A stretch of 49,750 nt of DNA from a virus: positions 1-49,750 of IMG/VR virus record IMGVR_UViG_3300008261_000166; one strand, written 5' to 3'. The notes beneath the pieces were generated by a model. That model ran no database searches and was not told the origin of the DNA. It saw only the letters and a list, made by a program, of their open reading frames with translations. Numbering within the stretch: position 1 is the stretch's first letter; each line of letters begins with the position of its first letter. A program made the position numbers and the translations under genes. Shown one piece after another: positions 1-49,750 of the stretch.

Positions 1-781
1 AAGTTGTGTTGGGATACTTATTGAACACCATAAGTGCTTCATAGCAGTGTTGAGTCCACGAGGTCATCACAATGTCTATGCCCTTTAGTGCGCCTATGTA
101 GGCTATCATTTGTATGGTGTTGCGCATGCGGTCAAACATGTACTCTGCGGGTAGCCTAAAGTGTGCGTCATATACTGCATCAATCGTGTGCCTATGATTC
201 TTGTACAAGGGGTCTGTCATGTAGTGTTTGGTAAACATGAGATTGTAATAGAGAGTATCACCTGAGTTTTTATCGTCGTTAAAGGGTGCTATGTGACGGC
301 TGATATCGGGAAAGTTAAACACAGCCCGCTTCATGTGTATGCAGTTACTGGTGGCTATGAATAGCTGTAGAGTTTCGTCTATGCTGTTGCCACAGATGCC
401 AAAGTTGTTGCTGACGCCCCCAATCATAGCGTCCAACTGCTCACCATAGCGGCCCTTTACTGGCACTCCCATGGCATAGGTTTGACTGCATCCATAGTAG
501 CAAGTGTCCACAGATGTTAGGGGTTCGTGACTTCTAAAGCCCAAGCTGTTGTGTTGGTAAGTGTGTTCTCCCCACTCGGTCCACATGCGGGCAAACTGAT
601 CTATATTGGGTTCTTCTGCACGACTCACATTGGTTTGATTCATGTAGGGTTTGGCTTGTGGATAGCGTATGCGGACTTCTCTGCCAAGGTCTTGTATAGT
701 GCGCACATGAGCCATGCCATGAGTGTGGGGCAGGTGTACATCAAATAGTCTAAGTGGTAGTAATGTCTCTGGATAAGTCAT
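1..781 (-). CDS. SGNH/GDSL-like hydrolase family protein, partial (3' end off window)
   Basis: An open minus-strand frame runs from the ATG at 781 to the left edge with no stop, so at least 260 residues are visible and the C-terminus is missing. An N-S-x-G-F-R motif near residue 80 is followed by Y-Y-G-C-S-Q-T, which fits the SGNH nucleophile block (Ser in GCSxT), and later by G-N-S, the expected Asn block. The Asp/His block would lie in the missing end or near the visible SWTQH. Members of this family hydrolyse esters, often O-acetyl groups on glycans; that role here is inference. The ATG follows the stop of the 31-residue gene by one base, suggesting coupled translation. Confidence 0.6.
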   Translation of the reverse strand, partial: MTYPETLLPLRLFDVHLPHTHGMAHVRTIQDLGREVRIRYPQAKPYMNQTNVSRAEEPNIDQFARMWTEWGEHTYQHNSLGFRSHEPLTSVDTCYYGCSQTYAMGVPVKGRYGEQLDAMIGGVSNNFGICGNSIDETLQLFIATSNCIHMKRAVFNFPDISRHIAPFNDDKNSGDTLYYNLMFTKHYMTDPLYKNHRHTIDAVYDAHFRLPAEYMFDRMRNTIQMIAYIGALKGIDIVMTSWTQHCYEALMVFNKYPNTT

Positions 782-782
782 A

Positions 783-878
783 TTAATAGTTGTAAGGGTT
801 TTCCTTACGCATCTTCTTCATGTGCCGTCTCCACTTGTATTCACGTACAAGCCAACGATAAAAACGTATAATAAACAT
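783..878 (-). CDS. 31-residue basic protein
   Basis: A short frame with ATG at 878 and stop at 783-785 encodes a strongly basic, aromatic peptide (starts MFIIRFYRWLVREYKW, ends ENPYNY). Lys and Arg dominate the middle. A GAGAGG stretch lies about 14 nt upstream of the ATG, rather far. The stop nearly touches the ATG of the SGNH-like gene, which is typical of co-translated phage genes. No family is recognised; a nucleic-acid or membrane-surface binding peptide is possible. Confidence 0.5.
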   Translation of the reverse strand: MFIIRFYRWLVREYKWRRHMKKMRKENPYNY

Positions 879-950
879 AGTAGTTATTTAATCCTCTCCC
901 GGGGAACGATGCCTGGTTTGTGCGCGAAGCGCCTGCGCGATGATTTTTTA

Positions 951-1076
951 CTAGAACTCCACACGTATTAAGGGCACAGGACCTATGCGTAAGTTATCCT
1001 TATACCCAGCAACTTCCACAGTAGTACACGCACTAAGGCCCAAACAAACTAGCAACATCGTCACGAGTAACCGCAT
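951..1076 (-). CDS. Small lipoprotein, 41 residues
   Basis: The start ATG at 1076 has a strong AGGAGG-type ribosome binding site at 1085-1090. The product begins MRLLVTMLLVCLGLSACTT: a positive N-terminus, a hydrophobic core and a lipobox L-S-A-C, so lipidation of Cys17 is expected. Only 25 residues follow the Cys. By size it could be an outer spanin (Rz1-like) or another envelope lipoprotein, but no inner-spanin partner is clear. It lies upstream of the basic 31-residue gene on the same strand. Confidence 0.75.
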   Translation of the reverse strand: MRLLVTMLLVCLGLSACTTVEVAGYKDNLRIGPVPLIRVEF

Positions 1077-1182
1077 AAGCTAATCCTCCTAAGCCCAGTC
1101 CCAATTGGGCTAACACGTATATGCAATCAATAAATGTTGAACGTAACATACAAGTAAGCCCATATGAGTAGTAGCATAACAT
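1033..1182 (-). CDS. Possible 49-residue hydrophobic ORF overlapping the lipoprotein gene
   Basis: A frame from the ATG at 1182 to a stop at 1033 overlaps the lipoprotein start by 44 nt in another frame. Its C-terminal half contains a Gly/Leu/Ala-rich stretch (VLAQLGLGLGGLAYAV) that could be membrane-inserted. No good ribosome binding site is seen and the N-terminal half is Cys/Tyr-rich and atypical. It may simply be the leader of the lipoprotein transcript read by chance. Listed because overlapping small membrane genes are common next to phage lipoproteins. Confidence 0.2.
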   Translation of the reverse strand: MLCYYSYGLTCMLRSTFIDCIYVLAQLGLGLGGLAYAVTRDDVASLFGP

Positions 1183-1428
1183 AAAACGCAAACGAGTTCA
1201 AGTTAATGTTCTCCAAATGGATTAGTCTTGTGATCCTGCTCAGTGGGAGTGGGATATACAGGATACCTATTGGGATTGGTATTATCAGTAGCGTGTTGAG
1301 TATTAGTGTTAGTAGTCATAGTAGTGTATATAGCAATGGTCTAGCTGTGAGTATCTGCATATTGAGTGTGTACACAACGTATATGCGTATGGTCTAGCTG
1401 TGGGTATCTGCGTATATACAGTAGACTA

Positions 1429-1635
1429 CTAGAGTACGTAATCTTCCCGAGGCATTCTCTCCAGTGTGGGATCAATCAGGAGAGCAAAGTCCTCACACTG
1501 ATCGGGTATCCAAAACAGCATGTGACTATAACGATCTCCTATGAAACCGTCCTTAAATTGGATTAAACGCCACAACCGTTCCCTAGTATCTTCGGAGGCG
1601 GTGCATCTGTAACATAGTACGCGAGTGTAGTGCAT
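1429..1635 (-). CDS. Hypothetical protein, 68 residues, behind a late-type promoter
   Basis: Encodes a 68-residue protein with a balanced composition and a C-Y-R-C motif near the N-terminus; no family recognised. There is no ribosome binding site, but TGTAAATA on the minus strand (1650-1643) places the expected transcript start at about 1637, two bases before the ATG at 1635. That matches the leaderless late arrangement of other genes here and is the main reason to believe this gene. It is flanked by the CTAGCTGTG repeats. Confidence 0.5.
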   Translation of the reverse strand: MHYTRVLCYRCTASEDTRERLWRLIQFKDGFIGDRYSHMLFWIPDQCEDFALLIDPTLERMPREDYVL

Positions 1636-1642
1636 AGTTGAG

Positions 1643-1650
1643 TATTTACA
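1643..1650 (-). promoter_or_regulatory. Late-type promoter box TGTAAATA
   Basis: T4-like late -10 box. With the T4 geometry (box at -13 to -6) transcription would start at 1637, two bases before the ATG of the 1635 gene. Confidence 0.45.
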
Positions 1651-1756
1651 AAAGAGCTAGCTGTGGGTTCTACAGCGTATACACGGAGCACAGTATATAC
1701 AGCAAAGAGCTAGCTGTGGGTTCGGAGGCGGACCTTATGGCCAGCGCAGACGGGGC

Positions 1757-1796
1757 TAGAATGGTGGGTTTTTGTGCGTAGAATGGTGGGTTTTTG
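1757..1796. repeat. 18-bp tandem repeat, two copies, period 22 bp
   Basis: TAGAATGGTGGGTTTTTG occurs at 1757-1774 and again at 1779-1796, separated by four bases. No coding function is apparent. Confidence 0.75.
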
Positions 1797-1939
1797 GGTA
1801 TTCTAGCATAGCCTCTCGTCACCAGACTCATCAAATTTTTTTGACCCTATAAAACACGGTACCCAGGCCTTGATTTCGGCTCGTTTGAGCGATTCCGTTG
1901 CACTATTCAACACTTTTTCACACTTTTCTACATTCTTTA

Positions 1940-1969
1940 ACCACCGTTAGACCGCCCTGCAACGGTGGT
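1940..1969. repeat. Inverted repeat, 9-bp arms
   Basis: ACCACCGTT (1940-1948) and AACGGTGGT (1961-1969) form a perfect stem with a 12-nt loop. No T-run follows on the plus strand, so it is not a standard terminator; a structured RNA or protein-binding dyad is possible. Confidence 0.6.
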
Positions 1970-2099
1970 CACGGTACCCGCACTGTGACTCTACTGTGTA
2001 TATACTGGGAGTGGAGCTGGAGACTGTGCCGCTGCTATATACAGTGTACGCAGTGCTCAGTGAGCTTGAGTCTTATACTGTGTACACTAGGAGCTGACT

Positions 2100-2294
2100 A
2101 TGGATTATGACTACTACACTCATTATATACAGCGTCAGTTGAGTCGTATACAGTATGATAATAAGAGTGCTGTGAGTAATACTCAATATCAATTGGGTCT
2201 ACTAATAGGTATCATCGCTCAAGCGGCGGTTCAAGACAATAAAATAATGGATCTTGTTCAGGCGAAGTTGGAGCAGAATCCCTACAGAGTTTAG
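2100..2294 (+). CDS. Hypothetical protein, 64 residues
   Basis: The ATG at 2100 is preceded by AGGAG (2089-2093) at good spacing. A TATACT box at 2074-2079 lies 20 bases upstream, but no matching -35 is visible. The product starts MDYDYYTHYIQRQL, is Gln/Tyr-rich, and contains a short hydrophobic patch (LGLLIGIIAQAAV). No family recognised. It is the only likely gene between 1636 and 2720. Confidence 0.5.
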   Translation: MDYDYYTHYIQRQLSRIQYDNKSAVSNTQYQLGLLIGIIAQAAVQDNKIMDLVQAKLEQNPYRV

Positions 2295-2685
2295 GCGAAA
2301 ATAGGAGGCGGAGCCGACGGAGGAATTCGATCAGACGGGTCCGCCAGAATGTCAACCGATTTTTGGAGGAGGCGTTGTTTTTTCGTTTTCGTTTCCGAAC
2401 CAATCAAGTTAGTAAGCGCCTACTTACTCAGAACCGTTCAGGCACCCCCGCCGTCCATCCCGAGAATAGCTCTTCGAATCTATATACAGTCTACCTGTTT
2501 TCTTATTATGCTTATAGTATAGCACCGGTCCACACCTTTGTCAATTGGTTTGTCTAATACCCATGATGCTAGTAGGGTTAAAAACCGTTCAGGCAGCGGT
2601 GCCGTAGTTTATTATAACATGAATCGAAGATTCTGTCAACCGATTCCGTGTTGCAGAAACGCAACGGAACGAGTGCGGATTCGGG
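2295..2685. other. Non-coding stretch with short repeats
   Basis: No supported gene. GTCAACCGATT occurs at 2351-2361 and 2634-2644, and AACCGTTCAGGCA at 2432-2444 and 2582-2594. A small inverted repeat AGTAAG/CTTACT is at 2411-2428. The first early promoter begins at its right end. Confidence 0.5.
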
Positions 2686-2714
2686 TTGACAAAGGGGTGG
2701 GGTTCGCTTATACT
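2686..2714 (+). promoter_or_regulatory. Early sigma70-type promoter 1
   Basis: TTGACA 2686-2691, 17-bp spacer, TATACT 2709-2714. The expected start is near 2721, which is the ATG of the next gene, so the transcript may have no leader. Confidence 0.85.
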
Positions 2715-2720
2715 AAGAAC

Positions 2721-3053
2721 ATGAAGACACAGACACGCAGAACCCCACGCAAGGACAGCTCATATGTTATCTACGAGATGACTAGCGAGCTGGGACATTC
2801 GTATATAGGCCTTACCCGCAAGGGCACTGTGACCCCGGTTAAAGCGGTGCTGGAGCGGTGGCGCAAGCACAAGAGCCGTGCTAGAAACGAAGACCGCAAG
2901 TGGGCTCTATATGTATACTTGAAGACTGGCGGACTGGACTTGGGATGGACCCACAAGATCATCACAATCATACGCGGCCGTGCTGAAGCTTATGCTTACG
3001 AGCGTGAGCTGGTCAAGCAGGTAGTACCCGAATTGAACGATCAATACCTATAA
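2721..3053 (+). CDS. GIY-YIG-like nuclease domain protein
   Basis: A 110-residue product. After a basic N-terminus it shows Y-V-I-Y (residues 15-18) and S-Y-I-G-L-T about ten residues later, which fit the two Tyr motifs of the GIY-YIG fold. An Arg/Lys-rich helix (ERWRKHKSRA) and a late Glu (YERELVKQ) follow, matching the expected Arg and Glu positions. The first motif reads VIY rather than GIY. The upstream in-frame extension is rejected because promoter 1 would start transcription at this ATG. It could be a free-standing homing-type or repair nuclease, or a catalytically weak relative. Confidence 0.6.
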   Translation: MKTQTRRTPRKDSSYVIYEMTSELGHSYIGLTRKGTVTPVKAVLERWRKHKSRARNEDRKWALYVYLKTGGLDLGWTHKIITIIRGRAEAYAYERELVKQVVPELNDQYL

Positions 3054-3062
3054 GGAGCAGAA

Positions 3063-3299
3063 ATGGATAAACCCAATACATTCCAATGGCAGGGCAAGAA
3101 GTACATTGTATTCCACGGCGATCCCTTTGATCGTGGCTCAGCAGACTCCTACTACGGTAGAGCGCCCAATCCCCACAAGTATCCCAATGGCACTGGTAAT
3201 GCTCCCCGTGTAGAGGTTCTAACTGAGCTGGAGCGGGCAGAGTACCATGCGGGCTATGAGTACAACGAAGATTGTGGCGACAAGAAGTCGTGGGATTAA
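3063..3299 (+). CDS. Conserved phage protein, 78 residues
   Basis: ATG at 3063 follows AAGGAG (3052-3057) and begins 9 nt after the stop of the GIY-YIG-like gene, so both are probably on one early transcript. The central Y-Y-G-R-A-P-N-P-H-K-Y-P-N-G-T-G block and the C-terminal A-G-Y-E-Y-N-E-x-x-G-D-K-K-x-W are features I recognise from many phage hypothetical proteins. Function unknown. Confidence 0.75.
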   Translation: MDKPNTFQWQGKKYIVFHGDPFDRGSADSYYGRAPNPHKYPNGTGNAPRVEVLTELERAEYHAGYEYNEDCGDKKSWD

Positions 3300-3303
3300 T
3301 TGG

Positions 3304-3332
3304 TTGACAAGAGCTTGAAGTGGCACTATACT
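3304..3332 (+). promoter_or_regulatory. Early promoter 2
   Basis: TTGACA 3304-3309, 17-bp spacer, TATACT 3327-3332; drives the gene at 3362. Confidence 0.85.
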
Positions 3333-3361
3333 ATATGAACACTAACGAAACGGAGCAGGCG

Positions 3362-3493
3362 ATGTCAACAAACGCAAAACTGGAAGCAATCAAGCAATTG
3401 GTATTACTTTGGAAGTCAGGTGAGTTAAGTTCATATGACTTTGCTTGTGCTGTGGAAAACGTAGAAAAGTCTGTGTGCTTGACAGAATCTTGA
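3362..3493 (+). CDS. Hypothetical protein, 43 residues
   Basis: Starts MSTNAKLEAIKQLVLLWK after the standard early leader ending in CGGAGC (3351-3356). It is a short, mostly helical protein ending in CLTES. The -35 of the next promoter (3479-3484) lies inside its last codons. No family recognised. An ATG 27 nt upstream is in frame but lies before the expected transcript start. Confidence 0.65.
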   Translation: MSTNAKLEAIKQLVLLWKSGELSSYDFACAVENVEKSVCLTES

Positions 3494-3507
3494 AGTGGCA
3501 GTATACT
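3479..3507 (+). promoter_or_regulatory. Early promoter 3
   Basis: TTGACA 3479-3484, 17-bp spacer, TATACT 3502-3507, nested in the 3' end of the preceding gene; drives the gene at 3537. Confidence 0.85.
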
Positions 3508-3536
3508 GTATGAACACTAACGAAACGGAGCCAACA

Positions 3537-3920
3537 ATGGAAGCATTCAAAACGTGGGAAGAGATGACGGTGCTGGAACAGTACTCCTGCCAGTTCTGGG
3601 ATATGTACAAGGACGCATATGGCGTTCGCCCACGCGGTATTGATACCTCCAGCTGGAGTGAGTCAGACTTTGAGGCTGAGTTCGTTAGTTTGAGCCGTAC
3701 TATCGATGCCAACTACAAAGAGCAGTTGGAGCAGGAAGAGCGGGCCATGCATGACTTTGAGATGCGGATGTTGGGCTTGCTCCAAACGGGTGCGCGGGAT
3801 CGTGAGATGGCCCTGCGTTGGATCCACGAGGCAGAAGGCACTGGCGGGGACGATGAGTACCTCTGCTATACCCTGGGATTGCCATATCGTTACTTTGTGG
3901 TTGACAAAGTGGCAGAGTGA
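3537..3920 (+). CDS. Conserved phage protein, 127 residues
   Basis: The start at 3537 (MEAFKTWEEM) is preceded by GGAG with 7-nt spacing in the standard leader; an earlier in-frame ATG lies upstream of the transcript start. The block F-W-D-M-Y-K-D-A-Y-G-V-R-P-R-G is a pattern I recognise from phage hypothetical proteins. The middle (residues 50-95) is rich in Glu, Gln and Arg and probably helical. Function unknown. It is monocistronic; the next promoter overlaps its last codons. Confidence 0.75.
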   Translation: MEAFKTWEEMTVLEQYSCQFWDMYKDAYGVRPRGIDTSSWSESDFEAEFVSLSRTIDANYKEQLEQEERAMHDFEMRMLGLLQTGARDREMALRWIHEAEGTGGDDEYLCYTLGLPYRYFVVDKVAE

Positions 3921-3929
3921 GCTTATACT
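3901..3929 (+). promoter_or_regulatory. Early promoter 4
   Basis: TTGACA 3901-3906, 17-bp spacer, TATACT 3924-3929, overlapping the end of the preceding gene; drives the 3960-5289 operon. Confidence 0.85.
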
Positions 3930-3959
3930 GTAAGAACACTAACAAACAAGGAGCGAACC

Positions 3960-4667
3960 ATGTTTAAATTGCTTTCAACTGCGAACCCCAAGATCCAAAA
4001 AGGTACTAAGATGGGCTACCTCAGCTTTATCTTACACCTTGCCCCAGCTGACTTGAGTGGTCGGGAGACTTGCCCCAAGCGGACTGTAGGTTGTACTGCC
4101 GCTTGCCTTAATACTGCCGGACGTGGTGGTATGTTCAAGCGGGGAGAGAATACCAACATGATACAAAAGGCTCGTATCCGTAAGACCAAGTACTTCTTTG
4201 AAGACCGCGATGCCTTTATGCTGGACTTGGCATATGACATTCAAAAGGCCATTCGCTTTGCAGAGCGCAAGGGTTTGATCCCTGTGTTCCGCTTAAACGG
4301 TACTTCAGACCTTAGCTGGGAGAAGTATGAAGTGCCAGTGTTCTGTACTAAGAACATTTTTGAACTGTTCCCCAATGTACAGTTCTATGACTACACGAAG
4401 GTCTTGGGTCGTAAGGTCAAAGACATCCCCAACTACCACTTGACGTTCAGCAAGGCTGATGGCAACGATGCAGACGTGGCAGAAGCACTCTTGCAAGGCA
4501 TGAGCGTGGTTGCAGTATACGACAAGATCCCAGCGGGTGTGCCCAGTGCGGACGAGACAGACCTTCGCTTCTTAGACCCTAAGGGCGTGATGCTTGGTCT
4601 TAAGGCTAAGGGTCGTGCTAAGAAGGATTACACAGGATTCGTAATCCGTGTGAAGGAGGTAGCATGA
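3960..4667 (+). CDS. GP88-family phage protein, 235 residues
   Basis: ATG at 3960 follows AAGGAGC in the early leader. The N-terminal block (S-T-A-N-P-K, then G-Y-L-S-x-I-L-H-L-A-P-A-D-L-S-G and C-P-x-x-T-x-G-C-T-A-A-C-L-N-T-A-G-R-G-G) matches the 'gene product 88' family known from mycobacteriophages and other phages. Three Cys in the C-x7-C-x4-C region could bind metal. The biochemical role of the family is not known to me. It is the first gene of an overlapping four-gene early operon. Confidence 0.85.
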   Translation: MFKLLSTANPKIQKGTKMGYLSFILHLAPADLSGRETCPKRTVGCTAACLNTAGRGGMFKRGENTNMIQKARIRKTKYFFEDRDAFMLDLAYDIQKAIRFAERKGLIPVFRLNGTSDLSWEKYEVPVFCTKNIFELFPNVQFYDYTKVLGRKVKDIPNYHLTFSKADGNDADVAEALLQGMSVVAVYDKIPAGVPSADETDLRFLDPKGVMLGLKAKGRAKKDYTGFVIRVKEVA

Positions 4668-4828
4668 TTAAGGACTACAAGGTCTTGGAGGCTATTGCAA
4701 CCCTAGAGGATGCCACTAACCAGATATATAACATCGAAGGTGATAGATTCCAAATGGCATACGATATGCTGGAAGCTATCTTGTCCAATCTTAAAATAGA
4801 GGTGCCCTATGACGGGATTTCAAAGTAA
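4664..4828 (+). CDS. Hypothetical protein, 54 residues
   Basis: The ATG at 4664 overlaps the TGA of the GP88 gene (ATGA), with GGAGG at 4656-4660 just upstream. The product starts MIKDYKVLEAIATLEDATNQIYN and is short, acidic and helical. No family recognised. The arrangement implies co-translation with GP88. Confidence 0.65.
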   Translation: MIKDYKVLEAIATLEDATNQIYNIEGDRFQMAYDMLEAILSNLKIEVPYDGISK

Positions 4829-4865
4829 GAAAACGAGTGCGGCGGATAAACTAAAGGAGCAGGGT

Positions 4866-5081
4866 ATGAAGAAGGTCATTGTTGAAACTGTATTGACACA
4901 AGAGCTTGAAGTTCCTGAGTCGTGGGATAGGTTGGATGTGTTTGACTTCCTAGCAGAGAACCAATCGTTCCGTACTGCCTTCCAAGGTGTAAGCAACCAA
5001 GATCAAACAGCTAGGATCGTTGACTTGGGTGTGGTAACCGAAACAGTTACCGAAATGGGTGAGGAAGCCTACGATGATTGA
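4866..5081 (+). CDS. Hypothetical protein, 71 residues
   Basis: The start at 4866 is chosen because AAGGAG (4854-4859) lies 6 nt upstream; an in-frame ATG at 4809 lacks a site and lies inside the preceding gene. The product starts MKKVIVETVLTQELEVPESWD and ends EEAYDD, is acidic, and looks like a small alpha/beta domain. No family recognised. Confidence 0.7.
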   Translation: MKKVIVETVLTQELEVPESWDRLDVFDFLAENQSFRTAFQGVSNQDQTARIVDLGVVTETVTEMGEEAYDD

Positions 5082-5289
5082 GTATGTACTGATCTTGGCC
5101 TTCTTCAGCCCTGGGGGAGACTTCATGAGCAAGCAAGGCATTGCACAGAAGGATCTAGCCACGTGTCAGCAGAGCTTGAAGGTAGTACAGGATCAGGTGA
5201 CCCCTCTTGGGGGTAGGATCAGAGCCCTGTGTGTCACAAAGGCTCACTGGGAAGGCAAAGCCCAGGACAAGGGTGTGGCTTTAGATTAG
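5074..5289 (+). CDS. Small membrane-anchored or exported protein, 71 residues
   Basis: The ATG at 5074 overlaps the preceding gene by 8 nt and follows GAGG at 5061-5064. The N-terminus MIEYVLILAFFSPGG is hydrophobic like a signal anchor. Two Cys (in ATCQQS and RALCV) could form a disulfide outside the cytoplasm. I recognise the general pattern of small exported phage proteins with such an N-terminus. Last gene of the GP88 operon. Confidence 0.65.
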   Translation: MIEYVLILAFFSPGGDFMSKQGIAQKDLATCQQSLKVVQDQVTPLGGRIRALCVTKAHWEGKAQDKGVALD

Positions 5290-5293
5290 CCGA

Positions 5294-5322
5294 TTGACAA
5301 ACGAATGGACCGGTGTTATACT
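5294..5322 (+). promoter_or_regulatory. Early promoter 5
   Basis: TTGACA 5294-5299, 17-bp spacer, TATACT 5317-5322; drives the gene at 5343. Confidence 0.85.
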
Positions 5323-5342
5323 ATGAACACTAAGGAGCTGAC

Positions 5343-5609
5343 ATGAAAACCAAAATGGGTTTGATAACTAATGATTGGGATAGGGACAATCTGAACTTCC
5401 TACTCAATACCAAAGGCGATGACTTCCAAGCCTTCTGGGCCCAAGCTGATGAGGATGACAGAGTCTATGCCCAAGAGCTTTTGGATGCTTATAGCCTTGA
5501 GCTTAAGGTCCGTGCTCGTGAGCTGGAGATCGAAGCTCAAATGGAACTAGTAGGTACCCAGGAAGCGAATGTGGTTATTCGCGGGGTGCTTGACAAGTTC
5601 AAGAAGTGA
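5343..5609 (+). CDS. Hypothetical protein, 88 residues
   Basis: ATG at 5343 follows AAGGAGC. The product starts MKTKMGLITNDWDRDNLNFL and is acidic, with a helical C-terminal half rich in Glu and Leu ending KFKK. No family recognised. The next promoter (for the putative RNA) overlaps its last codons. Confidence 0.7.
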   Translation: MKTKMGLITNDWDRDNLNFLLNTKGDDFQAFWAQADEDDRVYAQELLDAYSLELKVRARELEIEAQMELVGTQEANVVIRGVLDKFKK

Positions 5610-5618
5610 AACTATACT
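5590..5618 (+). promoter_or_regulatory. Early promoter 6, for a putative RNA
   Basis: TTGACA 5590-5595, 17-bp spacer, TATACT 5613-5618. Unlike the other early promoters it is followed by about 200 nt without a gene before the next promoter. Confidence 0.85.
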
Positions 5619-5624
5619 ATAGGT

Positions 5625-5810
5625 TAAGTAAGCAATTAGGGGTTACCAACTCCGGTAGGTAACTTAGAGGGTGAGTAACCAGCTGACGGGCTGGCACTCC
5701 TAAGTTACACGAAAGCAGATCCGAAAGGACGAGCACGCCGGAAGAAGTTGGACTGTAATGTGGTTAACAGACAAGTCCGTGGACGGCACGGTAGGGCAGG
5801 ATCAAAACTG
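5625..5810 (+). ncRNA. Putative structured non-coding RNA, about 185 nt
   Basis: It begins at the expected start of promoter 6 and contains no plausible reading frame. A long compound hairpin at 5659-5708 has a 9-bp outer stem (5659-5667 with 5700-5708), a 4-bp middle stem (5673-5676 with 5696-5699) and a 5-bp inner stem (5679-5683 with 5690-5694) closed by TGACGG. GTTACC (5642-5647) can pair instead with GGTAAC (5658-5663), so two folds compete. Further on are a TCC-GAAA-GGA hairpin (5720-5729), a stem joining 5750-5754 and 5774-5778, and GATCC/GGATC (5718-5722, 5799-5803). The 3' end is not defined because no clear terminator is seen. I do not recognise a known RNA class. It could instead be an extended leader of the next gene. 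Confidence 0.55.
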
Positions 5811-5838
5811 TTATTTCTGATTAATCATCCCCGCCTAC

Positions 5839-5867
5839 TTGACAAAGGCACTGAGAGGTGCTATACT
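5839..5867 (+). promoter_or_regulatory. Early promoter 7
   Basis: TTGACA 5839-5844, 17-bp spacer, TATACT 5862-5867; drives 5900-6486. Confidence 0.85.
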
Positions 5868-5899
5868 AATGAAACTGAAACACTAAACGGAGCGAGCAA

Positions 5900-6343
5900 A
5901 TGGGAACACGATCACTGACTTTTGTATACGACGAGCAAGACGTCATCATCAACATGTACCGCCAATATGACGGCTACCCAACGGGACACGGCGCAGAGCT
6001 GGCAGAGTTCCTGGGTCAGTTTAGAATGACTAATGGCATCCCAGTGGGACGTGACAAGACTGGCGACAGGATTGCCAACGGCATGGGTTGCTTGGCAGGG
6101 CAGTTGGTGTCACACTTCAAAGGCTCAGACGCTGGACAGTTTTATCTGTACCCAGCAACGGCTGTAGACTGCGGTCAAGACTACGAGTACCACATCTACA
6201 AAGATGCTGAAGGCTTGCGAGTCCGTATTACAGACCGCGGGTGCAACATGTTTGGGCTTACAATGAGCGACAAGAACGATGCGATCTTTGATGGCACATT
6301 GTCTGAGTTCACAGAGTTCTGCACAGAAAAGGAAGAGGCATAA
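5900..6343 (+). CDS. Conserved phage protein, 147 residues
   Basis: ATG at 5900 follows CGGAGC in the early leader. The N-terminus MGTRSLTFVYDE and the block M-Y-R-Q-Y-D-G-Y-P-T-G-H-G-A-E-L-A-E-F-L are very typical of a widespread phage and bacterial hypothetical family. Function unknown. It shares its stop with the start of the next gene (TAATG). Confidence 0.8.
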   Translation: MGTRSLTFVYDEQDVIINMYRQYDGYPTGHGAELAEFLGQFRMTNGIPVGRDKTGDRIANGMGCLAGQLVSHFKGSDAGQFYLYPATAVDCGQDYEYHIYKDAEGLRVRITDRGCNMFGLTMSDKNDAIFDGTLSEFTEFCTEKEEA

Positions 6344-6486
6344 TGCAAGTATGGCGAGCAGTGGTATGGGCTGGGGGTAACCTCATCTCCGTAACTGTAC
6401 AGGCAAGCACTCGTTGGGAAGCAGAAGCCCAACTGGGTGCCCAATATGGTCAGGACAATGTCAAAAGTCTAATGGAAAACTATTGA
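6343..6486 (+). CDS. Hypothetical protein, 47 residues
   Basis: The ATG at 6343 overlaps the preceding TAA, so translation is probably by re-initiation. The product starts MQVWRAVVWAGGNLISVTVQA, with a beta-rich first half, then W-E-A-E-A. Its TGA stop (6484-6486) is embedded in the -35 of promoter 8. Confidence 0.65.
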   Translation: MQVWRAVVWAGGNLISVTVQASTRWEAEAQLGAQYGQDNVKSLMENY

Positions 6487-6511
6487 CAAAGACGTGTCCT
6501 TGTGTTATAAT
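6483..6511 (+). promoter_or_regulatory. Early promoter 8
   Basis: TTGACA 6483-6488, 17-bp spacer, TATAAT 6506-6511; drives the AAA ATPase gene. The -35 contains the stop of the preceding gene. Confidence 0.85.
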
Positions 6512-6540
6512 TAATTTTTAACTTAGCGTGGAGCGACAAG

Positions 6541-7419
6541 ATGGCTAAAGTAATGACAATGGAAATGCTAGCAAGTATGACAAAGACTAAGGCAGAAACA
6601 AAGAGCCTTGAGATGGAAGCGATTGAGAAGAACCTCAACGAGACTGATGACGAGATCAAAGCTCGTCTGCGTGAACGTTTCACAGTACTTGACGACATGA
6701 CTAAGGCAGTCAAGGCCGGTAAGGTACGTAGTATGATTGTAACTGGCCCTCCAGGCGTGGGCAAGAGCTTTGGTGTAGAGCGAGTGCTGGGTAAGCATGA
6801 CCTCTTGGCTGATGTGGCCAATGATGCCAAGCTGAAGAAGTACGAAGTGGTCAAGGGCGCAATGAGTGCGCTGGGACTGTACAGTAAGCTCTATGAGTTC
6901 CAGGACAAGAAGTCAATCCTAGTGTTTGATGACTGTGACTCTGTGCTGTTGGATGACCTCTCACTTAATATTTTGAAAGCTGCTTTGGACAGTGGCAACA
7001 AGCGCATGATCCATTGGAACACGGACAGCCGTTTGCTTCGCCAAGAAGGTGTGCCCAACAGCTTTGAGTTCAAGGGTGGTTGCATCTTTATCACTAACAT
7101 CAAGTTCGAACATGTGAAGAGCAAGAAGCTTAAGGATCACCTTGAGGCTCTAGAGTCACGCTGTCACTACCTTGACCTTACTATTGACACTGAGCGAGAG
7201 AAGGTATTGCGCATTAAACAGATTGTAGAAGATGGCATGCTAGACAAGTATGACTTCGAGGCGGGTGCGGTAGAAGAGCTCTTAACGTTTATTGATACAA
7301 ATAAGAAGAAGCTGAGAGAACTCAGCCTACGTATGGTGCTCAAACTGGCTGATCTAAAGGCCAGCTTCCCCGATCGCTGGGAAAGTGTAGCATCGATGAC
7401 ATGTATGCGTCGTGGTTAA
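6541..7419 (+). CDS. AAA-type ATPase, 292 residues
   Basis: Walker A G-P-P-G-V-G-K-S is at residues 69-76, Walker B I-L-V-F-D-D at 126-131, and a sensor-1-like I-F-I-T-N at 182-186. A helical N-terminal 60 residues precedes the ATPase core. The ribosome binding site is GGAGCG in the leader. ATPases of this kind occur in many phages as unassigned motor or remodelling proteins; the target here is unknown. It is monocistronic and followed by a strong terminator at 7476-7508. Confidence 0.85.
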   Translation: MAKVMTMEMLASMTKTKAETKSLEMEAIEKNLNETDDEIKARLRERFTVLDDMTKAVKAGKVRSMIVTGPPGVGKSFGVERVLGKHDLLADVANDAKLKKYEVVKGAMSALGLYSKLYEFQDKKSILVFDDCDSVLLDDLSLNILKAALDSGNKRMIHWNTDSRLLRQEGVPNSFEFKGGCIFITNIKFEHVKSKKLKDHLEALESRCHYLDLTIDTEREKVLRIKQIVEDGMLDKYDFEAGAVEELLTFIDTNKKKLRELSLRMVLKLADLKASFPDRWESVASMTCMRRG

Positions 7420-7454
7420 CTGATTCGCTCCCAGGATACCTGACCTTACATTAG

Positions 7455-7472
7455 AAACTCCGCTTGGAGTTT
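7455..7472 (+). other. Hairpin upstream of the terminator
   Basis: A 7-bp perfect inverted repeat, AAACTCC/GGAGTTT, with GCTT loop. It has no long T-run, so it may protect the AAA ATPase mRNA 3' end together with the terminator that follows. Confidence 0.55.
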
Positions 7473-7475
7473 TGG

Positions 7476-7508
7476 AAGCCCCGGATTCGCTCCCTGGGGC
7501 TTTTTTTT
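7476..7508 (+). terminator. Rho-independent terminator after the AAA ATPase
   Basis: Stem AAGCCCC (7476-7482) with GGGGCTT (7496-7502), followed by a run of T to 7508. Confidence 0.9.
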
Positions 7509-7510
7509 GG

Positions 7511-7539
7511 TTGACAAGAGTGCGGACCGGTGTTATACT
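7511..7539 (+). promoter_or_regulatory. Early promoter 9
   Basis: TTGACA 7511-7516, 17-bp spacer, TATACT 7534-7539; begins directly after the terminator. Confidence 0.85.
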
Positions 7540-7565
7540 ATACACTAGACACTAAGGAGAGCGAT

Positions 7566-7766
7566 ATGGCAAAGGTAGATGGGCAGGTAGTCAAGGTCGG
7601 GGACTGGGTCAGCTTCAAATGTGACATTGAGCAGTCGGGCCGCATCACACGCATAGAAGGGGACAGGCTGTTCCTAGAGGCAGGCCCCAATGGCTTTGAT
7701 GGAGACTACATTGGCGGGCAGGAAACAACCGTACAATCCGCCAGGGATTGTTGGATAGAAGGTTGA
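7566..7766 (+). CDS. Small beta-rich (SH3/KOW-like) protein, 66 residues
   Basis: Start MAKVDGQVVKVGDWVSF at 7566 after AAGGAG; the upstream in-frame codons overlap the promoter and are rejected. The V-G-D-W-V-S-F and S-G-R-I-T-R-I-E-G-D-R-L-F-L-E pattern resembles a KOW/SH3-like barrel; that is a fold guess only. Its TGA (7764-7766) lies inside the -35 of promoter 10. Confidence 0.7.
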   Translation: MAKVDGQVVKVGDWVSFKCDIEQSGRITRIEGDRLFLEAGPNGFDGDYIGGQETTVQSARDCWIEG

Positions 7767-7791
7767 CAAAACGGTTAAGCCGTGCTATTAT
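7763..7791 (+). promoter_or_regulatory. Early promoter 10
   Basis: TTGACA 7763-7768, 17-bp spacer, TATTAT 7786-7791 (overlapping a TATACT three bases further on). Confidence 0.75.
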
Positions 7792-7820
7792 ACTAACACA
7801 CTAAACAAAAGGAGCGAGAA

Positions 7821-8024
7821 ATGGGAACACCCTTATACATGGAGTTGGGCGAGGCATGTGAGTTGGTCCAGCAGTATGCAGAAATCCACACAGGCGGAGA
7901 CATCCTAGCGGGTTTGAAAGACATGGAGTTCTGCTACGATGACTTGGACAAAGAAGACCGCGTGGCCTACAATATGTTCATGCAGGCAGGCCGCAAGATG
8001 TTCGCCCCCAAGGAAGCAGTATGA
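7821..8024 (+). CDS. Hypothetical protein, 67 residues
   Basis: ATG at 7821 follows AAGGAGCG. The product starts MGTPLYMELGEACELVQQY, is acidic and helical, with an FCYDDLDKEDR stretch. No family recognised. Its stop overlaps the next start (ATGA). Confidence 0.65.
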   Translation: MGTPLYMELGEACELVQQYAEIHTGGDILAGLKDMEFCYDDLDKEDRVAYNMFMQAGRKMFAPKEAV

Positions 8025-8182
8025 AGAACGAGATTGAACGCTTGAACTTTGTCATATGGGCCAAGGACCGCTTCCCGGGCTTTACCACTTGCCATAAGCA
8101 ATATACCAAGGCCAATCGGGCATGGAGAACGGTAGTCCGTAATAACCCTAAGGCTCGTATGGTTATTCAACAAATTGATTGA
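8021..8182 (+). CDS. Hypothetical basic protein, 53 residues
   Basis: ATGA overlap with the preceding gene. The product starts MKNEIERLNFVIWAKDRF; it is rich in Arg, Lys and Trp and may bind nucleic acid. Its TGA (8180-8182) is embedded in the -35 of promoter 11. Confidence 0.65.
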   Translation: MKNEIERLNFVIWAKDRFPGFTTCHKQYTKANRAWRTVVRNNPKARMVIQQID

Positions 8183-8207
8183 CAAAGGTTTGGAGTGACA
8201 CTATACT
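8179..8207 (+). promoter_or_regulatory. Early promoter 11
   Basis: TTGACA 8179-8184, 17-bp spacer, TATACT 8202-8207; drives the 8238-9473 operon. Confidence 0.85.
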
Positions 8208-8237
8208 ATAGGTTAAGTTAAACAAAAGGAGCGATAG

Positions 8238-8507
8238 ATGAAAGCACTACAGAACTTTGTAGCACAGAAGAATCATTGGAACTCATTTTTCAAAGGCCCG
8301 CAGTTTAGCCTCACTACTGCCAAAGACCGCCAAGCACTGGCCAACATGATTGACTCTGCACTGAGTCCAGAGAACCTCACATGCGATGGTGAGTTGAGTC
8401 GCACAGAAGTTAATCGCCGTTACAGAGAGTTGATGACTGCGGCCAAGCAGTTGAAGAAGTTGGATCCATCAGTAACCTTTTACGAATACGAAACGGAGAT
8501 TGCATAA
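8238..8507 (+). CDS. Hypothetical protein, 89 residues
   Basis: ATG at 8238 after AAGGAGCG. The product starts MKALQNFVAQKNHWNSFF and is helical, with a Lys-rich last third. No family recognised. It overlaps the next start by one base (TAATG), as first gene of a four-gene chain. Confidence 0.7.
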   Translation: MKALQNFVAQKNHWNSFFKGPQFSLTTAKDRQALANMIDSALSPENLTCDGELSRTEVNRRYRELMTAAKQLKKLDPSVTFYEYETEIA

Positions 8508-9082
8508 TGCCTAATTGGTGTAACAATGTGGTCGAGCTGGCCCACGAAGATCCAGCAATGATTGAACGAGCTCGCGATGCCTTTAATCGTGCAGAGTTCT
8601 TAAATGAATTCATTCCCGTGCCTAAGGAGTTGCATATTGTAGCCGGGTGTGTGGGAGATCCAGTAGAGCAGAAGAAGCTCGAAGAGGACACAGCCCGCAA
8701 CATAGAGGTTCATGGCTACGGCAACTGGTATGACTTCTGTGTAAGCGAGTGGGGTACCAAGTGGGACATAGGTGGTGACGGGTGCGATCCTATTGAAGAA
8801 GACGGACGCTTGACGCTTACCTTTGACAGTGCGTGGGCTCCCCCTCTTGCAGCCTACGACAAGTTGGAGGCTTTAGGCTTTACCATCCGTGCTTATTACT
8901 ACGAACCAGGCATGGCCTTTGCTGGCATTTACGAAGATGGTCACGACGACTACTACGATTACGGTGGATTGAACGCAGAGCAGATTGCTGAAGAACTGCC
9001 TAGTGCGTTAGACGAGATGTTCAACATCAGTGAAGATGTTGCCATGTGGGAAGAAGAAAACAAACAAGAGGAAGAAGAATGA
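8507..9082 (+). CDS. YubB/DUF1281-like phage protein, 191 residues
   Basis: The N-terminus M-P-N-W-C-N-N is the hallmark of the DUF1281/YubB family, which has a ferredoxin-like domain and occurs on plasmids and phages. A G-N-W-Y-D-F-C-V-S-E-W-G-T-K-W-D block near the middle and S-A-W-A-P-P further on also fit. The C-terminus is very acidic (EEENKQEEEE). Role unknown; the family is often linked to mobile-element establishment, so an early anti-host role is possible. Confidence 0.8.
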   Translation: MPNWCNNVVELAHEDPAMIERARDAFNRAEFLNEFIPVPKELHIVAGCVGDPVEQKKLEEDTARNIEVHGYGNWYDFCVSEWGTKWDIGGDGCDPIEEDGRLTLTFDSAWAPPLAAYDKLEALGFTIRAYYYEPGMAFAGIYEDGHDDYYDYGGLNAEQIAEELPSALDEMFNISEDVAMWEEENKQEEEE

Positions 9083-9210
9083 AAACCAATCGCGAAAAGA
9101 ACACGGAACATGATCGTAAAGAAATCTTGCGAGTGCGGCCTAAACAGCCAGCTTACAATTTCAAAGAACTGGAAGCAATCGTGCGCCAGTGGGTGGTGAA
9201 TGGTAAATGA
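9079..9210 (+). CDS. Hypothetical basic protein, 43 residues
   Basis: ATGA overlap with the preceding gene, and the GAAGAAGAA just upstream may serve as the binding site. The product starts MKTNREKNTEHDRKEILRVR and is highly charged and basic. No family recognised. Its stop overlaps the next ATG. Confidence 0.6.
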   Translation: MKTNREKNTEHDRKEILRVRPKQPAYNFKELEAIVRQWVVNGK

Positions 9211-9473
9211 GCAGACTAGAGTTCTACAATCGCCCGCTGGTGGCGTTTGATCCAGCGAACAAAGAGCACCGTAGATGGTTTCATGAGTTCATGCAGTATG
9301 GTGGATGGGGGCATTGCCCAGTTCGATTCATATGTCCTGCCGATATTGGATACGATCTAACCATAATGATTCGAAACGAACTTATCGATTATTATGTGAA
9401 GAAAGAGTTCAAAACGGTAAAGAAAGTTGACCAAAAACTTAAAAAAATGGTTGACAATCGGCCGAAACGGTAG
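9207..9473 (+). CDS. Conserved phage protein, 88 residues
   Basis: ATG at 9207 overlaps the preceding stop. The blocks V-A-F-D-P-A-N-K-E-H-R-R-W-F and W-G-x-C-P-V-R-F-I-C-P, then E-L-I-D-Y-Y-V-K-K-E-F, are familiar from a common phage hypothetical family. The C-terminus is strongly basic. Function unknown; last gene of the promoter-11 operon. Confidence 0.75.
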   Translation: MSRLEFYNRPLVAFDPANKEHRRWFHEFMQYGGWGHCPVRFICPADIGYDLTIMIRNELIDYYVKKEFKTVKKVDQKLKKMVDNRPKR

Positions 9474-9479
9474 TACAAT
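9451..9479 (+). promoter_or_regulatory. Early promoter 12
   Basis: TTGACA 9451-9456, 17-bp spacer, TACAAT 9474-9479; within the 3' end of the preceding gene. Confidence 0.8.
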
Positions 9480-9536
9480 TAATGCATACGATAAGGTGTC
9501 GTATACTTTTAAACTTTAAACACAGAGGCACACACA

Positions 9537-9887
9537 ATGGCAACAGATAAACAATTTCAAGTAGTTGGTATTTCCAAGCGCGAAGGCGAGTACAAAGTTC
9601 GATTCGCTAACGATATCATGCGTATCAAAGTACTGTCCAAAGGCGGTCACGAAGACATTCGTTTGGCAGAACTCGATGCTCCCTTGTCTAAGATGGAAGC
9701 TGTAGTTGCAATGTCTAAACTGGACGAGTTCCAGGACGTAATTGCTCAAGCTACTATCGCAGAGTACATTGAGCGCAATACACCTAAGCGTAAGCCAGAG
9801 TCCGCTCCTACAGCAACTAAGAAGGCTGTAGCTGTTAAGGCTCCTAAGGCTGTTAAGGTTACTGAGGACGAAGACGCTCCTTTCTAA
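9537..9887 (+). CDS. T4-like phage protein with SSB-like acidic C-terminal tip, 116 residues
   Basis: Residues 1-80 form a compact domain (Y-K-V-R-F-A-N-D-I-M-R-I-K-V-L-S-K-G-G-H) of a type I associate with T4-like marine phages. Next comes a Lys/Ala/Val-rich linker (residues 85-109). The end reads T-E-D-E-D-A-P-F, close to the D-D-D-I-P-F tip by which bacterial SSB recruits partners. No OB-fold is evident to me. The leader is longer than usual, with GAGG (9523-9526) as the likely binding site. Confidence 0.7.
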   Translation: MATDKQFQVVGISKREGEYKVRFANDIMRIKVLSKGGHEDIRLAELDAPLSKMEAVVAMSKLDEFQDVIAQATIAEYIERNTPKRKPESAPTATKKAVAVKAPKAVKVTEDEDAPF

Positions 9888-9888
9888 T

Positions 9889-10077
9889 ATGAACTGGGAA
9901 TTGTACGAGGTATGGGCCGTTGATGTTAACGGCTCAGAAGATTTAATTGACACAACCAAGAGCTTGAAAGAAGCTCGTGAGATCGCAGAAGTCAATATTG
10001 GAGATGATATCGTCAAGTGCGTTATCTATCGAGAAGATGACAATGGTGAACTCCAAGCAGTTGAGACAGTTAAGTAG
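9889..10077 (+). CDS. Hypothetical protein, 62 residues
   Basis: The ATG at 9889 begins one base after the preceding stop and has no own ribosome binding site, so re-initiation is likely. The product starts MNWELYEVWAVDVNG, then has S-L-K-E-A-R-E-I-A, suggesting a small alpha/beta domain. It is co-transcribed with the tRNA that begins 6 nt later. Confidence 0.65.
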   Translation: MNWELYEVWAVDVNGSEDLIDTTKSLKEAREIAEVNIGDDIVKCVIYREDDNGELQAVETVK

Positions 10078-10083
10078 GATCAA

Positions 10084-10159
10084 GGGCCTATAGCTCAGTG
10101 GTAAGAGCAGAGGACTCATAATCCTTTGGTCCTTGGTTCAAATCCAAGTGGGCCCACCA
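10084..10159 (+). tRNA. tRNA with CAT anticodon (Ile2-type or Met)
   Basis: A complete 76-nt cloverleaf with encoded CCA. The acceptor stem is GGGCCTA with TGGGCCC, the D stem GCTC/GAGC, the anticodon loop CTCATAA, and the T arm CTTGG-TTCAAAT-CCAAG. The CAT anticodon means either elongator Met or, if C34 is changed to lysidine by host TilS, Ile reading ATA. The D loop and variable loop resemble the Ile2 type, as also found in T4; that assignment is inference. It lies inside an early mRNA between two small genes. Confidence 0.95.
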
Positions 10160-10174
10160 TTAACGAGGATGACA

Positions 10175-10363
10175 ATGATTAAGAATGTTTTCTTAGCTAT
10201 TGCGGAGAAAGATGACGGTGAGGTGATATATGGGTGCGTCTACGATACATTCCTGGAAGCTGAAGAAGGCGGTAGGGAGATGTGCAGAGACTTGAACACT
10301 CATATGGGCTGGGACTGTCGACCTCATGTCCAAGACCTAGAGTATATTCCCGCTAAAGCATAA
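10175..10363 (+). CDS. Hypothetical protein, 62 residues
   Basis: The start at 10175 (MIKNVFLAIAEKDDGE) is preceded by GAGG (10165-10168) at 6 nt; in-frame codons further upstream lie in the tRNA. An acidic, Cys-containing alpha/beta-like product. No family recognised. It is followed directly by a terminator. Confidence 0.65.
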   Translation: MIKNVFLAIAEKDDGEVIYGCVYDTFLEAEEGGREMCRDLNTHMGWDCRPHVQDLEYIPAKA

Positions 10364-10369
10364 AGTCAA

Positions 10370-10403
10370 GGGTGTTGCGTAAAAACAACACCCTTTCTTT
10401 TTG
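10370..10403 (+). terminator. Rho-independent terminator
   Basis: GGGTGTTG (10370-10377) pairs with CAACACCC (10386-10393), followed by a T-rich tract. It ends the promoter-12 operon with the tRNA. Confidence 0.85.
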
Positions 10404-10404
10404 G

Positions 10405-10433
10405 TTGACAACTCTGCAGATCGAATGTATAAT
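10405..10433 (+). promoter_or_regulatory. Early promoter 13
   Basis: TTGACA 10405-10410, 17-bp spacer, TATAAT 10428-10433. Confidence 0.85.
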
Positions 10434-10465
10434 ATACACATACACTAGCAAAACAGGAGCAACAA

Positions 10466-10660
10466 ATGCAAGTACACTTCATCAACTCAGGACTGGGCAC
10501 AGACAGTGGCTTCAAAGAAGTAGAAGTCCACAGCTTCAAAATGGATCATGACGATGCACCCTACGCCATTGTCAGCAACCCATTCTTTCCCGGCGATAGC
10601 CTACGTGCAGAGTACAATTTTTACAACGGTTGCCTCCAATGGGTGGTTGACTTAGATTAA
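10466..10660 (+). CDS. Hypothetical protein, 64 residues
   Basis: ATG at 10466 after AGGAGC. The product starts MQVHFINSGLGTDSGFKEVEVHS and is beta-rich with many aromatic residues. No family recognised. The next promoter's -35 lies within its last codons. Confidence 0.65.
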   Translation: MQVHFINSGLGTDSGFKEVEVHSFKMDHDDAPYAIVSNPFFPGDSLRAEYNFYNGCLQWVVDLD

Positions 10661-10675
10661 TATTGATGCTATAAT
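10647..10675 (+). promoter_or_regulatory. Early promoter 14
   Basis: TTGACT 10647-10652, 17-bp spacer, TATAAT 10670-10675. Confidence 0.75.
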
Positions 10676-10706
10676 ATACACATACACTAACAAAACGGAG
10701 CCGCAA

Positions 10707-10889
10707 ATGACACCAAATCAATCAATGTTTTTATTTACAGTGGGCTTGCTCATGACCTTAGGCGGCGTGGGTAGCATAGAGACTAGCATGGACAACGCTG
10801 GCTTGATCGTTGGCGTACTAGTCAGCGGTGTAGGCTTGCTCATCATGTGGGTAGGTACACTGGGTTTTAAAAACAATCAAAGCTATTAA
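10707..10889 (+). CDS. Small membrane protein, 60 residues
   Basis: ATG at 10707 after CGGAGC. Two hydrophobic segments, residues 8-23 and 31-52, are separated by a short polar loop, so a two-helix inner-membrane hairpin is likely. No family recognised. The next gene also encodes a membrane protein. Confidence 0.7.
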   Translation: MTPNQSMFLFTVGLLMTLGGVGSIETSMDNAGLIVGVLVSGVGLLIMWVGTLGFKNNQSY

Positions 10890-10898
10890 GGAAACTGA

Positions 10899-11063
10899 AT
10901 GATGGCGTTCGTTCAAATAATCTTTGGGCTGGGACTTGTGGGGGTAGTGACATTGTTTGCTCCAGACACAGCCAGTACCAGTTTAGTGATCTTCTACTGT
11001 GTAATGGGTTTGATCATCTTTCTCAACGGCGCAAGAACTCTTAAAGGAGAATCAAATGAGTAA
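10899..11063 (+). CDS. Small membrane protein, 54 residues
   Basis: ATG at 10899 (a second ATG follows directly), preceded by AAGGAAAC. Two hydrophobic segments (VQIIFGLGLVGVVTLF and LVIFYCVMGLIIFL) suggest two helices. It resembles its upstream neighbour in layout and may be a diverged copy or partner. Its end overlaps the next gene by 8 nt. Confidence 0.65.
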   Translation: MMAFVQIIFGLGLVGVVTLFAPDTASTSLVIFYCVMGLIIFLNGARTLKGESNE

Positions 11064-11277
11064 AATGGCAGAACTGGATTGGGATATCGAGTACCGTGTG
11101 TGCGAGGGCATGAGCAATCAAGCCATTGCCCGAGAGTTAGACATTCCCATTGAGATGGTTGAAGCTTGGCACACAGCACATGGACTCTCCAACGATGACA
11201 TGGGTGGCATCCTGGACCTCACCAAGTATCCGTTTGTCAAAGAAGAGATGGATCCATTTGCCACAATCAACAGTTGA
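11056..11277 (+). CDS. Small helix-turn-helix-like protein, 73 residues
   Basis: ATG at 11056 with AAGGAG (11044-11049) at 6 nt. Residues 18-38 (E-G-M-S-N-Q-A-I-A-R-E-L-D-I-P-I-E-M-V-E) fit a sigma-like or resolvase-like helix-turn-helix. The rest is acidic. It could bind DNA as an early regulator; that is inference from one motif. The TGA (11275-11277) lies inside the -35 of promoter 15. Confidence 0.7.
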   Translation: MSKMAELDWDIEYRVCEGMSNQAIARELDIPIEMVEAWHTAHGLSNDDMGGILDLTKYPFVKEEMDPFATINS

Positions 11278-11302
11278 CAAATGGTTGGAGTGGTAGTATA
11301 CT
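11274..11302 (+). promoter_or_regulatory. Early promoter 15
   Basis: TTGACA 11274-11279, 17-bp spacer, TATACT 11297-11302. Confidence 0.85.
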
Positions 11303-11332
11303 GTAAGAACATTAACACACAGGAGCGATAGA

Positions 11333-11608
11333 ATGAACGTAAGTCAAATCAACACAGCGATCATCCAGGGTACGTTTACCAATGATGAACTTACATCAAT
11401 GGTTGATGCTGTTAAGTTTGCTCGTGCTAGAGTAGCACAGAAGACCAAGCACAGTGTTCGCATTGGTAGCAAAGTCAAGTTCACATCCAGTCGTAGTGGT
11501 CAGGTGATTGTAGGCACAGTGCGTAAGATTGCCATTAAGAATATTATTGTAGACACCCCAATGGGTGGATACAAGGTGCCAGCTAATATGTTAGAGCTGG
11601 TAGCCTAA
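11333..11608 (+). CDS. Conserved phage KOW/SH3-like protein, 91 residues
   Basis: ATG at 11333 after AGGAGCG. An N-terminal helix (residues 15-40) with D-A-V-K-F-A-R-A is followed by a small barrel with I-G-S-K-V-K-F-T-S-S-R-S-G-Q and a closing Y-K-V-P-A-N-M-L-E-L. I recognise this arrangement from many phage proteins of unknown role; a nucleic-acid or ribosome contact is plausible for such a barrel. Confidence 0.75.
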   Translation: MNVSQINTAIIQGTFTNDELTSMVDAVKFARARVAQKTKHSVRIGSKVKFTSSRSGQVIVGTVRKIAIKNIIVDTPMGGYKVPANMLELVA

Positions 11609-11610
11609 GT

Positions 11611-11700
11611 TTGCTCCAGGTCCGAGCCGGGGGGTAGTGTCCCTAGTAGCAAGTTCGCGACCGCAACCAGCGGGGGGTCTCGGGAGAGATGGCCCCGCAC
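11611..11700 (+). ncRNA. Putative GC-rich structured RNA element
   Basis: About 90 nt between a gene stop and a terminator, unusually rich in G and C for this genome and without a reading frame. Possible stems are GCTC/GAGC (11613-11616, 11624-11627), CCGC/GCGG (11661-11664, 11670-11673), and TCTC/GAGA closed by GGGA (11678-11689) inside CGGGG/CCCCG (11671-11675, 11693-11697). Some are mutually exclusive. It could be a processed small RNA or a 3' UTR structure. No known class recognised. Confidence 0.45.
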
Positions 11701-11710
11701 CTATTCAAGG

Positions 11711-11745
11711 AATACCCAACTAAAACGGTTGGGTATTTTACTTTG
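11711..11745 (+). terminator. Rho-independent terminator
   Basis: AATACCCAAC (11711-11720) pairs perfectly with GTTGGGTATT (11728-11737), followed by TTACTTTG. Confidence 0.85.
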
Positions 11746-11748
11746 TGC

Positions 11749-11777
11749 TTGACAGATTGGTGGACCTGCGCTATACT
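11749..11777 (+). promoter_or_regulatory. Early promoter 16
   Basis: TTGACA 11749-11754, 17-bp spacer, TATACT 11772-11777. Confidence 0.85.
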
Positions 11778-11806
11778 GTTAACACACTACAGCAATAGGA
11801 GCAAAG

Positions 11807-12031
11807 ATGAAAAAAGTAAAAGTTATTAACATAGAAGACGGCGGTTTTTACAAAGACGCTTATGTAAGCGGTAATTGTGTTAAGGTTACACTGCAACGCG
11901 GCAAGGAAGTTGCGAGCTGTGACGAAATACTTATTTGGGAAGAAGAGTACGCAGAAGACTGCTTTGACGAGTGGATGGAATGTGCGCTTGCTGGCGAAGC
12001 AGGATACACTTACACGGAGGTGCAAGTATGA
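11807..12031 (+). CDS. Hypothetical protein, 74 residues
   Basis: ATG at 11807 after AGGAGC. The product starts MKKVKVINIEDGGFYKDAY; after a beta-rich first half it is acidic with three Cys. No family recognised. Overlaps the next gene's start (ATGA). Confidence 0.65.
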   Translation: MKKVKVINIEDGGFYKDAYVSGNCVKVTLQRGKEVASCDEILIWEEEYAEDCFDEWMECALAGEAGYTYTEVQV

Positions 12032-12213
12032 TGAGCAACATTGCACGAGCAAACAAACTATTTGAAGCATTTGACTTGCTGGACAGAGCACACGAACTAG
12101 TGACAGAGGCAGTGGGTGACACGAACAACAAACACGAATATGCGTGGGAACTGTTGGAGGACACACTGAAAGAGTATTACAATAATTTACTTGAAATGCA
12201 AATAACCCAGTAG
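12028..12213 (+). CDS. Hypothetical protein, 61 residues
   Basis: The start at 12028 (MMSNIARANKLFEAFDL) is chosen because GGAGG (12016-12020) lies 7 nt upstream. An acidic, all-helical product. No family recognised. Confidence 0.65.
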   Translation: MMSNIARANKLFEAFDLLDRAHELVTEAVGDTNNKHEYAWELLEDTLKEYYNNLLEMQITQ

Positions 12214-12238
12214 CATGTAAGGTCTTTAGTAGCAGGGG

Positions 12239-12267
12239 TTGACATTTTGGTGAACCCGTGCTACAAT
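12239..12267 (+). promoter_or_regulatory. Early promoter 17
   Basis: TTGACA 12239-12244, 17-bp spacer, TACAAT 12262-12267. Confidence 0.8.
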
Positions 12268-12299
12268 GTACACATACACTAAAGCAATAGGAGCAGTAA

Positions 12300-12470
12300 A
12301 TGAAACAAGCAATTTTAGACAAGCTGGCAGAAGTAGAAGCTATGCTACAAAAGACCTCCTGCGACGGAGAAAACTTTGCAGACGACTTACAGGCGTTTGA
12401 CAGCTGGGCTGGCGAGATAGACTTTGCTATGCGTACACTAGCAGAGAAGATTGACTACTACGTGGATTAA
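12300..12470 (+). CDS. Hypothetical protein, 56 residues
   Basis: ATG at 12300 after AGGAGC in the early leader. The product starts MKQAILDKLAEVEAMLQK and is a short, acidic, helical protein, possibly a coiled coil. A CCC-TACG-GGG mini-hairpin (12471-12480) follows its stop. No family recognised. Confidence 0.65.
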   Translation: MKQAILDKLAEVEAMLQKTSCDGENFADDLQAFDSWAGEIDFAMRTLAEKIDYYVD

Positions 12471-12494
12471 CCCTACGGGGTATAAGGTCTTTGG

Positions 12495-12523
12495 TTGACA
12501 AAACGAAAGACTTCCTATATAAT
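12495..12523 (+). promoter_or_regulatory. Early promoter 18
   Basis: TTGACA 12495-12500, 17-bp spacer, TATAAT 12518-12523. Confidence 0.85.
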
Positions 12524-12555
12524 ATACACATACACTAACAAAGCAGGAGCAATAA

Positions 12556-12777
12556 ATGAGTAAATCACTAAACAAACGAATCAGCAAAGCATACGACGCA
12601 ATCTATCGCATGGGTGATAGCGGCTTAGACTACATGGACGGCCATTGGGCCATTGACCAGGACCTCATGCAGTTCTTTTATGATGACGCAGTGGACACAC
12701 TGAGCAAAGAGGACAAAACACGAATGGCAGAGATGCTGGAAGAGATTGCCAACGACATGGCATGTGATTTAGTTTAA
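12556..12777 (+). CDS. Hypothetical protein, 73 residues
   Basis: ATG at 12556 after AGGAGC. The product starts MSKSLNKRISKAYDAIYRMG and is basic then acidic, helical, with H-W-A-I-D-Q-D-L-M-Q-F-F. No family recognised. Followed after 9 nt by a membrane-protein gene. Confidence 0.65.
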   Translation: MSKSLNKRISKAYDAIYRMGDSGLDYMDGHWAIDQDLMQFFYDDAVDTLSKEDKTRMAEMLEEIANDMACDLV

Positions 12778-12786
12778 GGATCGACG

Positions 12787-13023
12787 ATGACGTACAAAAA
12801 CATAGACAACACACTACAGTGGTCGGGCACTGCCTGCTTGCTCACCATGTATGTGCTAATGAGCTTCTTCCCTCACTTGCACCCCTGGAACATTGTAGCG
12901 GGTCTGTGTGGTGGAGCGTTCTACTTGGCATGGACCATTAGGGTCAGCAACCGCCCACAGATGATTGTAAACGCAGTGGCAATAGCCATTGGACTAGCAG
13001 GGTTATTTAAGGCCTGGGCTTGA
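12787..13023 (+). CDS. Conserved phage membrane protein, 78 residues
   Basis: ATG at 12787 has only a weak site (AAGGA). Three hydrophobic segments (about residues 11-27, 34-50 and 58-77) include P-H-L-H-P-W-N-I-V-A-G-L-C-G-G, a motif I recognise from small T4-like and other phage membrane proteins. The TGA (13021-13023) lies inside the -35 of promoter 19. Role unknown. Confidence 0.75.
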   Translation: MTYKNIDNTLQWSGTACLLTMYVLMSFFPHLHPWNIVAGLCGGAFYLAWTIRVSNRPQMIVNAVAIAIGLAGLFKAWA

Positions 13024-13048
13024 CAAAACCTACAAGTGACGCTATACT
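13020..13048 (+). promoter_or_regulatory. Early promoter 19
   Basis: TTGACA 13020-13025, 17-bp spacer, TATACT 13043-13048. Confidence 0.85.
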
Positions 13049-13077
13049 GTTAACACACTAAACAAACGGAGTAAACA

Positions 13078-13341
13078 ATGTCAGTAAACATCGGAAACAT
13101 TGCTAAAGTATACAGCGGCCGGATCGGTTGCATGTGCGGCTGTAGAGGCAAGTACAGCTACAACGAAGGCGTACCACGCGAAGAATGGCAGGGTGCTGTG
13201 AGTGTGCGCTCAGTTAAGATCCTAGCCAAACGGGTCCTTAGCGATCCCCGTGCTAACTTTGACGAGAGTGCAGAGTACGTGTTCGTAGAAGACCGTGCAA
13301 AGGGCACAATCAAAGTGGTATATTTTAAAGAAATCGGTTGA
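13078..13341 (+). CDS. Conserved Cys-motif phage protein, 87 residues
   Basis: ATG at 13078 in the standard leader (CGGAG). The block Y-S-G-R-I-G-C-M-C-G-C-R-G-K-Y near residues 12-26 has three clustered Cys and is recognisable from phage hypothetical proteins; metal binding is plausible. The TGA is within the -35 of promoter 20. Confidence 0.75.
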   Translation: MSVNIGNIAKVYSGRIGCMCGCRGKYSYNEGVPREEWQGAVSVRSVKILAKRVLSDPRANFDESAEYVFVEDRAKGTIKVVYFKEIG

Positions 13342-13366
13342 CAAACTGTCGGATCGAAGCTATACT
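13338..13366 (+). promoter_or_regulatory. Early promoter 20
   Basis: TTGACA 13338-13343, 17-bp spacer, TATACT 13361-13366. Confidence 0.85.
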
Positions 13367-13395
13367 GTTAACACACTAAACAAATGGAGCAACAA

Positions 13396-13746
13396 ATGCA
13401 AGCAGTTACTTTTAACACAAACGGTCGGGGCTATTGGAGCAACAAGGCCAAGTCAGTAAACATCGTAGACATGCGTATTGCCTACATCAACGACGAGCGA
13501 GACTTTGGCGAGTTACGAGTGTACTTTAACACAGACACTTGGGACGTGAACACAGACGGCTTAATCTACACAGACAAACAGTTTAGAGCAGAGCTTAATG
13601 AGTTTTTGGTTGCACAGGGCCTGTGTGATGCAGACTATAGCGAGCAGGGTATGCAGGGTGACGACTATGTGAGCTTGGACGTGGGTGGAAACTTTTTGCG
13701 ACTCTGGGAAGCCAAGTTCAATGCATTTACGCAAATGACTGCTTGA
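13396..13746 (+). CDS. Conserved phage protein, 116 residues
   Basis: The start at 13396 (MQAVTFNTNGRGYWSN) is preferred over an in-frame ATG at 13384, because the latter lies in the GGAGC binding site of the leader. The block D-F-G-E-L-R-V-Y-F-N-T-D-T-W-D-V-N-T-D-G is typical of a phage hypothetical family. The TGA is within the -35 of promoter 21. Function unknown. Confidence 0.75.
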   Translation: MQAVTFNTNGRGYWSNKAKSVNIVDMRIAYINDERDFGELRVYFNTDTWDVNTDGLIYTDKQFRAELNEFLVAQGLCDADYSEQGMQGDDYVSLDVGGNFLRLWEAKFNAFTQMTA

Positions 13747-13771
13747 CAAAGGCCTGGACCCAAGTTATACT
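13743..13771 (+). promoter_or_regulatory. Early promoter 21
   Basis: TTGACA 13743-13748, 17-bp spacer, TATACT 13766-13771. Confidence 0.85.
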
Positions 13772-13801
13772 GTTAACACACTAAACAAACGGAGCAACGA
13801 T

Positions 13802-14050
13802 ATGACAGTACAAGAATTGATAGAACAGTTGGGTTACATGGATCCCAATGCCAATGTTCACTTTGCCTACAATTATGGAGACCACTGGCGTACACAGGTT
13901 GCTCCGTCAGTTGGTTCTGTAGAGGAAGGTGTTGTGGAGTTTAGCGACTATCACCGCATGGACAAGATGGTAGAGGAGTACGAAGACCAGTTTGATGAAG
14001 AGACTGGCGAGTTCCGTTCAGACGTAAGAAAGGTAGTGGTGCTAGGATGA
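13802..14050 (+). CDS. Conserved phage protein, 82 residues
   Basis: ATG at 13802 after CGGAGC. It begins M-T-V-Q-E-L-I-E-Q-L with D-P-N-A-N-V-H-F-A-Y-N-Y-G-D-H-W-R-T, a pattern common in phage proteins of unknown role. Very acidic second half. Overlaps the next start (ATGA). Confidence 0.7.
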   Translation: MTVQELIEQLGYMDPNANVHFAYNYGDHWRTQVAPSVGSVEEGVVEFSDYHRMDKMVEEYEDQFDEETGEFRSDVRKVVVLG

Positions 14051-14283
14051 TTACAGCAGAGAAACTGGAGACCTTGACCACGTTCACAGCGGGTGCATTG
14101 ACCCGTGCTATTAACTTGGCAGGCTACAAGGGCGACATGTTCACTAGCAGTAAGTTCCTAGGCATTACCAACGGCGGGCAGTTCTGCTACTGGGTGGTGT
14201 TCCACGTAGAGGGTGGCACAGACAGCACCAAGGTGTTCCTTACATATAACCCTGCTGACGGTACGGTCAAAGCTGACTATTGA
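14047..14283 (+). CDS. Hypothetical protein, 78 residues
   Basis: ATGA overlap with the preceding gene. The product starts MITAEKLETLTTFTAGALT; the same M-I-T-A-E start recurs in the gene at 14625, but the rest differs. The TGA lies in the -35 of promoter 22. No family recognised. Confidence 0.7.
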   Translation: MITAEKLETLTTFTAGALTRAINLAGYKGDMFTSSKFLGITNGGQFCYWVVFHVEGGTDSTKVFLTYNPADGTVKADY

Positions 14284-14308
14284 CAAAACGAACAAGTGGT
14301 GCTATACT
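14280..14308 (+). promoter_or_regulatory. Early promoter 22
   Basis: TTGACA 14280-14285, 17-bp spacer, TATACT 14303-14308. Confidence 0.85.
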
Positions 14309-14335
14309 ATACACTTAAACACTAAAGGAGCTAGA

Positions 14336-14587
14336 ATGCAAAACCCCATCCCCCACAGTAACTTGTTCGTTACGCCCACCCTAGAGGAAGTCCAGGCTCA
14401 CATAAGCAGTCTCCCCAGTAGAGAGCAGGCAGTGGCTAACCTAGTGCTTATGTTCACTCTGAACGCATGCCACAAGATGGTCAATGACACTGTAATGATG
14501 CAGAGCCCACAGGGTCGCCTTGCTTATCTCAGGGTCGCCTTGCTTATCTTCGTAGCCAAATCAGTGCTTGACATAACGATTGAGTGA
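14336..14587 (+). CDS. Hypothetical early protein with frameshifted C-terminus, 83 residues
   Basis: ATG at 14336 after AAGGAGC. Residues 1-64 look like a normal small early protein (starts MQNPIPHSNLFVTPTLEEV). A 20-bp unit is duplicated in tandem (14510-14529, 14530-14549), which shifts the frame. The present tail reads on through promoter 23 to a stop at 14585-14587. Removing one copy gives a tail ending L-R-S-Q-I-S-A, with the TGA at 14569-14571, inside the -35, exactly as for neighbouring genes. The present tail is therefore probably novel or damaged. Confidence 0.7.
   Translation: MQNPIPHSNLFVTPTLEEVQAHISSLPSREQAVANLVLMFTLNACHKMVNDTVMMQSPQGRLAYLRVALLIFVAKSVLDITIE
14510..14549. repeat. 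20-bp perfect tandem duplication
   Basis: Two identical 20-bp copies sit head to tail inside the gene at 14336. Twenty is not a multiple of three, so the duplication changes the reading frame. Confidence 0.9.
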
Positions 14588-14596
14588 CGCTATACT
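14568..14596 (+). promoter_or_regulatory. Early promoter 23
   Basis: TTGACA 14568-14573, 17-bp spacer, TATACT 14591-14596. It is now read through by the frameshifted upstream gene. Confidence 0.85.
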
Positions 14597-14624
14597 ATAC
14601 ACTTAAACACTTAAGGAGCAGAGA

Positions 14625-14948
14625 ATGATTACAGCAGAACAGATTGTCGATGGTTTGAGCCTAGCTAACAAGGCATCCACAGACATGTACACTAAGATCG
14701 GCGGGGACAAGTTTGCCTGCGGATTTGCGTGGGTAGACGTGTTCGTTGATCGCACTAATTCAAAGCAGGCCAAAGAGCTGATCAAGGCAGGCTTTAAGAA
14801 GGACTACAAACCCAAGTGCCTCAGCTATTGGAATCCAGGCCAATTGGGTGTGCAGAACATAGACATCAAAGAAGCGGGTGCAGACGCTTATGCAGAGTAC
14901 TTGACACAGTTGGGATTGAAGGCCTATGCAGGCTCACGCTTAGATTAA
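14625..14948 (+). CDS. Conserved phage protein, 107 residues
   Basis: ATG at 14625 after AAGGAGC. The blocks C-G-F-A-W-V-D-V-F-V-D-R-T-N-S-K-Q-A and S-Y-W-N-P-G-Q-L-G-V-Q-N-I-D are recognisable from phage hypothetical proteins; the C-terminal A-Y-A-E-Y-L-T-Q-L-G-L-K-A-Y is helical. Function unknown. It is the last gene of the early array and is followed by a terminator. Confidence 0.75.
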   Translation: MITAEQIVDGLSLANKASTDMYTKIGGDKFACGFAWVDVFVDRTNSKQAKELIKAGFKKDYKPKCLSYWNPGQLGVQNIDIKEAGADAYAEYLTQLGLKAYAGSRLD

Positions 14949-14989
14949 AAAAAGACGCAGTCGACGCAACTCGCCTCAGACTCCCTCTT

Positions 14990-15023
14990 CCTCCGATTGG
15001 AAACAGTCGGAGGTTTCTTTTTG
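14990..15023 (+). terminator. Rho-independent terminator closing the early region
   Basis: CCTCCGA (14990-14996) pairs with TCGGAGG (15007-15013), followed by TTTCTTTTTG. Confidence 0.9.
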
Positions 15024-15234
15024 ATTGGTGGTGACATGGTGGTGTAAAAATAACCACCGGGGGCTATATAAACAAAATAGTGTTGCGAAAAAACAACAAG
15101 CAAAGCCTTTTTTCTAACATTTTAAACACGCTAAAAAACACCCCATATAGTAGAAAACCCCCCACCAAAACTCTAAGTACTTCTACTAAATTTTTACTAA
15201 TCTAAAATTTTAACCCTGCAGACCCCTTTCTAGA
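15024..15234. other. AT-rich intergenic spacer between convergent regions
   Basis: No gene seen. GGTGGT and ACCACC arms near 15035-15058 can form a hairpin around an A-rich loop and may end minus-strand transcription. Runs of A and C dominate the rest. Confidence 0.5.
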
Positions 15235-15663
15235 TCATTCCCACATGCTACGAAACTCGCCGTTTAACCGCACACTGGTATAAACAACTTCGGCTAAAAA
15301 TTCAAAATGATCACGCATGATTCTTATATGTGGTATGTTTGTATGTTTAAGCACCATGTCATAACTGCCCTGTCCCAACTGTACATAGTAGTCTGCTCCA
15401 ATACCTCTACGTTGCATAATCTCTGGAAACACACTACGAGTAAAAAAGCAAGTGTTGCCCAATGCCAGTGCTTGACTGGGTGTGCGCAAGCTCAAGTAAG
15501 CTTCTGCATAACTGGGTTCTGGTTGCCATGGCATCTTGTCCACTTTTTCCGCTAGTATGCGCACAGTGTAGCTCATAACAACATCCGGTATTGTCCAACC
15601 GTGTGCTTGCACAGTTTCATCCAATATAAGGCGCATGCCTTGTATAGCAGTAGTATTTTCCAT
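15235..15663 (-). CDS. Conserved T4-like phage protein, 142 residues
   Basis: ATG at 15663 with GAGG about 7 nt upstream, behind a late box. The blocks Y-A-E-A-Y-L-S-L-R-T-P-S-Q-A-L-A-L-G-N-T-C-F-F-T-R and F-L-A-E-V-V-Y-T-S-V-R, ending F-R-S-M-W, are features I associate with a conserved protein of marine T4-like phages. Function unknown; late expression suggests a virion or assembly role. Confidence 0.75.
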   Translation of the reverse strand: MENTTAIQGMRLILDETVQAHGWTIPDVVMSYTVRILAEKVDKMPWQPEPSYAEAYLSLRTPSQALALGNTCFFTRSVFPEIMQRRGIGADYYVQLGQGSYDMVLKHTNIPHIRIMRDHFEFLAEVVYTSVRLNGEFRSMWE

Positions 15664-15681
15664 ATTTTACCTCACATAGAG

Positions 15682-15689
15682 TATTTACT
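15682..15689 (-). promoter_or_regulatory. Late promoter AGTAAATA (minus)
   Basis: Late-type box for the 15663 gene. It lies two bases from the divergent TATAAATA at 15692-15699. Confidence 0.6.
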
Positions 15690-15691
15690 AC

Positions 15692-15699
15692 TATAAATA
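15692..15699 (+). promoter_or_regulatory. Late promoter TATAAATA (plus)
   Basis: Perfect T4 late consensus. The expected start (15705) is the A of the ATG, so a leaderless mRNA is predicted. Confidence 0.8.
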
Positions 15700-15704
15700 T
15701 CATC

Positions 15705-15917
15705 ATGCGCCACTACTACGTATCAAACTCAAATCCATGTCTAGAATCCATATTTGAATTCATTCGCCATCATAATCTCCAGTTAGAAGTACACTTGAAC
15801 CGTACACGCTTTTGGGTTCCCGACGGCACTGTACTCACAGAGTTCCTGCTACGTTTTAGCACAGTGGCCACACTAGTGGATGAATCATTAGACTTAGTTA
15901 CTGGACGTCCTGTATGA
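15705..15917 (+). CDS. Hypothetical protein, 70 residues
   Basis: The product starts MRHYYVSNSNPCLESIFEF. There is no ribosome binding site, but the late box at 15692-15699 positions the start of transcription at this ATG. No family recognised. It overlaps the next gene (ATGA), so the two are co-translated. Confidence 0.6.
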   Translation: MRHYYVSNSNPCLESIFEFIRHHNLQLEVHLNRTRFWVPDGTVLTEFLLRFSTVATLVDESLDLVTGRPV

Positions 15918-16093
15918 AAGAACCATATACACCCCATGCAGAATGGCGCCAGCAGTTTGAATTCACGCCCTTATACACGGACCCCGCACCCCACGTGACT
16001 CAATTTGAACACACAGTGCCTCGACAGCCGTTTACTATAGATCCCTTACTGGCATATTGGAGTACCCAAAAAACTGGCCCTGGGCCACTATAA
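15914..16093 (+). CDS. Hypothetical protein, 59 residues
   Basis: ATGA overlap with its upstream partner. The product starts MKEPYTPHAEWRQQFEFTP and is Pro- and aromatic-rich, without predicted long helices. No family recognised. Confidence 0.6.
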   Translation: MKEPYTPHAEWRQQFEFTPLYTDPAPHVTQFEHTVPRQPFTIDPLLAYWSTQKTGPGPL

Positions 16094-16176
16094 GTACTTG
16101 CCAAATTTTTTTTGCGCACAAAATTTTTACACCTTGTAGACCCATTCTTGTTTGTATTGGTGTAATCAATCCGTAA

Positions 16177-16184
16177 TATAAATA
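16177..16184 (+). promoter_or_regulatory. Late promoter TATAAATA (plus)
   Basis: Perfect late consensus; expected start near 16190, giving a 20-nt leader with AGGAG before the ATG at 16210. Confidence 0.8.
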
Positions 16185-16209
16185 CTTGCTCACAACTAGG
16201 AGTTCTCTT

Positions 16210-16371
16210 ATGACCAAGTATATACTTACGCTAGCCAATGGTAGAGTTTACGAGTTTTATGTCAAGTCATGTGCGGAGATGTATCAAAACATGTACGGGG
16301 GAAGAATAGTTGAAGATCGCAACGCTGTTACAACGCACACATATAGACCCAGCTTGAAACTGGTAGCTTAA
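16210..16371 (+). CDS. Hypothetical protein, 53 residues
   Basis: ATG at 16210 with AGGAG (16197-16201) upstream; an earlier in-frame TTG lies before the transcript start. The product starts MTKYILTLANGRVYEFYVK and is basic and beta-rich. First gene of a three-gene late operon. No family recognised. Confidence 0.65.
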   Translation: MTKYILTLANGRVYEFYVKSCAEMYQNMYGGRIVEDRNAVTTHTYRPSLKLVA

Positions 16372-16376
16372 ACTCC

Positions 16377-16604
16377 ATGAGCACCGTACTAATTGATCTA
16401 GTACTGGATGACCGTTTAAAGCCACTAGCACACTTGACAGGTTCACTGGCCCGTGAGATATGGCTATGTGACTTATCCACTAGGGGCATTGAGTATACAC
16501 GCTTAACGGATGACACTATAGAACTGGCTGCTAGGGATTTGACTAGAATCTTGTTGTTCCATACCAATTCAGACTTGCTGTTAGAAGTAGTTCATGTACG
16601 TTAA
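16377..16604 (+). CDS. Hypothetical protein, 75 residues
   Basis: Begins 5 nt after the preceding stop with no clear binding site, so re-initiation is likely. The product starts MSTVLIDLVLDDRLKPLAH and is helical and Leu-rich. No family recognised. Confidence 0.6.
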   Translation: MSTVLIDLVLDDRLKPLAHLTGSLAREIWLCDLSTRGIEYTRLTDDTIELAARDLTRILLFHTNSDLLLEVVHVR

Positions 16605-16612
16605 ATAACACT

Positions 16613-16837
16613 ATGAAACCCCTTGATCAATACAATTCGGACGATGCTGGTGCTACTAGCAGTCCCTTAACTAATGCTGATGTCACGGGTGCGGGTATGA
16701 CGGATCAGGAACGTAGTTTATTCCGTCGTATGCAAGCACAGTTGGAAATGTTAGAGCGTGAGTTATCTAGGGCTAAGAACCGTATACGTGAGTTGGACAC
16801 TAAGGTTGAATTAACTACGCAGAGAATTAACCGATAA
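16613..16837 (+). CDS. Small coiled-coil protein, 74 residues
   Basis: The product has a Ser/Thr/Asp-rich N-terminus followed from about residue 29 by a heptad-like helix (E-R-S-L-F-R-R-M-Q-A-Q-L-E-M-L-E-R-E-L) to the end. A coiled-coil oligomer is likely. Last gene of the late operon; a GC hairpin lies just beyond. Confidence 0.6.
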   Translation: MKPLDQYNSDDAGATSSPLTNADVTGAGMTDQERSLFRRMQAQLEMLERELSRAKNRIRELDTKVELTTQRINR

Positions 16838-16850
16838 ATTTTCGCTTGCG

Positions 16851-17324
16851 CTACGCTGCTTCGCAGCGTGGGCCTGGGTTCCGGTTCACGCAGTCCTCTA
16901 GGCTGTATTCAAAATTCCAAGTGTCCACATTTTCTCTAATCAGGCGAGCACCGTTGCTCTCATGGAAACGGCGTGCCATTTCAGTTTGAGGACTCAATGT
17001 CACCATCTTCTTGATAGTTGGGGGCAACTGATCTCTCACAGCAAAGATTAGCTTGCGAGCAGCACCACTGCTGTAACTCCAAATGGTATAGGCCACAGCC
17101 ACAGTCTTCTCACCCTCTTGTGGCAGCAACATACTGACTTCACTGTCCGGAACAGATTCACACAAACTAACACACACTGCCGCTAGAATCTCGCTGTCAT
17201 CGGTCCACAAATATATGCCGGCCCTATCATTGATACGCTGTTCAATGGCGATATTGGGTCGCACGGGGTCGTCTTTGATTATACTGGTACGTGGGTCAGT
17301 AACGGAAGTGATTTGGTCTAGCAT
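16851..17324 (-). CDS. GNAT-like acetyltransferase-fold protein, 157 residues
   Basis: ATG at 17324 with AAGGAC upstream, behind a late box. The pattern I-Y-L-W-T-D-D-S-E-I-L-A-A-V-C-V, then V-A-Y-T-I-W-S-Y, then L-S-P-Q-T-E-M-A-R-R-F-H-E-S-N-G-A resembles the GNAT fold as seen in hypothetical proteins of T4-like marine phages. The acetyl-CoA loop is not obvious, so activity is unproven. Confidence 0.55.
   Translation of the reverse strand: MLDQITSVTDPRTSIIKDDPVRPNIAIEQRINDRAGIYLWTDDSEILAAVCVSLCESVPDSEVSMLLPQEGEKTVAVAYTIWSYSSGAARKLIFAVRDQLPPTIKKMVTLSPQTEMARRFHESNGARLIRENVDTWNFEYSLEDCVNRNPGPRCEAA
16853..16869. other. Perfect GC hairpin at convergent gene ends
   Basis: ACGCTGC and GCAGCGT flank TTC. 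It covers the last codons of the minus-strand gene, between convergent genes. There is no T-run, so it may be a boundary or RNA-protecting hairpin. Confidence 0.6.
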
Positions 17325-17349
17325 TGGGTCCTTGGGTTAGTTATATGCG

Positions 17350-17357
17350 TATTTATT
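17350..17357 (-). promoter_or_regulatory. Late promoter AATAAATA (minus)
   Basis: Late-type box; expected start near 17344, 20 nt before the ATG at 17324. Confidence 0.65.
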
Positions 17358-17387
17358 ATATTATAACAAAATATTGTTACAACTATA

Positions 17388-18815
17388 TTACACTAGATCA
17401 TCCGTGGGACCAATGTTGCTCAATAACTGTCTCAGCTTGGTACTTTCAATTTGTGCAGTGATTTTGGGAGCGGGTGCTCCTTCATCTGGGGCTTGGGTCA
17501 CTGTGCTTTGTCTATTGCGGATACTGTCCAACATACTAGATCCTGGACGTGAACCCACTTGTTGGGACACTGCATCATCTTCATCCAAGTCACTGATACG
17601 TAGTGTGTCCACATCAAAAGCCAAATCAATTTTCATACCAACGCCACTGCTACTACGTGTTTTCATCAGCTGTATTTGATAGCGTCCATGTTCACGCATG
17701 GCACGGCTTGTAAAGATACCGAACACGTTGTCCGCAGTTTGGATCTTACTCAATCCACCCGAGATGTGACTGTGATCAAACTCTACTTCTTCTACAGCAC
17801 CCCTGTTCAACTGCGCCGCTGTGACAAACACACACTTCTTTTCCATTGCTAGGTTACGCAGTTCTTCACTTACATACTTGTCTTTAATAAACAAGTTCTC
17901 TGCTGAAATCTTCTTACTGATGGGCATGAGCAAGTCCAAATAGTCCACAAGTAGCACATCAATCTTGTGTCCCATTTTGATTTCATACTCTTTCATATAC
18001 GCACGAATATCATTTGATGTCTTGCCACTGGGCATATACTTGACTTGATAGTGACCACTCTTCTTGCCAATAACGCGAACCTTCATTTCCACATCATCAA
18101 TTTGTTTGAACACTTCTCTAGTGGGAATGCCAGTCATCATACTGTCCAAACGCATACTGACCAATTCTTCACTAAGTTCTAATGTTAGATACAATACGTT
18201 AAGACCTTGTAATGCCCAGTTAACTCCCAAGTTGGCCAAGAACAAACTTTTACCACCGCCCGATCCCGCGGCAAAGATATTAAGCTCACCTCTGTTCATT
18301 CCACCAAACAGTTTGTCATCTACACTCTTCCAACCAGTGCTCACTTGTCCGTTCTTGTCTTTGATCCTCATCAATCTAGCACGGGGATCAGCAAAGTAGT
18401 CAGTGCCCATGTCACGTGTTAATCCAACTTGTACTGCTTGCTTGATCTTTTCTTCTACTGGACCATACTCGCCCTTCTCCAGCAAGTCAGCACTTTCCAA
18501 AATAGCTCGCTCCAATCCCTTGTGTCTAATAAATGTTTCAAAGTCATTCATCAACCAATCATAATGTTCTTCTCTAAGATCGGCTGCAACTTTTAAGTCA
18601 CTGCCTGTGGCTGCATTTAAAATATCCTGTGTGGGCATTAGACTATGCTCCTCCACATACGTGTTCATAAATTCGGCTGCTTTCTGCAAGCGTCTATCAA
18701 ACAATGATGGGTCAAAGATACTTTGGCAACGTACAAACGTTACTGGATCTCCCAACATCATTTCTAGATACACACGCTGTATATCATAACCGTAGTCTGT
18801 GTTTTGTTTACTCAT
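17388..18815 (-). CDS. 41: Replicative DNA helicase, DnaB/T4 gp41 type, 475 residues
   Basis: Unwinds duplex DNA ahead of the phage replisome as a hexamer together with primase. Walker A G-S-G-G-G-K-S is at residues 184-190, Walker B V-L-L-V-D at 287-291, then A-A-Q-L-N-R and a late M-K-T-R-S-S-S-G motif, all typical of the DnaB/RecA-like core. Length is close to T4 gp41. The start overlaps the primase end by 8 nt with AAGGAAG just upstream, so the two are co-translated as a primosome pair. Confidence 0.95.
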   Translation of the reverse strand: MSKQNTDYGYDIQRVYLEMMLGDPVTFVRCQSIFDPSLFDRRLQKAAEFMNTYVEEHSLMPTQDILNAATGSDLKVAADLREEHYDWLMNDFETFIRHKGLERAILESADLLEKGEYGPVEEKIKQAVQVGLTRDMGTDYFADPRARLMRIKDKNGQVSTGWKSVDDKLFGGMNRGELNIFAAGSGGGKSLFLANLGVNWALQGLNVLYLTLELSEELVSMRLDSMMTGIPTREVFKQIDDVEMKVRVIGKKSGHYQVKYMPSGKTSNDIRAYMKEYEIKMGHKIDVLLVDYLDLLMPISKKISAENLFIKDKYVSEELRNLAMEKKCVFVTAAQLNRGAVEEVEFDHSHISGGLSKIQTADNVFGIFTSRAMREHGRYQIQLMKTRSSSGVGMKIDLAFDVDTLRISDLDEDDAVSQQVGSRPGSSMLDSIRNRQSTVTQAPDEGAPAPKITAQIESTKLRQLLSNIGPTDDLV

Positions 18816-19803
18816 CGTCTTCCTTGAACCATGTCTTTGCTTGTAATCGGATTTTTAATTCTGTTGTCATTGCTGAATTAATAATTAGCCACAATGTTGC
18901 GGGCTTGCCCAGCATCCTGACTGCATCATTAACGTCTTTAACTCCTTCGGGCCAGTTGGGCATACTAACTGTCCATCCAAACTCAATTGCTTGTTCTACT
19001 GTCTTTAAACCTGCCGCATCTCTATCCGGCACCAGTATCACTTGTCTTTGTAACTGATTAATCAACAAGTGCTGTCCCGCTTTAATTTCATTGCTCATTA
19101 GGGCAACACCGTCAATGCTGATCGCATCTATAGGACCTTCTACTACTATAACATACTTACGGTCCCAGTGCTGTCTGTCTAAATTAAACACATAGCCAGG
19201 TTGTTGTTCGCTTAGATACTTGGTGCCGTTGTCATTAATTGCACGGGCGGTCCAACCCACAATCTCTCGTCTATAAAAGAACGGCACAATGACTCTATTA
19301 TTGAATCCAGTCTTGGGAGTCCAATAAAATTCATAGTCATCCAAATATAAACTTCTATTGTGCAGATAACTCATTACACCTAGCAGTTTTTCTGGAATGT
19401 TGTCAGTAAACGAATTAATAGGCACTGCGCCGTCTGGTAGTGCTCTATGTGTAAATGTTGGAACTAATTGTTCTTTGCTGCCGCCTTCTGCATCTTCTTT
19501 TAAACGAAGCGCATCAAAGGTCATTTTAGAAATCATATCATCTGGAATGTTTAACCAGCGCATGAAGTTTTTCAATTTGGCAGTGACCAATCTGCCAGGT
19601 TGCCAACTGCATTTGAATTGGCAATTGAAGCAGTGATAACTGACTGCATCACCACCGTTGATAATGAAACCCCCACGCTGCCTCTTGTCTGCATTTGTTC
19701 CATTATGAACACAGCAAGGAGCATTAAAGCTGATCCACCCGCTAGGAGTTTGTTTTCGCTTTGGAGGTAAGTAGGCTAGTAGGGTATCTGCAATTAGGCT
19801 CAT
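18808..19803 (-). CDS. 61: DNA primase, T4 gp61 type, 331 residues
   Basis: Makes RNA primers for lagging-strand synthesis with the gp41 helicase. An N-terminal zinc-binding module has Cys30/Cys31 and His33 followed by H-C-x-x-C at residues 57-61. A Toprim core follows, with E-G-P-I-D-A at 221-226 and V-P-D-R-D at 257-261. The ATG at 19803 has a TTGACT/TAAACT promoter close upstream giving almost no leader. It overlaps the helicase gene. Confidence 0.93.
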   Translation of the reverse strand: MSLIADTLLAYLPPKRKQTPSGWISFNAPCCVHNGTNADKRQRGGFIINGGDAVSYHCFNCQFKCSWQPGRLVTAKLKNFMRWLNIPDDMISKMTFDALRLKEDAEGGSKEQLVPTFTHRALPDGAVPINSFTDNIPEKLLGVMSYLHNRSLYLDDYEFYWTPKTGFNNRVIVPFFYRREIVGWTARAINDNGTKYLSEQQPGYVFNLDRQHWDRKYVIVVEGPIDAISIDGVALMSNEIKAGQHLLINQLQRQVILVPDRDAAGLKTVEQAIEFGWTVSMPNWPEGVKDVNDAVRMLGKPATLWLIINSAMTTELKIRLQAKTWFKEDDE

Positions 19804-19812
19804 GTAGCCTAT

Positions 19813-19841
19813 AGTTTAACTGATTACTTGGAAAGAGTCAA
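19813..19841 (-). promoter_or_regulatory. Possible early promoter for primase-helicase
   Basis: On the minus strand, TTGACT (19841-19836), 17-bp spacer, TAAACT (19818-19813). The expected start near 19806 is 3 nt before the primase ATG. It overlaps the end of the upstream structural gene. Confidence 0.5.
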
Positions 19842-20661
19842 CTGATCCGGCAGAATTGACATACTTTACTCTGATATAAGTGTAGTCAGTTACATCGATT
19901 ACAAATGTGGCAATTTCGGTATCGCTACTCATATTTGCTTCGTCATAAATTCTACTAACAACAAATGCTGGACTTAGGAACGCTTCGTTGCCCATTACTG
20001 GACTCTTTGTTGCTTCCACACTGACTGTGCCAACAAAGTTGGTCAATGATACTTCTACTGTTACTGAAGTTGTTGCTTCACCTTCGTAGAACTTTACCGG
20101 GATCGCACTGCTGTAATAAGTGATAATACGATCCGCAAATGTTAAACCTTGATAGTTTGTACTTTGCTGGAAATCGTCGTATGTTTGAACTGGTCTTGAT
20201 TTAGGAATCACGCCGCCTAATAATTCAATTGTTCCGTGACTTCCATACTTGCTATCACCATATAGCAATGTCTTTGTAGTGTCACTGTTGACCATGTACA
20301 CACTGAACTTTAAGAACTGTGGTTCTAAGTTAGTCAAGTCACTTTCTGAAATGGTTACCGTGGCAACACCTGTTAATGCATTAACAGTACTGCCATCGTC
20401 TAAGACCGTAGCAGTATACGTATTAATTTCTTTCTCTGTTTGATCCATTACAACTACTCTAATGGTCTTGCCAAAGATATTAATGCGCTTCTGGTCAGCG
20501 TTCTTAACGTCTAACGTGATGACGTTATCAACGCCTTTATAAATTTTTACAGGTCTTTGGTACACAATTTTCCACTCCACAGGGTAAGCAGCATCCAACG
20601 CAACCACATCGGCTAGTAGTTGGACTCTGTTCGAATATAAATAACTTGAAATTTTTTGCAT
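19816..20661 (-). CDS. Probable virion structural protein, 281 residues
   Basis: Starts MQKISSYLYSNRVQLLADV. The Y-Q-R-P-V-K-I-Y-K-G-V-D-N-V-I-T-L-D-V-K-N-A-D-Q-K block and the Thr/Val-rich beta-sandwich composition match structural proteins of T4-like marine phages that I recognise only by pattern. A perfect late box (minus, 20685-20678) with GAGG upstream of the ATG supports a virion role. Exact location in the particle is unknown. Confidence 0.7.
   Translation of the reverse strand: MQKISSYLYSNRVQLLADVVALDAAYPVEWKIVYQRPVKIYKGVDNVITLDVKNADQKRINIFGKTIRVVVMDQTEKEINTYTATVLDDGSTVNALTGVATVTISESDLTNLEPQFLKFSVYMVNSDTTKTLLYGDSKYGSHGTIELLGGVIPKSRPVQTYDDFQQSTNYQGLTFADRIITYYSSAIPVKFYEGEATTSVTVEVSLTNFVGTVSVEATKSPVMGNEAFLSPAFVVSRIYDEANMSSDTEIATFVIDVTDYTYIRVKYVNSAGSVDSFQVIS
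20636..20643 (+). promoter_or_regulatory. Late promoter TATAAATA (plus)
   Basis: Perfect late consensus inside the first codons of the minus-strand gene; expected start near 20649 for the gene at 20685. Confidence 0.75.
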
Positions 20662-20677
20662 TGGACGCCTCAGTATA

Positions 20678-20685
20678 TATTTATA
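20678..20685 (-). promoter_or_regulatory. Late promoter TATAAATA (minus)
   Basis: Perfect late consensus overlapping the ATG of the plus-strand gene; expected start near 20672, 11 nt before the ATG at 20661. Confidence 0.75.
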
Positions 20686-21056
20686 TGGCCAAACTTAGAC
20701 AAGCTACAGAAGAACAACTACCGTTTATTAGCGTATTAAACTACGGAGAAGCTGAATACGTCGGGATTATTATTAATCAAGACCAGTATGTAACCAGCTT
20801 CTACGATATCGATGCCATAAAGACCCCTGAGGAAAAAGCTCAGTTTTTATTGGTTGGTGAGACTTGGTGGTGGGAATCAAATAGGCAAGTTCCTATTAAT
20901 ATATTCCTACGACACGAAATCGAACCATTCCGTTACTGTATAAAAACATTCAACAGTAAAGATGTTCGGGTTTTACTAGGACCCGTGGTAAACTTACTTA
21001 ATCTAACAGTACGACGTATTAAACGTAAAAGCGTTCAATTAGTTCGTAAACGTTAA
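20685..21056 (+). CDS. Hypothetical protein, 123 residues
   Basis: The start at 20685 (MAKLRQATEEQLPF) is chosen because the late promoter at 20636-20643 would start transcription at about 20649. An internal W-W-W-E-S-N-R-Q-V-P-I-N-I-F block and a very basic C-terminus (RRIKRKSVQLVRKR) are visible. No family recognised; basic tail suggests nucleic-acid contact. Its end overlaps the convergent gene by 4 nt. Confidence 0.7.
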   Translation: MAKLRQATEEQLPFISVLNYGEAEYVGIIINQDQYVTSFYDIDAIKTPEEKAQFLLVGETWWWESNRQVPINIFLRHEIEPFRYCIKTFNSKDVRVLLGPVVNLLNLTVRRIKRKSVQLVRKR

Positions 21057-21637
21057 CTAAACCCATAACTAATACCTTCACAGATTTGGTTCATCTGCAC
21101 CACCACCGCTGTAGCATAAGCAACTGCGTGGCTCTTCTTAAAGTAGTAATCATCGTTCTCTGGTTTCGTCCACACTTCCGTCATCACCGTAGTCCAATCT
21201 TTCCCAATCAGATAACGTTTCGCTGGCCTGATCATTGCCAGTACTGCTGCCAATTCTTCTATAGACTTTGGCGCCATTTGTCTTAGAATAGACCCATGCC
21301 CATTCACATGGAACAATAAGTTCACGAAGTCGTCCTGTAACAGTAAATCCCATAACGGTTCAGTCTCCATTAATTGTATAAGATGTGCTTCACTTTTTAT
21401 ATTTTCGTAAATGCCCACATTTAAAAAATCAATTTTAAAATAACCACGCTCTTCTGCTGTCTTGTAATCAATCCCTGCAATGTTTGTCACTGGGTCATGC
21501 GGGATCCTATGCACATAAATTCCAGTTGTATGAGCTACTGGACCTTCAGTGGATTCTTTTCTACCTCTAGCCCTAACGTGTTCAATACGAGATAAAATAT
21601 TATCTCGATTTGCAAAGTCGATATCAATATCTGGCAT
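21053..21637 (-). CDS. Short DNA polymerase III alpha (DnaE)-like protein, 194 residues
   Basis: Residues 2-8 read P-D-I-D-I-D-F, the catalytic acidic motif of bacterial PolIII alpha. Further on, F-K-K-S-H-A-V-A-Y-A (near residue 168) matches the conserved end of the DnaE palm. The segment between (G-Y-F-K-I-D-F-L-N-V and L-A-A-V-L-A-M-I-R-P) also fits DnaE. At 194 residues, against more than 1000 for DnaE, it cannot be a full polymerase. Such mini versions occur in related marine phages; their role is unknown. Confidence 0.65.
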   Translation of the reverse strand: MPDIDIDFANRDNILSRIEHVRARGRKESTEGPVAHTTGIYVHRIPHDPVTNIAGIDYKTAEERGYFKIDFLNVGIYENIKSEAHLIQLMETEPLWDLLLQDDFVNLLFHVNGHGSILRQMAPKSIEELAAVLAMIRPAKRYLIGKDWTTVMTEVWTKPENDDYYFKKSHAVAYATAVVVQMNQICEGISYGFS

Positions 21638-21813
21638 TAGTGTTTAACCTCTGATTCAAATAACAATAGTGGAAGGTCTTCCATAAGTTTAATGGCATAC
21701 TCTTCTGCAAACTCGTGTGTATCAAAGCCAGTAAATTTAACGTATACAGCAAGCTCTTCCTCTGCCATAATAACTTCCATCTCTAATGGAACTGGTTGTG
21801 CTGTTGCTGTCAT
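21637..21813 (-). CDS. Hypothetical protein, 58 residues
   Basis: ATG at 21813 overlaps the stop of the upstream gene (ATGA) and its own TAA overlaps the start of the DnaE-like gene. The product starts MTATAQPVPLEMEVIMAEEEL; acidic. No family recognised. It is part of a tightly packed replication operon. Confidence 0.7.
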   Translation of the reverse strand: MTATAQPVPLEMEVIMAEEELAVYVKFTGFDTHEFAEEYAIKLMEDLPLLLFESEVKH

Positions 21814-22508
21814 AAGTTTGATTCCTTTGCCACTTGCTTTGCAAGTGCTACGTCCGCTGTTAACTTTTTAAATCGTTGCATCCAAAATTGTGGATCAATA
21901 GTTGTACCGATTGCCATTAATTGTACATCATCAAAACTAGCCAGTAGTTTCTTCCCGCTTACTGAATTTAATAACAGCCAAGGACTTATCTTGCCATCCT
22001 TGATATCATACATTGCTCTGCCAGTACTTACATGATTGAAATACTCATTCCACTTTTGCTTGTGTTGTTCCCCCCAAGCAATCATGTGTTTGACGCTTCG
22101 ATCCAACGCAGTTTCAACATTTTCTGTTTTAATTAGATGCAATACGTATTGTTCATATAAACCATCTCTACACCAGTGATCAAGCCTAACTCCACTAGTA
22201 ACAACATAGTCAATGTATTTGTCTGGATATAATGGATTAACATTACTAATAAATGATCCAAACTTTACAAATGCATTGTAGTAAGGACTTTTTGCAAATT
22301 CATCATAAGTTTTAATCTTATCCTGACGTTGTGTAATTTGATAAAAACGAACAAATGCTTGATAGCCCATTTGAACATGCTTTTCATTTTTAGCCAAAAA
22401 TCTACGCTTTTGTTCACACATATGAACAAACAATGTTTTTTCCTTCATGAACTTACCGTTACAATGAGGGCAGCTAAATGATTGAGTTACGGGTTTCAAT
22501 TCTAACAT
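21810..22508 (-). CDS. Conserved T4-like phage zinc-finger protein, 232 residues
   Basis: An N-terminal C-P-H-C-x12-H-M-C (residues 13-31) forms a small zinc finger. It is followed by K-T-Y-D-E-F-A-K-S-P-Y-Y-N-A-F-V-K-F-G and D-H-W-C-R-D, which I recognise from conserved T4-like marine phage proteins. Placement in the clamp-loader/UvsW operon suggests a DNA-replication or repair role; the precise function is unknown. Confidence 0.7.
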   Translation of the reverse strand: MLELKPVTQSFSCPHCNGKFMKEKTLFVHMCEQKRRFLAKNEKHVQMGYQAFVRFYQITQRQDKIKTYDEFAKSPYYNAFVKFGSFISNVNPLYPDKYIDYVVTSGVRLDHWCRDGLYEQYVLHLIKTENVETALDRSVKHMIAWGEQHKQKWNEYFNHVSTGRAMYDIKDGKISPWLLLNSVSGKKLLASFDDVQLMAIGTTIDPQFWMQRFKKLTADVALAKQVAKESNL

Positions 22509-22972
22509 TAAAAGTATTTTGCAATCTCTTTTTCATCCCAGCATTGTTCACGAGCAAGTGCTTTGAGTTCTTTTGGAGTATACAGTTCTGCCATTAACTC
22601 AAGCTCGTCAATTTTCATGCTGGGGTGAAGTTTCATTAAAAATTTTAATTTTTTGCCTTCGCCTTCTTTCTTTTTATTTCCAATCCACTCGTGATTGTAG
22701 ACTTGGCGATTTTCATAACCACAAGCACAAAGTAATTGCCATAACAGTTTAGGATGTTTAGTCAATGCAAAAAAGTGTTTGTTAAAGTATTCGTTTGTTG
22801 CAAGTACAAAGTGTTCTTGTACTTCACGATTGGATGTACGCACTGCACTCACATAACGATTCATTAAAAAGAATTTTACATCCTTCCTTTGTTCGTCATC
22901 AAACAAATCCCAAAGATCTCTACCACCTTGATCTACTGCTTCCAATATATCTTTTAGTGCCAACTTACTCAT
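22508..22972 (-). CDS. 62: Probable sliding-clamp loader small subunit, gp62-like, 154 residues
   Basis: The first 60 residues (L-K-D-I-L-E-A-V-D-Q-G-G-R-D-L-W-D-x-F-x-x-E-Q-R-K) and the later H-P-K-L-L-W-Q-L-L-C-A-C-G fit the pattern of T4-like gp62 proteins. In T4, gp62 with gp44 loads the gp45 clamp. No gp44 gene is in this window, so partner context cannot be checked. Adjacent genes overlap by 1-4 nt. Confidence 0.55.
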   Translation of the reverse strand: MSKLALKDILEAVDQGGRDLWDLFDDEQRKDVKFFLMNRYVSAVRTSNREVQEHFVLATNEYFNKHFFALTKHPKLLWQLLCACGYENRQVYNHEWIGNKKKEGEGKKLKFLMKLHPSMKIDELELMAELYTPKELKALAREQCWDEKEIAKYF

Positions 22973-23247
22973 AGTGGTTTGTCCTTACTCAGCTTGTATA
23001 TCATTATAGCACGATCCAGGGCCTTTTGTAAAGTGGGATTGGTTTTCGCCTCACGGTGAATCTCGCCCCACATTTTGTTTTCTTTTATGTGTTCGTGTAA
23101 TGGTCTGCTGTCATTGGTGCGAGGATCTGGTTTATAATCATAACCAATTATTTGGCGTGTACTTGGCTCAGCACCAAACTCTTTAGCATAAATTTCATCG
23201 CCGTCACGCTCATATATGTAAGTTGCTCCTGGTTTAAGTGTTCCCAT
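22969..23247 (-). CDS. Conserved T4-like phage protein, 92 residues
   Basis: Starts M-G-T-L-K-P-G-A-T-Y-I-Y-E-R-D-G-D, and later has M-W-G-E-I-H-R-E-A-K-T-N-P-T-L-Q, both features I recognise from a family common in T4-like phages. Function unknown. It overlaps the gp62-like gene by 4 nt. Confidence 0.75.
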   Translation of the reverse strand: MGTLKPGATYIYERDGDEIYAKEFGAEPSTRQIIGYDYKPDPRTNDSRPLHEHIKENKMWGEIHREAKTNPTLQKALDRAIMIYKLSKDKPL

Positions 23248-23256
23248 TATTTTTCT

Positions 23257-23463
23257 TTAGTTTGATTTACCTTTGATTGCTCTAATGCGCTCAGCACGTT
23301 CATAGAACTCTCTGCAATCTGCATCACAGAATACACCTTCAGCTACTGGTTCATCGCAAGCTAGACATAGTCCCGTTTTTTCTGGAACCTTCATTCTTTT
23401 AGCCAATGCTGCCGCAATTTGTGCCTCTTGCAATTCTTGTGAGTCATCAATAATATCTGCCAT
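23257..23463 (-). CDS. DksA/TraR-like C4 zinc-finger protein, 68 residues
   Basis: Cys33, Cys36, Cys46 and Cys50 form the C-x2-C-x9-C-x3-C site of the DksA/TraR family, in the context L-C-L-A-C-D-E-P-V. An N-terminal helix precedes it. Family members bind RNA polymerase in the secondary channel; such a role in transcription switching is inference. Confidence 0.7.
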   Translation of the reverse strand: MADIIDDSQELQEAQIAAALAKRMKVPEKTGLCLACDEPVAEGVFCDADCREFYERAERIRAIKGKSN

Positions 23464-23478
23464 CTCTACCTCTCTACA

Positions 23479-23985
23479 TTATAAAATTTTACTTACGTCG
23501 ATTAATTCGCTTTGTCTACTTATCTCTTTAACAAAATATGCACATTCTGGCTTTAGTTCATGTGATAAAGGAGTTGCAAGTAGTTGATTGTTTTTCATCT
23601 TAGGGAAGTACCATTTGACATCATTGTAAAAATTCACAATCTCAATTTTCCTAAACTCAACTCTAAAACTACTTAACGGATTAAAGATCAATGCTTCAAA
23701 CCCTCTATCATTCAAACTGGTCAATGGGAGTATTTCTACATCGCATCCGCTTGACGGATCTCCAACTGCAATGCTCCAATCAATCGGCATAGCAATTTCT
23801 TGATTGCCAATTTTAAGAACCATTGCTGGACTATTAAATGATTCTAAAAAGATTAAGGGCATAAAAAAGAAATCTGGATCTTTTGGATCACTATTATCTA
23901 ATACAGCGAATCTAGTGTTTTCGTCTACCTCGTCTGGTAAATTGTTCAGTGAGAACAATTTGTTTTCTAATGTTAAAATTTGCAT
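23479..23985 (-). CDS. Conserved T4-like phage protein, 168 residues
   Basis: Starts MQILTLENKLFSLNNLPDEV. The central M-P-I-D-W-S-I-A-V-G-D-P and W-Y-F-P-K-M blocks suggest a beta-rich fold; I recognise the type from related phages but no function. It lies directly downstream of uvsW in the same operon. Confidence 0.6.
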   Translation of the reverse strand: MQILTLENKLFSLNNLPDEVDENTRFAVLDNSDPKDPDFFFMPLIFLESFNSPAMVLKIGNQEIAMPIDWSIAVGDPSSGCDVEILPLTSLNDRGFEALIFNPLSSFRVEFRKIEIVNFYNDVKWYFPKMKNNQLLATPLSHELKPECAYFVKEISRQSELIDVSKIL

Positions 23986-23989
23986 ATTA

Positions 23990-25459
23990 TTATTTTGACC
24001 AATCCACTTTGTCTAGTGTAAATGGGTATTTGGCATCCTTGTAAAATTTTTTCCTTTGCGTAAGGTGACGTTTGGCGAACTTGCATGTACTGGTTATGTC
24101 CCATATCTGGACGAAGTCTTTGTCTTCTGCTTTTCTAATGCCTCGCCCAATTGATTGTATAACCCTTGTAAAGCTCTTTCCGGATTCCAAAAGAACCAGA
24201 TTAAAAATCCTAGGAATATTAATACCAACAGCGGCCACACCATAAGTCGCCACAATAACCTTGTTAGTACTTGTCTTAACTTCATCATATTCTTCTTTCC
24301 GGGTAGTCGTTTTTACTTCACCCGAAATAAACACGCTGTCCTCAATTTCATTAATTAAAAACTTCCCTGAGTCAATTCTATTAACTAGGACTAGTGTATT
24401 ACCAGTCTGGGAAATTTGTTTTACTAATGCGCCAATATAACGCATACGATCTTCATCTGTAACAAGATATTTTAATTCTTCTTGATACATTTTAAATTCT
24501 GGAATGTCAATCATTTGTACAATGTTTACGTGACATTGTGATAAAACTCCCCTGTCTTGTAATTCATGTGCGGCAATACCGCCGACTACTGGACCAATGC
24601 TGGCAAAAATTTGTTCATATTCAAACTTTTCTTTTGGCACTGTGCCTGTTAGCCCCCAACGTATTGGAGCATTAGATAAGTTCTGTGTAAGCAAAGCCTT
24701 CAACACATCAGCTTTGGCCATGTGTACCTCATCAACAATCACAGCAGCCACACCGTCTAGAAATTCAGCAAGTGTTAAAATGTCGTGCTCTTGATTCTTA
24801 CTCTTCTTGCCTAAAATATTCAATGACTGCCATGTGCATATAGTATGTGTTTTGTACAAGTCTTTACGATCACCGTAGTATACGCCCACATCTAATCCAA
24901 CGTTAACAAAATCTTCTTCGGTCTGTTCAACAAGTGACTTGTTAGGTACAATGGTAATTGTTCTTCCATACGGTTCGCACAACTGACTTAATGTGGCAGT
25001 TGTAATTGTTTTGCCAGCGCCTGTTGCAATCTCTTGCAAACTTTGTGGATTCTCTAAAAATGTATTGACAGCATCAACTTGATAGTCACGCAACATGATT
25101 GGTTGACCTTCAGCAATATGACCTTTGGGCCATACCTTACCTTGATCAGCCCAATAAGTTTCAGTCACTGCATCAAATTTCAGCTTGACTGATTTTCTAA
25201 GATCTTCAATATCACCAATCTCAATTTTCATATCACTGAGTATTGACATGATCTGTTCCAACTGACTAAGATATCCATTCCCGCCAATACCAAATAAACT
25301 AACAGTACCGTCCCATCGACCTAGCTTGAATGCTGGATGATGCCTAGCATATGGCAACTCGTATTTGAATGCGTTTGCTAATTTGCGCCGTGCTTCTAAC
25401 TCTAAACCTTCCAGTTTGATATTGACTTCATCTTTAATAATTAACTTACATGATCGCAT
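23990..25459 (-). CDS. uvsW: UvsW-type RNA-DNA and DNA helicase, 489 residues
   Basis: Superfamily 2 helicase. Walker A A-T-G-A-G-K-T is at residues 145-151, the D-E-V-H box at 243-246, T-G-T near 275 and the motif VI Q-S-I-G-R-G-I-R-K near 440. An N-terminal domain of about 110 residues precedes the core, as in T4 UvsW. In T4 this enzyme unwinds R-loops and branched DNA and shifts replication from origin- to recombination-dependent. Its start overlaps the upstream gene by 14 nt. Confidence 0.93.
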   Translation of the reverse strand: MRSCKLIIKDEVNIKLEGLELEARRKLANAFKYELPYARHHPAFKLGRWDGTVSLFGIGGNGYLSQLEQIMSILSDMKIEIGDIEDLRKSVKLKFDAVTETYWADQGKVWPKGHIAEGQPIMLRDYQVDAVNTFLENPQSLQEIATGAGKTITTATLSQLCEPYGRTITIVPNKSLVEQTEEDFVNVGLDVGVYYGDRKDLYKTHTICTWQSLNILGKKSKNQEHDILTLAEFLDGVAAVIVDEVHMAKADVLKALLTQNLSNAPIRWGLTGTVPKEKFEYEQIFASIGPVVGGIAAHELQDRGVLSQCHVNIVQMIDIPEFKMYQEELKYLVTDEDRMRYIGALVKQISQTGNTLVLVNRIDSGKFLINEIEDSVFISGEVKTTTRKEEYDEVKTSTNKVIVATYGVAAVGINIPRIFNLVLLESGKSFTRVIQSIGRGIRKAEDKDFVQIWDITSTCKFAKRHLTQRKKFYKDAKYPFTLDKVDWSK

Positions 25460-26630
25460 CTACTACTCCTGTTAACGGCGCTAGGGTGTTGTAGTATACT
25501 ATCATATCACAATTATTGCAATAGATACTGGTTTTATTATTTCTAAACTGGTTACTAAAGCTAACAGTGGCATCAGGATACCAATTTGTTTTTAAAAAGA
25601 ACTTGGGCAGTTTTCCATTTGCAATTATTGCAATTCGACAATTTTCATCCAATTGTTTATTGTACCCATATTCTGAAACAAGTTCATTGAATTTCTTACC
25701 ATCGCCGTCATTGGGGAATCTAAAATATACACCAATGTTTGGCTTCATGTTTAGTTCAGTAAGCGTAGTGTGTAGAAGTTCTAAATTTTGAATACATGAC
25801 TTGACATCATATTCGTCAAAAATACCTAATATAACGTTTCGCTTAAGACTTTTCAATGCTATTGTTAAATCCGTTAATGAATAATTATTTGTATTAACAA
25901 AAACTTTAGGATGTGAACGAAGTGCTAACTGTTCCTTCAAGGTCAAATTATCAGTGCCCAGTTTATAGTTAGTCTTGAACTGATATTTAATACGGCGATC
26001 AGTGACCAATAGTTCAGAACGTTTTCCAATATCTAAATCTAAAAGTGTTTGTATATTTTTGTTTGTAGTATATTCAATGTTAAATGAATTAATTACAGAG
26101 GTTTTGTCAATTGCAAGTATATCCTTATACAAGGATTCAACTTGCGTTGAATATTCAAAATTAAACTTTTTTAATTCATTAATAGTGTTAATTAAATTCT
26201 TTTCAGTTAATAATAACTGACAATGTCTGCCTTGTGTTTTAAACGGGAATCCGTCTATAGATTTGTTTACTGATTGTAATGCACGTTTGATATCTTTGTT
26301 GAAAGAACATTCTATATTAATAAAAGAATTTCCTTCGTTATCTTTTACAATAGATATCTTTCTAGACGAATCAACAGATCTGAAGGGCTTAGTCCAAGTA
26401 GGTGTACGCAGACTTGGAATTATTTCAGAACCTATAAAATGTAAAGATTCTAAATTTTCTTGTAAAATTTTAATCAACAAGCGGCCTTGTGATTCAGTAA
26501 TAAACGCAGGCATCTTAATCATCTTTGCCAAGTTCTTTAAGATTCGTCTATCTTTATTTGGAATAGATGAACTTAGTTGATCGATGTCGTGTAATTCAAT
26601 TCTGTTTAATAAGTCGTCAATGGTAAGCAT
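25446..26630 (-). CDS. Conserved protein upstream of UvsW, 394 residues, with C-terminal CxxC
   Basis: Starts MLTIDDLLNRIELHDID. Mostly alpha/beta, AT-rich codons, with a C-terminal Y-C-N-N-C-D that may be half of a zinc site. No family recognised with certainty; its position and 14-nt overlap with uvsW suggest a recombination or branch-processing partner. A sigma70-type promoter at 26637-26665 places the transcript start at the ATG, and there is no ribosome binding site. Confidence 0.75.
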   Translation of the reverse strand: MLTIDDLLNRIELHDIDQLSSSIPNKDRRILKNLAKMIKMPAFITESQGRLLIKILQENLESLHFIGSEIIPSLRTPTWTKPFRSVDSSRKISIVKDNEGNSFINIECSFNKDIKRALQSVNKSIDGFPFKTQGRHCQLLLTEKNLINTINELKKFNFEYSTQVESLYKDILAIDKTSVINSFNIEYTTNKNIQTLLDLDIGKRSELLVTDRRIKYQFKTNYKLGTDNLTLKEQLALRSHPKVFVNTNNYSLTDLTIALKSLKRNVILGIFDEYDVKSCIQNLELLHTTLTELNMKPNIGVYFRFPNDGDGKKFNELVSEYGYNKQLDENCRIAIIANGKLPKFFLKTNWYPDATVSFSNQFRNNKTSIYCNNCDMIVYYNTLAPLTGVVDAIM

Positions 26631-26631
26631 A

Positions 26632-26651
26632 CTAGTATTATATACTACTAG
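26632..26651. promoter_or_regulatory. Operator-like dyad on the uvsW-operon promoter
   Basis: CTAGTA and TACTAG arms flank 8 bp and cover the -10 box. A repressor or activator could bind here; inference from symmetry only. Confidence 0.4.
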
Positions 26652-26665
26652 GATTACAATGTCAA
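26637..26665 (-). promoter_or_regulatory. Sigma70-type promoter for the uvsW operon
   Basis: On the minus strand, TTGACA (26665-26660), 17-bp spacer, TATAAT (26642-26637). The expected start is 26630, the A of the ATG. Confidence 0.85.
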
Positions 26666-27522
26666 GTGTTTATTTTATTAATTAATCGATTCAGTGGGAT
26701 GCCGGCTGCTATTTCTTCTACAGTCCATTCAGTATGGCACAGTTGTTCAAACCATAGATCTCTACTAGGTCTGTTGGGCGTTTCTATTTCTAGTATTGAT
26801 TGATTACCCACTGGCCATGCTAAACTATCAACATCTACAAATGCTGGCACACCGTTTATGATTGATTGCAACCCTGGATTTGAACTGGGACTTACAACCG
26901 CCCAAGCCATATTTAAATCATTATCAAAATCATAGTCATCATATGTATTTGGCAATTTACTTGGCACATGTATCTGCGTATGATGCAGATGTAAACCAAT
27001 ACTCCACGCTCTATCCCTTGGGTGGGGTCTAAATATAACGGGACGTTTAGATAACGACCGTATCTGTTTAACTAACGATTGCAACCAATCAACTGGGTCT
27101 CCACGATGCATCCACTGCTCGCTTTTGGTGTGCTGTCCGCATATTAGTATATGCTCTCCAGTTTTAGTCCACGGTTTGAGTTGTAGTCCCAACTGTTGAG
27201 AACGATCAGCAATTAAGTTTTCTTTGTTAGCAAACTCTGCCAAGTTGTTTATTCCGCCTAAACCGACTTTAAATGTCTTATTACGTATCAATCCACCTAC
27301 TTCAAGTACTATTACGTGTTTGTGGTGTTCTTTGGCATATTTCCAGACGGTTTTATTTTCTGCCATGCGGCCGTGCCATAAAACGCTCCAAATCACATAT
27401 ACATCGGCATCAAACGTGTTAAAAACCACTGAGAAGCCCATGTTTTTTGCAGCCTCAGAAAAAGCGTCAAAAACTGTCGTTGAGTTAGTTGCCCCGTAGT
27501 CTGTAAATAGTGATAGCTTCAT
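26662..27522 (-). CDS. GT-B-like glycosyltransferase family protein, 286 residues
   Basis: Starts MKLSLFTDYGATNSTTVFD. A second-half core has H-P-R-D-R and a later S-S-N-P-G-L-Q-S-I-I-N-G-V-P-A-F-V-D, the donor-binding pattern seen in capsule/Kdo- and CDP-glycerol-type transferases. It is clearly paralogous to the 28325 gene (shared L-K-P-W, R-P-x-x-x-R-x-H-P and I-E-T-P). First of the glycan island genes. A late-like TTAAATAT lies upstream (27552-27545). The acceptor is unknown. Confidence 0.6.
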   Translation of the reverse strand: MKLSLFTDYGATNSTTVFDAFSEAAKNMGFSVVFNTFDADVYVIWSVLWHGRMAENKTVWKYAKEHHKHVIVLEVGGLIRNKTFKVGLGGINNLAEFANKENLIADRSQQLGLQLKPWTKTGEHILICGQHTKSEQWMHRGDPVDWLQSLVKQIRSLSKRPVIFRPHPRDRAWSIGLHLHHTQIHVPSKLPNTYDDYDFDNDLNMAWAVVSPSSNPGLQSIINGVPAFVDVDSLAWPVGNQSILEIETPNRPSRDLWFEQLCHTEWTVEEIAAGIPLNRLINKINT

Positions 27523-27561
27523 AATAGTGCGATAAGTAAAAGATATATTTAATGTCTACCA

Positions 27562-28356
27562 ATGCAACTACCACAAATAAACGGCAAACTTAATCATAAC
27601 GATTTTTTCATTTACGGTGCATGTGATGCTGCATATTTTGACGAGTTTGGAAAAGTATTAGTTAACAGCATTAGAAAAAACTCTAATAATGCAATACATC
27701 TTCACTTGTTCAATCCCCGCGATGACCAACTTGAATTTTGTTATTCTAAAGATGTGTCCGTAACTTACGAGTATGTTGGTAGCAGTTTATTTGTAAATTC
27801 CGCTAAAAGATGGAGTACCCAACCAACTGATCCTCTAGAAAAATTAAAGTATGATCGTATACTTAATGCAATGAGTAAGAGTGATGATGCAACCATTTTA
27901 GATAGAATGCAGCGAACTTATTTTGCCTGCGCTAGGTTTATTAGATTAGCTGAAATTATTCAAAAAACTAACAGCGTGTTTTCAATCGATGTTGATGCCA
28001 TTGTTAGAAAATCCATACTTCCTTTAGAAAATAATTGCGATGTTTACCTACATCATATAACTGGAAAGAAAGCTAGGTTTTTAGCAGGTGGCGTTTACTT
28101 AACTGGTAATGAACAAAGTTATAATTTCATAACTGATTATGCCAAAATATTAACTGATAGTATCACAAAAGATTACATTTATTGGGGGCTTGATCAAGAC
28201 GTGTTAGATATAATTGTCCCTGAGTACAAATTTAATAATCTCCCTTTTAGTTTTATTGATTGGGAAATGGGATTGGACAGTCACATATGGACTGCAAAGG
28301 GAACTCGGAAGAACTTGGAAGTGTTTATAAATGAGAAGAAGAAATATAGTTTTTAA
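27562..28356 (+). CDS. GT-A-fold glycosyltransferase-like protein, 264 residues
   Basis: Encoded against its neighbours. S-I-D-V-D-A-I-V near residue 146 fits the D-x-D metal and nucleotide-sugar motif, preceded by R-F-I-R-L-A-E-I. A-G-G-V-Y-L-T-G later fits the acceptor-loop region of GT8-like enzymes. No ribosome binding site is evident at the ATG. The 3' end overlaps the convergent gene by 32 nt. The strand suggests a separate acquisition. Confidence 0.6.
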   Translation: MQLPQINGKLNHNDFFIYGACDAAYFDEFGKVLVNSIRKNSNNAIHLHLFNPRDDQLEFCYSKDVSVTYEYVGSSLFVNSAKRWSTQPTDPLEKLKYDRILNAMSKSDDATILDRMQRTYFACARFIRLAEIIQKTNSVFSIDVDAIVRKSILPLENNCDVYLHHITGKKARFLAGGVYLTGNEQSYNFITDYAKILTDSITKDYIYWGLDQDVLDIIVPEYKFNNLPFSFIDWEMGLDSHIWTAKGTRKNLEVFINEKKKYSF

Positions 28357-29251
28357 TAATTGCCCATAATTTTCCAGTTTTAACTTCTGTGTTGGACCAA
28401 TGTATTGCGGCTATTTTATGAATCCAATTATCACGGTTGGGCAACGGCGGGGTTTCTATTTGTGACAAATCATTAAAACATATATCCTTTGCCCAACTCT
28501 TAGTAGGTTCTTCAACATATACTGGAATGCCTTCAATAGCACTAACTACATTTGGCGTTGATGCATAGCCCACACTACACCAACAATCTTGCAATGCTTC
28601 TCTAATTCCTTCGTGTTCCGATATAGACATTAGTCCATACTTAAAATCCTTAGGATAACGCTTTTGTAATTTTTCAATTTGTTTAAAACGTGTGCCATCG
28701 CCTGGATGCATACGAATCATAATGGGACGTTGACTGTATTTCCTAATCGTAGCAATAGTGTTGGCCAACCAATCATCTTGATCTGTAAACATATTAAAAC
28801 CTTTTGGTCTCTGTGCTAATACTAAAATATGATTACCAATAGTCCGCCATGGTTTAAGGGTAACACCGTGCCAGTTGCTAAATGTATTCCATTTATCTAA
28901 CTCAAAGTTATTAAAAAAATATGTACCAGTATCTGGATAAACAGTGTTAAGACTATATCGATGCCACTCGTGTTCTTTGCGTGAGTAGTGCAGTATATTA
29001 CTGTCTACAAAAATTGATGGAGTATTTTGTAATTTAAGAATGTCAATGATCTTTTTTCTAAAATTATCCTCCACTGTATAACCTAATACAAACCCAGCAT
29101 CAAGTTTTTGATCGGGTAATTTATTATCTCGAAATTCAATTACTTCATCGCCGTTTGCTCTGACTCCTGTAGCAAAGTTATCCATAAGCATAACCTTGTT
29201 GCTAAACTTTGCTGGATTACTTATAGAATTGTAAAATATGCCTACTTTCAT
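28325..29251 (-). CDS. GT-B-like glycosyltransferase family protein, 308 residues
   Basis: Start MKVGIFYNSISNPAKF at 29251, chosen because it gives an ATGA overlap with the upstream stop; an earlier TTG is unlikely. It shares with the 26662 product the block L-K-P-W-R-T-I-G-N-H-I-L, R-P-I-M-I-R-M-H-P-G-D, and the G-Y-A-S-T-P-N-V-V-S-A-I-E-G-I-P donor site. The two are probably a duplicated pair with different specificities. Confidence 0.6.
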   Translation of the reverse strand: MKVGIFYNSISNPAKFSNKVMLMDNFATGVRANGDEVIEFRDNKLPDQKLDAGFVLGYTVEDNFRKKIIDILKLQNTPSIFVDSNILHYSRKEHEWHRYSLNTVYPDTGTYFFNNFELDKWNTFSNWHGVTLKPWRTIGNHILVLAQRPKGFNMFTDQDDWLANTIATIRKYSQRPIMIRMHPGDGTRFKQIEKLQKRYPKDFKYGLMSISEHEGIREALQDCWCSVGYASTPNVVSAIEGIPVYVEEPTKSWAKDICFNDLSQIETPPLPNRDNWIHKIAAIHWSNTEVKTGKLWAIIKNYISSSHL

Positions 29252-30006
29252 TGTGACCAATCCTTAGACTTTGTCATTGAAATATTCCCCTCTTCTGGCA
29301 ATGTATTACGTCCCATAATATGCGTATGGATTTGTAACTTACAAATATATTGATTTATGGCATTGTCTGCCGGGTACCAATAAGGTCTATAAAACTTAAC
29401 CAGCCCACGGGCTGCTCTTGGCTTGATGGCATACCCACTCGCTCCTGGCATAGAAAAATTTCTCCATGTAACTGCTGCGGGAGATAAGGTTGGATTTTTT
29501 AAATAATCACTCCATGGTTCTTTTAAAAAAGAACTCTTACCTAATGATAAAATTAGTACATCATCAAACTCAACAGGTTCATATTTTCTAAAAAATTTTA
29601 CATCATCTTCAAAGATCATTATAGGCTCATCTAATTCTATGCACTTCTCCCATAATTGATAATGACTATAAAAGCACCCAATTACTCCAGGCCTTGACAA
29701 TTTTCCAATATCTTCCTCACCAATTTTTTGTCTTTCTGATATTTGATAAAAATGTGATTTTCTAAATTCGTTAAACAACTCAGGTTTAAAATATTTGAGA
29801 AGATCGTGATCATTTAAATCTTTATTTTTAATACTATAAGGATATAATGTTTTATTAGCCTTTTTAGCCATGTTAACAGCATCATTGCCGTTAGTACCTT
29901 CAAAAAGACAAGTATTAATGCCGTAGGTAGTTAGAGTATGCAACATATAATTTGCATGTACTACACTGTGTTCTCGTTCAGGGAGGTAAATTACAAATGC
30001 TTTCAT
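29248..30006 (-). CDS. GT25-family (LPS-type) glycosyltransferase, 252 residues
   Basis: Typical GT25 block R-P-G-V-I-G-C-F-Y-S-H-Y-Q-L-W-E-K-C near residue 105, followed by I-M-I-F-E-D-D-V (the E-D-D metal motif) and later P-G-A-S-G-Y-A-I. GT25 enzymes add galactose or related sugars to lipooligosaccharide. In the phage it may change host LPS or decorate virions; inference. Overlaps both neighbours by 4 nt. Confidence 0.8.
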   Translation of the reverse strand: MKAFVIYLPEREHSVVHANYMLHTLTTYGINTCLFEGTNGNDAVNMAKKANKTLYPYSIKNKDLNDHDLLKYFKPELFNEFRKSHFYQISERQKIGEEDIGKLSRPGVIGCFYSHYQLWEKCIELDEPIMIFEDDVKFFRKYEPVEFDDVLILSLGKSSFLKEPWSDYLKNPTLSPAAVTWRNFSMPGASGYAIKPRAARGLVKFYRPYWYPADNAINQYICKLQIHTHIMGRNTLPEEGNISMTKSKDWSQ

Positions 30007-30644
30007 TTCCAGTGTTCCTTAACTAATTCATGATCCATCATAGTCGATGGTTTTTGTTTTACTTTTCTAAACATTAACATTTTAACATTTGTTAAATTAA
30101 GTAATTTGTCGTGTTTAGAAACAATATGAAACCATTCTGGCGGGCAAATATCTAAAAAAGTTTTATGAGCAATATGTTCACTAACTATTGCTTGATCGCC
30201 GTAAAGTGGCGGGGTACTATACAATGACTTCCAATAATCTAATGATTTACTTTTATACAAGTTCCACAAGTTACTATAATCGCCATTCCAATACATCAAT
30301 GCACTTGAATGGATGTTTTTATCTTTTTCAATCCACATTACAAACTTTTCATCTTTACAGAGATTAATAATTTCATCAATGCTTTTACAAATAACAGTAT
30401 CAAGATCAATATATAGAACGGGGCCTGAAAACTGACCAGGTTTAAACAATTGCATTTTTGACCAAAAACCATTATCGATCATATCTAACTCAATACGCTC
30501 GCATGGTACATCACAATCACTTAGGCAAATAAATTTGTGTTCCAATGTTAAATTTCTAGCAACAGAATTTTTTAATTTTTCTACCCACGATGCATCGTAG
30601 CCAACTTTGCCGCCGAATCGTAATACACAAACAATATTAATCAT
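30003..30644 (-). CDS. GT-A-fold glycosyltransferase-like protein, 213 residues
   Basis: V-L-Y-I-D-L-D-T-V-I near residue 76 is a clear D-x-D motif, preceded by W-S-K-M-Q-L-F-K-P as in GT8-like sugar transferases. P-L-Y-G-D-Q-A-I-V further on fits the conserved G-D-Q site. Substrate unknown. It overlaps its neighbours in the island. Confidence 0.7.
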   Translation of the reverse strand: MINIVCVLRFGGKVGYDASWVEKLKNSVARNLTLEHKFICLSDCDVPCERIELDMIDNGFWSKMQLFKPGQFSGPVLYIDLDTVICKSIDEIINLCKDEKFVMWIEKDKNIHSSALMYWNGDYSNLWNLYKSKSLDYWKSLYSTPPLYGDQAIVSEHIAHKTFLDICPPEWFHIVSKHDKLLNLTNVKMLMFRKVKQKPSTMMDHELVKEHWK

Positions 30645-31176
30645 ATCTTTTTAAAACTATCATTCCAGAGTCTTTATTACAGTGTTCTACAATAAACCAC
30701 TCGTTATTTTTAATTAAAAAATCAACAACAGCTTCAAACACACCAGGCCAGGCAGTTGTGTCATGCAAAATAATATATTTGTTTACATTTTTAGAGTGGC
30801 GTTGTAATTCTGCTTCTGTATGTTTTCTTTTATGAACTGTATCTATAAACAATAAGTCAGTATTATCTATTTCAATTTCTAAACTGTTTCCTATTATAAA
30901 TTGGAAGTCAATGTTATTGCTTTCTGCATAACTAACTAATTCTGATAATATCGATAAATTAACATCTGTTATATCATAACTTCTTAATTTTTTTGGATTA
31001 GCAGCTAAAAAGGCAGTAGTACTTAATCCAGTGTATACACCAAATTCAACAACGGTATCTACCATCGAGGCATATTTTTTATATGTACCAAATCTAGATG
31101 GACTATCCCCCAGCCATGCCGTTGGATGTATTTTTAAATTTAAGAAGTCTTCTTCTAACTGTTTAATTGTTCTCAT
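30637..31176 (-). CDS. Class I SAM-dependent methyltransferase, 179 residues
   Basis: The start at 31176 (MRTIKQLEEDFLNL) is preferred over longer in-frame options because those read through the preceding FkbM gene. V-V-E-F-G-V-Y-T-G-L-S-T near residue 40 is the SAM-binding motif I, and L-L-F-I-D-T-V-H-K a motif IV-like block, similar to CmcI/Methyltransf_24 proteins. Probably methylates a sugar; inference from the island context. Confidence 0.65.
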   Translation of the reverse strand: MRTIKQLEEDFLNLKIHPTAWLGDSPSRFGTYKKYASMVDTVVEFGVYTGLSTTAFLAANPKKLRSYDITDVNLSILSELVSYAESNNIDFQFIIGNSLEIEIDNTDLLFIDTVHKRKHTEAELQRHSKNVNKYIILHDTTAWPGVFEAVVDFLIKNNEWFIVEHCNKDSGMIVLKRYD

Positions 31177-31819
31177 AAACTGTATCGTGATCCCATTTTT
31201 GAATAATTTTATATCCCCAAACATATAATAGCTCGTCAATTTTTTCTTGCGGCCAGCCATATTCGTCACCGCTGCCGTTTGTTTCTAAGACTATTAATGG
31301 CTTGTGTTTAGTTATTGTGTCCTTTGCACCCAATAATGCAAACCCTTCAAATCCTTCGATGTCTAAATGAATTAATGAAGGTGCTAAATTTAACGAATCT
31401 ATAGTTATTTGTTCAATCTCTCCACCACCAGCAATCTTTAATGCTCCGGTGTTAGTTTCGTTCCAGCGGGGATTGGTGTTGAGTTTTATGTAACCATGTT
31501 TATCACCCAATGCCTTTTGATATTTTACTACATTATTTTCTTTAACATTTTCACACAGACAAAAAAAATTCCGACTATCAGGTTCTATCGTTACAACATT
31601 GTTAAAAATTTTACTGTATTGTTTTGGATATAGTCCGCAGTTTCCTCCGGCTTGTATCACTAAATCTTTTGACGAGACTAGTTTACTAATTTGAATTGGT
31701 AGATCGAAATGACCAATTTTATTAAGCCATTTCCATGCCCATATATCCTCTACGGGCCAAAGCCATTTCCCCAAGTGTCGACGGCTTTCTCTATATTCTA
31801 AATTTAAATCAACTGTCAT
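31163..31819 (-). CDS. FkbM-family methyltransferase, 218 residues
   Basis: L-V-I-Q-A-G-G-N-C-G-L-Y-P (motif I) near residue 53, T-I-E-P-D near 77, then L-I-H-L-D-I-E-G-F-E-G-F-A-L-L-G-A, the diagnostic FkbM block. FkbM enzymes O-methylate sugars or polyketides with SAM. Overlaps both neighbours. Likely modifies the glycan built by the adjacent transferases. Confidence 0.85.
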   Translation of the reverse strand: MTVDLNLEYRESRRHLGKWLWPVEDIWAWKWLNKIGHFDLPIQISKLVSSKDLVIQAGGNCGLYPKQYSKIFNNVVTIEPDSRNFFCLCENVKENNVVKYQKALGDKHGYIKLNTNPRWNETNTGALKIAGGGEIEQITIDSLNLAPSLIHLDIEGFEGFALLGAKDTITKHKPLIVLETNGSGDEYGWPQEKIDELLYVWGYKIIQKWDHDTVYENN

Positions 31820-32502
31820 TCAATATCTCTTTGTTGACAATACTCTGTTAGTATTCTTTCTCTATGCCATTCACCACCTTGTGGTGTGTTGGCAAACTCA
31901 TGAAAGCTGGGAGTACCCAATGTATAGTGTAACAGTTTAGCTTCTTCATTTAGACCAAACTCGTCTGGTAACCAATTCCATTCTATAGGCAATTCGCCTA
32001 TGCGTGTGTCATTTAACCATGTAAATCTATGTAACTCAGCACCAGTTGCATTTTGCACAAACTCTGGTGTTAGTTTTCTATTTGGGTGATTGCCACAGTT
32101 CCAAAGTATAACACTACTCCAGTTTTTGCGTGGATAGTTTTCATTCTTAGCACCTAGATATTTCTCAGCCATCTTAGTTTGGTACTTGTGCTTGACCACC
32201 ATTACATCTTTGCTATGGTCTTGTAGTTCCCAAAGTTTAGCAATATCATCACGCACAATCATATCACCATCCATAAAAATAGCCCACCCTTTGTAACCCA
32301 TTAAGTGGGGTACTAAGAATCGGCTGTAGATGAATTGATTACTACCGTCAGTGTGTGTTTCGGTATATTCTTTAACTAGGTTAAGTGCTAGTGGGATAAT
32401 GGATACGGGCTGACTGGCATGTCTAATAATGCTGTTAGCACACACATGAAATGCAATTGCTTCACGTGGATCGTAACCGATAAAAATAGGGATAGTTTGC
32501 AT
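31816..32502 (-). CDS. GT8-like glycosyltransferase, 228 residues
   Basis: Starts MQTIPIFIGYDPREAIAFHV; S-R-F-L-V-P-H-L-M-G-Y-K-G-W-A-I-F-M-D-G-D-M-I-V carries the D-x-D motif near residue 87. This protein type also occurs in cyanophages, as I recall. The ATG at 32502 is used because an earlier TTG would be unusual. It lies in the 3' arm of a 12-bp inverted repeat whose loop holds a late-like box, and no ribosome binding site is present. Confidence 0.75.
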   Translation of the reverse strand: MQTIPIFIGYDPREAIAFHVCANSIIRHASQPVSIIPLALNLVKEYTETHTDGSNQFIYSRFLVPHLMGYKGWAIFMDGDMIVRDDIAKLWELQDHSKDVMVVKHKYQTKMAEKYLGAKNENYPRKNWSSVILWNCGNHPNRKLTPEFVQNATGAELHRFTWLNDTRIGELPIEWNWLPDEFGLNEEAKLLHYTLGTPSFHEFANTPQGGEWHRERILTEYCQQRDIE

Positions 32503-32528
32503 CCTATATTTAATAAGATGCAAACTAT
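32492..32528 (-). promoter_or_regulatory. Hairpin with late-like promoter in the loop
   Basis: A perfect 12-bp inverted repeat (32492-32503 and 32517-32528) flanks 13 bp that contain ATTAAATA on the minus strand (32514-32507). The ATG of the glycosyltransferase gene lies in the 3' arm, so in read-through RNA the start codon would be paired. Confidence 0.6.
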
Positions 32529-32534
32529 AGGGGG

Positions 32535-32987
32535 TTAAAGACTGGCATCCTCCATTCCCGCAACTCTCAGCTTGATAATGTTACTCATTTGCCATTGTTT
32601 AATATCAAGTGCTTTGGTAATACCCAACCACTTGTTTCTTAATAGGGCAAACTCGTTAATAATCTTCTCAAAGTCTACTACGTCACTCTCACCATCCACA
32701 TACTTTTCACAGTCGCGGCTGGTGAGAGCTCGTTGGTAGTTTTCTAAATATTTGCGAAAATGTTGGCTACGAAGTCTACGAAGTTCAATATTAAGGTATT
32801 CAAGAATAGCTTCAATTTCTTGAAGTTGACCAAATCTTTGTTCCACAATGCCGGGCATACTGGCAGCAGCCTTTTCTATGTTTCCTGCTATGCGGGCGTC
32901 GGCTTTTGCTACTTGTAATTCAGCTTCATAATAAAGCACAGCATCGGGAATGTAAGAGATATCCTTACTAATCTTGTTATACCACAT
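32535..32987 (-). CDS. Possible UvsY-like recombination mediator, 150 residues
   Basis: An all-helical protein with charged amphipathic stretches (E-A-E-L-Q-V-A-K-A-D-A-R and L-R-R-L-R-S-Q-H-F-R-K-Y-L). It lies two genes downstream of uvsX on the same strand, where related phages carry a recombination mediator. No sequence motif proves the UvsY assignment, so it rests on context, size and helical composition. Confidence 0.4.
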   Translation of the reverse strand: MWYNKISKDISYIPDAVLYYEAELQVAKADARIAGNIEKAAASMPGIVEQRFGQLQEIEAILEYLNIELRRLRSQHFRKYLENYQRALTSRDCEKYVDGESDVVDFEKIINEFALLRNKWLGITKALDIKQWQMSNIIKLRVAGMEDASL

Positions 32988-33223
32988 TAATAATCTTCTT
33001 CTTCGTCATCGTAACCGTCTAAGTCTTCAGTGTCTTCTTCTAAGTAATACTCAATAGCGTGATCCAAATCTGCATCAGCGCCGCGAGCACCTTCTAATAC
33101 TTTGTCTTTGACACCATAGTCTGCAAGTAGATCAACATACTTTTCCGCAATAGCGGCTACTTCTTTTTTGTCGATATACTCTTTAAACAATAACCAAACG
33201 TCTGCAATTTGATTGTCATTCAT
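32987..33223 (-). CDS. Acidic conserved protein downstream of UvsX, 78 residues
   Basis: Starts MNDNQIADVWLLFKEYIDKK and ends in a highly acidic tail (E-D-L-D-G-Y-D-D-E-E-E-D-Y). Similar acidic small proteins follow uvsX in marine T4-like phages. The acidic tail could mimic DNA or contact UvsX or gp32; inference. It overlaps the uvsX stop by 8 nt. Confidence 0.65.
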   Translation of the reverse strand: MNDNQIADVWLLFKEYIDKKEVAAIAEKYVDLLADYGVKDKVLEGARGADADLDHAIEYYLEEDTEDLDGYDDEEEDY

Positions 33224-34271
33224 TTACTTCTGTCTCCTCAGGAATGATAGTTTCTGTTTTAGATTTGATATGGAACTTGGCCATTATCATATCTAATTTA
33301 TCATCTTTCCATTCTTTTCGGTAGAATTTGAACTCTTCGCCGGTCTCTGGATCAACCCACTTGAGTCTATTGCCTTCTTGTTTTAGTAGTCCTTGTTTTT
33401 CAAACATGTCAACTAAACCACTGTAAGGATTCATACCTGTAGTATATGGAATCTTAATCTGAAGTGTTTCAAAAGGTTTACTGTAACGTGTCTTCATAAT
33501 TTTACATGACGCACGAATACCATTTACTTCTGCAACCTTGTTGCCGTCTTCGTCTTCTTTCAGCTTGAGTTTCTTCATAGCAACTACGATAGAACTTGCG
33601 TAAACGAATCCTTGTCCACCACTGATCTTGTCATCTGGATCAAACATGTCTTGACTTGCGTATGTGTGATTAGTACATACCATACCAACATTATAGTTAC
33701 CAAACATGTTAACACAATTACGTACAAGTGCTGTCAATGCCTTGGGCTTACGGCCCATGTCACCTTTCAAATCACCTGCTTGGAACTGATTAATATCAGT
33801 CGGAGTCAACAACATGCCCAATGAATCAATAACAAACATGACCTTTGGACGTTCTGTCATTGCCTTGTATTCGTCCATGAATTCATGGATAGTTTTAGCC
33901 ACATCATCAATCATGGCCATGTTGAGTTTCAACAACTTGTCTTCACTAGTATCAACACCAAGGTCTTTCAACCATTGTTCGTCAAGTGCATTTTCGCTAT
34001 CAATTAAGATAACATAAATGCCTTGTGCTTGTGCGTGTTTGACAATGTTGCCTGAACAAATATATGATTTACCAGCACCTGATTCGCCGGCAAATACAGT
34101 AACCTTACCCAAAGGAATACCTTTGTTCCAGTCACCGCTGATTAGGTAGTTTAGCGCAAAGTTACCTGTGCTAACCCAATCTGTTGGATCGTTAAATCCA
34201 ACTCCGAGTCCGTCAATAGACTTGGTTAATGTTTTTCTAAATTTCGATAAATCGAAGGCTTTTGTAGCCAT
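33216..34271 (-). CDS. uvsX: UvsX recombinase (RecA-like), 351 residues
   Basis: Forms filaments on single-stranded DNA and drives strand exchange for recombination-dependent replication. Walker A G-E-S-G-A-G-K-S is at residues 62-69, and Walker B V-M-F-V-I-D-S at 144-150. The later T-N-H-T-Y-A-S and G-G-Q-G-F segments match the RecA loops. AAGGAG lies upstream of the ATG at 34271. A strong hairpin separates it from gp32. Confidence 0.95.
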   Translation of the reverse strand: MATKAFDLSKFRKTLTKSIDGLGVGFNDPTDWVSTGNFALNYLISGDWNKGIPLGKVTVFAGESGAGKSYICSGNIVKHAQAQGIYVILIDSENALDEQWLKDLGVDTSEDKLLKLNMAMIDDVAKTIHEFMDEYKAMTERPKVMFVIDSLGMLLTPTDINQFQAGDLKGDMGRKPKALTALVRNCVNMFGNYNVGMVCTNHTYASQDMFDPDDKISGGQGFVYASSIVVAMKKLKLKEDEDGNKVAEVNGIRASCKIMKTRYSKPFETLQIKIPYTTGMNPYSGLVDMFEKQGLLKQEGNRLKWVDPETGEEFKFYRKEWKDDKLDMIMAKFHIKSKTETIIPEETEVNE

Positions 34272-34304
34272 AGCTATATTCTCCTTATACTGTAGCTTTA
34301 GTTA

Positions 34305-34327
34305 TTAAGGGGGACAAGCCCCCTTAA
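34305..34327 (-). other. Strong hairpin between gp32 and uvsX
   Basis: TTAAGGGGG and CCCCCTTAA form a perfect 9-bp stem with a 5-nt loop right after the gp32 stop. It lacks a T-run, so it may set the gp32 mRNA 3' end or limit read-through rather than act as a full terminator. Confidence 0.7.
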
Positions 34328-34328
34328 A

Positions 34329-35333
34329 TTATTTCTGACGATTGCGAATCATGGCCAAGATGTCTTGGGCACGACTATCACCGCCTGCTACAGGTTCAGC
34401 CGCTGGTGCTGATGCCTTTGGAGGATCTACATCAAATGGTGGATCTGTATCGTCGCTTGCCTGTGCTACTGGAGCCGCTGGACGAGCCGCTGGAGCTGCC
34501 GCACGTGATGCTGCCTGTGCTACTGGATCACCAGTATTTTGGCTAACACCGCTTGGCTTAAAGTATTGACCCCAACGTTCCATGTCATATGCTTCACCAT
34601 CTACTGAAGCTTCAAACATTTCTTTGATGATCTTAACTTCTGCATCAGTTGGCTTCTTAGGAAGGAAGTCTTTTAGATTGAACAAACCATGTGCTTTAAC
34701 TGCATCAAGTTCTGTATCTGACAGAGGACGCTCACGACGTGACCACTTGCTTGTGCTATAGTCTGCGTAGCCGCCTTTGCTGGTCTTGATAAGACGGAAG
34801 TCTACACCGTGTACCAAATCAGTTGGCAAGTCTTCCATTTCTGGATCCAACAATGCGCCACGGATCAATTGGAAGATTTGTGGGCCAATAATGAATCGAC
34901 GAATTGGATTTTCTGGATGTTGGTCTTCTTTCAAACCATCTTCAGTAACAAAGCCTTGGAAAACATAACTACGCTTTTTCCAATACTTACGGCCCATATC
35001 TTCTAGTGCTGGGTCTTTAAACCAACCACGCACTTCGGATAGAACTGGACATGTCTCACCATACATTTCCATGCAGGGTACTTGTACCATTACTTTCTTA
35101 CTTTCGGATTCACCTTTAATGCCTGCGAACTCGAGCTTAATCATTGCTCGTTCAACCCAGAAAAAAGTGTTGTTTGAATCGCCATCTGGAAGAAAGCGTA
35201 CTGCTGATTCGCTACCTTCTTTTAAGTTCCAGAAAGGATATATTGAATTGTCACCGCCTGAACGCTGACTGTTGTCGGAACCACGTGATTCCTGTTCTTT
35301 GAGCTTTGCTCGGATTTCTGCTAATGAAGCCAT
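34329..35333 (-). CDS. 32: Single-stranded DNA-binding protein, gp32 type, 334 residues
   Basis: Coats single-stranded DNA at the replication fork. A basic N-terminal region (LAEIRAKLKEQE) as used for cooperativity is followed by the core with F-W-V-E-R-A. Cys87 and Cys95 in V-P-C-M-E-M-Y-G-E-T-C-P-V are part of the expected zinc site. A Pro/Ala-rich linker (about residues 265-315) leads to the C-terminus; acidic residues are fewer than in T4 gp32. AGGAG precedes the ATG. Confidence 0.88.
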   Translation of the reverse strand: MASLAEIRAKLKEQESRGSDNSQRSGGDNSIYPFWNLKEGSESAVRFLPDGDSNNTFFWVERAMIKLEFAGIKGESESKKVMVQVPCMEMYGETCPVLSEVRGWFKDPALEDMGRKYWKKRSYVFQGFVTEDGLKEDQHPENPIRRFIIGPQIFQLIRGALLDPEMEDLPTDLVHGVDFRLIKTSKGGYADYSTSKWSRRERPLSDTELDAVKAHGLFNLKDFLPKKPTDAEVKIIKEMFEASVDGEAYDMERWGQYFKPSGVSQNTGDPVAQAASRAAAPAARPAAPVAQASDDTDPPFDVDPPKASAPAAEPVAGGDSRAQDILAMIRNRQK

Positions 35334-35393
35334 AATTTTTCTCCTGTAATATGCCTTTGTTTGCCTATATTTTGTTTATGCCACTACACAAAC

Positions 35394-35427
35394 AAAAAAG
35401 TGCATACATGTTATTGTACGCACTTTT
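35394..35427 (-). terminator. Bidirectional-looking terminator upstream of gp32
   Basis: On the minus strand an AAAAGTGC-type arm pairs with TGCACTTTTTT across a TAACAT-type loop, ending in a T-run. It ends transcription from the packaging/structural genes before gp32. A late box overlaps its 5' arm. Confidence 0.8.
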
Positions 35428-35434
35428 ATTTATC
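35427..35434 (-). promoter_or_regulatory. Late promoter GATAAATA overlapping a terminator
   Basis: With T4 geometry the start would be at 35421, inside the 5' arm of the terminator, so transcripts from here could not form the full stem and could run on into gp32. Confidence 0.5.
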
Positions 35435-35477
35435 AGAGCAAGACTTTTCTTGCTTAAAACTGGTATTTTTTTACCGT

Positions 35478-36872
35478 TTACAAACCCTTGTCTGGTAAGT
35501 TTGCAATACGCAACATAGCGTTGAGTTCTTTTTGGTATTGAGTATCTCTACTCTCTTGTGTTTGTTGACGTTGTAACATTTGCGCTCTAGCACCAGTTGC
35601 TGGCCTTACAGGTCTTGCTAATGATGCGCCGCCAGCAGTATCACCAGATTGTGCAGCAGCCAAATTTTGTTGCGCCAAAGCAGTTGCGTCAGCTCTGTTA
35701 GTTGCAAATCCTGCACTTTGAGCCAATGCTCTTTGTTGTGGAGTTAGTGCGGATGAAGCAACTGGTGCATCTAGAAAGTCATCAGTTTCTGCCGGAGCTG
35801 CTGCCGGAGCTGCTGCCGGAGCTGCTGCTGGCGCTGTTGATGCTGCTGACGGTGCTGCTGTCTTTGGTGCATTGGGAGCAGCAGATGCTGCCGATGGCGC
35901 TGTTGATGCTGCTGACGGTGCTGCTGTCTTTGGTGCTGTCGATGGTGCTGGTGCTGGTGCCGCTGTAGTTGCTGCTGGTGCCGCACCAGAAGCTTGATTC
36001 TGTGCTGTTCTTAATGTTGCTGCATTAGTGGCAGGTGCCGCTGGAGTACCACCAGTTGCAGGTGCCGCTGGAGTAATTCCAGCTAACTGTTGTAATCGTT
36101 CTTTACCGCCAAATGCTTGAATATCTCTTTCACTACCATTCGCTAATGCCGCACGAGCTTGATCAGGTGTTATGGTTGCTTTAGATGTGGCACCCCCCGG
36201 GTTGGCAGGATTAACTGGAGTTGTGGGAATGGCTGTTGTCACTCTAGCATTCAGACTTGTTTGACCAGGGTCAGTTGTTGTTGAACTGCGGGCGGCTGCG
36301 TTTGCTGCACCTTTGGCTGCTCCAGTTTGTACTTGGTCTGCTGTTGCTCCAGTTCCAAATTGTGGCTGTCCGGCATCAGCTTGATTTGCTATTGGTGCTG
36401 GCGTTGCCGGAGCAGGTGTTGCCGCTTGTTCTGGAGGCATCTTATCGTGTGCTGCTTTTGTGGCTGGACCATATGCACCGTCTGCTGACACTCCCAATTT
36501 TTTCTGTAGTGCTTGTACTGCGGCAATAGTTGCTGCATCATATGTACCAGTATCTGCAATACCCAATTTCTTTTGTAATGCACTTACTTCGGGGCCTTTC
36601 ATACCTTTACCCAACACACCCTTGTTCCAAGTTTTAGGAGCTGCGGCTGCTGGTGCTGCGGCTGCTGGAGCAGGTGTTGCTGCCTGTCCTGGAGCTGGTG
36701 CTGCTGAATCTGGACTCTTACCAGCTTGTACGGCTTGTGATCTTGCAATCATGGCTTTACCTTCAGCACTGTTTGGGTCTACATTAGTAATTGATCCGCC
36801 GCCAGGTACTACTGTGTCTGGAGCTTCATGTAGTTGTGTTATTAAATCAATATAGTCGCGTAGTGTTTTCAT
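35478..36872 (-). CDS. Ala/Pro-rich protein with peptidoglycan-binding-like repeat, 464 residues
   Basis: Starts M-K-T-L-R-D-Y-I-D-L-I-T-Q-L. Residues 80-143 contain a PG_binding_1-like unit (G-P-E-V-S-A-L-Q-K-K-L-G, then V-Q-A-L-Q-K-K-L-G-V-S-A-D-G-A-Y-G-P-A-T). The rest is mostly Ala/Pro/Thr low-complexity linker, with a 41-bp direct repeat (35830-35870, 35896-35936). The C-terminus E-L-N-A-M-L-R-I-A-N-L matches the end of the next upstream protein. Possibly a virion or assembly component that contacts the cell wall. Confidence 0.65.
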   Translation of the reverse strand: MKTLRDYIDLITQLHEAPDTVVPGGGSITNVDPNSAEGKAMIARSQAVQAGKSPDSAAPAPGQAATPAPAAAAPAAAAPKTWNKGVLGKGMKGPEVSALQKKLGIADTGTYDAATIAAVQALQKKLGVSADGAYGPATKAAHDKMPPEQAATPAPATPAPIANQADAGQPQFGTGATADQVQTGAAKGAANAAARSSTTTDPGQTSLNARVTTAIPTTPVNPANPGGATSKATITPDQARAALANGSERDIQAFGGKERLQQLAGITPAAPATGGTPAAPATNAATLRTAQNQASGAAPAATTAAPAPAPSTAPKTAAPSAASTAPSAASAAPNAPKTAAPSAASTAPAAAPAAAPAAAPAETDDFLDAPVASSALTPQQRALAQSAGFATNRADATALAQQNLAAAQSGDTAGGASLARPVRPATGARAQMLQRQQTQESRDTQYQKELNAMLRIANLPDKGL

Positions 36873-36873
36873 A

Positions 36874-37011
36874 TTATCTTAATCCGGCAATTTTTAACAT
36901 CGCAGATAATTCTGCATTTTCTTCTACTTGTTGGTTGTTACGTTGTGCTACTCGAGCTTTGATAGCCTCAGTAGCATTGTGAACAGGCTTGCTACCAGCA
37001 AGTTCCATCAT
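36874..37011 (-). CDS. Small protein with conserved E-L-x-A-M-L-x-I-A C-terminus, 45 residues
   Basis: ATG at 37011 overlaps the stop of the upstream gene (ATGA); the stop is immediately before the next ATG. The end, A-E-L-S-A-M-L-K-I-A-G-L-R, matches the C-terminal motif of the 464-residue neighbour, so both may be recognised by the same assembly partner. No family recognised. Confidence 0.65.
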   Translation of the reverse strand: MMELAGSKPVHNATEAIKARVAQRNNQQVEENAELSAMLKIAGLR

Positions 37012-38945
37012 ACGATCGTGCTGTTGTTAACAAAGCCCTCTTCACCAATTGTCATAGTTCCTTCGTTGCTATTAAAGAATCCGCTTACACGTTCCTTAAT
37101 ATCACCAAACAATTTTTCTGCAACATTTGATTTATTACGTGGCTGACTATCTACATAATCTTCTGAGGTCTCAGCAACCGGTGCTGCTGGTGCTGGAGGT
37201 ACAGCTGCCGGGTCTACTGGTGCTGCTGCTGGATCTACTGGTGCTGCTGCTGGATCTACTGGTGCTGCTGCTGGATCCGCTGGTGCTGCTGCTGGATCCG
37301 CTGGTGCTGCTGCCGGATCCGCCGGAGGAGCACCTTCAGCATCAAATCCCAACGTGGTTGCCAAGTCTGTTTCATTTTCTGAATCATAAGATTTTAAAAA
37401 TGCTGAAATAATTGGACGAGCATCCAATTCATCTAACCCCAAATCAGCAAGCAATTCAAATGCTTTGTCTAATTTGTTGTTATCGATGGTGCCACGCAAG
37501 CTACTAGTTACGTTGTTACCGTTCGTTCCAATTGGTAGTTCTTGTTTGAATAAATCTTTTAAAGTCTGCATGGCTTGTTCGCCAACTTCATCTTCTTTGT
37601 ACAAGTCATCATCTTCACGTACAATACTGTCAAGTACGTTTTCAAATTGAGTTGCTAATGAGTTTGGATTGTAGCTATCGCTTATTGGAGTGGGATCTTG
37701 ACTAGTTCCACCTTGGCCGTACATGTCGTTTTTAACAAGGTAATTTTTACCTTTAAATGTGAATACTGTTTTGCCTTGTTGATCAGCTTGTATCAAGGCA
37801 TCGTTAAATGCGTCTGCTTCTGCAGATTGATCTTGATACTGACTTGGGTCTTCCAATCCATGTGCTGCCAACCACTCAGGGTCTTGCATTTGTTCAGGGG
37901 TGGGATCTATACCACCTTGTGATAAAGATTTCTCTATTTCTTGATCTGTTACTTCACCCAGTAAATCATCTGCTGATAAATTCCTAACTGGCAAATTGGT
38001 TTCACCTACTAGGTTATAAATGAATGGGAATACAGATTTCATTTCTTCATTGAACGTACGGATTGTCAAACGATCAATCCAATCATTCATAATTTCTTCT
38101 GGAATGCTTTGTGCTGTACGAGCTTGAAAGTTTTCTGCAAAGTGTGAATAATATGCAGGACGCTGTAGGCTATGAATTTCACGTTTAACTTCTTCAATAC
38201 GTTCCATTACTTTACTAGTAATGTCTCCCATTGCTTCACCCAAGGCTGCATTGCGACCAACGTAACCTTTAAATTTACGTAGACCAGCCAATTCTTCTGA
38301 CAAGCCAGTAATGTGTGAGCCAATTGCATCATACGGTGTTCCACCGTTTTTAATATGTTCTGCAAGAGCACGAGCACCATTCAAATGTTTGTATGGATAC
38401 TTAAATCTTTCTCCAGCAGCGTTTTCAATAAAGATGCTGTCAATGTGTTGTGTCCTACCGTTAGGCGCATTATAGTTAACTGGTGAGCTATGTCTAACAA
38501 TGATCTTAGCTTCTCCAATGTCTTGGTAACTAGTTTTACTTGTACCAGAAAGTCTTGATTCTGTCATTCTTCCTTCTCCGATAGGATCTCTTTTATCTAA
38601 ATTACTTTGGGATGGATTTTGTAAATCAAAATCTAATCCGTGTGTTTGTGCAAAATCGCTCAATTCATCTAAGAAGTCCATCCACGATTCATCACGTGGA
38701 TTCTTACTCCATAGAACGCTCATTGCTGGCTTTTCATCTGCATCTGATAAACTTATAGAAACGTTTGTTAGTTTTTCACCGTTACGATCATCAGTATAAT
38801 CAAAGCTAAGTTTGCGGGTATCTTGATCCCTAAAGTTTCTACCATCGATAGGTTTAGAGTCAATCGTTTCCTTTCTCATACTAGGAAATCTAGTTGATAG
38901 TTGGGTAACTAGGTCTTTTGCGATTCTTTCAAAATTTGCATTCAT
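37008..38945 (-). CDS. Large late protein with C-terminal D-P-A-A-A-P repeats, 645 residues
   Basis: The start at 38945 (MNANFERIAKDLVTQ) is chosen because a late box (minus, 38958-38951) puts the transcript start exactly there; a longer frame reads back into gp17. Two folded regions (about 1-130 and 150-330) are followed by linkers and at least six 7-residue repeats of the D-P-A-A-A-P-x type near residues 555-600. Not recognised; late expression next to gp17 suggests a virion or packaging-linked role. Confidence 0.75.
   Translation of the reverse strand: MNANFERIAKDLVTQLSTRFPSMRKETIDSKPIDGRNFRDQDTRKLSFDYTDDRNGEKLTNVSISLSDADEKPAMSVLWSKNPRDESWMDFLDELSDFAQTHGLDFDLQNPSQSNLDKRDPIGEGRMTESRLSGTSKTSYQDIGEAKIIVRHSSPVNYNAPNGRTQHIDSIFIENAAGERFKYPYKHLNGARALAEHIKNGGTPYDAIGSHITGLSEELAGLRKFKGYVGRNAALGEAMGDITSKVMERIEEVKREIHSLQRPAYYSHFAENFQARTAQSIPEEIMNDWIDRLTIRTFNEEMKSVFPFIYNLVGETNLPVRNLSADDLLGEVTDQEIEKSLSQGGIDPTPEQMQDPEWLAAHGLEDPSQYQDQSAEADAFNDALIQADQQGKTVFTFKGKNYLVKNDMYGQGGTSQDPTPISDSYNPNSLATQFENVLDSIVREDDDLYKEDEVGEQAMQTLKDLFKQELPIGTNGNNVTSSLRGTIDNNKLDKAFELLADLGLDELDARPIISAFLKSYDSENETDLATTLGFDAEGAPPADPAAAPADPAAAPADPAAAPVDPAAAPVDPAAAPVDPAAVPPAPAAPVAETSEDYVDSQPRNKSNVAEKLFGDIKERVSGFFNSNEGTMTIGEEGFVNNSTIV
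37193..37326. repeat. 21-bp tandem repeats coding for D-P-A-A-A-P-x
   Basis: At least six near-identical 21-bp units lie in frame in the large late gene. Such repeats can expand and contract by slippage. Confidence 0.8.
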
Positions 38946-38950
38946 AGTAA

Positions 38951-38958
38951 TATTTATG
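38951..38958 (-). promoter_or_regulatory. Late promoter CATAAATA (minus)
   Basis: Box at -13 to -6 relative to 38945, the ATG of the next gene. It lies immediately downstream of the gp17 stop codon (38961-38959). Confidence 0.7.
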
Positions 38959-40539
38959 TTAATTGCTGGAAACAAAAATGGGTAAAGGCGCCTCGTAATC
39001 GTCCTCGGTATGCACTCCAGACAATGTTTCAAACACTCTAGGGTCCCAATCTGCTACTAGTTGGCTCATACGCACGATTAATAGCAATGCACTAACAAGA
39101 TCGTCGTGGTCTCCGCTTTTGGCTTTGAAGCTGAACCCGGAAGCAATAAAACTCTTCAATTCTGATATCAAACTCTTAGAATTCAACTGCATTTGACTAC
39201 TTTCAATAATATGCTTTAATCTAGCACAGGCAGCAATTTTACTTCCGTGAGTAGTGTTAAACCCTTTGCGGAATTTACGGACGTGTCCTTTACGCATTGG
39301 CTCAGATATCATAAGTCCAGAAAATTGTTCTTCCCCCTGATCTTTAATACATACCAGTCCGGCTTCTCCAACAGTATTGTTTTCAATACTCCAATATATG
39401 TTATTTGCAGTCCCTTCCATTTGGTCTTCTAGATATTTTAAAATGTCTTTGAGAATTTTAATTTGACCTTGAATTGGGGTTAGGTTGTGATGCCATTCTG
39501 CAACTTGTTTAAAACTAGGCAGTTCAAACACTTCAATTGCAGCGAAGTCGCCGCCAGTGCCCAAACTTGGATCCAAGCTAACAAGGTATATGTTATCAGG
39601 AGTTGGTTTAGTGTACCAGCGAGTCTGGCCCATCTTAAACACTGGTTCTCGTCCTTCCATCTCACTTAACTTGATACTGTTGATAAGTGTTTCATCGTAA
39701 ATTAAGAACTCGCATCCATACTCACGACGGAATCGTTCTTCACCAATACGACCTTGTTCTTGTTTGGCCCAAGCATCGTCTCGATCAGGATGTTCTTCCC
39801 ACTTGCAAGTATAGGGAAAGAATCCATTAATACCCAAGTCTTGTTCGTTGCCGTATTCGTCAAATTTATTATTTGCTTCTTTCCAAATAGTGGCAAACGT
39901 GTCTTCGTCACTGTTGGGTGTTGAAGTAATAATTGCACGACCACCAGTTGCTAGTGTTGGTGATATAGATGTCCAAAACTCTTCTGCAATGTTAGGTTGC
40001 ACAAATGCAAACTCATCACAGTATAGTAAGGATATAGACATACCACGACCAGTGTTACCGGTAGTAGTTGCTGATACAATTCTTGAACCGTTGTCAAATT
40101 CAATACTCCCTTTGTTATAGTTTGTTACCCCACTGCGTATATGATCTGGACATAACTCGTATGCATAACGTATACGTTGCATAATTTCTTGTGAGCCAGT
40201 ATACTTGTGTGCTGCGATTAGAATAGTTTGATCAGGATGGAACATTGCATACCATAACAAGTATGCAGCTGCCGTTGTAGTTTTACCCATCTGTCTAGGC
40301 AACATATTAACAGTAAATCTGTGATTGTGGTATGCGTGTAATAATCGTTTTTGATATTCAAACGGTGCTAACAACAATTTACCTTTCGTTGGATGCTGAA
40401 TATAAAAAAAGTGTTCTGTGAAGTATGTATAACCGTTTTTAGGATCCGCACAGGCTAAAAGTTCAGAAACTTGTGCTTCTGAAAACTTATCTTTTTTGTG
40501 GGCCTTTTTTGTAAGTACCCCGTCTAAACTTTTGCTCAT
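38959..40539 (-). CDS. 17: Terminase large subunit, gp17 type, 526 residues
   Basis: Packaging ATPase and nuclease. The ATPase half has R-Q-M-G-K-T (residues 82-87) and L-L-Y-C-D-E (171-176, Walker B with catalytic Glu). The nuclease half has V-S-L-D-P-S-L-G with Asp323 and a late S-G-D-H-D-D-L-V-S-A-L block. There is no ribosome binding site, but a late box (minus, 40552-40545) places the transcript start at the ATG. A terminator lies just upstream. Confidence 0.95.
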   Translation of the reverse strand: MSKSLDGVLTKKAHKKDKFSEAQVSELLACADPKNGYTYFTEHFFYIQHPTKGKLLLAPFEYQKRLLHAYHNHRFTVNMLPRQMGKTTTAAAYLLWYAMFHPDQTILIAAHKYTGSQEIMQRIRYAYELCPDHIRSGVTNYNKGSIEFDNGSRIVSATTTGNTGRGMSISLLYCDEFAFVQPNIAEEFWTSISPTLATGGRAIITSTPNSDEDTFATIWKEANNKFDEYGNEQDLGINGFFPYTCKWEEHPDRDDAWAKQEQGRIGEERFRREYGCEFLIYDETLINSIKLSEMEGREPVFKMGQTRWYTKPTPDNIYLVSLDPSLGTGGDFAAIEVFELPSFKQVAEWHHNLTPIQGQIKILKDILKYLEDQMEGTANNIYWSIENNTVGEAGLVCIKDQGEEQFSGLMISEPMRKGHVRKFRKGFNTTHGSKIAACARLKHIIESSQMQLNSKSLISELKSFIASGFSFKAKSGDHDDLVSALLLIVRMSQLVADWDPRVFETLSGVHTEDDYEAPLPIFVSSN

Positions 40540-40544
40540 GTGTT

Positions 40545-40552
40545 TATTTACA
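40545..40552 (-). promoter_or_regulatory. Late promoter TGTAAATA for gp17
   Basis: With T4 geometry transcription starts at 40539, the A of the gp17 ATG. Confidence 0.7.
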
Positions 40553-40582
40553 TAAAAAAAGCGGCCACTAGTGCCGCTTTTG
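40553..40582 (-). terminator. Rho-independent terminator before gp17
   Basis: On the minus strand AAAGCGGC and GCCGCTTT arms enclose a short ACTAGTG loop and are followed by a T-run. It closes the transcript of the upstream gene, so gp17 depends on its own late promoter. Confidence 0.85.
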
Positions 40583-40601
40583 AGTAGACATATTGTCTGT
40601 G

Positions 40602-41183
40602 TTATCTGTTTTTAACTTCAGTATACAGATTTTGTAATTGTGCCATTAAGCCTTCTGATACTTGATTGTAAGGATTTCCGCCACCATTAACTTTCTCAGC
40701 CTCATTACCACCTTTACTGTTTAAGTCGTTGCCTTTTGCAGTAACGTCAGCAACTGTGCCATATTGCTCATCTGGAGAATTTGCATGATCAACTATTTCA
40801 TCAACTTCAATTTCTAAATCTCCAGCTGCGCGATCCATACGACCGTCATTGCCACTAATACTTATCATGCCCATTGGTCCAGAAACTGCGTCACCTTCTT
40901 CGCCGTCTACACCTTTTAATAAGTCCATCAAATCTCGAATGTTTTCAGTTCCACTAGCGTTAATGCTAACATTCATTGTTACAGGAGGTGGAGAACTCAT
41001 GCCGCCCATTGATCCCATTGGGCCCATTCCGCATTCAGCTACCTCACTTTCACTAAGACCTGACAGTTTCTTAACTGCGTTAAGATCCATATCGTTAGAG
41101 AATTTAAATTCAGCTTGCTCTTTTAGTTGTGTTACTGGTGCATCTAACGCACCAATCTTTGATATTAAATTTTGAAAATTCAT
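40602..41183 (-). CDS. Conserved T4-like phage protein, 193 residues
   Basis: Starts MNFQNLISKIGALDAPVTQ. The blocks N-A-V-K-K-L-S-G-L-S-E-S-E, a Met/Gly-rich stretch, and V-T-M-N-V-S-I-N-A-S-G-T-E-N match proteins I recognise next to terminase genes in marine T4-like phages. The end Q-L-Q-N-L-Y-T-E-V-K-N-R is also typical. Role unknown; probably assembly. Confidence 0.65.
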   Translation of the reverse strand: MNFQNLISKIGALDAPVTQLKEQAEFKFSNDMDLNAVKKLSGLSESEVAECGMGPMGSMGGMSSPPPVTMNVSINASGTENIRDLMDLLKGVDGEEGDAVSGPMGMISISGNDGRMDRAAGDLEIEVDEIVDHANSPDEQYGTVADVTAKGNDLNSKGGNEAEKVNGGGNPYNQVSEGLMAQLQNLYTEVKNR

Positions 41184-41794
41184 TTCTTTTGTCCTTTAAA
41201 TGGATCAACAAATTTCATGGCTAATGAGCCAATAGGACTTGTTGTTCCAAGGTTGTCGTCCTTTTGTGGTTGGTTGCCATCAGGTGCTGATTTTGCTAAC
41301 AATACATCGTTAACACCTTTGTATTGCTCGCCCTTATGACTAACTTTTCCTAGATCTTTTAAAAATGACAGCTGATTATCTTGCTTCTCACCATCTTCAT
41401 AAGGCTTGTTTAATAGTGCTTCGCCTTTAGTTCCAATTCTAGCAAATGCTTCTGCGTTTGCTTCAAAGTTTAAATCTTCTTGCATTGTGCGAACAACAAT
41501 GCAGCCTTTATTAATTTTACATGTATCAGATAAAAGTTCTGTAATAACCTGTGGAGTTGCTGGGTAGCGACAAACCACATCAAATATAGTAACTTCTGAG
41601 TTCTTTAATGCTGGAAAGTCCAATGGACTTTCTTGAATGGGCAATCTGTTTCCTTTGCTTACACTTGCGCAATCGTATTTTGACAGTGCTTCTTTAATAG
41701 ATTTTGCAAATCCACTATCTAGCTTCCCGGCAATTTTAATTTTAAACTCGTAAGTTTTAACGGTTTCTACAAGGTAATCGATAAATGTTGACAT
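41180..41794 (-). CDS. Conserved late protein, 204 residues
   Basis: Starts MSTFIDYLVETVKTYEFKIKI. An alpha/beta first 110 residues (with C-R-Y-P-A-T-P-Q-V) is followed by a polar, probably flexible C-terminal half. A late box (AATAAATA, minus 41825-41818) precedes it with an ordinary leader. Not recognised beyond being common in related phages. Overlaps the next gene by 4 nt. Confidence 0.65.
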   Translation of the reverse strand: MSTFIDYLVETVKTYEFKIKIAGKLDSGFAKSIKEALSKYDCASVSKGNRLPIQESPLDFPALKNSEVTIFDVVCRYPATPQVITELLSDTCKINKGCIVVRTMQEDLNFEANAEAFARIGTKGEALLNKPYEDGEKQDNQLSFLKDLGKVSHKGEQYKGVNDVLLAKSAPDGNQPQKDDNLGTTSPIGSLAMKFVDPFKGQKK

Positions 41795-41817
41795 TTGTTA
41801 TGCTTCCAGTAATAGTA

Positions 41818-41825
41818 TATTTATT
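41818..41825 (-). promoter_or_regulatory. Late promoter AATAAATA (minus)
   Basis: Late-type box overlapping the gp16 stop; expected start near 41812, 18 nt before the ATG at 41794. Confidence 0.7.
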
Positions 41826-42297
41826 TCATATTCTTTAATTTTTCCAGCAAGCTATTGCGGTCTGTGATAATAAAACCGTTTCCTGGAATATCAATAGATC
41901 CCTCTCCATCTGGATTAGCATCTTGATCTAATTTTTGTTTCTTAAGCTGAAGTTCAATCATTTTCAACTTCTTATCAATCTTTGCTGATTTGGCGTCAAT
42001 GGCGTTCTTAAGCATGCCACCAGCTACTTCAAAGATTCTACTGCTGTAACGTGCTTCTACATTCATGCCCAAGTCCATTAGGTCATCATATGCATCTGTA
42101 GCACGTTGAGCTAGAGCATCAAATTCGCTATCAGCTAAATCTCCCAAACCTTTTACTTGCGGCAAACTGGCAGAAATTTTGTCAAATTCTTCCATACTTC
42201 TTAAGAAAGGCTCAGCAGATGGTTTAGCTGGCTTGACTTCATTGGCTATTTTCTTGTTTTCGGGCAAGTTTAGAATTTCTTCAAGTTTCTTTGTCAT
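41821..42297 (-). CDS. 16: Terminase small subunit, gp16 type, 158 residues
   Basis: Recognises phage DNA and regulates the gp17 motor. A central A-Y-D-D-L-M-D-L-G-M-N then R-I-F-E-V-A-G-G-M-L-K helix pair and the Lys-rich coiled-coil (I-D-K-K-L-K-M-I-E-L-Q-L-K-K) match the T4-like gp16 layout. Gene order toward gp17 supports this, with two genes between. A late-like TTAAATAA lies 8 nt upstream of the ATG. Confidence 0.75.
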   Translation of the reverse strand: MTKKLEEILNLPENKKIANEVKPAKPSAEPFLRSMEEFDKISASLPQVKGLGDLADSEFDALAQRATDAYDDLMDLGMNVEARYSSRIFEVAGGMLKNAIDAKSAKIDKKLKMIELQLKKQKLDQDANPDGEGSIDIPGNGFIITDRNSLLEKLKNMK

Positions 42298-42304
42298 AAC
42301 TTAC

Positions 42305-42742
42305 TTATTTAACTCCGCCTTGGTGGAATAGATCTTTTTCGCTTAGTACACGAAACTTGATACCCTGTCGTTTACACCAAATCTGGGCTGCTTGCCATTT
42401 GGCTTGATTCTTAACAAATTGGGCTTGATTGTATTTGCCTTTGCCAACACTTTCTAAAGTGGCTTGATTTGAAGGTTTAACCTCAATAAGCTCAACAAAC
42501 ATCTTCCCAGTCTTATCTACATATTGTATGAAAAAATCTGGAATGTAAATGGTCTGTTTATTTGTCAACGGATCGCGATACGGAATACTGATGGCTTCAC
42601 TGGCCCAACGTTGAATTGATGGGTGTGTATCGCAAGTGTTCATGAAACTCCATTCCCAGCTACTTCTGTATGTGGGGGTTTTATTTCCTATATATTTTTC
42701 AGGGTGTTTGGGTACAAACTTTCCGTGGGCAAATCGGCTCAT
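42305..42742 (-). CDS. 4: Head completion protein, gp4 type, 145 residues
   Basis: The blocks K-F-V-P-K-H-P-E-K-Y-I-G, Y-R-S-S-W-E-W-S-F-M-N, P-Y-R-D-P-L-T-N-K and I-P-D-F-F-I-Q, then E-V-K-P, match T4-like gp4. The P-D-F and E-x-K residues resemble a PD-(D/E)XK nuclease core. T4 gp4 is required to finish heads before tail joining. It overlaps the upstream gene by 4 nt. Confidence 0.85.
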   Translation of the reverse strand: MSRFAHGKFVPKHPEKYIGNKTPTYRSSWEWSFMNTCDTHPSIQRWASEAISIPYRDPLTNKQTIYIPDFFIQYVDKTGKMFVELIEVKPSNQATLESVGKGKYNQAQFVKNQAKWQAAQIWCKRQGIKFRVLSEKDLFHQGGVK

Positions 42743-43107
42743 ACAACAATGTTACGGCTTTCGTAAGTATCAACAATAGACACTACGTTATAGCCAAGTG
42801 TGCTTGTTTGTTCTCTATATGAATTTAAAACTTCTGCAACTACTTTTGCTAACTGCACATCGGTTAAACCCTTTAATGTGTCAATTAATTCAAATACACT
42901 AATGTTATCAAGTCTAGCTTGATTTAATAGTACAATGCCTGTACTACGTGCAGCCTCTTCATCAAATCCACGTTTTAAAAAGAAACCCAGTACTGCGTCA
43001 ATTTGATTACTAGGATACGTTATTTGGTGAAGAAAAAATTTATCAAAAAAATCTCTTACTTCACGTGAATCAGATCCAGTTTCTGTAATAGGTAAATTAC
43101 TAGCCAT
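42739..43107 (-). CDS. Conserved T4-like virion or assembly protein, 122 residues
   Basis: The block I-D-A-V-L-G-F-F-L-K-R-G-F-D-E-E-A-A and T-L-G-Y-N-V-V, ending S-R-N-I-V-V, is familiar from conserved proteins in the tail/packaging cluster of marine T4-like phages. All-helical in the middle. Function unknown. Overlaps gp4. Confidence 0.7.
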   Translation of the reverse strand: MASNLPITETGSDSREVRDFFDKFFLHQITYPSNQIDAVLGFFLKRGFDEEAARSTGIVLLNQARLDNISVFELIDTLKGLTDVQLAKVVAEVLNSYREQTSTLGYNVVSIVDTYESRNIVV

Positions 43108-43110
43108 ATT

Positions 43111-44181
43111 TTAAAAATCCACTTGATTTGCTTGGGTAGTACCACCATTGCCCGTTCTAGATGGGAATACTACATTTTTTAATCCGCTCAATCCTGCAGC
43201 AGCAACAGCTATAGTTCCGCCAATAAGTAAGTTTCTTCCTTCTTGTCTAACACCTGCATTAGTTAAGCCTTTCGTGTTCTGATATGTATTAACTGCGGTT
43301 ATGGCAGTTGATAAAAAGTTAGCTGGGCTCTCAAAAGCTTCACCACTAGCCAAACTATCCAACACATCAGCTGCACCGTCTATAACGCCGCCTGGGCCAA
43401 ATATACTTGATGTGCCACCACCAGCTGCGGATAGTGGGCTCGGTGATTTATCATAATGATCAACTGCAAAACCTTTCACTTTACCGCCTCTAATAGACCC
43501 AATATCATATGCCACTGCTTCATAAGCAACAGTCATGTTGTTTTCGGCGCCTGCTGATCCTTGATCGCTGCTTTGTACTTGATCGTGAGTAAATGAAGTG
43601 ATTAATGGATTGATAAGAGTATAGCTCACATACTCTCGTTTGTTCAGTTGATACAAAACAATTTTATTAAAAAAGGGAATTGAACTTCCGTTATCAAAGC
43701 CGTACGTTGTTCTAATGTAGTTAGAACTTTTCATTGCAGTGCGACTGTATGCTCCAGGCGTTTTAGCTGCACTTGGATCCGCGTAATAGTATGCATAATA
43801 ATTTTGCCACATGGTATTAATAATATGAGCGCGGTCATCATGAAATTTAATATTAATTGGCATCAGCTCATGATCCATTTGTACAACTTTTTTTCTATTG
43901 TACTGATTAAGGGTAGTTGTTTTTAATGTGAATTTTGGAAGATCAGCACCCTTGACCAACAAACCAATTTCATTTTGATGTTGATATTTCAAGTTCAGTG
44001 ACTTTAGAGCACTTGTATTGATGTCAAAGAATACGTGATATAGGAACTTACTCTTAGGAGCTAGCCTAAAATAGTCGTCTTGGAACGTCCTGGATGCGTG
44101 TTGCCACGATCCAAGATTACCCTTGGGGTTAGTTATGCCATTTACTAGCTGATCTAAGAAGCCGTTGTTTTTACTTGCCAT
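43111..44181 (-). CDS. Tail-tube-like or baseplate tube-initiator (gp54-like) protein, 356 residues
   Basis: The first 200 residues have the tube-like pattern: F-L-Y-H-V-F-F-D-I-N near the N-terminus, F-T-L-K-T-T-T-L-N-Q-Y-N-R-K-K-V-V, then P-I-N-I-K-F-H-D-D and Y-Y-A-Y-Y-Y-A-D-P. The C-terminal 120 residues are Gly/Ala-rich. Position right after gp19 fits a tube-end or initiator role. A late box (minus, 44194-44187) puts the transcript start exactly on the ATG. Confidence 0.6.
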   Translation of the reverse strand: MASKNNGFLDQLVNGITNPKGNLGSWQHASRTFQDDYFRLAPKSKFLYHVFFDINTSALKSLNLKYQHQNEIGLLVKGADLPKFTLKTTTLNQYNRKKVVQMDHELMPINIKFHDDRAHIINTMWQNYYAYYYADPSAAKTPGAYSRTAMKSSNYIRTTYGFDNGSSIPFFNKIVLYQLNKREYVSYTLINPLITSFTHDQVQSSDQGSAGAENNMTVAYEAVAYDIGSIRGGKVKGFAVDHYDKSPSPLSAAGGGTSSIFGPGGVIDGAADVLDSLASGEAFESPANFLSTAITAVNTYQNTKGLTNAGVRQEGRNLLIGGTIAVAAAGLSGLKNVVFPSRTGNGGTTQANQVDF

Positions 44182-44186
44182 ACATA

Positions 44187-44194
44187 TATTTATT
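44187..44194 (-). promoter_or_regulatory. Late promoter AATAAATA (minus)
   Basis: Expected start is 44181, the A of the ATG of the tail-tube-like gene. Confidence 0.75.
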
Positions 44195-44230
44195 GATTAC
44201 AATTAACTGCGTATATAACTTTTAATCAAT

Positions 44231-44255
44231 AAAAAAGGCTGTTGCCAGCCTTTTT
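44231..44255 (-). terminator. Rho-independent terminator after gp19
   Basis: AAGGCTG and CAGCCTT arms with a GCAA loop are followed by a T-run on the minus strand. Confidence 0.9.
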
Positions 44256-44256
44256 A

Positions 44257-44883
44257 TTAACGTCCTGCGCCAGTTGTTAAAGTATTTACAGTACGACCAA
44301 TTGCTGTACCAACACCAGTGCCTTGTGGGCTTTGGATACAGTTATCTGGTTGAATTGTAATGTCAATAGTTGACGGACCTTGTTCACCGTATGCTAAGTT
44401 TTGATAGTTAGCTGCGGTTAGGTAACAACCATAACATTCCCAAGTTTCTAATACTGTTGGTGTGCTGGCTCCGTTACCGCCGTCTAACATTTCAATACGT
44501 AGTGTGAACTTATAATCTACGCCTGAAGCTGCTGATGCTTGTTCAAAGAAGTCAAATTGTTTTTGTAGCTGTTCGCCAACTAATTTGCTTACTGAACCAG
44601 TTACGTCATCACGTAAAACAATTGCAACGGTACCCCATACTGGCTTACCTGCAAAGTTAATTTTACTGTTATAGATTTCAATAGTCTGATTAGCAAAGGT
44701 TACTGTTGGGCGAGCAGCACTTTGTACTTGCTTAGTAAGTTCTGTTGTTGGTGTACTGACACCAAAGTTTTCAAACATCACTCTAAAGCGATATTTGAGC
44801 TTTGGCATCAACAAGCCTTGTGCTGATGCGCTAGCATCTGATGCTAGCGGCACTGTGAATTTTGATAATGTTGCGATTGCCAT
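44257..44883 (-). CDS. 19: Tail tube protein, gp19 type, 208 residues
   Basis: Forms the inner tail tube through which DNA is injected. Starts MAIATLSKFTVPL; L-K-Y-R-F-R-V-M-F-E-N-F-G, V-T-F-A-N-Q-T-I-E-I-Y-N-S-K-I and W-E-C-Y-G-C-Y-L match T4-like gp19, and length is close to T4 (163) plus an extension. GGAGC lies upstream of the ATG. It sits just after the sheath gene as in T4. Confidence 0.88.
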   Translation of the reverse strand: MAIATLSKFTVPLASDASASAQGLLMPKLKYRFRVMFENFGVSTPTTELTKQVQSAARPTVTFANQTIEIYNSKINFAGKPVWGTVAIVLRDDVTGSVSKLVGEQLQKQFDFFEQASAASGVDYKFTLRIEMLDGGNGASTPTVLETWECYGCYLTAANYQNLAYGEQGPSTIDITIQPDNCIQSPQGTGVGTAIGRTVNTLTTGAGR

Positions 44884-44905
44884 AATTAATATGCTCCGTT
44901 ATTGA

Positions 44906-44913
44906 TATTTATC
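44906..44913 (-). promoter_or_regulatory. Late promoter GATAAATA for gp19
   Basis: Late-type box; expected start near 44900, 17 nt before the gp19 ATG with GGAGC between. Confidence 0.7.
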
Positions 44914-44916
44914 ATC

Positions 44917-47900
44917 TTATAGACCAGCTATTTCGCCAGTGTTCTTTAGGCGTAATGGAATGTAGATGAATTCAACTGCTTTGACCGGTTCAATGGCCAC
45001 ATCAACATACAATTCGTTTCTGTCAATTCTACTTGGTGTATTGTTACTTTCGTCACAAACAACAATGTAGTCATATAGTGCTCGTTGACCTAATAGTTCT
45101 AGCATCAAACTTTCCACAGCACCCTTGATTTCATCACGAGTAATTTTATCGTTTGGTTCAAAAATGTATGGCTTAGCTAGAACACTTAGCTGTCTACGTA
45201 AGTAAATTACTAAACGTGCCACGTTGATTCTATCTAATGCGCTAGCATTTCTAGCACGAGTCTTCTGACCGTAATTTACAAGACCCACACCTGTTAAGAA
45301 TGTAATTGGATTAACTTTAACATCATACAGTGTATCACGTTGACCGTTATTTAAAGCAACTGCTGTAAACTCGCCTTCGTCATTAATATAACCAACTGCT
45401 GATGCGTTAGTAATACCGCCACGACGTGTGCCTGCTGGCGCAAACCATGGGTATGAAACGTTATCGCTTAGTGCAATAGTACGTAACATCATGTGACTTG
45501 GTGGCACAACCACGTTATTACCAAAGTTGTCACTTGTAAAGCCCCATGGATAGAACATAGCCATGTATTCGTCAAAACTTGCTGCGCCTAGATCATTGTC
45601 TTCCAATGCTAGTGCTGCGTTATTACCCCAGTTAACTAGACTTGTTGCATCGCTTGTTAAACGAGCTGGTGTGTCACCAACAACAAACGCTGTTAATCCG
45701 CGGTCATAGTTTAGTGTAATCATTTCACCAATCAACTCAGGATATCCTGGGCAAGCAATCAAGTTAAACACTCTTTGCTCTTCTTCACGGATCTCTTGGT
45801 TGCTGTTAACCAGTGCCTGTAATGATTGTACCACAACTTTACGTTGTGCTTTACGTCCAAATGTACCAGCACCATTTTCTTGATTGCCAGCTTCACTAAC
45901 CCAACGATTTGGATAATAACCAGCTTGTGTTTCACCTACTGCTCCGTTAACACGAGTGTTTATTGCAGTTACGTCAACATAATTACGTGCATAACGCTTA
46001 ACGTTAAATCCTGAGCGGCGTAAGTTCCATAACAACATACCTTGTGGATATAGTGCTGGATCTGGAGCATCAAAGTCTAAGAAATTGCTTTCTAACATGT
46101 CAGCAATTAAACCAGGTTCATCGCTATTTGCGCCAGCTGTATTGTAACGAGCGTCAGCAAATAAAATACCATTTTCAGTACTTTGATCGGAACTGTCAAC
46201 CAATTCCCATTTTAACGATACGCCGTTAAACTTATAAACTTGTGGATAATTTTCTGTATCGCTTGTGTCAATCCATAAATCACCATTAGCAAGAGCTGTT
46301 TCGCCATCGCTTTGTGTTGTTGGCTCAGTAGCCGCAACAATTGGACCATTAACGTCGGTAGCCTTAACACCTGCGCCCAAATCAACTACTAATGGGTTTG
46401 AAGCATCTTTATAACCAACCCAAGTTGTTCCGTTGTGGATCATAATATCCACTTCGTCAACAATACTGTTGTACCATAATGTACCGTCTGCTGTTAGTGA
46501 AGTTGGTGCTGTACCGCTTGCTGTAAAACGCAATGGTTCCCATAGCGTAGCAACGTAATCTGATGTAACATCGCCAGTTGGTGATGCATATAAATTAGTT
46601 GTTGCCGCAGTGCCTGTTACTGAAAATACTTTACTTAAAGGAGTTGCAGTGCCGTCAGTTAAGCGGAACTCGCCACCTTTAGTGTGACTAATAACAATGC
46701 GATTCAAGCTATCTACTTCAGCAACAATATTAGCAAATCCTGCTGAGTTAATTGCTCCAGCAACCTTGTCTGCATCAGACAAACTGCCAGTTAGCGCATT
46801 TCCAGTAGCAGAAGAACAAGTTACAGTGATTGCAGGTGCTAGTGTAGCACTACCAACAATACTTTCTGCAATTGAAAATGTGTTAGTTCCAGCAGTAAAT
46901 TGCGCTGCAATTTTTGCTGATTTAATAATTGTTGTACCAACTGCTGAACGTCTAAAAATTCTAAAGTCAGCTACACGTGGTGAATCATCGGCACCGCTGT
47001 CTTCTTGTTCGTTTGTTTTAACAAACAATGATCCAACTGCTAAATTAGACCCGCCGCCTGTACGATCTAGGCCATAAATTGCTGCTGTGCCGTCTGCATA
47101 AATTGGAGCTGGAACTGCTGCAAATGCATCTGTTGCTGAATTGTAACGCTTAACAGAGATCTTAGCGCCGCTGTTTGGTTCAGTTGTCTTGATCCATACA
47201 GAACCTGTTGGACGTGGAGCAGTGTTTGATGTCTTGAAGTTTGGAATGCTTGTGTGTGGCTGGATTGCCAATCTTGGAGCATAAAAAGTGCCAGGTGTAA
47301 TACCTAATACTGTTGATACATTCATTGTGCCGCTAGCAATTACAACAGCATTTGAAGCTGTGCTATCTTCACTGTTTGCACCGCTTGCACCATTGGAATA
47401 AATTTCTAATCTACCAGCTGCACTAACGCCTGCGGTAATACCTTGCTGTGATAAAAGTGAAGCTGTTGGACCAGTATTGATTCTATCTGCCAATCCAGCT
47501 ACAGTTGTTGCATTTGCTGTAACAGTAATACCGTTGATTGTAAATGCTTGACCGCTAGTAATTGCTGGGCTTGCAACAGTACCTTGCACTGTTGGCCATG
47601 AACTTGTCCAGTCATTGCTACCAACTTGTACCCACTGACCAGCACGATTTTTATAATAAACCTTGTCTGGGGCAGAGTAATCTGTAGTTAAGTCAGATAA
47701 ACAAACAACTGCATAATCACCAATTGCGCCAATACTTGTCTTAGGAGCATAGTCGCTACCTGCGTAATCCACAACCTTTGTTGTGTCAGTAATTACAAGT
47801 GGATTCTTCTTAGTAAATGTCTGGCCACTTAAATTTGTTGCAGTCTTAGTAGTACCGTTCCATTCAAAAATACCAAACGATGTAGTATTTGTGTCTAACC

Positions 47901-48309
47901 AGTATGTACCGTTTGAGGGGTCAGCTGCTGGCGGATTTGCCAATGCGTTAATTGACGCTAGGTCAATTCCAGCACGTACAACGTATGCCCTGTTGCTTAC
48001 GCCTAATAAGCTATAAGCCGCTTGCAAACCGTATTCATTTTGCTCGCCAGCATGGATTGGGTTGTTTGATGCGTCCGTTTTAAATACTGGGTCACCAAAA
48101 GTATCTACAAGATCCTTCTGGCTAGTAATTAAATATGTCTTTCCAACGTTAGTTGCCAGTGTACCTGGAGCAATTCCTGTTCCCGCCCCGTTTTGCTTAT
48201 TCGCTGCCGTTGCTACAATAATTAGAGGTACTGTACCTGGAGCGGCTGGGGTATAAAAGCTCTCATCGATAACTGTTACGCTTACGCCTGGTGATGATAG
48301 TGTTGCCAT
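44917..48309 (-). CDS. 18: Tail sheath protein, gp18 type, 1130 residues with large insertion
   Basis: Contractile sheath. The N-terminal S-S-P-G-V-S-V-T-V-I-D-E-S block and the C-terminal region (from about residue 730: L-W-N-L-R-R-S-G-F-N, later F-L-T-G-V-G-L-V-N-Y-G-Q-K-T-R, ending Y-I-P-L-R-L-K-N-T-G-E-I) are typical sheath core. T4 gp18 has 659 residues; here a Thr/Ala-rich region of roughly 500 residues is inserted. It contains at least four copies of a G-x-L-W-x-x-T...N-G-x-x-W module. AGGAGAG and a late box precede the start. Confidence 0.92.
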   Translation of the reverse strand: MATLSSPGVSVTVIDESFYTPAAPGTVPLIIVATAANKQNGAGTGIAPGTLATNVGKTYLITSQKDLVDTFGDPVFKTDASNNPIHAGEQNEYGLQAAYSLLGVSNRAYVVRAGIDLASINALANPPAADPSNGTYWLDTNTTSFGIFEWNGTTKTATNLSGQTFTKKNPLVITDTTKVVDYAGSDYAPKTSIGAIGDYAVVCLSDLTTDYSAPDKVYYKNRAGQWVQVGSNDWTSSWPTVQGTVASPAITSGQAFTINGITVTANATTVAGLADRINTGPTASLLSQQGITAGVSAAGRLEIYSNGASGANSEDSTASNAVVIASGTMNVSTVLGITPGTFYAPRLAIQPHTSIPNFKTSNTAPRPTGSVWIKTTEPNSGAKISVKRYNSATDAFAAVPAPIYADGTAAIYGLDRTGGGSNLAVGSLFVKTNEQEDSGADDSPRVADFRIFRRSAVGTTIIKSAKIAAQFTAGTNTFSIAESIVGSATLAPAITVTCSSATGNALTGSLSDADKVAGAINSAGFANIVAEVDSLNRIVISHTKGGEFRLTDGTATPLSKVFSVTGTAATTNLYASPTGDVTSDYVATLWEPLRFTASGTAPTSLTADGTLWYNSIVDEVDIMIHNGTTWVGYKDASNPLVVDLGAGVKATDVNGPIVAATEPTTQSDGETALANGDLWIDTSDTENYPQVYKFNGVSLKWELVDSSDQSTENGILFADARYNTAGANSDEPGLIADMLESNFLDFDAPDPALYPQGMLLWNLRRSGFNVKRYARNYVDVTAINTRVNGAVGETQAGYYPNRWVSEAGNQENGAGTFGRKAQRKVVVQSLQALVNSNQEIREEEQRVFNLIACPGYPELIGEMITLNYDRGLTAFVVGDTPARLTSDATSLVNWGNNAALALEDNDLGAASFDEYMAMFYPWGFTSDNFGNNVVVPPSHMMLRTIALSDNVSYPWFAPAGTRRGGITNASAVGYINDEGEFTAVALNNGQRDTLYDVKVNPITFLTGVGLVNYGQKTRARNASALDRINVARLVIYLRRQLSVLAKPYIFEPNDKITRDEIKGAVESLMLELLGQRALYDYIVVCDESNNTPSRIDRNELYVDVAIEPVKAVEFIYIPLRLKNTGEIAGL

Positions 48310-48342
48310 TGTATGGTCTCTCCTAAGATTCTTCTTCTAAAG

Positions 48343-48350
48343 TATTTAGT
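48343..48350 (-). promoter_or_regulatory. Late promoter ACTAAATA for gp18
   Basis: Late-type box; expected start near 48337, 28 nt before the gp18 ATG with AGGAG in the leader. Confidence 0.65.
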
Positions 48351-48407
48351 GTTTGTTGGAGAAAACATAACGCAAACAAGCCCAGAAAAGGGACCAAAAA
48401 GGTGCGG

Positions 48408-48415
48408 AATAAATA
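48408..48415 (+). promoter_or_regulatory. Late promoter AATAAATA (plus)
   Basis: Expected start near 48421, within one base of the HNH gene ATG. Divergent from the gp18 promoter. Confidence 0.6.
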
Positions 48416-48419
48416 CTTT

Positions 48420-48761
48420 ATGGCAAGACCAATGTGTTTATGCGGGTTTAGACCGGCCGCAATCAACTATAAAAAAGATGGCCGCACTTATTATAGAAGT
48501 AAGTGTGAGGCATGCCTACGTCACGGCGGGGTAGCACACGGATTTCCCAAATGGTATCTAGATGGATACCGTCAAAAAGATACTTGTGAGAAATGCGGCT
48601 TTAAGAGCAAACACAAAGAGCAATTCAATGTGTTTCACATAGATGGCAATTTAACTAACAGTCGCCCCAGTAATCTTAAGACGATATGTGCAAATTGTCA
48701 GAGAGTCCTACATAAAGAGGGCGTTCAGTGGCGACAGGGAGATCTTGTTCCGGACTTGTAA
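48420..48761 (+). CDS. HNH endonuclease, 113 residues
   Basis: The start at 48420 (MARPMCLCGFRPAAIN) fits the late box upstream; a longer frame would start before the transcript. An N-terminal Cys pair is followed by C-E-K-C-G-F, then F-N-V-F-H-I-D-G-N-L-T-N-S-R-P-S-N-L-K-T-I-C-A-N-C-Q, the HNH core with D/N/L and two CxxC zinc ribbons. Probably a free-standing homing-type nuclease placed between tail and nucleotide genes. Its last 86 nt overlap the convergent dNMP kinase gene. Confidence 0.85.
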   Translation: MARPMCLCGFRPAAINYKKDGRTYYRSKCEACLRHGGVAHGFPKWYLDGYRQKDTCEKCGFKSKHKEQFNVFHIDGNLTNSRPSNLKTICANCQRVLHKEGVQWRQGDLVPDL

Positions 48762-49368
48762 TTACTTGTTTTACTTGCTGGTATAGACTGTCAATTGTCC
48801 CGTTATTATCTAAAATAATATCAAAATCAGTACCAATCCAAGCGGTTTCGCTTGCATGAATCTTCTTCATTTTGAGATCATTCATAGCAACATTTGATCC
48901 GGCGTTTGCATCCAATGCTGTTTGATACCAGTCTGGGAGTTCTCCTCGCTGTACCCAAGCAATAATGCCGCCAGCATCTTTAATTGATTTAATTTCGTTA
49001 GGAAATCTACAGTCGCTGATGACTACGTGGTCGCGACTAGTTCTAAGTTTGTTCTCTAAACTAGCAATCCAAATATCATCATGGAACGCTTTGCGACAAA
49101 CTTCTGTACCCCAATACTGTAGAACCCATCTAGGAGTAAGGCTAGGCATATCTAATCTATTTGCCCACCACGGATCTACTTGTTCACGCCATTCTCGGGC
49201 TTCTTTAGTGCGCCCTTCTAACATAGTGCGGTCCCAACCAAATACATGTGCCACTGCATCTTTAAGGGTGCTAGCAAATGATTCTCGTCTAAATTCGTGG
49301 AAGTTTGTTAGATAGTCCGCAACAGTGTCTTTGCCCGAACCAATAAAGCCGCATATACCAATAATCAT
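48676..49368 (-). CDS. 1: Deoxynucleoside monophosphate kinase, gp1 type, 230 residues
   Basis: Phosphorylates dNMPs for phage DNA synthesis. The P-loop G-F-I-G-S-G-K-D-T is at residues 7-15. R-W-V-L-Q-Y-W-G-T-E-V-C-R and V-I-S-D-C-R-F-P-N-E-I-K are typical of T4-like gp1. AGGAG precedes the ATG, and a TTGACA/TAAAAT promoter lies upstream, so it is expressed early in spite of its location beside late genes. Confidence 0.88.
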   Translation of the reverse strand: MIIGICGFIGSGKDTVADYLTNFHEFRRESFASTLKDAVAHVFGWDRTMLEGRTKEAREWREQVDPWWANRLDMPSLTPRWVLQYWGTEVCRKAFHDDIWIASLENKLRTSRDHVVISDCRFPNEIKSIKDAGGIIAWVQRGELPDWYQTALDANAGSNVAMNDLKMKKIHASETAWIGTDFDIILDNNGTIDSLYQQVKQVITSPEQDLPVATERPLYVGLSDNLHISS

Positions 49369-49391
49369 TGTACTCTCCTAAAGATAATACA

Positions 49392-49420
49392 ATTTTATAT
49401 GAATATTAATGCAGTGTCAA
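49392..49420 (-). promoter_or_regulatory. Early promoter for dNMP kinase
   Basis: On the minus strand, TTGACA (49420-49415), 17-bp spacer, TAAAAT (49397-49392). Confidence 0.8.
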
Positions 49421-49424
49421 GAGT

Positions 49425-49750
49425 TTATACGCCGTATTTGTTCTTTTTGCGAGCTGGAACTGGACTAACTTTATTGGTATCGTCCAATTCTTTACTTGTC
49501 ATATCGCCATGGTTTAAATCTTGATAATTCGCACCAACTGCCTTGTATGCTTGCTTGAGCATTTCTTGTTCTTCTTTAGTATATGGATGAGTGGACTTCC
49601 TCTTACCAATCCAACTTTTTGCCTTCATTTCTGTTGGTAGTGGGTCTTTGCCGTTAGCGCCGGCAACAGCCATTCCCAGTCTATAAGAAGTATAGTCGCC
49701 ACTAACACGCTCTGAATCGTTATAGGTGTTTAGACCGGCAGTTGCTTGAG
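49425..49750 (-). CDS. Conserved T4-like phage protein, partial (5' end off window)
   Basis: The frame is open from the stop at 49425 to the right edge, at least 107 residues; the ATG at 49673 is probably internal because the upstream codons also look coding. The C-terminal H-P-Y-T-K-E-E-Q-E-M-L-K-Q-A-Y-K-A-V-G-A and P-V-P-A-R-K-K-N-K-Y-G-V match a protein I recognise in marine T4-like phages near sheath genes. Function unknown. Confidence 0.7.
   Translation of the reverse strand, partial: QATAGLNTYNDSERVSGDYTSYRLGMAVAGANGKDPLPTEMKAKSWIGKRKSTHPYTKEEQEMLKQAYKAVGANYQDLNHGDMTSKELDDTNKVSPVPARKKNKYGV

Follow-up and report, generated by a model that had tools for sequence, protein, structure and literature searches.

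Late promoters adjacent to start codons predict leaderless mRNAs for a conserved subset of late genes in T4-superfamily phages

A second class of late genes predicted to have leaderless mRNAs

Late promoters lying 4 to 5 nt before the ATG would give leaderless mRNAs for a small, gene-specific set of late genes in an uncultured large phage of the T4 superfamily, a reading to which a probability of about 0.88 is attached, exclusive of the dosage reason discussed below. The window, i.e., the whole stretch of DNA analyzed, is a 49,750-nt fragment of this phage. A TAAATA-core box was found 5' of late virion genes in both the window and its relatives, and d denotes how many bases separate the end of TAAATA from the ATG. 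A sequence-only reading had proposed that some of these genes form a separate class translated without a leader. The prediction of such a second, selected class is strongly supported by the sequence comparisons: the distance is conserved gene by gene despite diverging spacers, terminator stems, and proteins, the SD-led and leaderless states interchange, and the arrangement recurs in marine phages.

In the proposed mechanism, the late genes would be read from the short TAAATA box by the RNA polymerase of the host together with a gp55-type sigma factor. The majority of late promoters lie 17 to 40 nt before the ATG and would yield a leader with an SD site; at the genes for TerL, the 44181 tube-fold protein, the 38945 structural protein, and the 48420 HNH endonuclease, the box lies 4 to 5 nt before the ATG, and the RNA would start on the A of the AUG. 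Such an mRNA would be translated through recognition of its 5'-terminal AUG, without SD pairing. A compact, self-contained single-gene unit of this kind may provide a low, fixed dosage of low-copy proteins, with the high-copy sheath, tube, and capsid proteins keeping strong SD leaders. We infer both the RNA start at the ATG and the translation of leaderless RNA from the DNA sequence.

The late box and the genes that follow it

The promoters of T4 late genes contain TATAAATA and depend on gp55, gp33, and gp45 (PMC2988020, PMC1524935), and the late box lies at -13 to -6 (PMC1524935); in this frame, d=5 would place +1 on the A of the ATG. T4 and the clade of the window have in common the box core, the late virion type of gene, and gp55 homologues, which in the clade were found in the genomes of the relatives G001, G002, and G003 (E 1e-14 to 1e-17); a homologue was also found in the uncultured phage G013. 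Because of these homologues, the box is read most simply as a T4-type late promoter. No gp55-type late sigma was found in the 49.75-kb window, which is a fragment.

Direct reading of the sequence recovered all six sites that had been proposed as leaderless, four at d=5, one at d=7 (1635, minus strand), and one at d=4 (48420, plus strand). They had been said to lack a ribosome binding site, and no SD was found at any of them; the full TATAAATA occurs only at 15705, and the remainder have NNTAAATA. The late genes described as having normal leaders were also as described, with d=33, 22, 25, and 18 at 48309 (minus), 44883 (minus), 16210 (plus), and 15663 (minus), respectively, and with AGGAG-, GGAG-, or GAGG-type sites. 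The designation of the leaderless set as virion genes was imprecise, as the set includes the packaging motor TerL, the 48420 HNH endonuclease, and the unplaced small ORFs at 15705, 16613, and 1635.

The late box CATAAATA (38951 to 38958, minus strand) lies at d=5 to the ATG of a predicted leaderless late gene (37008 to 38945, minus strand) whose 645-aa product is a virion structural protein by PHROG match (phrog_13484); a fold search of this product against the PDB gave no match. The late box TGTAAATA (40545 to 40552, minus strand) lies at d=5 to the ATG of the predicted leaderless gene for the terminase large subunit, gp17/TerL (38959 to 40539, minus strand; PHROG E 4e-127), which is 55% identical to the TerL of phage PA5oct. 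This box adjoins an intrinsic terminator consisting of a GCGGC...GCCGC hairpin and a T-run (40554 to 40580, minus strand). The late box AATAAATA (44187 to 44194, minus strand) lies at d=5 to the ATG of a predicted leaderless gene for a 356-aa protein (43111 to 44181, minus strand), and an intrinsic-terminator-like hairpin with a T-run was read directly from the sequence between the tube gene and this box (44231 to 44255, minus strand). The 356-aa product, which matched the PHROG tail tube, was modeled with moderate confidence (mean pLDDT, 59; core, about 75 to 90), and its best fold match in the PDB was a chain of the T4 baseplate-tail tube complex (E 5e-8). The model thus points to a contractile-tail tube fold; the protein is named only as a tail-tube fold, and no closer identity is claimed, because profile comparison with T4 gp19 and gp54 was not significant. 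On the plus strand, a TAAATA box (48410 to 48415) lies at d=4 to the ATG of a conserved, predicted leaderless gene for a small HNH endonuclease of 113 aa (48420 to 48761; PHROG HNH matches).

Two leadered late promoters, assigned from the sequence and from relatives, served as comparators: that of the tail sheath gene (48343 to 48348, minus strand; d=33, AGGAG SD) and that of the tail tube gene gp19 (44906 to 44911, minus strand; d=22, CGGAG SD). Further sites were found at small ORFs. The late box TATAAATA at 15692 to 15699 (plus strand; d=5) precedes a 70-aa ORF at 15705 for which one partial relative was found. The sequence-only reading had missed a TAAATA box at 16602 to 16607 (plus strand; d=5 to the ATG of a 74-aa ORF at 16613) and another at 32507 to 32512 (minus strand; d=4 to the ATG at 32502). 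The latter is probably incidental and was rejected as a class member, its distance being unconserved across six orthologue contexts. The box at 1643 to 1648 (minus strand; d=7 to the ATG at 1635) is an unproven member, and searches for relatives of the 16613 and 1635 ORFs found none.

Positional enrichment of the box

The enrichment is in the position of the box and not in its abundance. The 8-mer TATAAATA occurred 4 times in the window versus 3.4 expected and was not enriched; the d=5 spacing of TAAATA occurred 5 times versus about 0.1 expected from box and start density, and 12 composition-matched control hexamers occurred there 0.08 times on average. Pooling the window with 80 relatives fetched via TerL gave a total of 371 distinct box-ATG pairs, 187 of which were at d=4 (65 pairs) or d=5 (122 pairs); since relatedness makes such counts non-independent, weight was put on the gene-by-gene comparison below and not on P values. 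Distances of 9 to 15 were nearly empty, and a second mode lay at 16 to 35. At d=4 to 5, non-overlapping control hexamers gave flat counts in single digits or low tens with no matching peak, and the only control hexamers with a similar peak were those overlapping the box itself. An SD core (GGAG, GAGG, AGGA, or AAGG at -16 to -4) was present in 11 of the 187 pairs at d=4 to 5 versus 89 of 134 at d=16 to 40. The pairs at d=4 to 5 and the leadered pairs are two distinct classes; neither is the tail of a single distribution.

Conservation of the distance gene by gene

We used tblastn to find orthologues and read the gene starts in 42 to 57 distinct contexts per gene. This comparison had been put forward as a check of the leaderless class, and the distance proved to be conserved: orthologues of the 44181 gene had d=4 to 6 in 42 of 42 distinct contexts, with an SD in none, those of the 38945 gene had d=4 to 6 in 55 of 56, and the TerL orthologues bearing the box had d=4 to 5 in 44 of 45. 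In addition, the 48420 HNH endonuclease orthologues had d=4 to 5 in 25 of 27 distinct contexts. Neighboring genes at the same loci served as internal controls: of 28 relatives, 27 had the sheath gene at d=27 to 41 and 27 had an SD there; the tube gene gp19 had an SD in 38 of 38 and boxes at d=17 to 22; and the 41794 gene had d=17 to 23. The d=5 spacers comprised 24 distinct sequences for TerL, 16 for 44181, and 13 for 38945; spacer length is conserved, and spacer sequence is not. The finding that the same genes are leaderless and their neighbors SD-led across many lineages indicates gene-specific selection.

Among the leaderless TerL contexts, 43 of 44 had an intrinsic terminator whose T-run ended 12 to 16 nt before the ATG, and the stem sequences varied among relatives while the hairpin was kept. 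Upstream transcripts should stop at this terminator, so that a leader of normal length would not fit. Two other causes of the spacing, overlap with a stop codon and translational coupling, were considered; they fit the 42297 gene (d=8, not conserved) but not TerL, because the terminator intervenes. Since just 13 nt separate the TerL stop from the 38945 ATG, coupled translation from the TerL transcript is possible as an addition at that gene.

The TerL orthologues also exchanged one mode for the other. On the TerL tree, the leaderless state changed at least 5 times on supported branches. In independent TerL pairs, SD presence moved opposite to leaderlessness in three to four of five and in the same direction in none of five, a small sample that is not significant alone. 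Where the promoter had been lost, an SD was usually present instead: TerL genes in L010 to L024 mostly lacked the box and terminator and mostly had AAAGGAAG-type sites. In L058 and L059, the box lay 24 nt upstream and was accompanied by a AAAGGAAA site.

Predicted transcription start

Leadered promoters provided an independent indication of the start site, as no ATG constrains their sequence. In these promoters, a TA initiator was commonest with its A at nucleotide 5 (0.36) or 6 (0.28) after the box, and neighboring positions mostly had 0.02 to 0.18, with 0.25 at nucleotide 2. The two peak positions are those that the A of the ATG takes at d=4 or at d=5. Directly before this A, the pairs of the d=5 class had a pyrimidine in 122 of 122 cases, and this pyrimidine was T in 90%. 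From the T4 analogy, the initiator signature, the TerL terminator, and the mode switching, we infer that +1 falls on the A of the ATG.

Distribution of the layout among phages

Whole genomes were compared with one script, and the counts at d=5 were set against the mean for control hexamers. Excesses were found in the clade records G001 (8 versus a control mean of 0.50), G002 (6 versus 0.17), and G003 (4 versus 0.25), as well as in G015 (5 versus 0.42). There was no excess in T4 (1 versus 0.58), Syn9 (0), S-PM2 (0), S-CAM9 (1 versus 0.58), KVP40 (0), CBB (0), or PA5oct (2 versus 1.33), and the late boxes of these phages were at leader distance instead; a search of RM378 for TAAATA-N5-ATG found zero. 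In T4, the boxes lie mainly 16 to 46 nt before the ATG, with an SD, and no T4 gene call has d=4 to 6. The nearest cultured relatives by TerL (43 to 55% identity), namely, PA5oct (Arenbergviridae) and the jumbo phages CBB, Munch, Atu_ph07, and Phosso, have the same box, but their late genes are SD-led at 20 to 50 nt, unlike those of the window clade. The PA5oct gene gp262 is an isolated leaderless candidate; such phages hold at most isolated ones.

An excess was also found in a cultured phage of the SAR11 bacterium Pelagibacter, HTVC008M (Kyanoviridae; NC_020484), with 12 at d=5 versus a control mean of 0.33. Like the window clade, HTVC008M has a d=5 late-box class beside SD-led late genes, although the gene set is mostly unlike that of the window and includes gp48, gp2, gp4, a baseplate wedge subunit, and the tape measure. 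Its annotated starts match the d=5 ATGs of genes for a gp4-like head closure protein, a gp2-like end protector, a gp48-like tube cap, the tape measure, a baseplate wedge subunit, and a tail completion protein, among others. By contrast, the HTVC008M genes for the major head protein, the sheath, and the tube have SD leaders. Relatives of the HTVC008M gp48 gene in viral contigs gave 26 distinct contexts, 25 of them at d=5, with an SD in none of the 25. The related methylophage Melnitz had 3 pairs at d=5. The layout thus occurs in two separate settings, an uncultured large T4-related group and ocean phages that infect SAR11-type bacteria, and the best-studied relatives are without it.

A more extreme case is G013, a 209-kb uncultured phage with a T4-type sheath, in which 46 pairs had d=5 and a further 11 had d=6; even its sheath gene is near-leaderless (d=8), and most of its late program looks leaderless from the sequence. 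Genome-wide, an SD was present at 0.05 of G013 genes versus a background of 0.06, while the window and HTVC008M had about 0.5. Because G013 lacks a genome-wide SD signal, its host probably does not use SDs. For the window phage, a search of bacterial genome contigs for TerL relatives, which might have given a clue to its host, yielded none that could be confirmed.

A leaderless subset within an SD-using phage is more surprising than the G013 case. Late transcription in T4 is a textbook system in which the late mRNAs bear SD leaders. Searches of the open-licence literature turned up no description of leaderless late mRNAs for T4-type phages, and none of the papers found there mentioned the HTVC008M layout. 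Tentatively, and at somewhat less than even odds, at least two SD-using T4-superfamily lineages may have a two-mode late regulon, in which a box spacing of 5 versus about 20 to 35 nt would select the leaderless or SD-led mode for each gene and fix protein ratios without extra regulators; in a third lineage, that of G013, which lacks an SD signal, almost the entire late program would have become leaderless. A conserved leaderless late subset that includes the packaging motor would be a natural two-mode system in which to study the purpose of leaderless translation; HTVC008M on Pelagibacter is a cultured phage that permits a direct test. Box spacing would also offer an easy criterion by which to assign start codons and late promoters when T4-like phages are known only from uncultured sequences.

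Possible reasons for the layout and alternative readings

The preferred reason, weakly tested and graded apart from the main reading, is that the leaderless layout sets a low, fixed dosage for low-copy proteins beside the SD-led, high-copy sheath, tube, and capsid; it is put at a little under an even chance. The copy numbers are those generally known for T4 virion proteins, and few genes were sampled. In the window, TerL and the tube-fold 44181 gene are leaderless and the sheath and tube genes SD-led. The HTVC008M set fits as well, with the end protector gp2, tail completion, head closure gp4, tube cap gp48, and baseplate wedge subunit genes leaderless, unlike the SD-led major head, sheath, and tube genes. 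However, the low-copy baseplate genes 36520 and 51699 of HTVC008M are SD-led, so that dosage can be a tendency only, and the near-leaderless state in G013 extends even to the high-copy sheath.

Alternatively, where the host tolerates leaderless mRNAs, compactness alone or neutral drift would make loss of the leader cheap and let inertia keep the state. This is consistent with the divergent HTVC008M genes 18916 (minus) and 18943 (plus), which share 26 nt between their ATGs, and with G013, which has most late genes leaderless and no genome-wide SD signal. The explanation is considered less likely than not; against it stands the window clade, which keeps the same genes leaderless and their neighbors SD-led across many lineages and in which losses of the leaderless state tend to pair with gain of an SD.

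The sequence-only reading had suggested that a change in host initiation late in infection favors the leaderless genes, and a phage might bring this about by altering IF3, S1, S21, or initiator tRNA. In E. coli, leaderless mRNAs are inhibited by IF3 and favored by the supply of initiator (fMet-)tRNA (PMC9031893). Some other phage protein could still alter initiation, and S21 is present in HTVC008M (as bS21), Melnitz, PA5oct, and Atu_ph07. The suggestion nevertheless received no support and is considered improbable: IF3 (IF3_C) was not found in any searched record, S21 was absent from the window and from the clade records searched, which are fragments, PA5oct and Atu_ph07 have S21 yet no leaderless class, and SD-led late genes share clusters with leaderless ones. 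S21 and IF3 were rejected as drivers for the clade, neither being found in its records. Initiator tRNA supply was likewise rejected, as the sole tRNA of the window (10084 to 10159, anticodon CAT) pairs G1 with C72 in its acceptor and is without the three GC pairs that mark initiators; from known tRNA features, it is of the tRNA-Ile2 type.

That the genes are not leaderless at all, their transcripts starting further upstream and TAAATA being an AT-rich unstructured initiation element or a chance occurrence, is very improbable: although SD-less initiation at unstructured AT-rich sites is generally known, no such peak is seen for hexamers of the same composition, SD-led genes of the same genome use this box as their promoter, RNA arriving from upstream is blocked by the TerL terminator, all 122 d=5 pairs carry the Y(-1)A(+1) signature, and the arrangement is missing in T4 and other SD-using relatives. 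The predicted leaderless late mRNAs resemble those of bacteria and temperate phages, such as lambda cI (PMC9031893), in having the AUG at or near the 5' end and no SD; lambda cI, however, is a single repressor gene, whereas the genes described here form a conserved, gene-specific subset of the lytic late regulon in large T4-like phages.

Late promoters predicted to give leaderless mRNAs

The late programme of one uncultured phage, G013 (the record of locus L098, with loci L288-L298), a T4-superfamily phage of 209 kb with 27 tRNA genes, looks almost entirely leaderless. The late box core TAAATA lies 5 to 6 nt before the ATG at 57 starts, and a genome-wide Shine-Dalgarno signal was absent.

In the window, the T-run of a terminator is joined to the late promoter box 5' of TerL (40545-40580), a fused layout that is conserved while the stem sequences vary. 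A stretch resembling AGTTATGTACGCAGTTAAT (44193-44222, minus strand), about 10-30 nt 5' of the late box of 44181, is conserved among close relatives.

Among cultured phages, the divergent gp2-like and gp4-like genes of pelagiphage HTVC008M (locus L299, 18914-18945 of its record) have only a common 26-nt stretch between their two ATGs and a separate late box 5 nt from each ATG, predicting a minimal bidirectional leaderless promoter. PA5oct gp262, annotated as a structural protein by ESI-MS/MS, carries TATAAATA-N5-ATG (L082, 36084-36095) and is a leaderless candidate within a cultured relative. In cyanophage S-CAM9 (L129) and relatives (L136 and L108), one small ORF, with a terminator, TGTAAATA, N5 and then its ATG, is an isolated leaderless candidate among cyanophages.

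The sole tRNA of the window (CAT; 10084-10159) looks like tRNA-Ile2, not initiator or elongator tRNA-Met.
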